This document shows positions 1 to 49,620 of a stretch of 49,620 nt of DNA, piece after piece. The DNA is from Treponemataceae bacterium (GTDB taxonomy: Bacteria > Spirochaetota > Spirochaetia > Treponematales > Treponemataceae). The position numbers were made by a program, and so were the translations under genes. The DNA lies in NCBI GenBank assembly GCA_024685655.1, contig JAIKVO010000067.1, forward strand, positions 1-49,620, read 5' to 3'. The notes beneath the pieces were generated by a model, which saw only the letters and a program-made list of their open reading frames with translations, was not told where the DNA came from and made no database searches. Numbering within the stretch: position 1 is the stretch's first letter; every line of letters begins with the position of its first letter.

Positions 1-482
1 GTGCTTATTCCGGCGGTGATTTTGTCCATTCCTGTATCATAAGGCGGCTGATGCGTTATCAGAATAAGATTGTTCCACTCTTTCTCACCGTAGCCTTCTT
101 CGCTTTCCTGCTCGGCGACAATCGAAAGATCAGAGATAAGCTCATCGTCTGTGCGCTCGTTCGGAGTCGTTCCGGTGAACTTAAGAGCACCGCCGGAACC
201 AGCGAACGCAAGACCGTCGCGGAAAATCACGTCTCCCTGCACCGAAATGTCGAGCTTTTCAAGCTCTTCCAAGAACTCCGGCTCGTCGCAGTTACCGATA
301 ACCGCAAAAATATCATCGTGCTTTTTAACGAGCGTGTTCAGTATCGGAAGCCCCGTTTCAGGAGCCTCGAACCGCGCGAAATCACCTATAAAAATAACAG
401 CATCGGCAGCAGCGAACTCCTCGTCAAGCATCTCTATGTAACCGGTATCTCCGTGTATGTCTGATAAAACTAAAAATCTCAT
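1..482 (-). CDS. Metallophosphoesterase (YfcE/MJ0936-like), 3' end beyond window
   Basis: The left window edge cuts this gene; about 160 N-terminal residues are visible. It begins MRFLVLSDIHGD. The calcineurin-like metallophosphoesterase signatures follow in order: D-x-H (SDIHGD), GDFARFE, GNCDEPE and a late His motif in LITHQPP. Short proteins of this type are Mn-dependent phosphodiesterases or phosphatases acting on small molecules or nucleic acid; the substrate cannot be told here. The start at 482 is supported by a GGAGG ribosome site a few bases upstream. It follows hisC on the same strand with a gap of about 40 bases, so the two may be co-transcribed. Because it is open at the edge, the total length is unknown. 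Confidence 0.85.
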   Translation of the reverse strand, partial: MRFLVLSDIHGDTGYIEMLDEEFAAADAVIFIGDFARFEAPETGLPILNTLVKKHDDIFAVIGNCDEPEFLEELEKLDISVQGDVIFRDGLAFAGSGGALKFTGTTPNERTDDELISDLSIVAEQESEEGYGEKEWNNLILITHQPPYDTGMDKITAGIS

Positions 483-522
483 AAATCCTCCAAAAAATGC
501 TAAGCGCGACAAACATCCGTCC

Positions 523-1641
523 CTAAAGATTTTTCATAACAGCAGCAAGCTGTTTCATCTGCTCCGCTGTTCCTATCGTTATACGCACAAAATCCTCAAC
601 GCCCGGAATATCAAAATGGCGGATAAGGATTCCTGCCTTTTTCACAAGCTCGTAAACCTGCTTCCCCGAAAGCGACTTATGACGCACGAACACAAAGTTC
701 GTCGCAGACGGCAGAACCTCGTACCCGGCCTCAATAAGCTCGTTTCTGAACTGATCTCTATCCTCGACAATCTGCTTCGTTATCTTGCGGTAGTACGCGC
801 AGTCCGCCGCCGCAGCCTTAGCCGCTTCCTGGCAAAGATTGTCAGCCGGAAAATGATTGAACGAGTTCTTTACCGTCGTAACCGCATTCCGAAGCTCAGG
901 CGACGCAACGACATATCCCATGCGCATACCGGCGAACGCCAGCGATTTAGAGAACGTCCGCACCACAACAAGGTTCGGGAACTCAGCCAGAAGCGGCAGA
1001 ACAGATTCCGTTCCAAAATCGGCATACGCCTCGTCAACAACAAAAACCTTATCGCGCGGATACGCCAAAAGCATTTTCCGTATCGTGTCGCAAGAAAGCG
1101 CAATTCCAGTCGGTGCGTTCGGGTTGGCAAAAATAAGCCCAGAAGCCCCGGCAGATGCCGCAACCATCGCGTCCGCATCTACAGAAAAATCGGCAGCAAG
1201 CGGCACTTTTAAAAGCGGAATATCGTAATAGCCCGCATAAACGGGATAAAAGCTGTAGGAAAACTCCGGCACAACAACAGGAGCATCGCTGTCAAAAAAA
1301 GCGTAGAAAACAAAAGACAGCACCTCGTCGGAACCGTTTCCACAAAAAATCATTTCCGGAGTAATTTCAAAACCGAGTTTCTTAGCGGCATCGTCATTAG
1401 CGAGCACACCGCCGGTTTCGTTAAGATGCGCGGCAATCACTTTTCTAAGTTCCGTCGCATCCGGATCAGGATAAAGAGCCATTTTCCGCAAGTCGTCTGC
1501 GACAAACCGGGCTACCCGCACCGCACATTCCGGTGACGGCGGATAAGGATTCTCGTTCGCGTTCAGTTTGACGTAAACGCGGTCAGACGGCTGCTCGCCC
1601 GGCTTGTAGGGCTTAAGGTCATTCATTCGCTTTGAGAGCAT
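523..1641 (-). CDS. hisC: Histidinol-phosphate aminotransferase HisC
   Basis: A PLP-dependent class I/II aminotransferase of 372 residues, the usual length for HisC, which converts imidazole-acetol phosphate plus glutamate to histidinol phosphate in histidine synthesis. Visible marks are the N-terminal LNANENPYPPSP motif, NPNAPTG near residue 173, VVDEAYADF near 201 and the PLP-binding Lys232 in RTFSKSLAFAGMRMGY. No other his gene is in the window. Some HisC paralogs act on phenylalanine or tyrosine precursors, so substrate is inferred. The ATG at 1641 is preferred because a promoter lies directly in front (TTGACT, 18 bp, TAGAAT ending 6 bases from the ATG), which predicts a leaderless mRNA; an alternative ATG at 1626 exists. 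Confidence 0.88.
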   Translation of the reverse strand: MLSKRMNDLKPYKPGEQPSDRVYVKLNANENPYPPSPECAVRVARFVADDLRKMALYPDPDATELRKVIAAHLNETGGVLANDDAAKKLGFEITPEMIFCGNGSDEVLSFVFYAFFDSDAPVVVPEFSYSFYPVYAGYYDIPLLKVPLAADFSVDADAMVAASAGASGLIFANPNAPTGIALSCDTIRKMLLAYPRDKVFVVDEAYADFGTESVLPLLAEFPNLVVVRTFSKSLAFAGMRMGYVVASPELRNAVTTVKNSFNHFPADNLCQEAAKAAAADCAYYRKITKQIVEDRDQFRNELIEAGYEVLPSATNFVFVRHKSLSGKQVYELVKKAGILIRHFDIPGVEDFVRITIGTAEQMKQLAAVMKNL

Positions 1642-1647
1642 AGACAG

Positions 1648-1677
1648 ATTCTATTCCATACTCACGCAATAAGTCAA
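1648..1677 (-). promoter_or_regulatory. hisC sigma70-type promoter, leaderless configuration
   Basis: On the minus strand TTGACT (1672-1677) and TAGAAT (1648-1653) are 18 bp apart. The -10 box ends 6 bases before the hisC ATG, so transcription should begin at or next to the start codon. Confidence 0.6.
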
Positions 1678-1745
1678 TAAAAATCAAAGCCACAGGAACA
1701 CCAGGTAACGCTTATCTGCATCACGCATAATATTCCCCTACACCC

Positions 1746-1773
1746 TTGAAATAAAGGCTATTTAGAATATAAT
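1746..1773 (+). promoter_or_regulatory. Promoter of the 1782 gene, leaderless configuration
   Basis: TTGAAA (1746-1751), 16 bp spacer, perfect TATAAT (1768-1773). Only 8 bases separate the -10 box from the ATG at 1782 and there is no Shine-Dalgarno sequence. Confidence 0.65.
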
Positions 1774-1781
1774 ATATAGAT

Positions 1782-3719
1782 ATGTCTACAGAAACAAGCA
1801 TTTATACTCTTTTAAAATCATTCGCTACCCATCAGAATTCCGCCATAATCCAACTGAATGACTTTCAGGATTATATACGCAGATATGCGCAAAAACATGC
1901 AAATGAAAATACCGAGCTTATACCCTTCATGGGGCAGTCAACCGATCCGCTTATAAACGAAATTACGCTACTTGCATCATCTCATAAAATTGCATCCACT
2001 GTAGACAAAGCCGGCAATGAGGTGATTTTTGTCGTTCCTTTTATTGTAGACAAGCTAGCCGCAAAATATAAGGAAATCGCCAACAATCCAACTATTCCTT
2101 TCCCGCTTTCCACCGATCTTTCAAAAAAGATTCCACAGGAAGTTATCCAAAAACAAGCTGCGGCAGAGTTTTTAACACCTCTTTTCGAAGGAAAGAATAC
2201 GTTCGACTCAGAGACACTCTTTGGGCTTGTAATGCCAAGAGAAATGCCCGTAATTCTTTTTCCATCATCAATTTCCGTGAATCTTCTGCTCGATATAAGT
2301 ATGAACAAAATCCGTCAGATGCTTCACAAAGACGAATATCATGACTATTTCCTTAAAAAACTGAAAATTTCCAATGCAGGAAAAGAAATCTCCGTAAAGA
2401 ATTTTTTCACCCAGTTCATAACGAAACCAGTTGATGCTCTGGAAACTCTAAAAACTTCTGGCGATGCGTTCTATTTCTGGAGCCAGCTGTGCTTTTTTAT
2501 ACGGCAGGACTACGAGAAAGTAAAGGATTACACGGCAGAAGACATCGCTATTTTACAAAGTGTTATAATAACAGAAATTGCAATTTCATATTTTAAAAAT
2601 AAATCGCAGCAGAATGCCCAGCGCCAGGCAGCCCTCAAAATGCTGGAAAATCATCTTTCCAAGCCACCGTATTATTTTGACCACGGTACGATTTTGAAAT
2701 TCACCGACACTAAAGGCGTTCCCCTTATCGGACAATATTCAGAAGAGGACCTTAACAATTATCTTAAGGAAAAAACTACAAAAAGCGAATCGAACGAGCT
2801 TCCCGAACTGCTGACATTCAAAGCTTATGCAAATGAGCAAAGACTCTACATTGAGAAAGCAAAAGTTCTCCAGCTTATAGTAAGGCTTTGCAGCGATGCA
2901 CGAGAAACTCTTAAAGACAAGCTGACAAAAGAATGGTACGAGATTTACCAGGGATTCGAGACTGTCCAAGAAATGTCGAACCAAGAAGCGTTCGAGCTTA
3001 AGCTGGAGCAGGAAGTAAAGACGATATCCCCGATTTTGTTTGCTCTTTTGAACTCCAACTTCCTTTCTCTGGTTCATTATGAGGCGAGAATGGCTCATGA
3101 TCCAGCTGCTGAAAAGATTTCGCTTTTCGAGAACGGCAAACTGAAACCATATAGCGAACTTCTTTTACTTTCACGCCACGAGATTTCTACAGACGCCCGT
3201 ATTTTGCTGCCTTTCTGGTATACGACTCCGATTTTATCTTGGCTCGTAGCTTTGTTCATGCGTCCGTCAAAAAAAGAAAAAGCAAAGCGTCAGGCAGAAA
3301 GAAAAAGAGCTTCAAGAGACACAAGAAACAGCGACGAGGAAAACCAGACTTTCAAAACTCCGCAAAAGAGCGGTGACAGAAAGAAAGATTTGATAAACGC
3401 AGCAAAATCATTGGAAGATAAAATGATTCCACAAGGTTCCACTCTCGACAGAGAGCTCCATTCATACGAACACCAGTGGAATATGCTCATAAACAAAAAA
3501 CTTGCTGCTGATCTTACCGAGGACGTAAACTCGCTTATCCGCGATTACATGCGAAAGACAATACGGACCATGCAAGGAAGCAGCTTTACCGAAGAAAGAG
3601 TCCGTGGCCTTGCAGAAACGCTTGCCAAAACACCTTCTCTGCAAAGGATTAAAGATCAGGAAGAGCTTACGATGTACATACAGCTTTACATCATAAAGAT
3701 TGTCAAAAACCTCGGATAA
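1782..3719 (+). CDS. Conserved-looking hypothetical protein, 645 residues
   Basis: I do not recognise this protein. It is a long, mostly helical, charged, soluble-looking sequence with no signal peptide. A possible short hydrophobic stretch lies near residues 480-495 (TTPILSWLVALFM) and is followed at once by a strongly basic segment (KKEKAKRQAERKR). The remaining 140 or so residues are highly charged, as in a coiled-coil or nucleic-acid-binding tail. A full-length open frame with normal codon use, a consensus promoter and an isolated position between hisC and ssb make it a real gene. There is no basis for a function. Confidence 0.8.
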   Translation: MSTETSIYTLLKSFATHQNSAIIQLNDFQDYIRRYAQKHANENTELIPFMGQSTDPLINEITLLASSHKIASTVDKAGNEVIFVVPFIVDKLAAKYKEIANNPTIPFPLSTDLSKKIPQEVIQKQAAAEFLTPLFEGKNTFDSETLFGLVMPREMPVILFPSSISVNLLLDISMNKIRQMLHKDEYHDYFLKKLKISNAGKEISVKNFFTQFITKPVDALETLKTSGDAFYFWSQLCFFIRQDYEKVKDYTAEDIAILQSVIITEIAISYFKNKSQQNAQRQAALKMLENHLSKPPYYFDHGTILKFTDTKGVPLIGQYSEEDLNNYLKEKTTKSESNELPELLTFKAYANEQRLYIEKAKVLQLIVRLCSDARETLKDKLTKEWYEIYQGFETVQEMSNQEAFELKLEQEVKTISPILFALLNSNFLSLVHYEARMAHDPAAEKISLFENGKLKPYSELLLLSRHEISTDARILLPFWYTTPILSWLVALFMRPSKKEKAKRQAERKRASRDTRNSDEENQTFKTPQKSGDRKKDLINAAKSLEDKMIPQGSTLDRELHSYEHQWNMLINKKLAADLTEDVNSLIRDYMRKTIRTMQGSSFTEERVRGLAETLAKTPSLQRIKDQEELTMYIQLYIIKIVKNLG

Positions 3720-3910
3720 AAGATTATCGAACAACGAAGTTTATTCCTTGGATACTCTTTGGTAATTTGCATAAATCTGCAATATCTTTAAATTTTTTGC
3801 TTTTCTCTCCCGTGACAACTAGCACGATTATCTCTAATATCTCCACGTTTAATTTTTTTATCGTTTGTTTTTGATTTTTTTGTGTTTTTTTTCTATTAAA
3901 ACATCATTTT

Positions 3911-3939
3911 TTGCGTTCAAAAAATCAAATAACTATATG
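3911..3939 (+). promoter_or_regulatory. Putative ssb promoter
   Basis: TTGCGT (3911-3916), 17 bp, TATATG (3934-3939). It would give a leader of about 75 bases containing the 3958-3982 hairpin. Confidence 0.45.
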
Positions 3940-3957
3940 TACACCAAATTGATGGAG

Positions 3958-3982
3958 TCTCTGAAAAACTAGTTTTCAGAGA
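3958..3982. promoter_or_regulatory. Perfect inverted repeat in the ssb leader
   Basis: TCTCTGAAAA, a 5-base loop ACTAG, then TTTTCAGAGA: a 10-bp perfect stem about 40 bases before the ssb start. There is no U tract, so it is not a simple terminator. It could be an operator or an mRNA structure involved in control of ssb; which one is not decidable from sequence. Confidence 0.5.
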
Positions 3983-4021
3983 TATCGGTACAGATTTTTA
4001 TTAATCAGGAGCGCGTAGAAA

Positions 4022-4480
4022 ATGAATCCATTGAATTCAATCCTGTTGGAAGGAAATGTCGTGAAAATGCCTGACCTCCGGGAAACGCCTAAAGGAACTT
4101 CTGTATGTAATTTTTCAATCGCATCGAACAGAAGTTTTCGTTCTGAGTCAGGAGCTTTCGACAAGGAAGTCTCGTTTTTTGAGGTGGAAGCGTGGGGACA
4201 GCTTGCCATTCTAAGCAGCCAGCAATGTCTAAAAGGACGTGGTATAAGGGTTGTAGGGCGTCTCAAACAAGGAAGATGGACTGATGCTGCCGGAAAAAAT
4301 CACTCAAAAGTAACTATCATAGCGGAGCATTTGGAATTCAAACCACTATTCCAAAAAGAAGAAAAGCCGGCAGAAAATGATGAGACAGAAGCAGATCTCA
4401 ATAATTCGGGAATATTCCAAGAACCACAGGAAACTGATATCGAATCAGCGGTAGAAAAGGAGGCAGCAGTAGTATTTTAA
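4022..4480 (+). CDS. ssb: Single-stranded DNA-binding protein
   Basis: 152 residues with one OB fold at roughly residues 4-110. The start NSILLEGNVVKMPDLR, the core FSIASNR and FFEVEAWGQLA, and the KGRGIRVVGRLKQGRW strand are typical of bacterial SSB, which coats single-stranded DNA in replication, recombination and repair. An acidic linker follows. The extreme C-terminus reads EAAVVF rather than the usual DDDIPF, keeping the final Phe but not the acidic tip next to it, which matters because that tip normally recruits partner proteins. An AGGAG ribosome site precedes the ATG. It is not next to rpsF/rpsR as it often is in other bacteria. Confidence 0.93.
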   Translation: MNPLNSILLEGNVVKMPDLRETPKGTSVCNFSIASNRSFRSESGAFDKEVSFFEVEAWGQLAILSSQQCLKGRGIRVVGRLKQGRWTDAAGKNHSKVTIIAEHLEFKPLFQKEEKPAENDETEADLNNSGIFQEPQETDIESAVEKEAAVVF

Positions 4481-4498
4481 CAGGATTTTGTCAATTAA

Positions 4499-4523
4499 AA
4501 AGTTCATCGATTTTGTGAACTTT
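4499..4523. repeat. Small hairpin downstream of ssb
   Basis: AAAGTTCA, a 9-base loop, TGAACTTT: an 8-bp perfect stem beginning 18 bases after the ssb stop. It has only a weak T/C run behind it, so it may stabilise the 3' end rather than terminate. Confidence 0.45.
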
Positions 4524-4542
4524 CTCCTAAAAGAATTGTTTC

Positions 4543-4595
4543 AGACGCAGCGCATTTCATATTAATATACGGCATAAAATACGCTGCGTCTTTAT
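4543..4595. terminator. Probable terminator between ssb and the U32 peptidase
   Basis: AGACGCAGCG at 4543-4552 pairs perfectly with CGCTGCGTCT at 4582-4591, followed by TTATT. The loop is long (29 bases) and AT-rich. It lies between convergent genes and could serve both, though the T tract is short. Confidence 0.5.
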
Positions 4596-4611
4596 TCTCA
4601 CCAAGTAAAGC

Positions 4612-6858
4612 TCAATGAAGTGTTCGTTTATCCCTCATGTTTTTCTGTCTTGGCGAACCATTGCGTCCTGAGTTTCCCCTGCCTTTAGTTCTGTTGCCGT
4701 TTCTGGACGAGGATGCTGCAGTATTTTCGTTACGCTCGGCAGCTGCTCTGTACGCCTCTATTTTCTCCGGAGAATAAAAACCGTCTTTCCAGTTGAATCT
4801 GTCAGAATCCGGCAGAACATCGCCCTTGAACAAAGCCCGCATTATAAATTTTAAGTCCTGTTTGCGGACTTGCGTTCTAGAAAAATCAATGAGGAAGTGC
4901 GTGAAACCTTCTTTTTCAAGCCGGGCTTTGTTGTCGATTATCGAGAAAGGCTTCTCCGGCATAACGAAAGAACCGTCCGCCGGCGTTGAAAGCGTCTTGA
5001 ATACAGTGCCCTCTTTGTCCGTAAAATAAGTGAAATCGTAGGATTCCGGCAGTTTGAAGCGCATACGGAAAAGAGCCGGATATGCGAAAAGAGTTATCAT
5101 AACTTTGCGGCGCAATTTCGGCTCAAAAGTTGCCTCAAGATTTTTCCGCGAATTCTCAATCGGAGTGATGAAGCAGTCAATATCCTGATTCTCAAGCCAC
5201 GAAGCTGCCCATCTGTTGAATGTGTAAAGATACGGTCCGCCGAGCATAACGACTTTTTTGCCGCGAAGCATGTTGATGTGAGCCGGATTGTTCACAACAA
5301 ACTGACGGAATCCGTCGGCAATAAGAGTGTCCAAAGTTTGGGCAAGTTTCTCCTCAGCATCTGCCGGGCAGTACGGGTCAAGCGATATGAAAACCTGCTT
5401 TTTGGAGTATGGAAGCGTCGCTTTTTTCTCTACCAAATCGTATGTCGTTTCGGAGTTAAGCTCCAGAATCACGCGGATTTGGCGCTCGCCGAGAATCGTG
5501 AACATATCTTTAAGAGTTGAAACCTGCACGTATATTCCGTCCGGAAAGCCTTCAATGCCAGTTTTCGGAACCGCAGTAAGGTCGAGCACCGGCAGAAGCT
5601 GCGCGCCCGGCTGCTTTCTGAACGGAGAAAGATCCGACGGAAGAACGCGCTGATACCGCTTTGACATTGATTTTGTCTGAAGCAGATAAACAGGGTCACC
5701 TTGCGAGAATCCGGCGGGAACGTCTATCCAGCGAACACCGTCAACAGTTTTCACATGTTTTATTTTGTGGCTCTCGCGTCCTGTGTCGTCCTTACGGTGA
5801 AGACGGATTGAATCACCAATGTCCGGATCATAAGTTCCGCCACGGATATCTGCGAAAGTCAGCTTTTCTGGCTCAATTTTGTCGCCGTTTCTAACATTTA
5901 CTTCTTCTTTTCGAAGGTTTTGTATCGTGCCAAGGTAAATACCAGTTCCGCCTGCCTGATCAGGATTAAGGAAGTTCTCGGCATTGCTGGAGTCGTACCA
6001 GTAGCGTGTTTTAGCGCGCGCGAAATCCGTGGCGAGCATACGCTTGCCTGTCGCGATTGCGCCTTTTTTGTCTTTTTCCCAGTTGTCCATGACGTAGCGG
6101 TACGCAGCCGTGACGCTTCCAACATACTCCGCGCTTTTCATGCGGCCTTCAATTTTAAATGACTCAACACCTGCCTGCATAAGATCCGGAATACGGTCTA
6201 TAAGCTGCAAATCGTGCGGAGAAAAGAAATAGCCTGTTCTTTCTGCACCGTCGGCATCAGCATTGTAAAGGCGGCGACACGCCTGCGTACACATGCCCCT
6301 GTTCGCGGACTTTCCGCCCAAGTAACTTGAAAAAAGGCACAATCCCGACTCGCTTACGCACAGCGCGCCGTGAACAAAAACTTCAAGCTCCGCTGATGAC
6401 GCGGCTTTTACGGCTTTTATCTCTTCCAAAGAAAGCTCACGGGCAAGCACGACGCGCTTAAACCCCTCGCGGCTCAACAGATTCACGGCGGCGGCACTTG
6501 CGCAGTTCATCTGGGTGGACGCATGAAGCTCAAGTTTCGGAAAGAACTCCTGAACCATGCGCACAACGCCGAAATCCTGCACAATAAGGCCGTCCGGTCC
6601 AACACTGTCCAAGTATGCAAGGAAGCGGTAAAGACGCTCCGTCTCTGCCTCCTCAGCGACAGTGTTCACAGTGACATATATTTTTTTTCCGCGTTTGTGC
6701 GCGGCATTAACCGCCGCCTCAAACTGATTCCAAGCAAAATTTGAAGAACGCATACGGGCATTGAAACTTTTCAATCCCATGTAAACTGCGTCAGCACCTT
6801 CGCCGAACGCAGCGTCCAGTGCCTCAATATTCCCGGCAGGGGCAAGTAATTCTGACAT
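4612..6858 (-). CDS. U32 family peptidase / collagenase-like protein
   Basis: 748 residues from the start MSELLAPAGN, the hallmark beginning of peptidase family U32. The GADAVYMG motif, ASTQMN, the ELEVFVHGALCVSESG block, the cysteine cluster in NRGMCTQACRRLYN and FKIEGRMKS are all present. Relatives include the E. coli 23S rRNA hydroxylation factor RlhA and other oxygen-independent hydroxylation proteins, whose conserved cysteines hold an iron-sulfur cluster, so a tRNA/rRNA modification role is as likely as proteolysis. The last 39 or so residues form a basic Asn/Arg/Gly/Ser-rich tail absent from typical members. The start at 6858 fits the family N-terminus and a promoter placed just upstream; the open frame continues 34 codons further without homology. 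Confidence 0.85.
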   Translation of the reverse strand: MSELLAPAGNIEALDAAFGEGADAVYMGLKSFNARMRSSNFAWNQFEAAVNAAHKRGKKIYVTVNTVAEEAETERLYRFLAYLDSVGPDGLIVQDFGVVRMVQEFFPKLELHASTQMNCASAAAVNLLSREGFKRVVLARELSLEEIKAVKAASSAELEVFVHGALCVSESGLCLFSSYLGGKSANRGMCTQACRRLYNADADGAERTGYFFSPHDLQLIDRIPDLMQAGVESFKIEGRMKSAEYVGSVTAAYRYVMDNWEKDKKGAIATGKRMLATDFARAKTRYWYDSSNAENFLNPDQAGGTGIYLGTIQNLRKEEVNVRNGDKIEPEKLTFADIRGGTYDPDIGDSIRLHRKDDTGRESHKIKHVKTVDGVRWIDVPAGFSQGDPVYLLQTKSMSKRYQRVLPSDLSPFRKQPGAQLLPVLDLTAVPKTGIEGFPDGIYVQVSTLKDMFTILGERQIRVILELNSETTYDLVEKKATLPYSKKQVFISLDPYCPADAEEKLAQTLDTLIADGFRQFVVNNPAHINMLRGKKVVMLGGPYLYTFNRWAASWLENQDIDCFITPIENSRKNLEATFEPKLRRKVMITLFAYPALFRMRFKLPESYDFTYFTDKEGTVFKTLSTPADGSFVMPEKPFSIIDNKARLEKEGFTHFLIDFSRTQVRKQDLKFIMRALFKGDVLPDSDRFNWKDGFYSPEKIEAYRAAAERNENTAASSSRNGNRTKGRGNSGRNGSPRQKNMRDKRTLH

Positions 6859-6866
6859 ATCTATTG

Positions 6867-6896
6867 ATTTTACCAGAAAAAACGTATTTCTGACAA
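6867..6896 (-). promoter_or_regulatory. U32 peptidase promoter, leaderless configuration
   Basis: Minus strand TTGTCA (6891-6896), 18 bp, TAAAAT (6867-6872), then 8 bases to the ATG at 6858. No Shine-Dalgarno sequence. Confidence 0.55.
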
Positions 6897-7034
6897 CAGC
6901 ACAATACGATAACTTCCCAAAATCAATAAAGTATGATACTGTATAAAAAATTGTCTGCACAATCGCATAATAACGTACAGTTTTATAGACAACCGATTAT
7001 TCAGGCAGGCAAGACTTTCAACACAGAGGCAAAC

Positions 7035-8564
7035 ATGACTGAAATTGATAAAACGATTCTTCCTGAACCAGATAAAAATCAGAAAGTCGAGGTTTTCGTC
7101 AAACGGGAAACGGAAGAAACTTACGGAGAACTTGATTTAATTAGAGTTTTTTCCAACATGGGCAAAAAACTCCATATCTATGCATGGATAATCATCCTGT
7201 TTATGCTCATAGGAATTGCAGTTCCAATGATTATGGTGGAAATGGGCAAAGAAACAAAAAACATCTCCGCTTTAATCTCATTCCGGTACCCAGGAGCTAA
7301 AGACGACAAGGCTCCGGACGGATCGCCTTTGAACATCAGATATATTTCATCTTCCTATATACTGCAAAAAGCCCTTAGCAATACGAAACTCTCAAAATCA
7401 ATCACGATAGGTTCCATAGAACAAAATCTTTCTGTTGAAAGGCTGTTTAATGAATCGACAAAGCAGAACTTGGAAGTTCTTCAGAAAGTCACGGAAACAA
7501 GCAAAGACAGCAAAGATTTTTCACAAGTCCTCAATATGAACTACAAATACGACGGAAAATATGTAATTACACTCGCAAACGGATTCGGACTCGGTTCCAA
7601 CAGCAAAAAGAAAATATACCTAAGCGACAATGAGCTGGCAACCCTTCTAAACAACATCATAACCACATACAATGAATATTTTTACACAACATATGGATTC
7701 CTGAAACTTCCAGACAGCAATCTGGACAGTATAAGGAATTCAAACCTCGATTATATAGAGCGTCTTGATGAAATTGAGTCTCTTTTCAAAACTCTGTCAA
7801 GTTTTTGCACTGATAAAAACAAAGGCGACTATCTTACTTACAGATCAAATAGAACAGGACTTTCATTTATAGATATGAATAATTGTTTAAAACTGATTAA
7901 AGATATATCAGTTGATTATTTTTATTCGTTCATCTTTGCAGAAAATATTACAAAAGGCGATTTGTCAACTATCACAAAATATAAATACAATCTGACAAAC
8001 CTTGAAAGAAGATATAACTCCATTATTTCGACAATCACAGATAATGAAAGGCTTCTTTCAATGTATAAAAATGACAATATTGCAATAAACTCCGCTGATG
8101 AAAAAACGAACACTATCAGTTCATCGGTTACGGATTATTACAATACGCTCATAATGAACCAAACTCAGTTATACCAAAGCAAAGCAGAACTCGGAGAACA
8201 AATTGAGAATCTGAACTACAAAATATCAGGATTCGACTCCAACAAACTTTTATCTACGAATCATGAATATATCAAAACTGGATTACAAAATTTGGAGAAT
8301 ATCTGCACCATAATGTACAATCTCATAAGAGAACAATCAGAAGAAATTTTGGAAAGCAGTTCATATAAAACCTTTTACATGGATTACATAGGAGCACAAC
8401 TCGTATCGAATTCAATTTTCACAGCATCAAATATAAAGAAGATTTTAATAGGAATGGTTGCAGGACTTATCCTTGCTATCTTTATATGGGGTATGGACGG
8501 TCTCATTGAAGAAATGAAAAGAAGTTCTCCTCAGGAAAAAGATCTTCAAGTTGCAAAGAGGTAA
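7035..8564 (+). CDS. Wzz/GumC-like chain-length-type membrane protein, copy 1
   Basis: About 509 residues from the ATG at 7035, which has a GAGG site 6 bases upstream; the frame is open from 6933 but those 34 residues look untranslated. The topology is that of polysaccharide co-polymerases: a Wzz-like entry motif (YGELDLIRVFSNMGKKL), a membrane segment (IYAWIIILFMLIGIAV), a helical exported domain of about 370 residues, then a second membrane segment (ILIGMVAGLILAIFIW) and a short cytosolic tail. There is no Walker motif, so it is not a fused tyrosine kinase. The next gene starts 2 bases after the stop and is a diverged paralog. No glycosyltransferase, flippase or polymerase gene is nearby, so a role in exopolysaccharide or other export is inference from shape only. 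Confidence 0.6.
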   Translation: MTEIDKTILPEPDKNQKVEVFVKRETEETYGELDLIRVFSNMGKKLHIYAWIIILFMLIGIAVPMIMVEMGKETKNISALISFRYPGAKDDKAPDGSPLNIRYISSSYILQKALSNTKLSKSITIGSIEQNLSVERLFNESTKQNLEVLQKVTETSKDSKDFSQVLNMNYKYDGKYVITLANGFGLGSNSKKKIYLSDNELATLLNNIITTYNEYFYTTYGFLKLPDSNLDSIRNSNLDYIERLDEIESLFKTLSSFCTDKNKGDYLTYRSNRTGLSFIDMNNCLKLIKDISVDYFYSFIFAENITKGDLSTITKYKYNLTNLERRYNSIISTITDNERLLSMYKNDNIAINSADEKTNTISSSVTDYYNTLIMNQTQLYQSKAELGEQIENLNYKISGFDSNKLLSTNHEYIKTGLQNLENICTIMYNLIREQSEEILESSSYKTFYMDYIGAQLVSNSIFTASNIKKILIGMVAGLILAIFIWGMDGLIEEMKRSSPQEKDLQVAKR

Positions 8565-8566
8565 TC

Positions 8567-9976
8567 ATGAGCACAAAATCAAAGAAAGAAAAGGTATCGG
8601 ACATGAGAAACGAGAAAAAAGGTACGCTGCCCAAAGCATTCAAATACTATATATGTCTTCTTGCCATTGCAGTTGTTGTAGGTATAATAATAGCAAGCAT
8701 AAAGTTTTTTGGCACAGAAAAGGCGCAGAGATCAGCTTCCATAAACATTGAGTTTGCTTATGAAGGAGCTGCATACAGCCTGACACCCACAAAAGATCAT
8801 TTTTCTATGGAGGAGATAAAGGAAAATGATTTTATCTCCCAATTCCTTAGTGAGGCCGGGCTTTCAAGTAAATATACGCCGGAACAGATAATCTCAAGCA
8901 TAGAGATAAATGGTTTATATCCTCATGATGTTATAAGCCTTATTAAAGGTTTCAACTCACTTTACGATTTCTCCGAAAGCCGCACCGTATCTATAAATGA
9001 TTATTATCCAACTGCATACACAATCAAGTTATACGATGATTTCGACGAAACTATATCAGATACAGATTTAAGAAACCTTGTGCAAAAATTAGCTGAAGCG
9101 TACAAGAGCTATTTTATTTCTGAGTATGTTTATAAATTTGATACAGCATCGTTTGATAAGATTTTAGTACTTGATGATTTTGATTATTTGCAGCGCGTAA
9201 AAATTATAACTTTAAGAATTAATGAAATCAAAAAATATGCAAATGAAATGGCAACTCTTGATTCATCATTCAATAGTAACGGAATGAATTTCAATGACAT
9301 TATTCTTAAGTGCAACAGTATAACGAATGATTATATTACCGGCATTGAAGCATTTATTATAGCGAATTCAGTAACTATCTCGAAAGAAAGACTACAAAAT
9401 CAATATAAATACGAAATAAAGCTTTTGGAAAACGAAAAGAAATATAAAGAAACCAGCCTAAATGAATTAAATGCGCTCATCGATGCGTATCCGACAGATA
9501 GCATTCTTTATATCAGCTCCGGTGATTCTTTAGTCAAGATAGACAGTAACTCAAAACAAACTTATGAAAGACTGATAGATGAAAAACGAAGTATTTCTGA
9601 TGATCTTATTTCAATAAATACAGAGCTTGAAAAATATAATATGTATTTGAATGCGTTGACAAACACGTCAGGTAACGTCACGCAATCTAACATCACTAAC
9701 AGTATATCCGAAACTGACAGAAAAGTTAATGATGTCATGCAAACCTTTTTCGCAATGTTAAAGGACTATAACAATACGATAGTCAATGAAGATTCTATTT
9801 TGCTTGATACTGCTAAATACAATGGAGCCAAATTGCTTTCCGGCAGTTTCATCATTGCCCTGATCAAATCTATTGGTCCGCTTTTTATAATCGTAATGGT
9901 TATTTGTTGTATCCATGCAGCATTGAGTGCAATCAAAAAGCATAAAAAACTCCTGCAAGTTGTAGAAAAAGCTTGA
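8567..9976 (+). CDS. Wzz-like chain-length-type membrane protein, copy 2
   Basis: 469 residues, immediately downstream of its paralog with an AAGAGG site overlapping the upstream stop. It has the same layout: membrane segment near residues 27-45 (YYICLLAIAVVVGIIIA), a long helical, Asn/Ser/Tyr-rich extracytoplasmic region, and a second membrane segment near 430-455 (LFIIVMVICCIHAAL). Paralogy with copy 1 shows in parallel segments such as YFISEYVYKFDTASFD against YFYTTYGFLKLPDSNLD, each followed by a LDY/FDY helix. It lacks the clear ELDLIRVF motif of copy 1. The pair may form a mixed oligomer. The transcript ends at the strong hairpin that follows. Confidence 0.55.
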   Translation: MSTKSKKEKVSDMRNEKKGTLPKAFKYYICLLAIAVVVGIIIASIKFFGTEKAQRSASINIEFAYEGAAYSLTPTKDHFSMEEIKENDFISQFLSEAGLSSKYTPEQIISSIEINGLYPHDVISLIKGFNSLYDFSESRTVSINDYYPTAYTIKLYDDFDETISDTDLRNLVQKLAEAYKSYFISEYVYKFDTASFDKILVLDDFDYLQRVKIITLRINEIKKYANEMATLDSSFNSNGMNFNDIILKCNSITNDYITGIEAFIIANSVTISKERLQNQYKYEIKLLENEKKYKETSLNELNALIDAYPTDSILYISSGDSLVKIDSNSKQTYERLIDEKRSISDDLISINTELEKYNMYLNALTNTSGNVTQSNITNSISETDRKVNDVMQTFFAMLKDYNNTIVNEDSILLDTAKYNGAKLLSGSFIIALIKSIGPLFIIVMVICCIHAALSAIKKHKKLLQVVEKA

Positions 9977-10002
9977 GCAAGCAATTAAAGCAATGCGTTC
10001 AG

Positions 10003-10042
10003 AAACTGCCCCTAACAGAAATCGTTACGGGCAGTTTTTTTT
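10003..10042 (+). terminator. Strong intrinsic terminator of the Wzz-like pair
   Basis: AACTGCCCCTAAC and GTTACGGGCAGTT form a 13-bp stem with one mismatch and a 7-base loop, followed by an unbroken run of eight or so T. It lies 27 bases after the stop of the second gene. Confidence 0.9.
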
Positions 10043-10057
10043 CGGTGGCAGTACAAA

Positions 10058-11191
10058 TTACTGAACTGGTTTTGACGAGTTTTCTTTTCCAGGAGTAGCT
10101 TGACTTGTTGCGACAACAATCCAATCGGATGCAAAAACAGGAACGGGCCACAAAAAGTCTTCGCTGGCGACATCAGCTGCAAGTTGTGCAATATTTTGCC
10201 TAGAAACGGTACGCGTCGCTGTGACTTTGTCGGAACATACAGCATTTGAAACGGAATCTCCGTCAATCCAAATATCTGCAAGGAATGCGCTTTGTGCAGC
10301 TTCCCCAACAATAGCCGCCTGCCAGTTCTCTTTTCCAGACTCAGCGATAAGAAGCGCATCAAGCATTCTGCCCCGGCTCCGCTCCCAAAGCATAATAACA
10401 GACGTTTTGCCTATAACTTTTGCGTTCTCGTTAAGCCAGAAATCACGCGATCCGGGGCAGGAATCGGTAGCGGTAGATGCAGATAGCGAAGACGGCTCTG
10501 AATCAGTCTCATCGATACAAAACGCTTTTTGGTCATCGTAGCGTCTTAGGTGTATCACTATGTATTCTCCAGCGCATACCTCAGCCGCAGGAAGCGTATA
10601 CTTATAGGAAGACGTCTTGTTATACGCAATCTCAAGAATCATTCCGCCCGTGTTTCCTCCGGAAAGACAATACAACTCTACGAATTCCGGCTTCGGCTTT
10701 GAGGCTTCTGTCCTGACCTCACTCAAAATAATTTTTGGAACCATCTCATTGTATCCATAGAATGCGGTTGAGAACGACAGCGTATTTCCTTTTTTGTCCT
10801 CCGCCTCCGCAAACAACACATACTCTTTGCCGCACTCAGTTTTTTCCGGCATATGAAGAGTATACTCGACTCCATTCTCAACATTGGTCTTATCCAAATC
10901 AGCAGATGTCATGCTTATCTTCGAACACTCGAATTCAGCCTCGCTGGCGGAGGACGGGCTTATATACAAATAATCAAGTACAATCTCGTCCGAAAAAACA
11001 AGTTTCAGCGAATCTGATCCTGCCACAATAAAATCCAAAAGCTTGGGCGAAGAGTAATCACCCCCGATTATGGTTATGCCTTCCGGATTAATTTTACACG
11101 AAGCGGCTGTCACTGGAAAACATATAGCCGTAACAACTCCGGCGATAACGGCAATTTCGCCAAAAGCCCTGAACAAACGATCTTTTGTCAT
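10058..11191 (-). CDS. Exported protein with a lamin-tail-like domain
   Basis: About 377 residues from MTKDRLFRAF, chosen because GGAGGT sits 4 bases upstream; the ATG at 11209 has no such site. The N-terminus has a basic start and hydrophobic stretch (IAVIAGVVTAICFPVTAA) consistent with a Sec signal. A beta-rich first half is followed at about residues 155-260 by a lamin-tail (LTD)-type segment: ILSEVRTEASKPKPEFVELY, then LPAAEVCAGEYIVIHLR, and later an ASDWIVVATSQATPG ending. LTD domains in bacteria occur in secreted and surface proteins and bind nucleic acids or other ligands. Cellular role unknown. The gene is convergent with the Wzz-like pair. Confidence 0.6.
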   Translation of the reverse strand: MTKDRLFRAFGEIAVIAGVVTAICFPVTAASCKINPEGITIIGGDYSSPKLLDFIVAGSDSLKLVFSDEIVLDYLYISPSSASEAEFECSKISMTSADLDKTNVENGVEYTLHMPEKTECGKEYVLFAEAEDKKGNTLSFSTAFYGYNEMVPKIILSEVRTEASKPKPEFVELYCLSGGNTGGMILEIAYNKTSSYKYTLPAAEVCAGEYIVIHLRRYDDQKAFCIDETDSEPSSLSASTATDSCPGSRDFWLNENAKVIGKTSVIMLWERSRGRMLDALLIAESGKENWQAAIVGEAAQSAFLADIWIDGDSVSNAVCSDKVTATRTVSRQNIAQLAADVASEDFLWPVPVFASDWIVVATSQATPGKENSSKPVQ

Positions 11192-11378
11192 GCTACCTCC
11201 AATAAACATTGATTTTTGATTAATCCCAAAAAATCATAAATATGCTCTGATTTTCCTCATACTAAAAAGTCCTGATACAATACTTATACGAATTCCTAAA
11301 TGATTTTTTTCATGTTTTCGGAGGAAAAAAAACAAAAAACTTCTTTTTTTTGCATTTAACTATCGTTATACTTGCTAT

Positions 11379-11804
11379 ATGAATTTTGAAATAAAAAACC
11401 TCACACTATACAATGATCTCATTTTCACGAAAGATGACCAAAATCCCATAATGAAAACTGAAGAACTTTCCGTTTTTACGAACCGTGTCAAAACTAATGA
11501 CATGAATCCGGAGCAAAGCGAATATCTGACTGATGGAAAATGGTGCGGATATGGACTGGCACCCGAAGCAGGGCTTATTGCAGGAAGCAAACCGGACGGC
11601 GTAATACCGGCAGGAAAATATCTTTTCGTCCAGTTTTTCCTTGACTCTCAGGAAGAAAATCAACTGCTATGCGTGAACGCCGCAGAAGCATTATTCTTGG
11701 AAGCATCGTGGCAGGAAATCACACTTAAGGACACAGTTTTTATCCGCACACTTGCCGAAGGAAACAAAAAAGTCTGCCAACTGTTCAGAGAAATACAAAA
11801 ATAG
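11379..11804 (+). CDS. Small protein, possibly GyrI-like effector-binding fold
   Basis: 141 residues, cytosolic, no signal peptide. The middle part DGVIPAGKYLFVQF resembles the conserved IPAGKYAVF element of GyrI-like/SBM small-molecule-binding domains (as in SbmC or AraC effector domains), and the tail ends in QLFREIQK. No DNA-binding part is present. A TATACT -10 box ends 6 bases before the ATG and there is no ribosome site, so the mRNA may be leaderless. The assignment to GyrI-like is weak; the gene itself looks real because the frame is intact and followed by a terminator. Confidence 0.5.
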   Translation: MNFEIKNLTLYNDLIFTKDDQNPIMKTEELSVFTNRVKTNDMNPEQSEYLTDGKWCGYGLAPEAGLIAGSKPDGVIPAGKYLFVQFFLDSQEENQLLCVNAAEALFLEASWQEITLKDTVFIRTLAEGNKKVCQLFREIQK

Positions 11805-11870
11805 GGGACAAATATTCAGATGTAATATTGACGGTTTTTATAAATCTTGATATTTCAGCGAATTACAATC

Positions 11871-11920
11871 CAAAAGCAATCTCGAAAAGTCACAGAAAAG
11901 ATTTTTTGAGATTGCCTTTA
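11871..11920. terminator. Bidirectional terminator
   Basis: GCAATCTC (11876-11883) pairs with GAGATTGC (11908-11915). CTTTATTT follows on the plus strand and TTTTGG on the minus strand. It sits between two convergent genes. Confidence 0.6.
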
Positions 11921-12628
11921 TTTCAAGACAAAAGTTTCGACCATGTAGCGTACGGACGGGGCAGCATTCTCTTCTTCGCTTATTTTCTCAACGATGATGA
12001 CGAAATTTGTCGCCGTTTTGTCGCAAATTATCTTTTCGATCGCATATCCACTTATTCCGCGGCGTTTTATATCCGGGCTGCCAGCCACTATTTTGTTAAT
12101 CAACTTACCTTCCGCGTTTTTTTTCTCGACCGTTATATAAAACGAAGATGTCATCGATGCACCCTTGCCTTCAGAATATGAAACAAGTTTGAAAGTATAC
12201 TGCATCGTGCCAGCCGCGGTAGAATGCTCAAAATCTCTTATACTGATTTCGTTTTCCGCGATCTTTGTGTTATACGGCCTGATGTAAAGCACTTCCGACA
12301 TATCTGCCGGAGAAGCTTTCCATGAAGAAATCCAGCCAGAGTTTTTCTTTTTCAATTCATCATATACAGCAGCCCCGCTTTTTCCGGCAGTTGACTCTGT
12401 GGCATTTGTCCTGTAGATTCCGTTCGTTCTGAACGAATTATTCTCAATATCAACAGCATAAAGTTCGGCATACCCACGGAATGTTTTGTCGGTCGTACCG
12501 TACTGACCGAAAAGATATGTCTTTCCGTCCGCAGAAAAGCCTATATCATCGAAAACAGCGACATCGCCCGCAAAAAGATATGCGAAAAAAAGGCAAAGGC
12601 TCAGAACAACGAATATGCATCTTTTCAT
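11918..12628 (-). CDS. DUF2259 predicted secreted protein
   Basis: 236 residues from MKRCIFVVLSLCLFFAYLFAG, a clean Sec signal peptide with likely cleavage after FAG. The mature start FDDIGFSADGKTYLFGQYG is the signature of DUF2259, a family of secreted proteins reported from spirochaetes. Function is unknown; the domain is beta-rich and probably periplasmic. The start at 12628 is preferred over an upstream in-frame ATG at 12712 because it begins the signal peptide and has a GGAG site. It is convergent with the GyrI-like gene and divergent from the membrane protein at 12879. Confidence 0.75.
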   Translation of the reverse strand: MKRCIFVVLSLCLFFAYLFAGDVAVFDDIGFSADGKTYLFGQYGTTDKTFRGYAELYAVDIENNSFRTNGIYRTNATESTAGKSGAAVYDELKKKNSGWISSWKASPADMSEVLYIRPYNTKIAENEISIRDFEHSTAAGTMQYTFKLVSYSEGKGASMTSSFYITVEKKNAEGKLINKIVAGSPDIKRRGISGYAIEKIICDKTATNFVIIVEKISEEENAAPSVRYMVETFVLK

Positions 12629-12743
12629 AAAAAACACTCCAAAAACTGTTACATTCCGCAAGCAAGCTAAAAACCAGACCTGCTCACAAAGATATTTACG
12701 AAAACCTGACAAGTTTTGTAAACACCTCTGATTTTATCTCAAA

Positions 12744-12763
12744 AACCGCAATTTTATGCGGTT
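12744..12763. repeat. Short inverted repeat in a divergent promoter region
   Basis: AACCGCA, 6-base loop, TGCGGTT. Read on the minus strand it is followed by TTTGAG, so it could weakly terminate or attenuate the transcript of the DUF2259 gene; it could also be an operator. Confidence 0.35.
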
Positions 12764-12842
12764 AATGCAGCACTGTCTCAAACGATGACAATTATAGAAA
12801 CAGGCTATACACTTTTTATTTTCGGTTTTTGAAAGAACTCGC

Positions 12843-12871
12843 TTTACATAAATTTGTCTTACGGTTATTCT
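12843..12871 (+). promoter_or_regulatory. Promoter of the 12879 gene, leaderless configuration
   Basis: TTTACA (12843-12848), 17 bp, TATTCT (12866-12871), then 7 bases to the ATG. No Shine-Dalgarno sequence. Confidence 0.5.
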
Positions 12872-12878
12872 TTAAAAC

Positions 12879-13697
12879 ATGACACTGAATTACCGCAACC
12901 GGCTCATGAAAACAGTTTCAATCATCTCATTCAGCCAGCTGATTGTATTTGCAGCACTTTTTATATACCGGTATGCTACAGAAAAAACTATACCTTTTGA
13001 ATATACGGCTCTAACATTCGACACAAGCTCAGTGAAATTATTTATAGAAACCCTGATTCAGCCATACTCATTTGCTGCTCTTGCCGCCACAGCGATCCTA
13101 GCAGTGTACACCCCCGTTACATGCATGGTTATCAGCTATGTCTTTGAGAAAACACAATCCCCTGAGATTCTTTATTTTTTGGGTTTTCTTGTGGGTTGCA
13201 TGATAGAGACATTCCGTCTTTGCATTCCTCTTTTTGATTTATGGAACGGTTACTCAGAATTTCTAATCTATATTGGGAAACTTGTTTTCGCCGGACGAAT
13301 TCTGACAGTTCTGAGCCTGCTTTTCTCAGCCGTTTTTTCCTCTGACGACAAAATTCAAGAAGCGGACAGAAACCTGATAATTGCTGTAGTCGTCTCTGTC
13401 GTTTTCGCAACGGCTGTCGGAATCGACACACGGACAATTCTGCCTTCAATGATGGTCAACACAAGCTTCCAATCATTTTTCACATTCGCAAGGATTTTCA
13501 TAGCGGCTATGACAGTGATAGCATTTCTTTTTAATAAAAAAACTAAGACGATGTTGTCATATGCGGTGCTTTTCTCCGGTTACATCTGCCTTACTATCTC
13601 CGAAAACATAATAACAACTACACTTGGATTCATTCTTTTGTGGATAGGAACAGAAACTTATTTCAGAGGATTACACAACTACTATCTTTGGAAATAG
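12879..13697 (+). CDS. Integral membrane protein, about 7-8 segments
   Basis: 272 residues, mostly hydrophobic. Segments run roughly at 14-32, 60-85, 95-115, 125-150, 163-180, 198-215, 222-240 and 245-262. Charged residues in loops are few and there is no recognised catalytic motif. The even spacing and a Tyr-rich end (FRGLHNYYLWK) recall multi-helix sensory (7TM/MASE-like) domains, but no output domain is attached. I do not recognise the family. Transcription appears to start at the ATG itself. It converges with the lipid kinase gene, whose stop lies 47 bases on. Confidence 0.7.
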   Translation: MTLNYRNRLMKTVSIISFSQLIVFAALFIYRYATEKTIPFEYTALTFDTSSVKLFIETLIQPYSFAALAATAILAVYTPVTCMVISYVFEKTQSPEILYFLGFLVGCMIETFRLCIPLFDLWNGYSEFLIYIGKLVFAGRILTVLSLLFSAVFSSDDKIQEADRNLIIAVVVSVVFATAVGIDTRTILPSMMVNTSFQSFFTFARIFIAAMTVIAFLFNKKTKTMLSYAVLFSGYICLTISENIITTTLGFILLWIGTETYFRGLHNYYLWK

Positions 13698-13743
13698 ATA
13701 CTTTCAAAAACTCGTAGAATGCGTCATTTAGCGAATAAAATGA

Positions 13744-14439
13744 TTAAATACCGGCGATTACAGGAAAAAAGAATCTTATTACGGCAGAAACAATCACAGG
13801 TATTATAAGATTATCCAAATCTTTGAGCGGCAATAGCTCTATGAACATACCCACAACAGCGACGGACAAAGAAAGTACACATGAACCAAACACGGCATAC
13901 GATGAAATGAATATCGCAAGGAAACAGGCAAGACTCCCTGCAGCAGTTTTTCCCTGAGTGAACGGGATGACACACTGTCCGAACATTTTTCCAGAAAGGC
14001 TCGCAAGTCCGTCGCCAAAAGCAAGCGCAAAAACTCCTGCTGTCGCAATTTTGTAATCAAAAATCAAGATTGTAAAAAGAACACCCAGACAAAGCGTCAC
14101 TGGACCAAGGACAAAATGATCCGAATCACGTTTTCTTGCCGCAGCTTCCGTAATCTTGGAAACAATCGGTACAGTTTTTCCGGAAAGCCTGATTACTTCT
14201 GTAATAGAATAAATAACGAGAGCCGCAACAAGAAGAAAAACTATGAGCGGCCGCGAAAAAGACAGGACGAGTGGCACAAACGCAGTTCCCATGTGAATTA
14301 ATTTCCTGAACAATTCTTTGACAATTATGTAGAACCACTTCCGTTGTACAATTCCGGCTATTCCGCTCTCAGACAATCTGCATACTGACGAGCCACTTTT
14401 TTTTCTTCTGTCATTCCACTTTTTCATAGTTTCTACCAT
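13744..14439 (-). CDS. Dolichol kinase / CTP-dependent lipid kinase family protein
   Basis: 231 residues, polytopic. The family marks are ELFRKLIHMG near residue 42, a loop with ARKRDSDHFVLGPVT, and FGDGLASLSGKMFG near 140, matching the SEC59/Dgk1/phytol-kinase family that phosphorylates diacylglycerol or polyprenols using CTP; such genes are often annotated as phosphatidate cytidylyltransferase. The precise lipid substrate is unknown. The N-terminus preceding the family start is unusually long and basic (about 40 residues), and neither the ATG at 14439 nor that at 14427 has a ribosome site, so the start is uncertain. It lies 41 bases downstream of the FlcA-like gene on the same strand, probably one transcription unit. 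Confidence 0.7.
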   Translation of the reverse strand: MVETMKKWNDRRKKSGSSVCRLSESGIAGIVQRKWFYIIVKELFRKLIHMGTAFVPLVLSFSRPLIVFLLVAALVIYSITEVIRLSGKTVPIVSKITEAAARKRDSDHFVLGPVTLCLGVLFTILIFDYKIATAGVFALAFGDGLASLSGKMFGQCVIPFTQGKTAAGSLACFLAIFISSYAVFGSCVLSLSVAVVGMFIELLPLKDLDNLIIPVIVSAVIRFFFPVIAGI

Positions 14440-14443
14440 CAGT

Positions 14444-14466
14444 AAAGCCCGTAAATCACCGGCTTT
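14444..14466. repeat. Hairpin in the FlcA-like / lipid kinase gap
   Basis: AAAGCC (14444-14449) and GGCTTT (14461-14466), loop of 11. It lies between the stop of the upstream gene and the start of the next on the minus strand, with no strong T tract; a partial terminator or processing site at most. Confidence 0.35.
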
Positions 14467-14480
14467 TAATTATAGCATCG

Positions 14481-17400
14481 TCATTCGAATTCCGGCTGAC
14501 TCAACATTTTCTCGCCATACAAAACTCTCGGTATGGCCGTATATATCTCTGGTTCATAAGGACTGTTCGGAACAGTCAGATACTTAAGGTTCTGGGCGGC
14601 AAGATTCGTTCCCTCAAGCCGTATCATCGTAGCTTGATTTCGTGTAAGCGCATCCCACGCTCTTGTGGATTCAGTAAGAAGGCTCATCGCCCTTGCATTA
14701 TACATGCTGTTCGAATTTCGCTTTGCAAGCCGCGAAAGAGTAACGCCAAGATTGTTCGCTGTTTTCATATACATCTCTACAAGAGCCCCCTGTTCCTCAC
14801 GAAGCTGTGGATAAAGGACTCCGGCAGTTTCTTTTTCCCTGTCGAGCAAATCTATAAGCTTTTCGTAATATCCCTGCGCTGCTGACGTACTATCGCGCAT
14901 AACAAGCGTATTTCCCAATGCGAAAAGAGTGTTCCGTTCCGAAGGCTGATCTGTAATCGTCTTTATAAAAGAATCAAGAGCCTCTCCGGTATTTCCGTTT
15001 ACGTAGTTTATGTAGCCCATTTTGTAGCGTATAGACGGAGTGTCGTTGTGGTTGTCAACCGAGTATTGGTAGTTCAGCAGCGCAGAATCAAAATCACCGG
15101 AGATAAAGTAATCAAGGTCAGCAAGATCTGAGTACAATATTCCGACATTCTCGTCGGAAGCAAGCCCGCTGCGTTTTTGTTCGCTCGTAAACATATCGAT
15201 TCCGGAAACATACATCCGTTCCGCTTCCAGATAAAGCTGATCATCAGTCTTAAGCTCCCCGATAAGCCGGTAAGCATTAATGTTCCGCAAAATACGAGGA
15301 TGTGTCTTTTTCTCAGCAGCCGCAAACACACCGAGAGACTCTTCCAGCACAGCGACAGCAGCTTCAGTATTGTCTGTCTCGACAAAATATCTGCCTAAAT
15401 TATATGTTGATTCGGGAATTTCCGGTGCCTTGAAAACCGCCTGCTCCAAAAGATCCCTCACGTCCTCGATAGAACTGCGGAGATATTCATCTGCTGGCGT
15501 AAGATAACCGAATAGCTTGTCAAGAAGATAGCCGCTAAGCTCGACAAGATCTTGTCCCTCAAGCACATCTTTTTCGATTTGCGGATAGAAATAACTCTTG
15601 AGCGGCAAAACTTCCCGTATCTGATCAGTGCGGATAAAGTAGCGCATCATTCTTGAAAGGTATTGGTCTGTCTGGCCATAAATCGACATCAAATCGGCAT
15701 ATGCGACACGGGCATCCTCGAATTTTGAGCTGTCATTGTTTGTGGCCCATTCAAGGAAAATATCACCAAGAAGGAGCATTCCGTCGGCATTATTTATATG
15801 ATGATCGAGTACATATCGTCTTGTTATTTCTTCTGCCTTCGCGTAGTCCGAAAGCTCGTCAAGCTCCATTCTTGCGTATTCCAGGCCAGCTTTTTTCTCG
15901 TAGTCATACTGATGAACAAGACGCTCGTACATTGCGCCTGCTCGCTCATACTGCTTGTGATCACTATACGACCTTGCGAATTTATAGAACCAGCTTTTCT
16001 TAGCCTTGTAATAAACAGCTTCGTTGAATTTAACTTCTGACTGCGGATAAAGTCCGTTTTCAATAAGAGTATAGCCTTCTTTGTAAAGCATCTCCGCCTT
16101 TACAGGCCGAACGACAAAACGCGCTATTAAGAAAGAGAAAAGCCCGATGAACAGCATGGAAATAACGCTGACAATCGCAATCGGGATAATGCGGTTCTTA
16201 AGACGATATTCAAGAGATTTCTTATATTCCTCGTATTCCGAGACTGTTCGTTTCTCAAAGTTGGCTGGAACTGGAATAGCATAATCGACAAGACTTTCTT
16301 TCTCCAGATAATTTGCAAGAGTACGTGCTGGAGTACGGCTTAGAACCATGTCGATAATTTTCATTATCGTTTCATCCGTAAAATCGGGGTTTACGATAAT
16401 TTCTTGCAGCGCGATACGGAGATTCAGCGGATATCCTTTTAGATTCTCCTTGAAAGTCTTGTATTCTTCCTCTGAAAGCTCGTTTCTTTCCCTTACGACT
16501 TTTTCCTTGCGCTTTCTGCCTTGCTTTGTTTCAGTTTTTATCGATTTCTGCGCTTTTACGTCAGGAATTTCCGGCGGGATAAGGTCAAAATCTGAATCAC
16601 CGGAAAAACCAGGAATTGAGAAATCGTTGTCATTATCGATTGATTCAAAAGAACCTTCCATGCTGCCGGAATCTGGGGCATCCATGGAGAATTCGCTCAT
16701 ATCCCCGAAATCCGGGGCTTCCGGCATCTCGAAAGAAGCCGCTTCTTCTGGATTGAAACTGGATTCTTCAGGATTAAAACCGTCACCTTCCGGCATTGAA
16801 AACGGATCGTCCATAGGAGGAAGCTCGAAACTTCCGCTTTCCGGTTCAGAATCTATAGAAAGAGAAAGCCCGCCGGAAGAGGAACCGGACGAAGCCGCCG
16901 GAGTTGCGAAAAGATCATCGTCATCAATTGAAGAAGAGCCTGTACCTAAGCCAAAATCTGAGTCAGAACCGAAAGACGAATCTGCATCAGAACCGGGCGC
17001 GGTGGCAAAATCGCCAGAAGGAGCCTCTGAAGCTTCAGATGAAGGCATATCAAAATCAGGTAAATCAAAATCGAAATCACCGGAAGAATCTGCAGAAGAA
17101 CCATTAGCACCTGTTTCACTTATCGTCGTTGAATCTGCCCCACCAATATCAGTTTCAAAAGACGGAGCTGTTCCGGTGTCTGAAAGCTCAAAATCGCTTG
17201 AATCAGGAGAAGCATTTGAATCCTGAGAAATATCAAAATCAGAAGGCGCATCAAAATCTGGCATCGAGAAATCAAAGTCTGATCCAGATGCATCAGAAGA
17301 GCCCGCGCCGGGTGCATTTGCAGTCTCAGCTCCACTTGCACCCGCAAGCCCTGACAAATCAGAATCAGGCACGCCAGCAGAAGCCGTCCCATCAGCACCC

Positions 17401-18470
17401 GACAAGAAATCACCGCTATCTGCTCCAAGTGAATCTGCCGATTTTTCTCCGGCTAAGAAATCTCCAGTATCTGAGCCACCAATGTCTGCCGAACCTGTTC
17501 CATTAAACAAGTCATCCCTGAAAGAAAAATCATCCGTGCCAGCAGAACCAGATGTACCAAGATCCGCAACACCGGACAAGAAATCATCTGCATCAATAGC
17601 CTCGGATGTACCGGCATCAGCAGAACCAGTTTCTCCCGAAGAAGAGGCTTTATCAGCGCCAACAGGTTCTGCGCCAGTAGCCCCAGAATCACCGCCAAAA
17701 TCAGGTATATCAAGCCCTGCGAAAAGATTTGCCGGATCAGAATCATCGGAGGCAGATTGAACCTCAAAACCAGAGTTATCCGCACCAACAGAAAAATCAT
17801 TATCTGGTGCAAAATCCGACTCAGAGAAATCATTTCCGCTACCAAAATCGGCAGCAGAAAGATTATTCAATATATCATCAGCGACAGGCTCAGAACCAGA
17901 CGTTTCATTAATATTAATATCAGGAGTTTCAACATCATCGGCAAAACCGGAAAGAAGAGCATCTATATCGGGGATTTCGGACGCATTGCTTGTGTCCATT
18001 CCAGGTAGCGTAAAAGGATTGTCCGCGGAAAATTCCGGCACACTTTTTGCGGCTGCGCCTTGCGCTGAACCAGGAATACCGCCTGCAGCACCAGAATCCG
18101 GCTGCGATTTTTTGGGAGTTTCGCCACGGGCTTCGGCAAGAAGAGCTTCTATATCAAATTCCTCTTCCGTACCTCCAGAAGACGAAGAACCAGAAATGCC
18201 CGCCAAAATATCATCAACGGATTGAACAGGGCTGTCATCGTCACTTCCATCGCCAGAAACTACAGAACTTGCTCCGCTGCCAGAATTGACTGGCTGCTGT
18301 CCAGCGACAGGAAGCCCGAACAAAAAGTCGTCAGAATCGTCGGCGTCTGATATTCCCGCAGGAAAATTGACACGTGGAAAAGTTTCGCCCTTTTCCTGAC
18401 GGCGTATGAGTTCATTTCCAAGCTGTGTGATATCGTCGCTGAATTTCTTCAGCTGTTTCATTCCGGGCAT
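14481..18470 (-). CDS. flcA: FlcA-like periplasmic flagellar collar TPR protein
   Basis: 1329 residues. It starts MPGMKQLKKFSDDITQLGNE, then carries an extreme Asp/Ser/Gly/Phe/Pro-rich acidic region (about 40-635), a basic patch (QGRKRKEKVVRERNELSEEE), a conserved helical stretch (about 660-750), one membrane segment at about 757-780 (IAIVSVISMLFIGLFSFLIA) and a C-terminal TPR array to the end. A single membrane anchor plus TPRs, and the N-terminal signature, fit the spirochaete collar protein FlcA, which builds the collar around the periplasmic flagellar motor; I recall this resemblance from family knowledge and could not search. The acidic region looks expanded by short repeats of the D-F-S/D-F-D type. 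The promoter is leaderless (next feature). Another TPR membrane protein cannot be excluded. Confidence 0.55.
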   Translation of the reverse strand: MPGMKQLKKFSDDITQLGNELIRRQEKGETFPRVNFPAGISDADDSDDFLFGLPVAGQQPVNSGSGASSVVSGDGSDDDSPVQSVDDILAGISGSSSSGGTEEEFDIEALLAEARGETPKKSQPDSGAAGGIPGSAQGAAAKSVPEFSADNPFTLPGMDTSNASEIPDIDALLSGFADDVETPDININETSGSEPVADDILNNLSAADFGSGNDFSESDFAPDNDFSVGADNSGFEVQSASDDSDPANLFAGLDIPDFGGDSGATGAEPVGADKASSSGETGSADAGTSEAIDADDFLSGVADLGTSGSAGTDDFSFRDDLFNGTGSADIGGSDTGDFLAGEKSADSLGADSGDFLSGADGTASAGVPDSDLSGLAGASGAETANAPGAGSSDASGSDFDFSMPDFDAPSDFDISQDSNASPDSSDFELSDTGTAPSFETDIGGADSTTISETGANGSSADSSGDFDFDLPDFDMPSSEASEAPSGDFATAPGSDADSSFGSDSDFGLGTGSSSIDDDDLFATPAASSGSSSGGLSLSIDSEPESGSFELPPMDDPFSMPEGDGFNPEESSFNPEEAASFEMPEAPDFGDMSEFSMDAPDSGSMEGSFESIDNDNDFSIPGFSGDSDFDLIPPEIPDVKAQKSIKTETKQGRKRKEKVVRERNELSEEEYKTFKENLKGYPLNLRIALQEIIVNPDFTDETIMKIIDMVLSRTPARTLANYLEKESLVDYAIPVPANFEKRTVSEYEEYKKSLEYRLKNRIIPIAIVSVISMLFIGLFSFLIARFVVRPVKAEMLYKEGYTLIENGLYPQSEVKFNEAVYYKAKKSWFYKFARSYSDHKQYERAGAMYERLVHQYDYEKKAGLEYARMELDELSDYAKAEEITRRYVLDHHINNADGMLLLGDIFLEWATNNDSSKFEDARVAYADLMSIYGQTDQYLSRMMRYFIRTDQIREVLPLKSYFYPQIEKDVLEGQDLVELSGYLLDKLFGYLTPADEYLRSSIEDVRDLLEQAVFKAPEIPESTYNLGRYFVETDNTEAAVAVLEESLGVFAAAEKKTHPRILRNINAYRLIGELKTDDQLYLEAERMYVSGIDMFTSEQKRSGLASDENVGILYSDLADLDYFISGDFDSALLNYQYSVDNHNDTPSIRYKMGYINYVNGNTGEALDSFIKTITDQPSERNTLFALGNTLVMRDSTSAAQGYYEKLIDLLDREKETAGVLYPQLREEQGALVEMYMKTANNLGVTLSRLAKRNSNSMYNARAMSLLTESTRAWDALTRNQATMIRLEGTNLAAQNLKYLTVPNSPYEPEIYTAIPRVLYGEKMLSQPEFE

Positions 18471-18478
18471 TTTTCTAG

Positions 18479-18507
18479 ATTGTACCCCACTCCATTCTAA
18501 ATAACAA
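18479..18507 (-). promoter_or_regulatory. Promoter of the FlcA-like gene, leaderless configuration
   Basis: Minus strand TTGTTA (18502-18507), 17 bp, TACAAT (18479-18484), then 8 bases to the ATG. No Shine-Dalgarno sequence. Confidence 0.6.
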
Positions 18508-18751
18508 GAGACGAAAAATCCTGATGGGTTTCGTGAGTCCTCACCATTTTGTCATAGTGAATGAATCTACAAATTTTCCGCTATTCATTTTTCGGTTTTT
18601 TTTCTACTTACCTTAAGGCTTTTTCCAAACACACCGCTTGTCATTAAGAACTTGCACTCGGCAGCGTCAAACTTATATGTAATCACATTTTCTATTTTCA
18701 TCAGATTTTCCGCTTATCCGGCACACAGAAAGTTCCGATAGGGGAAATGAT

Positions 18752-19456
18752 ATGAAGCGTCTCATTTTATTCGTGGTTCTCATAGCCATAACAGTGTGCT
18801 GCCTGTATGCCCAAGAGGACAACAAATATACTCTTGACAACATACGGACGGGCATAAAAAGCGCAGGAGAACCGTACATTGCGGACAAGTATATCGTTTT
18901 CACCGCAGAGGACAACCATCGTTTCACAGGAATTGCCTTCGATTTCGAGGATTATAGGACAATCCATGCATACGAAAAACTCATTGCTTACGATTATGAC
19001 AATAATCCGCGAGGAACCGTGTTGTTCTATATCCTTCCAGTGCCAAAAAACAGCACAGGAATCTCGTACAGAATGATTTTCGACGGACTGTGGACGACCG
19101 ATCCCCTTAATCCTGTAAAAACATTCAGCTTCGAAAGCGGCACATACGTCTCGCAAGTACGTTACTCGAACATGACGGCTACAGTCACCGAAAAGAAGAA
19201 CGACAAAGTCACTTTCATACACAACTCCGATCCTGGAAAAATCGTCAGACTCTCTGGAACATTCTCCAATTGGGATTCTTTCATTTACTACATGAACGAG
19301 ACTTCTCCCGGTCATTACGAAATTGAACTTCCGCTGCCATCCGGAACATATTATTACTGCTACTACGAAGGCCTTTCGCCGATTCTCGATGACACGAATC
19401 CCGCAAAAGTCTACACGCCCGAAGGCAGAATTGCGTCCGTCATAACGATAAATTAG
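18752..19456 (+). CDS. Secreted protein with CBM48/early-set (AMPK-like) domain
   Basis: 234 residues with signal peptide MKRLILFVVLIAITVCCLYAQ. The C-terminal 85 residues form an early-set/CBM48-type fold: VTFIHNSDPGKIVRLSGTFS, NWDSFIYYM, PGHYEIELPLPSGTYYY and a closing DDTNPAKVYTPEG, the pattern of isoamylase N-domains and AMPK glycogen-binding domains. No catalytic domain follows, so it is probably a periplasmic or surface carbohydrate-related or structural protein. AGGGGAAA precedes the ATG. The 281 bases upstream hold no gene and no clear promoter. Confidence 0.65.
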   Translation: MKRLILFVVLIAITVCCLYAQEDNKYTLDNIRTGIKSAGEPYIADKYIVFTAEDNHRFTGIAFDFEDYRTIHAYEKLIAYDYDNNPRGTVLFYILPVPKNSTGISYRMIFDGLWTTDPLNPVKTFSFESGTYVSQVRYSNMTATVTEKKNDKVTFIHNSDPGKIVRLSGTFSNWDSFIYYMNETSPGHYEIELPLPSGTYYYCYYEGLSPILDDTNPAKVYTPEGRIASVITIN

Positions 19457-19459
19457 GTT

Positions 19460-19590
19460 TTTTATAAGGGGCGGACAACCGCCCCTAGCTCCAGACTCCT
19501 CGCCCTCATTTTTTTCGGGCATCGGAGTCTTCCGCTACCCCACCGAGCGGGGCGCATCCTTCCGTGATTGCCCCGCAACGCCCCGCAAAC
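19460..19590. repeat. GC-rich palindromic cluster between convergent genes
   Basis: Three nested or adjacent palindromes: AGGGGCGG (19467-19474) with CCGCCCCT (19479-19486); AGACTCC (19493-19499) with GGAGTCT (19524-19530), enclosing GCCC/GGGC around a T7 loop; and CCCC/GGGG around 19537-19552. Much more GC-rich than neighbouring genes. It may terminate in both directions and looks like a mobile-type dispersed repeat. Confidence 0.6.
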
Positions 19591-19601
19591 TTCAACACAT
19601 A

Positions 19602-20957
19602 CTAGCCGTTGAAACGCCCTGCAATTTCTTTTACAGCTGCAAAAAGATTTTCCACACCTTCATCGGTAGAGTGGCTGCTGAACGAAAAGCGGACAGCGTT
19701 CGCGGCTTCTTCTCCTTTTATTCCCATTGCAGCAAGCACCGGGCGGTTATTTTTCCGCGCCGAACACGCAGAACCAGTCGAAATATAAAAGCCTTTCTCG
19801 CTCAGCGCACGGACCATAACTTCGCCCGGAATATTCGCGAACGAAACCTGCACAACACCAGGCGCGAAACGCCCGTCCACCGGTTTTCTGTCCTCCGGCA
19901 CAAGTTTACAACAGGAAAGCGATTTAAGCTGCTCTATAAAGTGAGCTGTCCGCCGTGTTTCTTGCACAAACTTATTATCCGCGAGAGCCCCGCAACTGCC
20001 CGATGCAGCTTCTGACCCCCGCCTGTCCGCGCCCACTCCGGAGGCGCTTGCCCCCAGCTTGCAGCCACCGCAAACAGACGAGCCGCCAGCCGAAATGTCT
20101 GAGCCGGCCGCGCCCACAATTTTGCCCAGCTCGCAGTCTGCGCCCGTCAGTCCTAGTCGTCCGCGCGTATAATATTTTTCCAAGCAGGCGGCAAGAGCGA
20201 GCGCGCCAAAAAGGTTCTCTGTGCCGCTTCTCATTCCGTTTTCCTGCCCGCCGCCTTTAAGGAACGGCTCAAAACGGTCTTTCATATAAAGAATACCGAT
20301 TCCGCGCGGACCGCAAAGTTTATGTGCGCTTATGGCGGCGGTGTCTATTCCGGGATACGAAAGCTCAAACGGAATTTTTCCGGCGGCCTGAACCGCGTCC
20401 ACATGAAACTTTGGCCGTCGTTTTCCCCGGCAGTGTGCCGTCATTGCATCTGCAATCTCGTAAACAGGTTGAATCGCACCAGTCTCGTTGTTCACAGCCA
20501 TAATGCACACAAGAGCCGTGTCGTCCTCAATGCGGGCAATGACGGCTTCCGGCGTAACAATGCCGTCGCTGTTGCACGGAACAGTAATTACGCGCCAACC
20601 GCAGTTTTTCATAAGCTCTGCCTGCGCCGACACTGCCGGGTGCTCTATCGCGCTTATAAGAATACTGCCTTTTTGCGGCCGCCGGAGCAGCGCGAGTATC
20701 GGGATTTGGTCGCTTTCTGTGCCGCCGGAAGTGAAAATGACATTCTCCGGTTTCACGCCGAGCGCAGCCGAACACCGGGCGCGGGCATTCTCGAACGCAT
20801 GGCGCGCACTAAGCCCCGCACCGTGCACACTCGACGGGTTCGCGCCGTCCGTAAGAGACTTTTCAAGCGCATCGCGTAAAATATCTTCATCAGCAAGGGC
20901 TGTCGCAGCCCAGTCAAAATATCGTTCTTTAATGTTGTCTGCAAAAGTGTCCGTCAT
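19602..20957 (-). CDS. Cysteine desulfurase (NifS/IscS family) with low-complexity insert
   Basis: 451 residues against the usual 380-400. Class V aminotransferase fold: FDWAATA at the start, FTSGGTESDQ near 75, AIEHPAV near 103, the PLP lysine K213 in SAHKLCGPRG, RSGTEN near 243, and the sulfur-accepting C398 in STGSACSARK. It releases sulfur from cysteine for iron-sulfur clusters or tRNA thiolation. Between residues 265 and 327 it carries about 60 residues rich in Gly, Ala, Ser and Cys that separate two helices normally joined directly; the catalytic loop is intact. The ATG at 20957 has an AGGTGAAG site. No iscU or thiI lies beside it. Confidence 0.9.
   Translation of the reverse strand: MTDTFADNIKERYFDWAATALADEDILRDALEKSLTDGANPSSVHGAGLSARHAFENARARCSAALGVKPENVIFTSGGTESDQIPILALLRRPQKGSILISAIEHPAVSAQAELMKNCGWRVITVPCNSDGIVTPEAVIARIEDDTALVCIMAVNNETGAIQPVYEIADAMTAHCRGKRRPKFHVDAVQAAGKIPFELSYPGIDTAAISAHKLCGPRGIGILYMKDRFEPFLKGGGQENGMRSGTENLFGALALAACLEKYYTRGRLGLTGADCELGKIVGAAGSDISAGGSSVCGGCKLGASASGVGADRRGSEAASGSCGALADNKFVQETRRTAHFIEQLKSLSCCKLVPEDRKPVDGRFAPGVVQVSFANIPGEVMVRALSEKGFYISTGSACSARKNNRPVLAAMGIKGEEAANAVRFSFSSHSTDEGVENLFAAVKEIAGRFNG
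19977..20165 (-). other. GC-rich low-complexity insert inside the cysteine desulfurase
   Basis: In-frame segment encoding residues 265-327, with runs such as GAAGSDISAGGSS and GASASGVGADRRGSEAA, including several cysteines. Base composition is clearly more GC-rich than the flanking codons. Confidence 0.7.
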
Positions 20958-21149
20958 ATCTTCACCTGTGAATATGGGAGTATATTACCACAAGATATGT
21001 TTTTGTGTCGATGTTGATTAATCACCAGAATAATTGAACACGTTTGCACCGATGATTTAGGGCTATGCGCTATGAAAACCAGCCTACAACAAGCGCAATG
21101 CGAAGTTTCAGGCAAGGTTCACCTGCATCTCAGCATTGTGCCAAATATT

Positions 21150-24074
21150 CTACAGATTTCCGCTGTCGATAAGGAAGCTTTCTGTAGCGATATCCTCGCG
21201 CTTTGCGTAGCGGTGCGGCTGTGACGTGTGCACCACAGTTCCTTGTCCTTTTTGGCTCGTAATGTCGATTGTTCCGCTCATAAGCGTGATAAGCGATTTC
21301 GCGATATAAAGACCAAGCCCCGCACTTGGATTCTCTCTGTTTACCTCGTTATCCTCGCGCTCAAAGCTTGTATATACTTTCGGCAAGAAATCCTCGGAAA
21401 TGCCGATTCCGTTGTCCTCGCATATGAAATCAATCATACATTCGTTGTCGTTCTTGCCGGGAGTCTGCTTTATTCCAAATTTTATCTTTCCACCTTTCGG
21501 TGTGTATTTAATCGCGTTCATGATTATGTTCAGCACAACATCCGCCGTATGGATTATGTCCTGATAGATATAAGGATTGATTATCTCTGACCAGTACTCA
21601 ACCTCAACGCCTTTCTCTTTCGCCTTATCCTCAATAAGAGCGTAGGTCTTATTCATTGCAGAAGTAAGATCTGTCGCATGTTCGGTAAGCTTGATTTCTC
21701 CGCTTTCAATCCGCGAGAACTCAATTATGTTGTTCATAAAGCCAGCAAGATATTCTTCCTGCTTGCGAGCTTTCTCAAGATTCGCCTTTACAAGCTCCAC
21801 GTCCGTAACATTATCCAGCATAGAAGAAGTACACGCGATTATACTTTGTATCGGTGGTATAACTTCTTTCACTATATTATACATAAAGATAGATTTTGCC
21901 TTATTCGCGTTTTCAGCTATTTCCGCCGTTCGCTGAAGCTCGATTTTCTTAAGACGTTCTTCTTCTTCGGCAACTTTACGGCGCTCTTCTTCTGTAATGT
22001 CGTATACGAATACATAGAAAATGTCGCCGTACTTTTCCGTACTTACGAATCTTCCGAAATCGCGGACATATTTTATCAAACCGTCTTTGGAAAGGATTCT
22101 GTACTCAACGTAATCTATATCATTGGAAACTCTAATCTGAGAGTTAATGCTGTTCTGCACTCGATCAAAATCATCTTCAAGAACAAGACCACGGAACGAG
22201 TTGCCGGTGTATTCACGGAATTCCTCCGCCGTCTCGCAGCCGAACAGATTTATCATCTCCCTGTTGAACGAGATAATTTCCATGTTGCCGTCGGCGTGGT
22301 ACGAGAAAAATCCGCCGGGCAAGCCTTCTGCGACTTCATTTGCCGCCATGAGCATCGTTTCACTAAGAAGAGAAACTTCTTTGCCTGAGCGTCTCGTTAT
22401 AATCTTGCGTCTTTCTGTCATTACGGCCGTTTTCTTCATGTACGACTCATAATCTAAAAGCGAAAGCGGCTCCGAGAAATAGAAGCCCTGAATGAAGTCG
22501 CAGCCCAGGCTCTTAAGCATCTTGAACTGCTCGTCAGACTCCGCACCCTCCGCCACGGTAAGAAGCCCCATACGGTGCGCCATTTTTATAACGTTTTCGA
22601 TGACGATTTCGTTCACCTTGATGTTCTGGACAAACGATATATCAAGCTTAAGCACGTCAAGGGAGAAGCTGGAGAGCATTCCCAAGCACGAATATCCGGC
22701 TCCGAAATCGTCCATTTCTATCATGAAACCGAGTTCCTGCGCTTTTTTTACCTGAGAGGCGATTATCGCCGTGTTGTCTGAATAAAGAGATTCCGTTACT
22801 TCCAGGTGAAGAAGCTCGTGCGGAATACCGTAGCTGTCTATGAGCGCGACCTGACGCTCAAGGCAACCCGGCTCCATAAAATCAAGGCGCGAGATATTGA
22901 CGGAAATCGGCACGACGAGCGTATTCTGATCTCGCCAGCGTTTTATATCCTTGCAGACTTGCTCCAAGATGAACATGTCCAGTTTCGTTATAAAACCGTT
23001 CCGCTCAAAAATCGGGATGAACAAGCCGGGCAGCATAAGACCGTACTCCGGGTGAATCCAGCGGACAAGAGCTTCCGCGCCCGCAATTTTGCAAGTGACT
23101 GTCTCGTGCTTTGGCTGATAGTAAACATGAAACTGTCCCTCTTCAAGGGCCTTTTCCATTGTCTCTACAATCCGCTGCCCGGCGAGAAGCTGCTCAATAA
23201 ACCGATTTTCGTAAAACGCGATATCCCTGCCATATTTGCCTTTTATCTCGCGGACAGCAAGAAAAGCCCTGTCGCAGCAGGCAACCGTTTGCAAATCTTT
23301 GTCTATCGGGGCATATATACCAGTCTTCAGAATTTGATGCGGAATAGGAGCAGAATCGAGAATCGTTTTACTTATTTTCTTTATGCGGTCTACATCAATA
23401 GCATCCTGATAATCAAAGAAAAGAATATACTGGTCGCCACCAAAACGGCCGGTGATTCCATTAGGAAGAAGTTTTTTGAGATTTCTTGCTGTATACACAA
23501 GGAATTCATCGCACTTTTCCTCTCCGTAAATAGAGTTCGTTGACTTGAAGTTGTCAAAATCAAAGCCGATTATACAATATTTCTTGTCAGGATTCTCCCG
23601 GCGGACACGGTCTGCTTTGTGCAGGAACGCAGAGCGCGTATAAAGACCGGTAAGCTCGTCACGTTCCAGCTCATCGATTGTCTTGTCTGCCTCAAAAAGA
23701 CGTACAGCTGTTCTTAAACGGTTGACGACGCGCTGTTCATTGAACGGCCGCTTTATAAAATCAATTACGTCAAGCGCAAGAATCTCGCTGTCCATTTCTG
23801 AACCGGAACTGTCTATAGTGATAAGGAACGGAAGTTTTTCAAGCGCAGGAACTTTCCTTACGCTTCTTAGGATTTGTAGCGCATCTTGAGAATCGACAAT
23901 CACAGCAAAAATATTTTTGCTGTCGTCACGAAGCGTAGAAAGAACTTCATCAATCTTAGAAGAAGATACAACAACATCGTAAACCGGAGAAATTATTTTT
24001 GAGAGAATCGCCTCATCATCGCGGCTGCCTTTTACGAGTAGAATTGCTGATTTTTTTCTTTCGCTATCGCTCAT
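21150..24074 (-). CDS. REC-GGDEF-EAL-PAS-HATPase cyclic-di-GMP signalling protein
   Basis: 974 residues from the ATG at 24074. Domains in order (numbered from the alternative start at 24080): receiver-like (about 10-128, phospho-Asp candidate in AVIVDS, Lys110); GGDEF (about 135-295) with GGDQY in place of GGDEF at 214-218; EAL (about 305-545) with E336-A-L, VNISRLDF, the DDFGAGYS pair D457-D458, K478 and AEGAES; PAS (about 583-700); a HisKA-like helix pair; and a HATPase with N-box (N855), DNGIGI and GLGLYIAKSL. The H-box position reads IVKEVIPPIQ, so the phospho-accepting His is missing. A probable phosphodiesterase with a degenerate cyclase and a kinase module that cannot autophosphorylate normally. 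The promoter is directly upstream. Confidence 0.85.
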   Translation of the reverse strand: MSDSERKKSAILLVKGSRDDEAILSKIISPVYDVVVSSSKIDEVLSTLRDDSKNIFAVIVDSQDALQILRSVRKVPALEKLPFLITIDSSGSEMDSEILALDVIDFIKRPFNEQRVVNRLRTAVRLFEADKTIDELERDELTGLYTRSAFLHKADRVRRENPDKKYCIIGFDFDNFKSTNSIYGEEKCDEFLVYTARNLKKLLPNGITGRFGGDQYILFFDYQDAIDVDRIKKISKTILDSAPIPHQILKTGIYAPIDKDLQTVACCDRAFLAVREIKGKYGRDIAFYENRFIEQLLAGQRIVETMEKALEEGQFHVYYQPKHETVTCKIAGAEALVRWIHPEYGLMLPGLFIPIFERNGFITKLDMFILEQVCKDIKRWRDQNTLVVPISVNISRLDFMEPGCLERQVALIDSYGIPHELLHLEVTESLYSDNTAIIASQVKKAQELGFMIEMDDFGAGYSCLGMLSSFSLDVLKLDISFVQNIKVNEIVIENVIKMAHRMGLLTVAEGAESDEQFKMLKSLGCDFIQGFYFSEPLSLLDYESYMKKTAVMTERRKIITRRSGKEVSLLSETMLMAANEVAEGLPGGFFSYHADGNMEIISFNREMINLFGCETAEEFREYTGNSFRGLVLEDDFDRVQNSINSQIRVSNDIDYVEYRILSKDGLIKYVRDFGRFVSTEKYGDIFYVFVYDITEEERRKVAEEEERLKKIELQRTAEIAENANKAKSIFMYNIVKEVIPPIQSIIACTSSMLDNVTDVELVKANLEKARKQEEYLAGFMNNIIEFSRIESGEIKLTEHATDLTSAMNKTYALIEDKAKEKGVEVEYWSEIINPYIYQDIIHTADVVLNIIMNAIKYTPKGGKIKFGIKQTPGKNDNECMIDFICEDNGIGISEDFLPKVYTSFEREDNEVNRENPSAGLGLYIAKSLITLMSGTIDITSQKGQGTVVHTSQPHRYAKREDIATESFLIDSGNL

Positions 24075-24084
24075 AATCATTCTA

Positions 24085-24112
24085 ATTATAGCAGACTTTT
24101 TGCCGAAATCAA
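24085..24112 (-). promoter_or_regulatory. Promoter of the EAL-domain gene, near-leaderless
   Basis: Minus strand TTGATT (24107-24112), 16 bp, perfect TATAAT (24085-24090). The ATG at 24080 is only 4 bases from the -10 box and so is unlikely to be the start; that at 24074 is 10 bases away and is preferred. Confidence 0.6.
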
Positions 24113-24212
24113 TCTTTTATCTACATAAATAAGGATTGTTTTAAGATTCTTTAAAGGATTATGGGTAAAAATTGGGGAATGCGTCAGGCATACGCAGGGT
24201 TTGCGAAGCAAA

Positions 24213-24255
24213 GTCTGGGATAGCGAACAATTTTTTGTTGTGAGCTATCCCAGAC
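24213..24255. repeat. Large perfect hairpin, 12-bp stem
   Basis: GTCTGGGATAGC (24213-24224) and GCTATCCCAGAC (24244-24255) with an inner AACAA/TTGTT pairing. No T tract behind it; likely part of a dispersed palindromic element. Confidence 0.65.
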
Positions 24256-24399
24256 CAAGGCGGATGAGCCGCGCCCGGAGTACGCCGACCGCGACGACGG
24301 CCTGTCCGTCCGAGCGGTGACGCCCGAAGATATAGCCGAATTTAAGAGAATTTAATATATTTAAATTTGGTCGATTTTCGGCTTTTACAAAATTAGAAC

Positions 24400-24480
24400 A
24401 TATTGATGACAAGCGACCGCAGATAAAACTTGGTAAGCATACGAAGCATACGTCGCGCAGGGATCCGCTGACATCAATAT
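24400..24480. repeat. Imperfect terminal-type inverted repeat
   Basis: ATATTGATGACAAGCG (24400-24415) faces CGCTGACATCAATAT (24466-24480), an inverted copy with one substitution and one indel, bracketing 50 bases. This could be a tiny MITE-like element or a regulatory site just before the Gld operon. Confidence 0.4.
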
Positions 24481-24514
24481 TCTATAAAATTGGATAGAGA
24501 AAAAAGGAGGAGTT

Positions 24515-25606
24515 ATGATAGAAGTCGAGCATCTTTCTCGTTTCTTCGGTTCATTCCGCGCTGTGGACGACATAAGTTTTTCCATAAAAACGGGTGAAAT
24601 CGTAGGTCTTTTGGGACCTAACGGAGCCGGAAAAACAACGACAATGCGAATGATTACTGGATTCCTTACCCAAACTGCCGGGAAAATTACCATCGACGGC
24701 AAGGATATTTCAGAGAATCCTGTGGAATCGAAGCGGAAAATAGGCTATATGCCAGAATCAGCGCCGCTTTACAGTGACATGATTGTAGCGGATTACCTTA
24801 AATACGTTGCAGAAATGCAACAGGTTGATCCAGAAGAGAAAGTTCCGCATCTTTGCGAAGTATGCGGACTGAAAGAAGTGATGCACAAGAACATCGGCGA
24901 GCTTTCGCGCGGATACAGACAGCGAGTCGGTCTTGCGCACGCACTTATGAATGACCCTGAAATATTGATTCTTGACGAGCCTACAAGCGGACTTGACCCG
25001 AACCAGATTGGCGACGTGCGCCGTTTGATAAAAGAAATCGGAAAAACACGCACAGTCATCATATCGACGCATATTTTGGGCGAAGTAGAAATGCTCTGCG
25101 ACAGGATAATCATAATTTCAAAAGGCAAGATTGTTGCGGACAGCCCGACAGCTGAGCTTCGTACGCATTATGGAAACAGTGCCGTCGTAAGCGTCACGGC
25201 AGGCGGATGCTCGTCAGAGGAGCTTGCAGATAAACTGCAGAAAACGCTTGCAGGCGCGGTTGGCAGCATAACCGGGGCTGGGGCAGGTTCTGGCAGCACG
25301 GCTTCTGGCGCGGGCTCCGGCGGTGCGAATTCGGTTAGCGCGGGCTCTGCGGCTTCTGGCGCGAGCTCCGGCAAGGCAGTTCCTGACGGCATCACCGTTA
25401 CGCCAACCGCATGCACAGAACTTCTTAAAGGCGAAACAAAATGCGGTGCCGTGACGATCGCTGTAAACAGCGACGCGGAAATACGTCCGCAAATTGTTCG
25501 TACCATAATCGAAAGCGGCTGGAACCTTTACACAATGCAGCTTGAAACAAACAGTCTTGAGGACGTATTCCGCTCGCTTACGATGGACACAGGAGATGCG
25601 GCATGA
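24515..25606 (+). CDS. gldA: GldA-type ABC transporter ATP-binding protein
   Basis: 363 residues against about 300 usual. Walker A GPNGAGKTT at 34-42, signature SRGYRQRVGLAHAL, Walker B EILILDEPTSGLDP, then the H-loop STHILG. It belongs to the ABC-2/GldA subfamily and energises the permease genes that follow. The extra length is a Gly/Ala/Ser-only stretch (residues about 247-286) placed in the C-terminal regulatory domain. AAAGGAGGAG precedes the ATG. It is the first gene of a four-gene operon with overlapping stops and starts. In Bacteroidetes the GldA/F/G set supports gliding; in spirochaetes the cargo is unknown. Confidence 0.88.
   Translation: MIEVEHLSRFFGSFRAVDDISFSIKTGEIVGLLGPNGAGKTTTMRMITGFLTQTAGKITIDGKDISENPVESKRKIGYMPESAPLYSDMIVADYLKYVAEMQQVDPEEKVPHLCEVCGLKEVMHKNIGELSRGYRQRVGLAHALMNDPEILILDEPTSGLDPNQIGDVRRLIKEIGKTRTVIISTHILGEVEMLCDRIIIISKGKIVADSPTAELRTHYGNSAVVSVTAGGCSSEELADKLQKTLAGAVGSITGAGAGSGSTASGAGSGGANSVSAGSAASGASSGKAVPDGITVTPTACTELLKGETKCGAVTIAVNSDAEIRPQIVRTIIESGWNLYTMQLETNSLEDVFRSLTMDTGDAA
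25253..25372 (+). repeat. GC-rich Gly/Ala/Ser repeat insert inside gldA
   Basis: Encodes about 40 residues of Gly, Ala and Ser. A 23-base unit beginning CGGCTTCTGGCGCG at 25299 recurs at 25350 with one change, so the tract expanded by duplication with a 51-base period. Confidence 0.7.
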
Positions 25607-26322
25607 AAAAACATTCAGCTATTACAGTTATATTAAAACGCGAGCTGTTCACCTGGTTCAACTCTTTCGTGGCGTGGCTCGTAACCGGACTTTTCCTTAT
25701 CAGTACAGGTCTGCTGTTTTTCAGCACGTTCTTTATCCGGCAAGTTGCGACACTCCGTTATTTCTTCTCGCTGCTGCCGGTGCTTTTCTCGTTTTTCATT
25801 CCGGCAATAACGATGCGCCTTTTCGCAGAGGAAAGCCGCTCAGGAAGCCTTGAAACACTGATGACTCTTCCAGTTTCATCAGCACAGGCTGTAGCAGGAA
25901 AATACCTTGCGGCGTTCATCTCGTGCGCAGTAATGCTGCTACCGACGCTTTCCTACGCGTTTACAGCCGGAATGTTCGGTAACCCGGATGCCGGCCCAAT
26001 TGTAGGCGGCTATCTTGGTGCGCTTTTCCTTGCGGCAGCTTATTCCGCGATAGGACTTTTCGCATCCGCATCAAGTAAAAATCAGATTGTCGCGTTCTTT
26101 ATCGGATTCGCAATTTGCATAATTCTTTCTATAATAGACAGTTTCCTTATCCTGCTGCCCGCAGGAATAACGAACTTCCTTTCGTTCTTCTCGGCGAACA
26201 CTCACTTCGAATCTATTTCGAAAGGCATTATAGACAGCCGCGACTTGCTTTATTTCATCTCGATAACAATTATCTTCCTCGGTCTTACGGTAAAAACTGA
26301 AGAAGGCAGGAGGGCTGCATAA
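25603..26322 (+). CDS. GldF-type ABC-2 permease
   Basis: 239 residues with six predicted membrane segments: about 18-40, 58-78, 108-128, 143-163, 170-195 and a last near 220-235. The motif ITMRLFAEESRSGSLETLMTLPVS after the second segment is characteristic of ABC-2 permeases of the NosY/GldF group. Its ATG overlaps the gldA stop (ATGA), implying translational coupling. It should pair with the upstream ATPase and with the GldG-like protein downstream. Confidence 0.85.
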   Translation: MKKHSAITVILKRELFTWFNSFVAWLVTGLFLISTGLLFFSTFFIRQVATLRYFFSLLPVLFSFFIPAITMRLFAEESRSGSLETLMTLPVSSAQAVAGKYLAAFISCAVMLLPTLSYAFTAGMFGNPDAGPIVGGYLGALFLAAAYSAIGLFASASSKNQIVAFFIGFAICIILSIIDSFLILLPAGITNFLSFFSANTHFESISKGIIDSRDLLYFISITIIFLGLTVKTEEGRRAA

Positions 26323-28526
26323 TGAAAAACTTCATAAAATGGCTAAAAAGCCCCAAAAGCGATTTCCTGCTATTCGTAATCGTAATAATCCTTATAAATC
26401 TTGTCGGACAGAACGCATTTTTCAGGATTGACCTTACGGAATCAAAGGCTTACTCACTTTCCGATGCAAGCCGCCGCGCAGTAAGCACACTCGACAAGCC
26501 GCTCGCGGTAAAAGTGTTCTTCACATCAAACTTGAACGCACCTTACAACAATGTTGAGCAATATTTGAAAGACATACTCACAGAATACAAGGGAGCCGCG
26601 AACAAGTATTTCAGCTGTGAGTTCTTTGACATGGAAAACGCAGAGAACCAAAAGCTTGCAAGGGAATACGGCATAAATCAGGTTCAGATTCAGGAAGTCA
26701 ACAACAACGAGATTGGCTTCAAGGCAGCGTATATGGGCGCGGCGTTCATCTACGGAGACAGCATTGAAATTCTTGACGGCATTACGTCCGAAGAAAGTCT
26801 TGAATACAACATCACGACAAAAATCACAAAGATGGTTACAACAGCCGATGTTCTTTCAGCTCTTCAAGACGATGTGACACTTACGCTTTACACAACGCCT
26901 GCTCTCAGCAAGTTCAACATAAGCGGCTTCAACCAGATTGAGCAGAGCGTAATAAACGCCTACTCCGCTGTGAACAAGAAAAATCAGGATAAAATCTCGT
27001 TTAGGCGCGTAGAACCAACCGACGAAGAGATTTCCGACTACGTTCAGAAATACGGCATCCAGTCTATCGGTTGGACGGAAAAAGACGGCTCGCAGAAACA
27101 GGGCGTAATCGGACTTGTTCTGGAGCATGGCGACACGTTCCGGCTTATCCCTCTTGAAATGGCGCAAAGCCTGTTCGGTTATGCAATTGCAGGACTTGAC
27201 GAGTTAGAGGACAATATTGCCGAAAACCTTAAGAGCCTTGTTTCCAAATCAGTTGAGATCGGCTACATCACCGGCCACGGAGAACGAGACCTTCTTGGCA
27301 GCGACTACGAAAGCGCAGCTTCGTTCCAAACCTTAATAGAAGATACTTACACGCTCAAAACATTGGAGCTTTCGGAAGACAACATTCCGGCAAGCATCTC
27401 CACAATCGTAATAAACGGTCCGAAAACAGCGTATACCGATGAGGAGCTTTACAAGATTGACCAGTTCCTTATGCGCGGCGGAAACATCATGTTCATGATT
27501 GACCCGTACGAAGTAACTGAATCGGGCAACTACTACTCGATGCCGCAGTACAACCCGATAGACACCGGACTTAAACGGCTTCTTGAAAAGTACGGTGTTT
27601 CGCTTGGTGAAGGCTACGTTTTTGATGAACAGTGCTACGACTACTACACGAACAGCGAAAAGCTTCCGATGTATTGGGTTCCGCTCGTAAAAGATTCCGG
27701 CGTAAACAAGACACATCCGGCTACAAAGAACATGGGGAACCTGCTCTTTGTACAGAACGGCCCGCTCACCGTAACGCGCGAGAACAGCAGCGATTTTACG
27801 GCGGCTTTGCTCGCGTCAACCACGAGCAAAGCATGGACATCAACAGATTTCTACGTGCTTAACCCTAACTACATAACACCGCCAGACAGCTCCGAAAGAA
27901 AAGCAGAGCCGCTCGCCGTAATTCTTGAAGGAAACTTCCAGAGCGCGTTCGACAAAGCCCCAGAAGCCGCACTCACCGCTGAGGGCGAGGATGACGGCAC
28001 AGACGCGAATGCAAATGGCGCATCAAGCGAAACAGGCACAGCCGAATCTACCGGCGAGCTTGCAGTTTCGGCACACCTTTCTTCGAGTATCCAGAAAGGA
28101 AAGATTTTCGTATGCGCGTCGTCTTACATAACGACACCGCAACTTATAAACGACGCAACACAGCCTATATCGATTTTCGTGCGTAACGTGACCGACTACA
28201 TGAACGGAGCGGAAGAACTTTGTACAATGCGTACAAAAGGACTTTCCGAAAACTCGCTCACAACAGTGAAAGGTACGCTCGTAACGTTCATGCAGATTTT
28301 CAACCAGTATGGTCTGGCGGTTTTAATCATAATTATCGCATTGATTATCTGGAGAGTCCGCGTGGCAAGACGACGCGCAATACGCCTTACCTACAACGCC
28401 GATGACACGCGCGATGACGACAACATCCGTGTTGCCGAACAAAACGCGAAAAAACTCGCCGAGGAGGCAGAAAAAGCTGCCACAAAAGCGAAAAAACTCG
28501 CGAACAGAAAAGGAGATGCAGACTGA
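26322..28526 (+). CDS. GldG-family ABC transport auxiliary protein
   Basis: 734 residues. An N-terminal membrane segment (FLLFVIVIILINLVGQNAF) is followed by FRIDLTESKAYSLSDASR, the recognised entry of the GldG/ABC_transp_aux family, then a large extracytoplasmic domain with IGYITGHGERDLLG near residue 310, and a C-terminal membrane segment (GLAVLIIIIALIIWRV) with a basic and then Ala/Lys-rich cytosolic tail. Residues about 555-575 form a low-complexity acidic linker. The start overlaps the upstream stop (TAATG). It is thought to work with the permease in exporting or energising an unknown envelope process. Confidence 0.85.
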   Translation: MKNFIKWLKSPKSDFLLFVIVIILINLVGQNAFFRIDLTESKAYSLSDASRRAVSTLDKPLAVKVFFTSNLNAPYNNVEQYLKDILTEYKGAANKYFSCEFFDMENAENQKLAREYGINQVQIQEVNNNEIGFKAAYMGAAFIYGDSIEILDGITSEESLEYNITTKITKMVTTADVLSALQDDVTLTLYTTPALSKFNISGFNQIEQSVINAYSAVNKKNQDKISFRRVEPTDEEISDYVQKYGIQSIGWTEKDGSQKQGVIGLVLEHGDTFRLIPLEMAQSLFGYAIAGLDELEDNIAENLKSLVSKSVEIGYITGHGERDLLGSDYESAASFQTLIEDTYTLKTLELSEDNIPASISTIVINGPKTAYTDEELYKIDQFLMRGGNIMFMIDPYEVTESGNYYSMPQYNPIDTGLKRLLEKYGVSLGEGYVFDEQCYDYYTNSEKLPMYWVPLVKDSGVNKTHPATKNMGNLLFVQNGPLTVTRENSSDFTAALLASTTSKAWTSTDFYVLNPNYITPPDSSERKAEPLAVILEGNFQSAFDKAPEAALTAEGEDDGTDANANGASSETGTAESTGELAVSAHLSSSIQKGKIFVCASSYITTPQLINDATQPISIFVRNVTDYMNGAEELCTMRTKGLSENSLTTVKGTLVTFMQIFNQYGLAVLIIIIALIIWRVRVARRRAIRLTYNADDTRDDDNIRVAEQNAKKLAEEAEKAATKAKKLANRKGDAD

Positions 28527-29416
28527 TGAACACACTTAAAGTTCGTAAGATTGTGCTTCTTGCACTAATACCCATACTGCTCTGCATTTATATCTTGCAG
28601 ATAGTCACACAAAACCGCAACACGGTCAAATATCTTACTGTGGAAGAAGAAGCCGACACTGTTCTTATAACAAAAGGTGACGGCACTGAAATAAAAGTTT
28701 TCAAAGAAGGTGACGCCTGGTTCGTTGGCGACAAGAAATACCCGGTAGACGACTCGACTGCAACATCGCTCATAGCGGATATTTCTTCAATAAAACTGCT
28801 TGAAACGGTTTCCTCTTCCGAAGCGGATAAAGCGCGGTACGGTCTTGACGAGGCAGCCGCCGTCACCGCCGCACTGTACAAAGACGGAAAACTTCTGCGC
28901 ACAGTAGGCGTTGGAAAAGCTTCTCCGACAGCACAGCAGACATACATCACCGTTGACGGCGGAAAAGATATCTATCTTTCTTCAGGTTCTATAACGAGCG
29001 ACTTTGCAAAATCCATGGACGATATCCGAAGCAAAAAAGTCTATTCGCTTGACGTAGCAAAGGTGACGGCGGCAACAGCCACAACGCCAGATGACGGCGC
29101 GGTTTCCGTTTTCAGAAATTCTGAGGACAACAGCTGGCTCGGTGGCGACAGTTCCAAAGTCTCTTCGTGGATTTCGAACATCACAAGCCTTAACGTGCAA
29201 AGCTGGGCAAGCGAAAACACTGTGCTTCCTTCAGAAGCCGCAGGTTCCGTAACGCTCACGGCAGATGGCAAACAAATCTCTGTGACTGTTTACTCAACCG
29301 ATGATGAATCGAAATATATCTGCACTTGCTCCGAAACGCCATATCCGTTCTACCTATCTTCTTATTCTGCGGAAAAATACATAAAAACCGCCGCAGACTT
29401 CATGACAGAAGAGTAG
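28526..29416 (+). CDS. DUF4340 protein of the Gld-type operon
   Basis: 296 residues: one N-terminal membrane anchor (IVLLALIPILLCIYILQIV) and a periplasmic beta-rich domain containing WFVGDKKYPVDDSTATSLI and RYGLDEAAAVTAALYKDGK, the repeated DUF4340 pattern. Families with DUF4340 regularly follow GldG-like genes. The start overlaps the previous stop (TGATG). It ends the operon; a palindromic element follows at once. Confidence 0.82.
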   Translation: MNTLKVRKIVLLALIPILLCIYILQIVTQNRNTVKYLTVEEEADTVLITKGDGTEIKVFKEGDAWFVGDKKYPVDDSTATSLIADISSIKLLETVSSSEADKARYGLDEAAAVTAALYKDGKLLRTVGVGKASPTAQQTYITVDGGKDIYLSSGSITSDFAKSMDDIRSKKVYSLDVAKVTAATATTPDDGAVSVFRNSEDNSWLGGDSSKVSSWISNITSLNVQSWASENTVLPSEAAGSVTLTADGKQISVTVYSTDDESKYICTCSETPYPFYLSSYSAEKYIKTAADFMTEE

Positions 29417-29419
29417 GAT

Positions 29420-29560
29420 TCTGGGCGTGTCCCGCCATTCAACCGGAATCGGCTGAATGGCGGGTCGGGCTTTTCAGGGTTTCATTCCGTCGCTTCGCGC
29501 CGGAACAGTCCGATGTTCGGATGCAAGCAACCGAACATCGGGCTGCCCTTACAATCCCTC
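29420..29560. repeat. GC-rich double-hairpin intergenic element, copy A
   Basis: CCCGCCATTCA (29431-29441) pairs with TGAATGGCGGG (29454-29464), an 11-bp stem; CCGATGTTCGG (29510-29520) pairs with CCGAACATCGG (29531-29541), an 11-bp stem with a 10-base loop. A linker containing GTCGGGCTTTTCAGGGTTTC joins them. The layout resembles the element at 39220-39350 read on the other strand. Confidence 0.65.
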
Positions 29561-29691
29561 ACGCTGTTCGGGTTGTGCAAGGAATCTTATTGTAATGTCC
29601 GCTCTCGCGGACACACTATCCCTCACGTTGTTCGGGTTGTGCAAGGAATCTTATTGTAATGTCCGCTCTCGCGGACACACAATCCCTCACG
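29554..29691. repeat. 64-bp tandem direct repeat, two full units and a 10-base remnant
   Basis: Units at 29554-29617 and 29618-29681 differ at only two positions; the third starts at 29682 and breaks off after ATCCCTCACG. Each unit contains a 7-bp hairpin TGTCCGC-TCTC-GCGGACA. The array abuts the 3' end of the AAA+ gene (stop at 29694). Confidence 0.9.
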
Positions 29692-29693
29692 CA

Positions 29694-31874
29694 TCAAAAG
29701 CTAAAACCGATTGTCTCTTGTTTGACATCCGCATAAGTTTTCAGCAAATACTCCCTCTTAATGGAATCAAGTTTTTTTCTTTTTCCATTGATGTCGAAAG
29801 AAGCAGCCAAGACCATATTAATACAAGGTTGTATTCGTCTCGGCTTGCCTTCGCTCATCTTATAAATTAAGTCTATCTCTTCTTCCGACAGATTTTCAGG
29901 AACCAGTTCGTTATGCGAATTCTTAAAAATTTCATACTGATATGGAATTAATGTATTTTTTAGCTCCTGTTCTGTGTAGTCTCTAAACTTAATGACATTA
30001 ATTCTATCCATTAACGCTTCTGGGATCGGCTCCAAAGAATTCGCCGTACATATAAAGTTTGGCTGGAAATTGTGTATCGGCACATCAAAAAAATTATCAT
30101 GAAAATGTCTCATATTTTCCTTTTCAAGCAGCTGAAGCAGAACTGGGAAAACCTGCTGGTTTGAATCGCTAGTGTGCCCACATTGCGAAATTTCGTCACA
30201 GACGATGAGCGGATTTAAGCAGTTGATTTTTTCTGTTGCTTCCCAAATTCCTGCGAGAATTTTCCCATGAGAAGCTGCCTTATACTCAGGCGTGCTTCCG
30301 AGAAGAGCACTTACTCCTCCTCCAGTTCCCATCGGGAGGAACACATCATTATCCTGCCCGAAGACCTCTCGGAGCTGTCTGCAAAGAAGAGTTTTTCCAC
30401 ATCCTGGACTTCCCAAGAACAGTAATGGAGGCAAACTTATTATCTGTCCTTTTGAGAACAAAATGGCATTTTGCAAAAATGCAAAGAGCTTTTCTTTATC
30501 CAAGATATTCGGATGCAAATTAAACAAGTTTTCAATTTTCCCGAACATTTCTTTGTCTGCCCTTAAATAATCAGCTGGAGCCTGTAACTTCTTATATATT
30601 TCTTTTATTCGCTCTCTAACAGCAGAATCGGAAGCATTCACGGTAAATTCATTATTTCCGTATCTTTTAATGAATTCTTTTTCATCGACCACCTTCAGAG
30701 CTTCAGACGAGTTTTCTTCTTCGCTGTCAAGTGAATCAACACAATTAATCTTTGAAAACAAGTCCGGAATAGATTGTATTGCATACTCTACCCCTGCGTT
30801 TTCTATCACTTTGCTGGCTTCGATAAGGAATCGATATTTCTTTTCAGAATCTGAGAGTTTTGGCAAAAAATAACAAAGAGATTTTTCTACTTCATTCGGA
30901 AACAGCTCTCTTACAATCATTACAACTCCAGCATCATCAACAGAAACCGCTATACATTCTTTATTAAAGGCATTTTTCAATTTTGAACCTGAAATAATCA
31001 GCTTCGCGTTGATTTTTTCCGCTTGAGAAGTAATCATTTTTTCTGCTTCCTTCTCAACGTTGTCATAATCATCTAGCCAAATATATTGATCTTTTAATTG
31101 ATTCTCGATCAAGAAATGCAGAATTCTAAGGCAAGCACCGGTATCACCTGCATACCAATACCGTATTTCTTCTTTTTCCAGCTTAGTGAATATATAAGAA
31201 GAACTCCACGCCCCTGTATATGTTATAAGATTACATTCAGAGAACGGTTTATCAGCATCACTACCTGTTACTTTGAAATAACTTAAATCAAACTTCTGCA
31301 TCGACGGTATTTCAGAAAGCCTTAACAGCTCATTATGAAAGACTGGTTGCAGTGTCACCATTTTTTTTGCGCCGGAAAAAGAGATTATTTCTGCCTTTAA
31401 AAGATTCTTTACAGATATCAGAACACTTTTTCTTTTACTTTGTAACACATATTCACAAAGCAAACAGAAATCTCTAAATGGAAATGGATCGTCTGATGAA
31501 TAAAAAACATCGCGAAGTGCGGATTTACAACACAACTCTATAATAATAAGCAATCGGATCTCATTCTTCGATAAACCATTAAATATAGAATTGCAACGGC
31601 AGAAGATGTTTTTTATTAGCTCCAAGTTTTTATACATTGTAACATCAAAAAATTCTCCATCATTTGCGTAAATAAATTCTTCATCCCTTACAGCATTTAT
31701 CAGGAATTTCCTATCCTCCTTTTTTTCCAAAGAAGGAACATGTAAAAAGTTTGCGATTATATTCCGTAAGCTCTTATTACGGGCGTAATAATTCTTGTGG
31801 AATTTTTTAATCGACAGTAAACCTACAAGAATATTCTGATACAGTGATCGTATTTCAAAATCGTTATTGTTCAT
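29694..31874 (-). CDS. Lon-type AAA+ ATPase without protease domain, novel N-terminus
   Basis: 726 residues. The C-terminal third is a complete AAA+ module: Walker A GSPGCGKT (488-495), a pore-loop-like GTGGGVSALLGSTPEY, Walker B LIVCDE (556-561), FFDVPIHNFQPNFICTANS with sensor-1 N612, the Arg-finger LMDRINV (R624) and sensor-2 GKPRR (679-680). The FFDVP, ATANS-like and PEALMDR phrases match Lon ATPase domains, but no Ser-Lys protease domain follows. The first 430 residues are unrecognised apart from a stretch at 212-262 that faintly recalls TOPRIM-like DUF2399/DUF2220 cores. AAGGAGA precedes the ATG. It lies 17 bases after the HD gene, in one operon. AT-rich compared with the flanking genes. 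Confidence 0.75.
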   Translation of the reverse strand: MNNNDFEIRSLYQNILVGLLSIKKFHKNYYARNKSLRNIIANFLHVPSLEKKEDRKFLINAVRDEEFIYANDGEFFDVTMYKNLELIKNIFCRCNSIFNGLSKNEIRLLIIIELCCKSALRDVFYSSDDPFPFRDFCLLCEYVLQSKRKSVLISVKNLLKAEIISFSGAKKMVTLQPVFHNELLRLSEIPSMQKFDLSYFKVTGSDADKPFSECNLITYTGAWSSSYIFTKLEKEEIRYWYAGDTGACLRILHFLIENQLKDQYIWLDDYDNVEKEAEKMITSQAEKINAKLIISGSKLKNAFNKECIAVSVDDAGVVMIVRELFPNEVEKSLCYFLPKLSDSEKKYRFLIEASKVIENAGVEYAIQSIPDLFSKINCVDSLDSEEENSSEALKVVDEKEFIKRYGNNEFTVNASDSAVRERIKEIYKKLQAPADYLRADKEMFGKIENLFNLHPNILDKEKLFAFLQNAILFSKGQIISLPPLLFLGSPGCGKTLLCRQLREVFGQDNDVFLPMGTGGGVSALLGSTPEYKAASHGKILAGIWEATEKINCLNPLIVCDEISQCGHTSDSNQQVFPVLLQLLEKENMRHFHDNFFDVPIHNFQPNFICTANSLEPIPEALMDRINVIKFRDYTEQELKNTLIPYQYEIFKNSHNELVPENLSEEEIDLIYKMSEGKPRRIQPCINMVLAASFDINGKRKKLDSIKREYLLKTYADVKQETIGFSF

Positions 31875-31891
31875 AGTTGTCTCCTTTTCTA

Positions 31892-32500
31892 TTAATTTGT
31901 ATAGAAACCGATGGTTTCTAAGTAACGCTGGCGAGTTTCCAGAAGCGAAATAAGCTCGGTATACATTGAATAATCAACCAAAAGCGCCATCGGCAAAACA
32001 AAAGCCTCAGTGTCGTTCGCTGTTCGATCTATAAAACTAGCGTCAGTAACGAATCCGAGGCTTATCATGTTTGAGATTCTGTCGGCACATTTAAGAAGCT
32101 TTGCACGAAACGAGCCATGCTCAATAATCCGTTTCAAAAAATCGGCTTTTGTCTCGTCTTGTTGTCTTGAGACCTCAAGAACTAGCTTTAATACTTCTTC
32201 GCCATCAGAATCACATTTTTTGATGATATTCTGATCGAAATCTTTTATATCCTCTAACACATCATGGATTACACTTGCTTTTAAGAGGATCGCATCAATA
32301 TAGCCGTACTCAATAAGAATCGCCAAAGTGTCAAGCTGATGGCGGAACATATTTCCGCCTGCACGACGTCCTTTACTAACGAGTAAAGTAGCAATTTCGA
32401 TATACGGTGCAAGCTTGATCTCACCAAGCCGTTCCATCGCTTGCTTTTCCATGTGACCGGGCTTATCGATCCGCATTACATCTTCCATCATTTTTGACAT
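31892..32500 (-). CDS. SpoT-like HD-domain (alarmone hydrolase-type) protein
   Basis: 202 residues from MSKMMEDVMR; GAGGAGG sits 7 bases upstream, while the longer frame to 32593 has no support. The HD superfamily metal ligands are in place: H54 (FRHQLD), H79-D80 followed by E83-D84 (HDVLED) and D140 (KCADRISNM). HD plus the ED dyad and ADRxxNM is the pattern of RelA/SpoT and Mesh1 (p)ppGpp hydrolase domains; no synthetase domain is attached, so it is a stand-alone small hydrolase type. The substrate may be ppGpp or another nucleotide. It is the first gene of the HD-AAA+ operon, transcribed from a promoter facing that of the STAND-like gene. Confidence 0.75.
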   Translation of the reverse strand: MSKMMEDVMRIDKPGHMEKQAMERLGEIKLAPYIEIATLLVSKGRRAGGNMFRHQLDTLAILIEYGYIDAILLKASVIHDVLEDIKDFDQNIIKKCDSDGEEVLKLVLEVSRQQDETKADFLKRIIEHGSFRAKLLKCADRISNMISLGFVTDASFIDRTANDTEAFVLPMALLVDYSMYTELISLLETRQRYLETIGFYTN

Positions 32501-32565
32501 TTTGGGCCTCCTCGTTGAGTTTTGATAAAAAAGTGAAATTTCTCCACTCCTAAAGTGTATGAAGC

Positions 32566-32593
32566 AGTATATGCATGAAAAAAAGATATGCAA
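32566..32593 (-). promoter_or_regulatory. Promoter of the HD-AAA+ operon
   Basis: Minus strand TTGCAT (32588-32593), 16 bp, TATACT (32566-32571). The predicted start near 32559 leaves a leader of about 60 bases with a strong ribosome site. Confidence 0.6.
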
Positions 32594-32603
32594 GAATTTT
32601 TTA

Positions 32604-32666
32604 TAGGACTTTTCCTATTTCTTCTCTAGCTCATTTGCTTATTTGAAATTTCTAGGAAAATTCCTA
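32604..32666. promoter_or_regulatory. Pair of TAGGA-n4-TCCTA palindromes, candidate operators
   Basis: TAGGACTTTTCCTA (32604-32617) and the perfect palindrome TAGGAAAATTCCTA (32653-32666) start 49 bp apart, in the middle of the divergent region. The first lies 10 bp behind the HD -35 box. They look like sites for one dimeric regulator able to control both directions. Confidence 0.5.
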
Positions 32667-32827
32667 AAAACAAGGGTTTTATTCTGTATAAAATTGAGTT
32701 ATCATTTAGGAAAGGAGGCATTTATATAGAAAAAACCATAATCTAGCATAATATGCTGCTGAAAACATGATAACCGTGTGTTAAAATTTTATAATAGTTT
32801 CATTTATACAATGGGAGATAAATATAT

Positions 32828-34429
32828 ATGCCAAAAGTACTTAAACCGAATAAAGGGAAAGCCTTCCTATATTTAAGAGATTATCTAGCTGTTCTATTAG
32901 ATAAAAACTATTCTGAAATCAAAGAAGATGTTGCTCACGTATTAAATAAAAGTGTTAAATCAATTGAAAAATACTGGTGCGGAGTTGGTTCGTTTGACTT
33001 TTGGCAAGCACAAGCCATAGTCGATCTGATTTTAGGAGAAGGCACTTTTGAATATGATTATTATGAAAATAAAAAAAATAATGTCAAACTGGAGGGGAAA
33101 AGATACGGAGCATTAAGATACGATGAAGCTCACGTTTTAAAAAATATTCTGATTTATTTCTTAAAACAACATGACACTGGAAAAATTGGTGAAAAACTGG
33201 GTTATGAAGAAATTATCAACAAGTATTATAAGTCTGCAGTGACATTATCAGAAACAAAATCTTCAGGCACTAAAACGGCTTCCGATCTTGCTTTAGATCA
33301 GCTTCCCAAAAAAGACGATATAGTCCAAAAAGATATAATAAACAAAATCAAGTGCGCTATACAAGCAAAACAATATGTATTTTTCTCAGGGAACAGTGGC
33401 TCAGGAAAAAAGCGTAAAGTAAACAGTATTATAAATGAATACATCAATACCTACGATTTTAAGAAGTTCTGTATCGATTTCGAAACTGATGAAATGACGT
33501 ATCTTAATTTCCTAAAAAAAATTGAAACTATCTTTAGCAGAGACTCACAAGAATTATCCCAGGAAAAATTGGAAAGAAAAGCGGCAGAACATCTTTCTCA
33601 TCACAGATCAATCATATTCATCAATGGTTTTGATCTTTTTAAAGACGATAACGACAGAAGGAATATCATATTTTTCTTGAAGCACGATTTGAAGGATGAG
33701 AATATCGTCATCATAACAAGCAATAAATCAATGAGCGAATATGAATACATAAAAGAGCCATTTTCAGAAGTAGAAGACCGTGAATACACAGAAAGTGAGT
33801 GTATGATACTTATGAAATCTTTAAAAAATGATAAACCATATTGTGATGCAATAAAAGTTTATAAAAAACTGTACAAGCTTGCCTATGAAAAAGGGGATAA
33901 AAATCCATCTCAAATGATTTATTATCTATACGAATTTTCCAAACAATTAGTAGAAGAAGATTTGTACAATAATTTTAACATAGAAGCGAATAAATTTCTG
34001 TTCGGAGAATTCTTAAAAGATTTAGATGAAAATTGCCTAATAGTTTTGGTAACACTTTCTCTTTTTTCGAATCCCATTCCAAAAGATACATTGTTTGAAA
34101 TTTCTGGGCTGAAAGATGTTAGTGAACTGACAAAAACCCTTGGAAAACTAAAAAAGAAACTGCTTATAAAAGTCGAGGATTCAGAATCAAACGATGTTCT
34201 GTATTCTCTTCTTAATAAAATAAAGATTGCTATAGAAGATGAAAAACAAAACCACCCAGAAAAATACGAACAAATAATTTCTAACTGGGCTGATTATTAT
34301 ATAGAGATTTCTAAAGATGAGAAAAACGAACTGAACTCAGAAACTGGTAATATCATAAGAGTATGGAATTACTGCGAAGAAGTTGGAAGGTGGGATGATG
34401 TCCGCGTTTTAGAGAAAAGAATCTGGTAA
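32828..34429 (+). CDS. STAND-like P-loop NTPase, possibly C-terminally truncated
   Basis: 533 residues. Residues 1-150 are a helical N-terminal module that I do not recognise, perhaps DNA- or partner-binding. An NTPase module follows: P-loop VFFSGNSGSGKKRK (188-195; Lys replaces the usual Ser/Thr), Walker-B-like SIIFINGFDL (261-270), NIVIITSN (292-299) equivalent to the RNBS-B strand, and a winged-helix-like ENCLIVLVTLSLFSNPIPKD near 401-420. The last 45 residues (NIIRVWNYCEEVGRWDDVRV) resemble the first helices of a TPR-type sensor array and then stop. Such NTPases are switches in signalling and phage defence. A TATAAT box lies 32 bases upstream. Strongly AT-rich. Confidence 0.6.
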   Translation: MPKVLKPNKGKAFLYLRDYLAVLLDKNYSEIKEDVAHVLNKSVKSIEKYWCGVGSFDFWQAQAIVDLILGEGTFEYDYYENKKNNVKLEGKRYGALRYDEAHVLKNILIYFLKQHDTGKIGEKLGYEEIINKYYKSAVTLSETKSSGTKTASDLALDQLPKKDDIVQKDIINKIKCAIQAKQYVFFSGNSGSGKKRKVNSIINEYINTYDFKKFCIDFETDEMTYLNFLKKIETIFSRDSQELSQEKLERKAAEHLSHHRSIIFINGFDLFKDDNDRRNIIFFLKHDLKDENIVIITSNKSMSEYEYIKEPFSEVEDREYTESECMILMKSLKNDKPYCDAIKVYKKLYKLAYEKGDKNPSQMIYYLYEFSKQLVEEDLYNNFNIEANKFLFGEFLKDLDENCLIVLVTLSLFSNPIPKDTLFEISGLKDVSELTKTLGKLKKKLLIKVEDSESNDVLYSLLNKIKIAIEDEKQNHPEKYEQIISNWADYYIEISKDEKNELNSETGNIIRVWNYCEEVGRWDDVRVLEKRIW

Positions 34430-34535
34430 CAGCTTGATTCGATCAAATACGGATTTATGCATTTAATCACATATCTCCAATACATCCAACATCTTTTTAT
34501 AGATGAAATTATTACCCTGATTAATAATTTTTTCT

Positions 34536-34564
34536 TTGATATTAGGATTTGTTTCTGGTAGAAT
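34536..34564 (+). promoter_or_regulatory. Hybrid kinase promoter, leaderless configuration
   Basis: TTGATA (34536-34541), 17 bp, TAGAAT (34559-34564), 7 bases to the ATG at 34572. The TTG inside the -35 box is in frame with the gene but is not a credible start. Confidence 0.6.
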
Positions 34565-34571
34565 ATTTTCT

Positions 34572-35720
34572 ATGCATGAGAAATCCAATATCTTATCAAG
34601 GCTGAGTCATGAACTAAGAACTCCTCTCAATTCCATTATCGGGCTTAACCGCCTTATTTTGGAGAACCCAGGAGATTCTGACAACGTAAAAAAAATATCG
34701 ACTCAAATAGACTTAGCATCATCTTTTATCTTGAACCTTGTAGATAATATTATTGACGTAGACGAGATTGATTCAAAGGATATGACGCTAAATCCTTCCG
34801 TTTTCTCGCCGAAACAACTGCTCGAAAGCCTTTGTATAACATACAAAACGGCAGCAGAGAACGAAAATCTTACTTTCCAGGCAACCATACCAGAACCATT
34901 CCCAGAATACGTATCGCTTGATAAAATCCGGCTTTCACTGGTTCTGAACAACCTTCTTTCTAATGCTGTACGTTTCAACAAAAAAGGCGGTCGCATTGAC
35001 TTTATCGCAGAAGATGTAGGCACATCCGCAGGCGGTCTTCATACACTTCGTTTCACCGTTGCTGATTCAGGTATTGGTATACAGGAAGATAAACTGCCTA
35101 ATATTTTCAATTTATTTTCCAGCGTTGCGGAAACAGACCACAAAGCAGTGTACGGTGCAGGCATGGGGCTTTTTGTATCCGACAGCATAATCCGTATGAT
35201 GGGAAGCAAAATCAACGTAAGAAGCGTTGAAGGCGAAGGCAGCACATTCTGGTTCGAAATCAGCGCATATGTTCCAGGATCAGAGGAGACAAAACCTCTT
35301 GACGGAAAGGAAGAGCTTAGAGGAACGACGATTCTTATAGCGGATGATAATAATATAAACTGCAGCATAGTGAAACATCTTCTTGAAAGCTTCGGATGTA
35401 CGGTTGAAGTAACAACGAACGGAGAAGATGCTGTCGCGCTTTTCTCTGCTTCAGAGCCGCACCACTACGATGCGATTCTTCTTGACATACGAATGCCGGG
35501 TATTGACGGACTTGAGACATGCAGGCGTATCCGTGCGCTAGGCGGAGAAGGTTCGTTCAGCATTGACGCGCTGGAAATCCCGATTATAGCGATGACGGCG
35601 AACGTAATGGATTCTGACAGACAGAAATCATTCGAGGCTGGAATGAACGCCCATATAAACAAACCTATAGACCCAGACACACTATACACGGTACTTGCGT
35701 CAAGCATTGTCAGAAACTAA
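34572..35720 (+). CDS. Hybrid histidine kinase-receiver protein lacking a sensor domain
   Basis: 382 residues. It opens directly with the HisKA helix (MHEKSNILSRLSHELRTPLN, phospho-accepting His13), then a HATPase with NNLLSNAVRF, ADSGIGI and GAGMGLFVSDSI, then a receiver with ILIADDNNIN, acceptor Asp in LLDIRMPGIDG, MTANV and the Lys in HINKPI. No PAS, membrane or other input domain precedes it, so it must be recruited by a partner, for example the EAL protein or a chemoreceptor. A stop codon lies in frame just upstream of the promoter, so nothing larger can be encoded. It ends at a strong terminator. Confidence 0.88.
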   Translation: MHEKSNILSRLSHELRTPLNSIIGLNRLILENPGDSDNVKKISTQIDLASSFILNLVDNIIDVDEIDSKDMTLNPSVFSPKQLLESLCITYKTAAENENLTFQATIPEPFPEYVSLDKIRLSLVLNNLLSNAVRFNKKGGRIDFIAEDVGTSAGGLHTLRFTVADSGIGIQEDKLPNIFNLFSSVAETDHKAVYGAGMGLFVSDSIIRMMGSKINVRSVEGEGSTFWFEISAYVPGSEETKPLDGKEELRGTTILIADDNNINCSIVKHLLESFGCTVEVTTNGEDAVALFSASEPHHYDAILLDIRMPGIDGLETCRRIRALGGEGSFSIDALEIPIIAMTANVMDSDRQKSFEAGMNAHINKPIDPDTLYTVLASSIVRN

Positions 35721-35732
35721 AACATTTATTGT

Positions 35733-35774
35733 AAAACTGATTAGCCCACTTTCGGGTTAATCAGTTTTTTTTTT
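35733..35774 (+). terminator. Intrinsic terminator after the hybrid kinase
   Basis: AACTGATTA-GCCC, loop, GGGT-TAATCAGTT with a T10 tract reaching 35774. The T tract ends 13 bases before the next start codon, so the following gene needs its own start signal within or after this hairpin. Confidence 0.85.
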
Positions 35775-35787
35775 GCAGGGTATCATC

Positions 35788-36615
35788 ATGAAACTTTGTA
35801 TACGTCCGCATGATGTCGGACATTCCACCGCCAATGATTTAGGTGAGAAGATTCAAGCTATGGGATTTGAAGGAGTCCAGCTAGCCATAGCAAAAGCAAT
35901 AAAGGGGCAAAGCGGAGAACCAGACACACTTACTCCGGATGTCTGTCGTTCCATAAAAGAAGGGTTCAATTCGCACAATATAGAGATTCCGATTTTGGGC
36001 GCGTATTTTAATCCAGTCCACTCAAATAAAGATTCAGTTCGAAAAGGGGCTGCAAAGTTCGCAGACCATCTGAGGAAAGCAAGTTTATTCGGGGCGAAAT
36101 ATGTCGCAAGCGAAACAGGCAGCTACAACGACCAGCCATGGACTTACAACCCCAGGAACCAAACAGAGGAAGGCTTTGATGAAGTTTATTCTGTATTTCG
36201 CCCCCTTGCGGATGTCGCTCTTGAAAGCGGTTCTTACCTTACGCTAGAGGGCGCATGGGGACATTGCATCTTCTGTCCAGCCCAGATGGAACGCATCGTA
36301 AAGGCCCTTGATAACGGATATATCCGCATCACTGTAGATATTTTCAACTATCTTTACGAAGGCAACTACAAGAGCCGGTTTGATATCCTTGACGAATGCC
36401 TGGATCGATTTGGAGATAAAATAGCCGTTTTTCATATAAAAGACTTTAATGTAAACTCGGACGGCTCATTGTATGAAACAGGCATTGAAAACGGAATTAT
36501 GGGCTGGGACAAAATGCTCCCCAAAATTAAAGCGCGTGTACCGGATGCACTTCTTGTCTTTGAGGGGATGAAGGATATGCCGCGCAGCCTGGAGATTTTC
36601 AAAAGCTATTTGTAA
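35788..36615 (+). CDS. Sugar phosphate isomerase/epimerase-like TIM barrel protein
   Basis: 275 residues from MKLCIRPHDVGH. Features of the AP-endonuclease-2/xylose-isomerase-like TIM barrel superfamily are visible: GFEGVQLAIAKA, ASLFGAKYVASETG, LEGAWGHCIF, ITVDIFNYLYEGNY and AVFHIKDFNV, supplying the Glu, Asp and His metal ligands. It probably acts on a free or phosphorylated sugar; the substrate is not evident and the neighbours do not help. The ATG at 35788 has an AGGG a few bases upstream; a TTG at 35773 is also in frame but lies in the terminator tract. Confidence 0.8.
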   Translation: MKLCIRPHDVGHSTANDLGEKIQAMGFEGVQLAIAKAIKGQSGEPDTLTPDVCRSIKEGFNSHNIEIPILGAYFNPVHSNKDSVRKGAAKFADHLRKASLFGAKYVASETGSYNDQPWTYNPRNQTEEGFDEVYSVFRPLADVALESGSYLTLEGAWGHCIFCPAQMERIVKALDNGYIRITVDIFNYLYEGNYKSRFDILDECLDRFGDKIAVFHIKDFNVNSDGSLYETGIENGIMGWDKMLPKIKARVPDALLVFEGMKDMPRSLEIFKSYL

Positions 36616-36670
36616 GCAGGAAATAACATATACCTTAGGGTGCGATTCCATTAAGAAGTTACCCATAACT

Positions 36671-36719
36671 AACTTTATATAATATAGTTATTTATATCAT
36701 CAGTTATCGTTGATTAACT
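36671..36719. promoter_or_regulatory. Palindromic sites upstream of feoAB, candidate metal-regulator operators
   Basis: AACTTTATATAATATAGTT (36671-36689) is a near-palindrome (AACT...AGTT). A second, AGTTA...TAACT (36702-36719), overlaps the -35 box. Fur- or DtxR/TroR-type control of ferrous iron uptake would be expected, but neither sequence matches a consensus that I can state with confidence. Confidence 0.3.
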
Positions 36720-36738
36720 TTTAGAATTCGTCTATATT
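36710..36738 (+). promoter_or_regulatory. feoAB promoter
   Basis: TTGATT (36710-36715), 17 bp, TATATT (36733-36738). The start point should be near 36745, only about 8 bases before the first ATG. Confidence 0.6.
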
Positions 36739-36752
36739 TACCTCAACCTTAA

Positions 36753-39215
36753 ATGTGGATAACGAAAATGACTATAAAAGATCTTGAAATAAACGAAACA
36801 GCAATTATCAAAACAGTTGGCGGCAGCGGCGCATTACGCCAGCATTTCCTAGACATGGGCGTAATTCCAGGAACACGCGTTACTCCCGTAAAATATGCGC
36901 CTATGGGCGACCCGCTTGAAATCCGCATACACGGTTACGAACTTACGCTTCGTGTCGCCGATGCCGCTCAGATAGAAGTAGAGACTATTAGCAGCAAGAA
37001 CGCAGGAAAGCCACAAACAGACTCTTCCTTACAAACAGAAACGCCAGAGTCCGCTGATGAAACAGGAACGGCACGGACACAAAATTCCACAGTGCAAAAA
37101 AAACAGGGTGCACTGCAAAAAAAGCCGAGCTACCACAAGGAGCACCCCGGCCTTGGAGAAGGCGGAAAATACCACGAAAAAAAGACTGAAAATCCGCTTC
37201 CAAAAGAAACAAAGCTTACGTTCGCGCTTGCCGGAAACCAGAACTGCGGAAAGACTACTCTTTTCAACCAGCTTACCGGCGCGAACCAACACGTAGGCAA
37301 CTTCCCCGGCGTTACAGTGGACCAAAAAAGCGGCTCAATAAAAGGCAAGCCGAACACGCTTGTTACAGACCTTCCTGGCATTTACTCACTCTCGCCCTAC
37401 TCCGCCGAGGAAATTGTCTCGCGCTCTTTCATACTGGAGCAAAAGCCTACGTGCATCATCAACATTGTAGATGCGACGAACATAGAGCGTAACCTTTACC
37501 TTACGATGCAGCTCATGACGCTTGAAACGCCTGTCGTTCTTGCGCTCAACATGATGGACGAAATGCACGGCAACGGTGGCTCCGTTGACATTAACGTAAT
37601 GGAAGATTTTTTGGGCATTCCGGTCGTTCCTATTTCTGCCGCGAAAAACGAAGGTATTGATGAGCTTATAAACCACGCTATTCATATTGCGCAGTATCAG
37701 GAAAAGCCCGCCGACAACGATTTCTGCCTTGAAAACGAGAACGGTGGTGCGCTTCACCGCTGCCTCCACGCAATAATGAACCTTATTGACGACCACGCGA
37801 AAGCTGCCGCCATTCCAGTCCGGTTCGCGGCTACAAAACTCGTAGAGGGCGACGCTCACATAATGGACGCGCTAAAGCTTTCAACAAACGAAAAAGAAAT
37901 GCTTGAGCACATAATCTGCCAACTTGAAGAAGAGCGCGGGCTAGACCGGGCAGCAGCAATTGCCGACATGCGTTTTTCATTCATAAAAAAGCTTGTGGCA
38001 GCGGCTGTAAAAAAGCCCAAAGAAAGCCGCGAGCGTGAACGGAGCCGCCGTATAGACAAGTTTCTGACAGGAAAATATACTGCTATCCCTGCGTTTATCG
38101 GTGTAATGGCACTTGTGTTTTTCCTGACATTCAACGTAATAGGCGCATGGCTACAGGAATTGCTTGAAGCAGGGATAGACAGACTTACCGCGCTCGTCGC
38201 AGTCGGTCTTGAAAACCTGAACGTAAACCCAGTGTTACAATCACTCGTTATAGACGGCGTTTTCACCGGGGTTGGAAGCGTGCTCAGTTTTTTACCGATT
38301 ATTGTGACACTTTTCTTTTTTCTTTCACTGCTTGAAGATACAGGCTACATGGCGCGTGTTGCGTTTGTTATGGACAAGCTTCTTCGAAAAATCGGACTTT
38401 CTGGTCGAAGTATTGTGCCGATGCTCATCGGGTTCGGCTGCACAGTTCCTGGCGTAATGGCAAGCCGTACTCTTCCTTCAGAGCGCGACCGAAAAATGAC
38501 GATACTGCTCACACCTTTCATGAGCTGCACGGCGAAACTTCCTGTGTACGCATTTTTTTCGACTGTCTTTTTCCCTAAATACAGCGGGCTTGTCATGGTG
38601 GGACTATACTTTTTGGGAATTATAACTGGTATTTTAATTGCGCTTCTGCTTAAAAACACTGCGTTCAAGGGTGAAGCCGTGCCGTTCGTAATGGAGCTTC
38701 CAAACTACAGGATGCCCGGTCTTAAAAATGTCGCGCAGCTTTTGTGGGAAAAGGCGAAAGACTTTTTGCAGCGCGCTTTCACAATCATCTTCCTTGCGTC
38801 AATAATCATCTGGTTTATGCAGACATTCGACACAAAGCTGAACATGGTCACAGACTCGCACGACAGCATCCTCGCGCTTATTGCAGGATATATCGCGCCG
38901 ATTTTCAAACCGCTCGGCTTCGGCGACTGGCGAATCAGCACATCGCTTTTGGTAGGCGTTATCGCAAAAGAAAGCGTTGTCTCAACACTTTCGGTACTAT
39001 TCTCGTCCGAAGCCGCGCTCGTTTCGCTTCTCTCGCCGGGAGCCGCAGCCGCACTGCTCGTTTTCTGCCTGCTTTACTCGCCATGCGTAGCCGCAATCGC
39101 TTCTATAAAACGCGAGCTTGGCACAAAATGGGCTGCATTCGTCGTTGTCGGGCAGTGCGCGCTAGCGTGGCTTGTCGCGTTTGGCGTGAAACTTATTTCT
39201 CTGGCGTTTGCATAA
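36753..39215 (+). CDS. feoB: FeoA-FeoB fusion, ferrous iron transporter
   Basis: 820 residues. Residues about 6-78 are a complete FeoA (SH3-like) domain with LRQHFLDMGVIPGTRV; a 70-residue low-complexity linker follows; then the FeoB G domain with G1 GNQNCGKT (161-168), G3 DLPG (206-209), G4 NMMD (266-269) and SAAK. The membrane core has the family motifs GFGCTVPGVMASR and SCTAKLPVYAFF. FeoB moves Fe(II) across the inner membrane in a GTPase-linked manner, and FeoA is its regulatory partner, here covalently joined. Starts at 36753 or 36768 are both possible; neither has a ribosome site. Confidence 0.95.
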   Translation: MWITKMTIKDLEINETAIIKTVGGSGALRQHFLDMGVIPGTRVTPVKYAPMGDPLEIRIHGYELTLRVADAAQIEVETISSKNAGKPQTDSSLQTETPESADETGTARTQNSTVQKKQGALQKKPSYHKEHPGLGEGGKYHEKKTENPLPKETKLTFALAGNQNCGKTTLFNQLTGANQHVGNFPGVTVDQKSGSIKGKPNTLVTDLPGIYSLSPYSAEEIVSRSFILEQKPTCIINIVDATNIERNLYLTMQLMTLETPVVLALNMMDEMHGNGGSVDINVMEDFLGIPVVPISAAKNEGIDELINHAIHIAQYQEKPADNDFCLENENGGALHRCLHAIMNLIDDHAKAAAIPVRFAATKLVEGDAHIMDALKLSTNEKEMLEHIICQLEEERGLDRAAAIADMRFSFIKKLVAAAVKKPKESRERERSRRIDKFLTGKYTAIPAFIGVMALVFFLTFNVIGAWLQELLEAGIDRLTALVAVGLENLNVNPVLQSLVIDGVFTGVGSVLSFLPIIVTLFFFLSLLEDTGYMARVAFVMDKLLRKIGLSGRSIVPMLIGFGCTVPGVMASRTLPSERDRKMTILLTPFMSCTAKLPVYAFFSTVFFPKYSGLVMVGLYFLGIITGILIALLLKNTAFKGEAVPFVMELPNYRMPGLKNVAQLLWEKAKDFLQRAFTIIFLASIIIWFMQTFDTKLNMVTDSHDSILALIAGYIAPIFKPLGFGDWRISTSLLVGVIAKESVVSTLSVLFSSEAALVSLLSPGAAAALLVFCLLYSPCVAAIASIKRELGTKWAAFVVVGQCALAWLVAFGVKLISLAFA

Positions 39216-39219
39216 ATTG

Positions 39220-39350
39220 CGGTAGGGATAGGAGCGGCGGTCGTTCGTGCGGCTTCCTTGCCGCACGAATGAAGCGCGGTTAGCGCGGAACCGCGGATAG
39301 CCCGCCCGACGTGAGGTTTCCAGAAACCGAACGTCGGGACCGCCCAATTC
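39220..39350. repeat. GC-rich double-hairpin intergenic element, copy B
   Basis: TTCGTGCGGC (39244-39253) pairs with GCCGCACGAA (39260-39269); CCCGACGT (39305-39312) pairs with ACGTCGGG (39331-39338) and encloses GGTTTC/GAAACC. Between them lies AAGCGCGG...GCGCGGAACCGCGGATAGCCCG. The order of parts parallels copy A at 29420-29560 (opposite strand): a TAGGGAT-type edge, hairpin 1, AAGCG linker, GCCCG box, hairpin 2. Confidence 0.65.
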
Positions 39351-39410
39351 TTCAGGAATGTAAATCTGCCTTGTATAGTCTTACGGCCGTGTCTGTGTTA
39401 AAATATCGAT

Positions 39411-40436
39411 ATGATAATCAACACCGGGGCACGTACCGACACAGTGCAATACTTCACTCCGTGGCTTCTAAAACGTTTTGAAGAAGGCTACGTGCTTTCC
39501 AGAAATCCGATGTTCCCGAATAAAGTGACGCGCTACGAACTTACGCCCGACAAAGTAGACTGCATTGTTTTCTGTTCAAAAAACTACGAGCCGATTCTTC
39601 CGTATTTGCACACAATAACCGACAGGTTCAACACTAATTTCCAATACACGATAACTGCTTACGGCAAAGATATAGAGCCGGGAGTTCCATCTATTGACGA
39701 GAGCATAAGAACGCTTTTGAAGCTTGAAAAAATCGTCGGGGCAAAGCGGATTTGCTGGCGGTATGACCCTGTTCTGCTCACGAAAAACTATTCAATCCAA
39801 ACGCACAAAGAAACTTTTGAATACATTGCATCGCGTCTTTCAGGGCATGTGAACAGGTGCATATTCAGTTTTGTGGAGCTTTACACAAAACTTCAGTTTA
39901 ATATGCCGGAGCTAATCGTTTTTTCGGAGGACGATATAAACGAGATTGCACGCTCACTTGGAGAGATTGCGGCGCGTTATGGGTTGCGAATTCAGACTTG
40001 CGGAACGAACGGTGATTTTACGAGGTACGGAATACTTAAATCTGGCTGCATAACGCTTGAAATGCTTGGCGAGTCGAACGGGGTTGAATTCCGCGAACTG
40101 AAACACAGCGGAATGCGCAACGGCTGCCACTGCATAGAGACAAGGAGTATAGGCGACTACGATACTTGTCCTAACGGATGCAAATACTGTTACGCAAACA
40201 AAAGCCCGAAAAAAGCTCAGGAAAATTATAAGTTGCACGATCCTGAGTCGCCGCTTCTTTTGGGGCATCTTAATCCGGGCGATGAAGTTACGCAGGGGGT
40301 GCAGAAAAGCTTCTTGAAAGTCGCGCGCGACGCAAACGAACGCAACACCAATTTGCGAAGGGGCGCCGGGCACAACTCTGCCAGGCGAAAAGCCGCCGGA
40401 CGTGACGCAAATATGTGCGACGGCTGGCTTTTCTAG
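39411..40436 (+). CDS. DUF1848 family protein
   Basis: 341 residues. It begins MIINTGARTDTVQYFTPW and contains CIVFCSKNYEPILPYL, ICWRYDPVLL and FSFVELYTKLQ, matching DUF1848, and near the end a cysteine cluster GCHCIE and DTCPNGCKYCYAN of the type seen at iron-sulfur or metal sites. Function is unknown. After the family core there is a tail of about 50 residues, Arg/Asn/Ala-rich (RRGAGHNSARRKAAGRD), that looks like recent extension. TAAAAT lies 6 bases before the ATG, so it may be leaderless. Its TAG stop overlaps the stop of the convergent permease gene within CTAG. Confidence 0.8.
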   Translation: MIINTGARTDTVQYFTPWLLKRFEEGYVLSRNPMFPNKVTRYELTPDKVDCIVFCSKNYEPILPYLHTITDRFNTNFQYTITAYGKDIEPGVPSIDESIRTLLKLEKIVGAKRICWRYDPVLLTKNYSIQTHKETFEYIASRLSGHVNRCIFSFVELYTKLQFNMPELIVFSEDDINEIARSLGEIAARYGLRIQTCGTNGDFTRYGILKSGCITLEMLGESNGVEFRELKHSGMRNGCHCIETRSIGDYDTCPNGCKYCYANKSPKKAQENYKLHDPESPLLLGHLNPGDEVTQGVQKSFLKVARDANERNTNLRRGAGHNSARRKAAGRDANMCDGWLF

Positions 40437-41293
40437 CCCTTTACTGCACCTGCAAGAACGCCTTTTATAATGTGCTTCTGGCACGCTAAATAAAACACGA
40501 TAACCGGTAGCATCGCAAGCATCAACATCGCCATCATCGCGCCCATATCAACCGCACCATAACCGCCGCGAAGATACTGAATCGCAATCGGAATCGTCTT
40601 GTAATCTGTTCCGATAGTCAGATACGGCAAAAGATAGTCGTTCCAAACCCACATTATCTCAAGAATACCGATAGTGATTGCCTGACTTTTAAGCATCGGG
40701 ATAACGACATGAAGAAAAATTTGCGGCGGGTTCGCGCCGTCTATCATCGCAGCTTCTTCCATCGCCAGCGGAATTGACTTTATAAAGCCTGCGAACATGA
40801 ACGTCGCCATGCCGCATCCGAATCCCACATAAATTACGATAATGCCCACAGGGTTATCAAGGTGAAGGACGTTCGCCATTTTGCTCATTGTGTACATAAC
40901 CATCTGGAAAGGAACAATCATCGAAAAAACAAGCATATAGTAAATGACGCTGTTCACTTTGCTCTTAATGCGCGTAATGTACCACGCAAGCATACTTGAC
41001 AAAATCAGTATTCCAGCGACCGAGCCTACCGTTATCCAGAGCGAATAACCGAATGCTTGGAAAAACTTGATTTTCTTTACACCGTTTATGTAGTTCGAAA
41101 GGCCTACGAACGTCTTGTCTGCGTTTTCTCCGCCCATAGACGGAAACGAAAACGGAGCCGTGGAGATAAACAACTTTCCTTTGAAAGAGTTCATAAGAAC
41201 TATGAAAATCGGAAACAGCACGTAAGCAGCTCCCAAAACAAGGAACACGAAAATAATCTTCTTTGAGGTATTGCCCTTTATATCGTTTTTCAC
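40433..41293 (-). CDS. Carbohydrate ABC transporter permease, MalG/UgpE type
   Basis: 286 residues, six membrane segments. The cytoplasmic EAA loop EEAAMIDGANPPQIFLHVVIP (ATPase docking) is present, as are FVGLSNYING and PFQMVMYTM, typical of CUT1-family inner permeases. The start is GTG at 41293, overlapping the stop of the partner permease (GTGA), which indicates coupled translation. With the MalF-type permease and the binding protein it forms a sugar importer; the ATPase is not encoded here and is presumably shared (MsiK/UgpC type). Confidence 0.9.
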   Translation of the reverse strand: MKNDIKGNTSKKIIFVFLVLGAAYVLFPIFIVLMNSFKGKLFISTAPFSFPSMGGENADKTFVGLSNYINGVKKIKFFQAFGYSLWITVGSVAGILILSSMLAWYITRIKSKVNSVIYYMLVFSMIVPFQMVMYTMSKMANVLHLDNPVGIIVIYVGFGCGMATFMFAGFIKSIPLAMEEAAMIDGANPPQIFLHVVIPMLKSQAITIGILEIMWVWNDYLLPYLTIGTDYKTIPIAIQYLRGGYGAVDMGAMMAMLMLAMLPVIVFYLACQKHIIKGVLAGAVKG

Positions 41294-42135
41294 TGCTCTA
41301 TCTCCCTGCGTTTTGTAATTTTAAGCTGAATCAGCGCGATTGCAGCAACCATTATCGTGAACAAAACCGCTTTTGCCTGTCCGACTCCCTCGTATCCGAC
41401 TCGTCGGTAGAACGTATTGTATATGTTGAGGGCAAGCATTTCAGACTGATTTCCCGGCTCTCCTGCTGTGAGGGAGAGGTTCTGGTCAAAAAGCTTAAAC
41501 CCGTTTGTCAGCGTCATAAAAAGACAAATCGTAATTGACGGCATTACGGAAGGAATTATTATCTTGAAAAGCGTACGCCAGTATCCGGCTCCGTCAATCG
41601 CCGCAGCTTCCAACATATCAGAAGAGATATTCTGAATCGCCGCAATGTAGATAACCATCATGTAACCGACGTTCTGCCAGTTCATAAGTACGACAAGTCC
41701 CCAGAATCCGTATTTAGCATCGGAAACGATTGTCGCATCGTACTTCAAAAGCACGCCGTTTATTATCACCTGCCAAATCCAACCAAGGACGATACCACCG
41801 ATAAGATTTGGCATAAAAAAGATTGTTCTGAAAACATTCGTGCCCTTTATTCCGCGCGTAAGCATTATAGCGAGCGCAAACGCGATTATGTTTATGGAGA
41901 GCACAGTCACAATCGTGAATTTCACGGTGAACCAAAGTGCATGGCTGAAATTGTTGTCGATCATGAATGCTTTAATGTAGTTTGCGAATCCTACGAAAGT
42001 AACGTCATTCAGATTACGGAAATCACAGAATGAAAGATATATACCCATGAACATAGGTACAAGAAATGCTATAAGAAAGCAAATTAACCCCGGCAATGCG
42101 AACAGGGCAAAATATTTTCGTAAGGTTTTCTCCAT
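41290..42135 (-). CDS. Carbohydrate ABC transporter permease, MalF/UgpA type
   Basis: 281 residues from MEKTLRKYFALFALPG; the GGGGA site upstream favours this over the ATG at 42186. Six membrane segments, FVGFANYIKAF, the EAA loop LEAAAIDGAGYWRTLFKIIIP, and LTNGFKLFDQNLSLTAGEPGNQ with SEMLALNIYNTFY are family standard. It pairs with the downstream MalG-type subunit; the binding protein gene is upstream, separated by a gap containing a hairpin. Confidence 0.9.
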   Translation of the reverse strand: MEKTLRKYFALFALPGLICFLIAFLVPMFMGIYLSFCDFRNLNDVTFVGFANYIKAFMIDNNFSHALWFTVKFTIVTVLSINIIAFALAIMLTRGIKGTNVFRTIFFMPNLIGGIVLGWIWQVIINGVLLKYDATIVSDAKYGFWGLVVLMNWQNVGYMMVIYIAAIQNISSDMLEAAAIDGAGYWRTLFKIIIPSVMPSITICLFMTLTNGFKLFDQNLSLTAGEPGNQSEMLALNIYNTFYRRVGYEGVGQAKAVLFTIMVAAIALIQLKITKRREIEQ

Positions 42136-42212
42136 AAAAATCCCCAAACGGACAATACCGGCTTCATACCGGAATCTGCGTCCCAAAATTAACTAACAAC
42201 AATATTATTGAC

Positions 42213-42266
42213 GAAAAGCCGCCTTTACCAATGGGAAGGACGCAATCTCCGCATCAGGAAAGGCGG
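42213..42266 (-). terminator. Hairpin between binding protein and permease genes
   Basis: Minus strand CCGCCTTT (42259-42266) pairs with AAAGGCGG (42219-42226), followed by CTTTTC. Such hairpins often trim transcription so that binding protein exceeds permease; termination is probably partial. Confidence 0.45.
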
Positions 42267-42327
42267 TTGAAGCAGTTCCAAAACTCGTCTGACTTTTGAA
42301 ACTGCCACGATTTCCTTTTATATCAGG

Positions 42328-43677
42328 TTATTTCTTGAGTGAAACTTCCTTAGCCCACTCATCAACAGCTATTTTCTCAACTGCTGCCCAGTCGCACTTG
42401 CCCTCGAAGTAAGCAAGAAGTGCTGAACCGAAAGAGTCTTTCCATGCCTCAGATGGAATAGCAGCGAATGTCCATGTTACAGATGAAACTCCATCTTTGT
42501 TCATCCAAATTGAAACCTGCTGTGAAAGCGGATCAGATGGCAGCTCGTTCTCTGCGAACGTATTGAACGGTGTGATGAAGTTGAGCTTTGTTGAAACAAG
42601 TTTCTTTCCTGTTGCAGAGCCGAAAAGCCAAGAAAGGAAGATATCCGCGCCTTTCTGAGCCTCAGCAGAAGCATTCTTGTTGATACAAAGATAGTTTTCA
42701 GTTCCTACACAAAGGCCCATTTTCTCCTCTCCAGGAATTCCTGTGTAAATCGGGAGGAATTTGATGTCTGAGCTTGCAACCTTGTTGCCGTCTACACCTA
42801 GAATCTGAGAAGCACCCCAGTTTCCGTTCTGAACCATAGCGCACTGGCCAAGAGCGAACTCTGCCATAGCTTCGTCAACGGTCTTTGAACCAAGAAGAGT
42901 CTTTGCTGTAAGGCTGTTGTTCGTATAAAGGTCCATAAGATTCTGGAACTGCTTTCCGTATTTGAAAGTAATTTCCTTCTGTGCAAGACCAGTTGTGATT
43001 GTTGACTCGTTCGGGTTGATGTCAAGGAATTCCTGATAAAGAGGAACGTTTACAGCGTGTGTCTGCCATCTCCACTGGTTTCCGGCAGCCATTGATGTAG
43101 AAGCGAAAACGCCTTTGATTCCGAGAGCATCTTTCTTTGCCTGCATATCCTCTACAACTGCTTTGAGTGTGGCGAAATCTTTGATCTCGTCCATTGATTT
43201 AACTGTTGTAGCTCTGTCTGCAAGTGCGAAATACTTGTTCATGATAGCGTTGTTATAGATAATACCATAACCTTCTACAGCATAAGGAATAGCAGCTGGA
43301 TTTCCGTTAAGGCTGAGAGCCATTGATTTGTCACCAAGAATCTTGTAGAACTCTGTTCCAGAAAGATCCGCAGCAACATTCTTCTGGTTAGCAAGACCAA
43401 CCGGACCGTTTACCTGGAAAATTACCGGTGGCTTTGATTTAGCAACTTCGCTGTTGAATGTCTGCTCGTATGTTCCAGATGCAGCTGTAACTACTTTGAG
43501 CGTGTATCCCGGATTCTCTTTTTCGAAAGCAGGCGCAACTTCAGTCTCGTAAACATCTGCTACTTCCGGTTTGAAGTTAAGGAAGTAAATCTCTGTTGTG
43601 GATTCCTTCTTTCCGCCTGCAAAAACAACTGCACAGGCAAGCACCAGGACCAAAAGAACACTGATTGTCTTTCTCAT
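42328..43677 (-). CDS. Extracellular sugar-binding protein of an ABC importer
   Basis: 449 residues from MRKTISVLLVLVLACAVVFAG, chosen for its AGAGGAGA ribosome site and signal peptide; the frame runs back to 43785 without support. Cleavage before GGKKES is likely; VLAC is a poor lipobox, so lipidation is doubtful. The domain contains IYFLNFKPEVADVYE, PVIFQVNG, AIPYAVEGYGIIYNNAIM, GQCAMVQNGNWGA and CVGTENYLCINKNAS, matching family 1 solute-binding proteins. The ligand is probably an oligosaccharide. First gene of the importer operon, under the LacI-type operator upstream. Confidence 0.9.
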   Translation of the reverse strand: MRKTISVLLVLVLACAVVFAGGKKESTTEIYFLNFKPEVADVYETEVAPAFEKENPGYTLKVVTAASGTYEQTFNSEVAKSKPPVIFQVNGPVGLANQKNVAADLSGTEFYKILGDKSMALSLNGNPAAIPYAVEGYGIIYNNAIMNKYFALADRATTVKSMDEIKDFATLKAVVEDMQAKKDALGIKGVFASTSMAAGNQWRWQTHAVNVPLYQEFLDINPNESTITTGLAQKEITFKYGKQFQNLMDLYTNNSLTAKTLLGSKTVDEAMAEFALGQCAMVQNGNWGASQILGVDGNKVASSDIKFLPIYTGIPGEEKMGLCVGTENYLCINKNASAEAQKGADIFLSWLFGSATGKKLVSTKLNFITPFNTFAENELPSDPLSQQVSIWMNKDGVSSVTWTFAAIPSEAWKDSFGSALLAYFEGKCDWAAVEKIAVDEWAKEVSLKK

Positions 43678-43816
43678 CTTTTTTGTCTCCTCTTTTATAC
43701 GCGCATTCTGATTAATTACAGATACACGGTATGTGAAAAATATCGCAGCAGCTTGAACGCACACAAACTTCTGCCAGCCGCACATCAGTTTTATGATGAT
43801 ATAGGCTACGATTTAT

Positions 43817-43845
43817 ACAGTAAACCGGTTTACTAAACCTGTCAA
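43817..43845 (-). promoter_or_regulatory. Sugar importer promoter with LacI-type operator in the spacer
   Basis: Minus strand TTGACA (43840-43845, perfect -35), 17 bp, TACTGT (43817-43822). Between them lies the 16-base perfect palindrome AGTAAACCGGTTTACT (43819-43834), the classic LacI/GalR-family shape with a central CG. Binding there would block polymerase; the regulator gene is not in the window. Confidence 0.75.
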
Positions 43846-43903
43846 GTCTTTTTTTTGATTTTTTTTCATCGCGGGGGAAGCCTTGCTATATGTCGTACAC
43901 CCA

Positions 43904-43931
43904 TTGCACATGAAAAGTAACCGTGTATAAT
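43904..43931 (+). promoter_or_regulatory. Promoter of the second ABC exporter, near-leaderless
   Basis: TTGCAC (43904-43909), 16 bp, perfect TATAAT (43926-43931), 9 bases to the ATG at 43941. Confidence 0.65.
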
Positions 43932-43940
43932 GTACGCATT

Positions 43941-44678
43941 ATGTTTAATCTTGAGAATATTGCAAAGACTTATGCCAAAACACACACAAGAGCCGTGTCA
44001 GATTTAACTCTGACTATAAACAACGGAGAGATTTTCGGTTTTCTCGGCCCGAACGGCGCGGGAAAAACAACAACGATAAAGCTTCTTACAGGTATTCTGA
44101 CGCCAGACGAAGGTTCCATAACAGTGGACGGTTTCTCGCTCAAAGACGACCCGATAAACGCGAAAAAACGAATTTCATTCGTTCCTGATACACCGGAGAC
44201 ATTCTCAAAACTGAAAGCGAGCGAATACATCAATTTTATAGCGGATGTATACGGGATTCCGACAGAAGAACGGCAGCAACGCATAAAAAAATACGCAGAG
44301 ATGTTCGGAATCTCCGATGTTCTGAAATCCCCGATATCAAGCTTTTCACACGGAATGAAGCAAAAATTGTTTCTTACAGCGAGTCTTGTTACCGACCCCG
44401 ACAACTGGATTCTTGACGAACCGATGGTCGGGCTGGACCCGGAATCCGCATTCAAACTTAAGGAACTCATGCGAGAGCGTGCTGCTGCAGGAAAGACAGT
44501 TTTCTTTTCCACGCATGTAATGGAAGTTGCAGAAAAACTTTGTGACAGAATTGGTATCATAAAGAAGGGAAAAATTGTTTTCTGCGGCACTCAGGAAGAG
44601 CTTAAGGCTCAGCATGGCGGAGCCGCCAAGACGCTGGAGCAGATATTCCTGGAGCTTACGGCTGAATCTGGAGAATAA
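43941..44678 (+). CDS. ABC transporter ATP-binding protein (ABC-2 exporter type)
   Basis: 245 residues from MFNLENIAKTYAK. Walker A GPNGAGKTTT, signature FSHGMKQKLFLTASL, Walker B NWILDEPMVGLDPE and H-loop STHVMEVAE are all present. The GTG at 43923, though in frame, lies before the -10 box and is excluded. It energises the permease gene that follows 6 bases after its stop. Substrate unknown; the DEPMVGLDP variant and the ABC-2 partner indicate an exporter of lipids, peptides or drugs. Confidence 0.9.
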   Translation: MFNLENIAKTYAKTHTRAVSDLTLTINNGEIFGFLGPNGAGKTTTIKLLTGILTPDEGSITVDGFSLKDDPINAKKRISFVPDTPETFSKLKASEYINFIADVYGIPTEERQQRIKKYAEMFGISDVLKSPISSFSHGMKQKLFLTASLVTDPDNWILDEPMVGLDPESAFKLKELMRERAAAGKTVFFSTHVMEVAEKLCDRIGIIKKGKIVFCGTQEELKAQHGGAAKTLEQIFLELTAESGE

Positions 44679-44684
44679 ACATCC

Positions 44685-46454
44685 ATGAGCATGATTTTTA
44701 AACTTGCAAAGTTATATTTAAGCCAGATGCTCTCGTTCAGCAGCATAAAAGACGGCTTCACACAGGGCGGCAAAAAAGCACTGAAAAGCATAGGTGTAAT
44801 CATTCTGATACTTTACTGCGTGGGCGTATTCGGCTTTTTGTACATAACAATAGCCGGTCTTTTCTACAGCTCGCTCGCCGCTTCCGGAATGTCCCACATT
44901 TTTCCGCTTATGCTCGGATTCGCGATACTCGTAATAACGTTCATCTTCGGATTTTTAACGACACTTGGAACATACACGTCCGCGCAAAATGAAGAACTTC
45001 TGCTTTCTCTGCCCCTCAAGGACAAGCAGCTTTTTCTTGCAAAATTCATCAGTACATCAGTATGCGAACTGCCTATTTCATTTGCTTTCATAACGATCGG
45101 AGCAGTGATATACGCAAAAAACGAAGGGCTTCTCGGTAATCCGCTACTGTATGTCTCCATTCTGGTAAACTCCCTCGCGATGCCGCTTATAATTCTCGCG
45201 ATTTGCTACATTCTTGTAGTGCTTATACTTAATGCATTCAGCTTCCTTAAAAACAAAGCTATTCTCCTTGGAATAAGCACGGCATGTCTTCTTATAGCAG
45301 TACTTGGCCTGAATTTTTCTTACCAAAACCTGATGTTTTCAGCGGCAATAGACGGCATTCCAGAGGAAATGCTTGCTTCGGTAACTGACAAACTTTCGGG
45401 TGCAGGAAAAATACTCATGCCTGTAAAATGGTTCGCAGAAAGCTTCAGCGACCTTGACACATCAGCAGTAAGCGTGCTCCTTAAGCTTTTACTTTTGCTG
45501 GCCAGCTCTGCTGTCTTTTTGTTCCTCATTTTGCCGTTGATTTCACCGCTTTATAGAAAGACAATAATCGGTTTCAACGAGACTTCTGCCAAAAAGCTTT
45601 CAAAAGACAAAATCGACACGTTCATCCAGAACGATATAAAGTCAACGCCAATTCTTAAGGCACTTATTATACGTGATTTCAAAAGCCTGATTCGAGAACC
45701 GGCTTGGCTCACGAACGGTCCTCTCATCATTTTGCTTTTACCGCTGATAATGGGAATTACAGTTTACATCAGCATAAAAAGCAACACCAATGCCGAAGAA
45801 CTTAAAAACGTGTTTGGCTCTTTCCGCCAGCAAATTCTTATGTACATAGAACAGGGTGAAGACGCTAAAAACTCCATTCTGTACGCAGCTGCCGGAATAT
45901 CCGCGATTTGCGCAATCTTCACCGGATGCAACACTTTTGTCGCGGCTTCGGCAATATCGCGTGAAGGAAAAGGGCTTTCAAACCTGATGGCTCTGCCGGT
46001 TTCATGGAATTCTATTTTCACCGCGAAAATAATCCACGCAATGATTTACTCGGTGTTCACAACGCTACTTGCTACAATAGCGATGGCGGTTGTCATGGGC
46101 TTTCTTCAAATACCGCTTTCGATAAAGGATATAGTATTTGCATATACCGCGATGATAGGATTTTCGCTCGTCTTCAGCTTCATTCTGCAAGTTGTGGCGA
46201 TGGCAATAGATACAACTTCACCTAAATTGGACTGGGAGAATCCTTCTGCAGCACTGAAACGGAATATGAATACGATGTTCTCGATGCTTGTGACGATGGG
46301 AATTGTCGTGCTTATTATAGCAGCAGGGATATTCCTGCTGCCACAAAAACTGGAGTCGATACTCGTGCTTACGCTTGTGAGCGCCCTTCTGGCAATTCCT
46401 TTATGGAAGTACTTTCTGAAGTTCGCAAAGAAAGCCCTGCTTCATCGATTTTAA
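44685..46454 (+). CDS. Large ABC-2-type permease
   Basis: 589 residues with about 12 membrane segments in two halves, divided by a charged loop ([20 protein letters not shown], then [15 protein letters not shown] near residue 325). The second half includes [19 protein letters not shown], the ABC-2 coupling motif. A GGAG site lies 11 bases before the ATG. The last 86 bases overlap the 3' end of the convergent chemoreceptor gene. Confidence 0.85.
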
Positions 46455-48300
46455 AGAAATCTATAACCTCAAGCAGATTGTGCGAATGGGCAGAAAGCTC
46501 CTCTGCCATCGCCGCAAGCTGCTCAGAGAACGAAGCGTTCTGCTGTACGACCGAGCTAAGCTCATCAATCGTACGGCGGATTGCTTGCGTTCCAGTTTCC
46601 TGGCTTCTGTTAGACTCTTCTATCTCCTGCATCAGTTTCTCAGTCTTGTCAACCTCGTTGATTATTGTATCAAGAACAGCTACAGCTGAATCTGTCATCT
46701 GGACGGTAGTAACAGAAAGCGCACTTATGTCCGCGGCAGAAGTACGGCTGCTCTCGGCAAGACGGCGGACTTCACCCGCAACGACCGCAAAGCCTTTTCC
46801 AGCCTCACCTACACGAGCAGCCTCTATAGCAGCATTAAGCGCAAGCAAGTTCGTGTTCGAAGCGATTTTTTCTATTACAGTTATCTTCTTCGCTATATCT
46901 TTTATGGAGGCTACTGCTTGCGTAATAGTCTCACCTCCGCTCCGAGTATCTTCTACAGCCTGACGTGCTATGCGGCTTGTCTCCTCGGTGTTGTGACTCG
47001 TCTCCGAAATTGCTTCCGACATATCTGCAACTGCTTCCGCAATGCTCTGGGTAGACGCAGCCTGCTCAGAAGTACGGCTCGAAAGATCCATACTCGTCGA
47101 ACTGATTATACTTGCTTTGCTTGCAAGCTCTGCTGCGCTGACACTTACCTTTGAAATAACTTCTGTAAGCTGCCCAGAAAGAGTCATTGCTGTCCGGCCT
47201 ATCTCACCAATTTCGTCTTTACGGCGACAAGCCTTTTGCATCATCATCTTATCTTTATCTGTATCAACAAGATTTCCTGACGTAATTTTAGCAAGATAAT
47301 CGCGTATCGATTTAATTGGCTTAACAAGATGGCTTACATAAAGCAACGTTATAATGAATGCCCCGACAATTACATCGAGGGTGACAGCAAAAACGTAATA
47401 TGAAAGCGTTCCTTTCATTGCAAGTGCTTTTTTCTCCAGAACCTCCGCAAAAAGGAACCAGCCGTACTCAGGAATCGGCGTATATGAGTTTATATAACGC
47501 TGTCCATCGGTATACAAGTAAGACGAACATCCCGATTCTCCAGAAAACGCTTTTTCGAAAATCGCTATGAAAGCAGGATCTCCCTTTGACGAAACGGCTG
47601 TTTCGTAAACATTTTCCTCAGCCTCGATGCAAGCAAAATCCAAATCAGCGATTGTTTTTCCCGTTTTATCAGAAATCCAAAGGTTTACAGTCTCTTCTGT
47701 GGCAAGCTCGGCTAAAGCATCGCTCAAAAAATGCGCATCTGCGACAGCAAAAAGAACACCGAACATAGTTCCGTCAGAATAATATGCCGGCTGAGAATAG
47801 ACGATAACCCAAACATTGTCAGACTTTGCGTGCATCGGGGTTGTAACAAAACGCTCACCCTGAAAAGCCGCCTTAAAATAGTCACGCTCCGAAATATCCG
47901 ATGAATTTCCGTTCGTCATTACCGTTATTCCGTTCATATCAGCAATTCCGTAGCGCAAAATACCGAACTCGGCATCTGCCTTTGCAGAGACTTTAAGAAC
48001 CTCAACCTTATCAGTTATTGAAAGATCTTTATCAAGGACAGCCTGATGGTGGGAAATTGTATCAAGGATTCTTTGCTGCGCAGAAACTTTCGCAGTAACT
48101 ATTTCAGCTGTTTTAATCGCATTATCAGTTAGTCTGCCTCGAACTTCTTTTTCCAGAGCCTTTGATGAAACGGCTAGAAAAATATTCCCAGTGATGACGC
48201 AAGAACAAAGTGCAATAAGAGTAACAATTACGACGAGCTTAACTTTGATACTTCCAATTCGTATCTTTTCTACAGTAACCTTTTTGCCAAATAATTTCAT
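46369..48300 (-). CDS. Methyl-accepting chemotaxis protein with dCache sensor
   Basis: 643 residues from [17 protein letters not shown], with AGGAGGAG upstream; an earlier ATG at 48366 lacks a site. Membrane segment about 21-45, a periplasmic dCache-type domain ([55 protein letters not shown]), second segment about 315-337, HAMP ([20 protein letters not shown]), and the signalling hairpin with [20 protein letters not shown] and [13 protein letters not shown]. No CheR-binding pentapeptide ends the protein. It should feed the CheA/CheW array that controls the periplasmic flagella. The ligand is unknown. Confidence 0.93.
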
Positions 48301-48521
48301 AAAGCTCCTCCTATAAGACCGCATAGCATCTGTATTATCATTTTCCTTGAAACAATGATAAAGCAACTTTTTTTTACAGATATATGAAGGTTTTATAAAA
48401 ATAGGTAAAAAATTACAGTATTAGAGAACCACATTTTTTATAGCTCCATTTTCTACAATTTATCTTTTATTCGTACCGAGGAGCGATTAATACTCTGTAT
48501 GCGGCTTATATTTCGCAGCGC

Positions 48522-48550
48522 TTCACAATTCTTTTTTTTTGATGTATCAA
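48522..48550 (+). promoter_or_regulatory. birA promoter, leaderless configuration
   Basis: TTCACA (48522-48527), 17 bp containing a T10 tract, TATCAA (48545-48550), 6 bases to the ATG at 48557. Moderate match to consensus. Confidence 0.45.
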
Positions 48551-48556
48551 TATTGC

Positions 48557-49620
48557 ATGACAACAAAGGACAAAGTTCTTGAAGAACTAACATCAGCAGG
48601 CGGAAAAGCTGTATCGGGCGAATCACTCGCACAAAAATGCGGGGTGAGCCGTGCCGCTATATGGAAGGCAGTTTCAGCGCTGCGCGAAAAAGGTTTCGAT
48701 ATAGAAGGAATGCCAAACGGCGGTTATGCGCTTTCAGATACGGATATATGCACGCCGGAGCTTTTTCACAAAACGTTTTCAGAAACTTTCCCGGATTTTG
48801 CCGATTGTCACACAGAATGGCTCAAAGAAATAGATTCAACGAACACTTATGCAAAACGGCTCCTTTCTGAATGCGGCAACTTAAGAACCGCAGACGGAAT
48901 GCTGACCCCGGCAGGAGAAAAATATCACCGTGCGGTAATTGTCGCAGAAAGCCAGACAGCAGGCCGCGGACGGCTTGGACGCACTTTCATTTCGCCTGAT
49001 AAAACAGGCATATACCTTTCTGTAATATACGCACCTTCCGGCGGAATTACGAAACCAGCTGTGATAACGGCATTTGCCGCCGTTGCAGTTTGCAGGGCGA
49101 TAAAGAATCTTTACAGGATAGAACCTTATATAAAATGGATAAATGATATTTTCGTGGAAAACGGCGGTGTGCGTAAAAAAGCTGTAGGAATTCTGGCGGA
49201 GGGCATAACAAATTTCGAAACACACTCAATTGAGTCGGCAATAATCGGAATCGGACTGAATTTAAAACCGTCAAAAGATCTAGTTTCTGATGAAATGCGG
49301 AATATCGCGGGGTTCATTGCTGAAGCAAACACAGAAAACGCAATAACATCCGGAGCCGGGTCAAACGCAGCCGTAAGCCGTTGCCGGCTTGCTGCGGAGG
49401 TTGCAGGGCAGCTTCTGCGGATATATGACGAACCGAACGAAAAAGTAATGGCAGAGTATAAGGCGCTTATGTTTCTTATCGGGCAGACGCTTGAGGTTCA
49501 CCCGATAATCGGTGACGAAAAATCTGTCTACACGGCAACGGCAGTCGATATTGACGAAAATGCCGGACTGATTGTCAGGCTCAAGGACGGTACGACAAAA
49601 ACGCTTTCTTCTGGCGAAGT
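48557..49620 (+). CDS. birA: Bifunctional biotin ligase/repressor BirA, 3' end beyond window
   Basis: 354 residues are visible; the gene runs off the right edge. An N-terminal winged helix (ESLAQKCGVSRAAIWKAVSA) and wing (GMPNGGYALS) is followed by the ligase domain: EIDSTNTYAK, VAESQTAGRGRLGRTF, the lysine in YIKWINDIFV, GILAEG and GIGLNLKP. It attaches biotin to carboxylase carrier proteins, and the HTH suggests it also represses biotin genes. KWIND in place of KWPND and an insert of about 15 residues after LLSECGN are minor deviations. Leaderless start. Confidence 0.93.
   Translation, partial: MTTKDKVLEELTSAGGKAVSGESLAQKCGVSRAAIWKAVSALREKGFDIEGMPNGGYALSDTDICTPELFHKTFSETFPDFADCHTEWLKEIDSTNTYAKRLLSECGNLRTADGMLTPAGEKYHRAVIVAESQTAGRGRLGRTFISPDKTGIYLSVIYAPSGGITKPAVITAFAAVAVCRAIKNLYRIEPYIKWINDIFVENGGVRKKAVGILAEGITNFETHSIESAIIGIGLNLKPSKDLVSDEMRNIAGFIAEANTENAITSGAGSNAAVSRCRLAAEVAGQLLRIYDEPNEKVMAEYKALMFLIGQTLEVHPIIGDEKSVYTATAVDIDENAGLIVRLKDGTTKTLSSGE

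Follow-up and report, generated by a model that had tools for sequence, protein, structure and literature searches.

Do the three AT-rich genes that lie together on a Treponemataceae contig, encoding a small HD-domain hydrolase, a Lon-type AAA+ ATPase and a divergent STAND-like NTPase, form a functional module, and if so, what might it do? An earlier note, made from the sequence alone, had proposed a single module with no link to its neighbors. Within the window (the whole stretch of 49,620 nucleotides analyzed), the three intact ORFs lie in an accessory block at 29464..34471, flanked by a DUF4340/GldG-type ABC operon on one side and the gene of a hybrid histidine kinase on the other. The block is ~5 kb long and has a GC content of 35.4%, compared to 44.5% in the remaining window. 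In an alignment with G002, homology is lost after position 29463 and regained from 34472, the site in G002 being occupied by a different, unrelated 340-aa ORF. In G001, from the same genus, the two flanking genes are adjacent (~190 bp apart) and the block is absent. The AT-rich block is an insertion, and the empty site in G001 together with the alternative content in G002 confirms that it has no link to its neighbors. Nor is it fixed, since it is missing from the six other same-genus genomes searched, none of which contains an AAA+ homolog.

Neither an integrase or other mobility gene nor, in an Rfam search, a noncoding RNA was seen within the block. The idea that the insertion had cut the histidine kinase gene was rejected; homologs of the kinase begin at the same position. 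The tandem repeat and palindromes said to mark the left edge are present, the palindromes at 29431-29464 and 29506-29545 and the 64-nt repeat (2.2 copies) at 29551..29692, where it abuts the AAA+ stop codon. However, the repeat belongs to a dispersed family with copies on other contigs of the genome and is thus, taken alone, no marker of the block; it is probably an edge feature outside the system.

Homologs of the trio were found by searching the 274 available genomes of the family. All three genes occur together in three Treponema genomes (G631, G627 and G517), in three arrangements and at unrelated sites, so the homologs do co-occur at loci other than the window; AAA+ and STAND-like genes recur without the HD gene in G568. 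Specifically, locus L189 reads HD-AAA-STAND, all on the plus strand; L193 has the STAND-like gene on the minus strand and HD-AAA on the plus strand, a divergent layout like that of the window; L192 has the STAND-like gene on the plus strand and AAA-HD on the minus strand; and L190 has the STAND-like gene on the minus strand and the AAA+ gene on the plus strand, with no HD gene. Overall, the HD gene is found at four of the seven loci with a full-length AAA+ gene and is absent from L188, L190 and L191, which makes the hydrolase an optional rather than an obligatory member. This recurrence lends strong support to the proposal of one functional module. That the trio is an orphan was rejected as a sampling effect: 99 relatives, 393 evenly drawn phylum genomes and viral and genome contigs scanned with sequence patterns gave no full-length homolog, whereas the family genomes did. 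A phage or plasmid origin was also rejected, AAA+ and STAND-like searches of phages, plasmids and IMG/VR contigs having returned Lon AAA matches only. Matches at L061, L078 and L079 look like chance.

The HD and AAA+ genes form one operon, as had been claimed, with a 17-base gap in the window; across the four trio loci the gaps are all short, at 17, 24, 41 and 21 bases. A control region of 327 bases (32501..32827) runs from the HD ATG to the STAND-like ATG, and the two similar palindromes described in it by the earlier note are indeed there. The first, TAGGACTTTTCCTA (32604..32617), is repeated exactly ahead of the orthologous operons of L190 and L192, and the second, TAGGAAAATTCCTA (32653..32666), has a one-mismatch copy, TGGGAAAATTCCTA, in L189. 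Their consensus is TAGGA-N4-TCCTA. A same-arm palindrome pair (with at least two G/C per arm) arose in one of 5000 dinucleotide shuffles of the control region, and, of seven other upstream regions, two contain an exact copy of the consensus, against none in a background of 798 kb (P 5e-6 to 9e-6). This conserved candidate operator is absent from L193, L191 and L188; L193 does contain a STAND-like gene, so the presence of the gene and that of the operator are not one to one.

The HD ORF spans 31892-32593 on the minus strand. Translation probably begins at the ATG at 32500, with GGAGG (32507-32511) ahead of it, giving a protein of 202 aa (31892..32500) with a single HD domain, within the 180-210 aa of small alarmone hydrolases (SAHs) and with the HD-motif residues. 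The protein matches PDB 7p1y with an E value of 1.5e-64, and residues H54, H79-D80, E83-D84, D140, R141 and N144 are invariant, which substantiates the earlier description of a SpoT-like HD hydrolase. Judged from these matches, it is very probably an SAH of the Tde-SAH family. Tde-SAH has alarmone hydrolase activity and hydrolyzes both (p)ppApp and (pp)pGpp (PMC10434055); like the trio SAH, it consists of one HD domain of ~200 aa with the same motif residues. In Tde-SAH (205 aa, D74), 7p1y and the Treponema denticola-like ORFs G036 and G020, 131 residues follow the HD-motif Asp. The 7p1y chain is near-identical to T. denticola-group ORFs and is strongly matched by the trio SAH, whereas the comparison with Tde-SAH itself is one of length, not sequence. 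Unlike Tde-SAH, for which AAA+ or STAND partners are not reported, the trio SAHs group in a clade to themselves (97/93), separate from the valS-linked housekeeping SAHs. The host genome retains its own valS-linked SAH on contig C133, making the trio SAH an extra copy. No synthetase accompanies it: PF04607 matches lie on contigs C174, C150 and C266 and none on the window contig, C145. A scan of genome contigs with the HD alignment, keyed on [AS]GGNMFRH and LKCADRIS, returned almost only valS-linked housekeeping SAHs; both motifs are lost in the trio HD proteins outside the window, and the scan is therefore no evidence against trio copies elsewhere.

The AAA+ gene (29694..31874, minus strand) encodes a 726-aa protein with an N-terminal region (residues ~1-390) and a Lon-type AAA+ module (~400-700). 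Pfam AAA (1.5e-9) and TIGR00763 lon (8.9e-21; residues 484-641, AAA module only) match it, and the AAA+ family profile matched solved Lon chains at E 1e-24. The Ser-Lys protease domain is absent, there is no Lon_C match and the protein stops shortly past the AAA+ lid, in agreement with its earlier designation as protease-less. Full-length homologs (about 32-44%) are present in G620, G631, G568, G597, G517 and G627, and the Walker A/B, sensor 1, Arg finger and sensor 2 motifs are retained in all seven proteins. The ~390-aa N-terminal region, of no assigned fold, is conserved among the homologs. The AAA+ module, with its Lon-like "TAN" sensor 1 and "(D/N)R" finger, is shared with LonA, but the window protein lacks the protease domain and any Lon N-terminal domain match, having the unrelated 390-aa region instead. 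A related protein is p468, a protease-less Lon-type AAA protein of the Treponema p727 + p468 pairs (G017, G340, G278 and G321), which is homologous to residues 399-699 (157 bits). It differs, however, in its zinc-ribbon-like N terminus, in having a Cdc48/IetA-like AAA partner and in occurring with neither an SAH nor a STAND-like gene. A proposed resemblance between the AAA+ and p727 N termini was rejected, as homology lacked statistical support. The IetAS anti-phage system shares the AAA-type ATPase core, but the IetA model match is marginal (0.0055, fragment) and the block has no gene for a subtilisin-like protease (IetS).

The third gene (32828..34429, plus strand) encodes a 533-aa putative STAND-like/Cdc6-like NTPase with a predicted C-terminal winged helix, and its homologs lie beside AAA+ genes in L189, L190, L192 and L193. 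The family profile weakly matches ArsR-type YgaV (3cuo, E 4.6e-4) and Cdc6 (2qby, E 0.002), and nSTAND3 matches three of five members (best 8e-4), with the window protein below the cut-off. Across the five proteins, GxxxxGK is followed by K, S, K, N and N, so that the P-loop S/T is lost in four, and the Walker B position is N or E; Walker A and B are thus not both intact. By eye, the N-terminal region has an HTH-like character. Truncation at the right edge was rejected: family members are 414-570 aa long and end at or just past the winged helix, with no C-terminal sensor repeats. The predicted order of P-loop NTPase and winged helix would be that of STAND defense NTPases such as Avs, but the P-loop S/T and Walker B Asp are mostly lost, sensor 1 has an AAA+-like Asn and the C-terminal repeats are missing. 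The NTPase and winged-helix matches that go with the STAND-like assignment in the earlier note are weak; with sensor repeats absent and the P-loop mostly degenerate, sensing is no more than a presumed role. AlphaFold2 single-sequence models (pLDDT 36-37) gave no structure of useful confidence.

No trio protein significantly matched any PADLOC-DB 2.0.0 defense model. The locus matches no described system, and its parts are not combined in any known one. A defense or stress function would be plausible. The following scheme is what we infer for the binder of the operator, the substrate of the SAH in vivo, the protein that the AAA+ acts on, the signal that sets the module off and its role in defense or stress. 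The STAND-like protein would act as a signal-responsive switch, controlling or partnering the AAA+ protein, and the candidate TAGGA-N4-TCCTA operator(s) would set expression of the SAH-AAA+ operon. With the operon on, the SAH would remove the 3′-pyrophosphate from (pp)pGpp/(p)ppApp-type nucleotides and the protease-less AAA+ ring would remodel a protein target; overall, the module would work as a switch that answers stress or phage by resetting alarmone levels. We tentatively favor, at slightly less than even confidence, the reading that the AAA+ and STAND-like proteins are the core of a recurrent, horizontally mobile three-gene module of gut Treponema, in which the SAH is a dedicated partner and the SAH-AAA+ operon is switched by the STAND-like protein via the operator for a stress- or phage-responsive reset of alarmones. 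It is possible, and more doubtful, that a degenerate STAND/Cdc6-like switch and the protease-less Lon-type AAA+ govern a dedicated alarmone hydrolase, the mobile cassette thereby overriding host stringent-response signaling when triggered, for example by phage, which would make it an undescribed conflict/stress system.

The trio is rare, patchy, AT-rich and found at unrelated sites, features that speak for an anti-phage or abortive system in which the STAND-like and AAA+ proteins sense and execute while the SAH, as effector, collapses pools of alarmone or a related nucleotide such as NADPH in infected cells. The metazoan SAH Mesh1 is described as able to hydrolyze NADPH (PMC9765508), and close to the L189 trio there is an accessory VWA/PP2C/kinase cluster, the kinase of which has a weak match to PADLOC PD-T4-6 (2e-11). 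The lack of PADLOC matches, sensor repeats and a recognized toxic effector domain nevertheless makes this reading rather unlikely. Still less probable is that the SAH guards the cell against toxic alarmones produced by (p)ppApp/(p)ppGpp synthetase toxins, or by toxSAS, that enter it, with the AAA+/STAND-like pair regulating the SAH or triggering a TA-like module. In its favor, toxSAS modules are known (PMC11782079), SAHs are linked to self-resistance against toxic alarmone synthetases (PMC9765508), and Tde-SAH acts on both alarmone types. Although the trio resembles toxSAS/SAH modules in carrying an SAH in an accessory cassette, no RelA_SpoT synthetase match was found on the window contig, none was recognized among the ORFs listed for the trio loci, and the AAA+ and STAND-like genes occur without an SAH at L190.

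The divergent layout of the window and L193, the predicted winged helix and the conserved operator would also fit an alarmone-turnover cassette for starvation, a housekeeping-type regulation with the STAND-like protein as an ordinary divergent transcription regulator. Strong patchiness, changing sites and the nondivergent STAND-like genes of L189 and L192 argue against it, and we consider it as improbable as the guarding role. That the genes are unrelated cargo chancing to sit together could draw on the AAA+ genes without an SAH in L188, L190 and L191 and on a second SAH without an AAA+ gene at L080; it is largely refuted, and very improbable, given three further trio loci in differing orders, the separate SAH clade and the shared operator.

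The main role known for alarmone hydrolases encoded in accessory loci is that of antidote to a toxic alarmone synthetase. In the recurrent SAH-AAA+-STAND-like module favored here, the hydrolase belongs to a lineage of its own and is accompanied by ATPase machinery but no synthetase. Since the cassette recurs across genomes, its proteins are defined and its conserved operator is short, it lends itself to direct laboratory tests. Should it act on alarmones during infection or under stress, the cassette would amount to a mobile editor of the central stress signal of its host.

The AAA+ gene (29694-31874, minus strand), the HD gene encoding a small alarmone hydrolase (SAH; 31892-32500, minus strand) and the STAND-like gene (32828-34429, plus strand) are all intact ORFs; the window is contig C145 of a draft genome of 3.16 Mb. 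The HD and AAA+ genes are separated by 17 bases, and the divergent region of 327 bases contains two exact TAGGA-N4-TCCTA palindromes (32604-32617 and 32653-32666). The likely HD start is the ATG at 32500, which lies behind GGAGG, and not the TTG at 32593. Comparison with same-genus genomes indicates that the block carrying these genes is an insertion. Homology to genome G002 stops at 29463 and restarts at 34472, and in G001 the flanking DUF4340 and histidine kinase genes adjoin, ~190 bp apart. In G002 the gap between them is filled by an unrelated 340-aa, lipoprotein-like ORF (L069 1671-2693); thus, the site is variable. The block has a GC content of 35.4% vs. 44.5% for the remaining window, and a chimeric assembly is an unlikely source because synteny with relatives holds on both sides of the block within one contig. 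At the left edge, the 64-nt repeat (29551-29692) belongs to a dispersed family of this genome, also found on contigs C129, C248, C247, C201 and C149. The listed TTG start (34536) of the hybrid histidine kinase (34536-35720) is probably wrong, as the G001 and G002 homologs suggest an ATG near 34572.

Across the 274 family genomes searched, full-length AAA+ homologs (about 32-44%) came from six genomes other than the window's own (G620, G631, G568, G597, G517 and G627), and G485 yielded a truncated homolog; none was found in the six other genomes of the genus. The plan of the window recurs in G627 (L193), where the STAND-like gene diverges from HD-AAA+. In G631 (L189) the order is HD-AAA+-STAND, all on one strand, and in G517 (L192) the STAND-like gene faces AAA+-HD. 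The G568 locus (L190) has a STAND-like gene divergent from AAA+ and no HD gene, at the G597 locus (L191) AAA+ diverges from a 156-aa ORF whose likeness to a STAND-like N-terminal part is by eye only, and in G620 (L188) AAA+ stands alone near a contig end. Hence, with the window included, the STAND-like gene adjoins AAA+ in five and the HD gene in four of the seven loci with full-length AAA+. Flanking genes vary among these loci, except for an aromatic-amino-acid gene neighborhood common to L190 and L194. On this sequence evidence the trio is an accessory cassette kept together in several genomes, and a chance neighborhood is practically excluded. Sampling beyond Treponemataceae was light. Near the G631 trio (L189 13602-18500) are VWA, PP2C-like and Ser/Thr kinase-like genes, the last with a weak match to PD-T4-6 models.

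The palindrome is likewise shared. Beyond the two window copies, an exact TAGGA-N4-TCCTA lies upstream of AAA+ in L190 and another upstream of HD in L192, and L189 has a one-mismatch copy upstream of HD and, at a distance of 54 bp, a second, degenerate one; L193, L191 and L188 have none. Operator centers fall 74-160 bp ahead of the start codon that opens the SAH-AAA+ operon. Other Treponema loci totaling 798 kb contain no exact copy, and the probability of at least two among the seven other upstream regions by chance is about 5e-6 to 9e-6. As judged from these sequences, TAGGA-N4-TCCTA is a conserved control site of the cassette. In neither L189 nor L192 does the STAND-like gene diverge from the operon, which assigns the operator to the SAH-AAA+ promoter.

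The window HD protein is predicted to be an SAH, matching PDB 7p1y with an E value of 1.5e-64 and Mesh1 and long RSH hydrolase domains more weakly. The characterized Treponema denticola enzyme, Tde-SAH (205 aa, HD-motif D74), hydrolyzes (pp)pGpp and (p)ppApp (PMC10434055). Tde-SAH, 7p1y and T. denticola-like ORFs of G036 and G020 all have 131 residues after the HD-motif Asp, and because of this common stretch the HD family is very probably that of Tde-SAH. The deposited 7p1y chain has E-N where T. denticola-group genomic sequences have E-D in HDxxED, possibly an engineered mutation. HD matches were found in 87 of 99 relative genomes, with one close homolog per genome the rule, and valS adjoins 78 of the 80 closest copies in the GTDB contig collection. 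The valS-linked copy of the window's own genome is on C133, and C215 encodes a 181-aa Mesh1-like protein of different layout. The four trio HDs form their own clade (97/93), separate from both the valS copies and a second SAH of Treponema sp. UBA3649 (L080 5989-6582). The latter lies beside mnmG with no AAA+ or STAND-like neighbors, another copy being present elsewhere in that genome. All catalytic residues are retained in the trio HDs, and the hydrolase is apparently active. An SAH of this type (46% identical) is also encoded by the 735-kb uncultured phage genome LR756501.1 (356399-356911). In T. denticola-like genomes (g15; L166-L168) the sole SAH gene sits immediately upstream of an ABC transporter operon, of broadly the kind that flanks the block (window 28526-29416), by chance or as a shared hot spot.

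Residues ~400-700 of the AAA+ protein form a Lon-type AAA+ module, in which Walker A, Walker B, sensor 1, arginine finger and sensor 2 are retained in all seven members; the ATPase, too, is apparently active. Neither a protease domain nor a Lon N-terminal domain was detected, and the N-terminal ~390 residues, conserved in all seven, have no known match. Another, separate Treponema family of Lon-type AAA proteins without a protease domain (p468) shares homology with the AAA+ protein solely in the AAA module (157 bits). Its members (~470 aa, with a zinc-ribbon-like N terminus) follow a 727-aa protein with a Cdc48/IetA-like AAA in G017, G340, G278 and G321 (L072 9760-13381; L175 6210-9850; L176 5947-9587; L177 21-2680), a conserved pair that in G017 is near ParA, RepA and DNA methylase genes.

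The five STAND-like members (414-570 aa, 21-38% identity) give a family profile with weak matches to Cdc6/Orc1 (0.002) and an ArsR-type winged helix (5e-4); single members weakly match nSTAND3 and NPHP3_N. Beyond the winged helix there is no repeat domain, and the N terminus looks HTH-like by eye, without profile support. ATP hydrolysis is doubtful because the residue after the P-loop lysine varies (K, S, K, N, N) and N or E takes the place of the Walker-B Asp.

The SAH might possibly act as an antidote against alarmone toxins. Three proteins with alarmone synthetase domains are encoded in the genome, all of them outside the window contig, and against this role no synthetase partner was recognized. 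Our preferred reading is that the STAND-like protein would be a switch, the AAA+ protein a remodeler and the SAH the enzyme clearing alarmones. The trio proteins matched no PADLOC defense model, and no published account of the combination was found in a search thin on subscription literature. Each part belongs to a known family, the nearest known kind being rated as accessory SAH and AAA+/STAND-type cassettes, and the combination appears undescribed. There is a real chance that the trio is a new system, one that may serve these bacteria in a stress or phage response.
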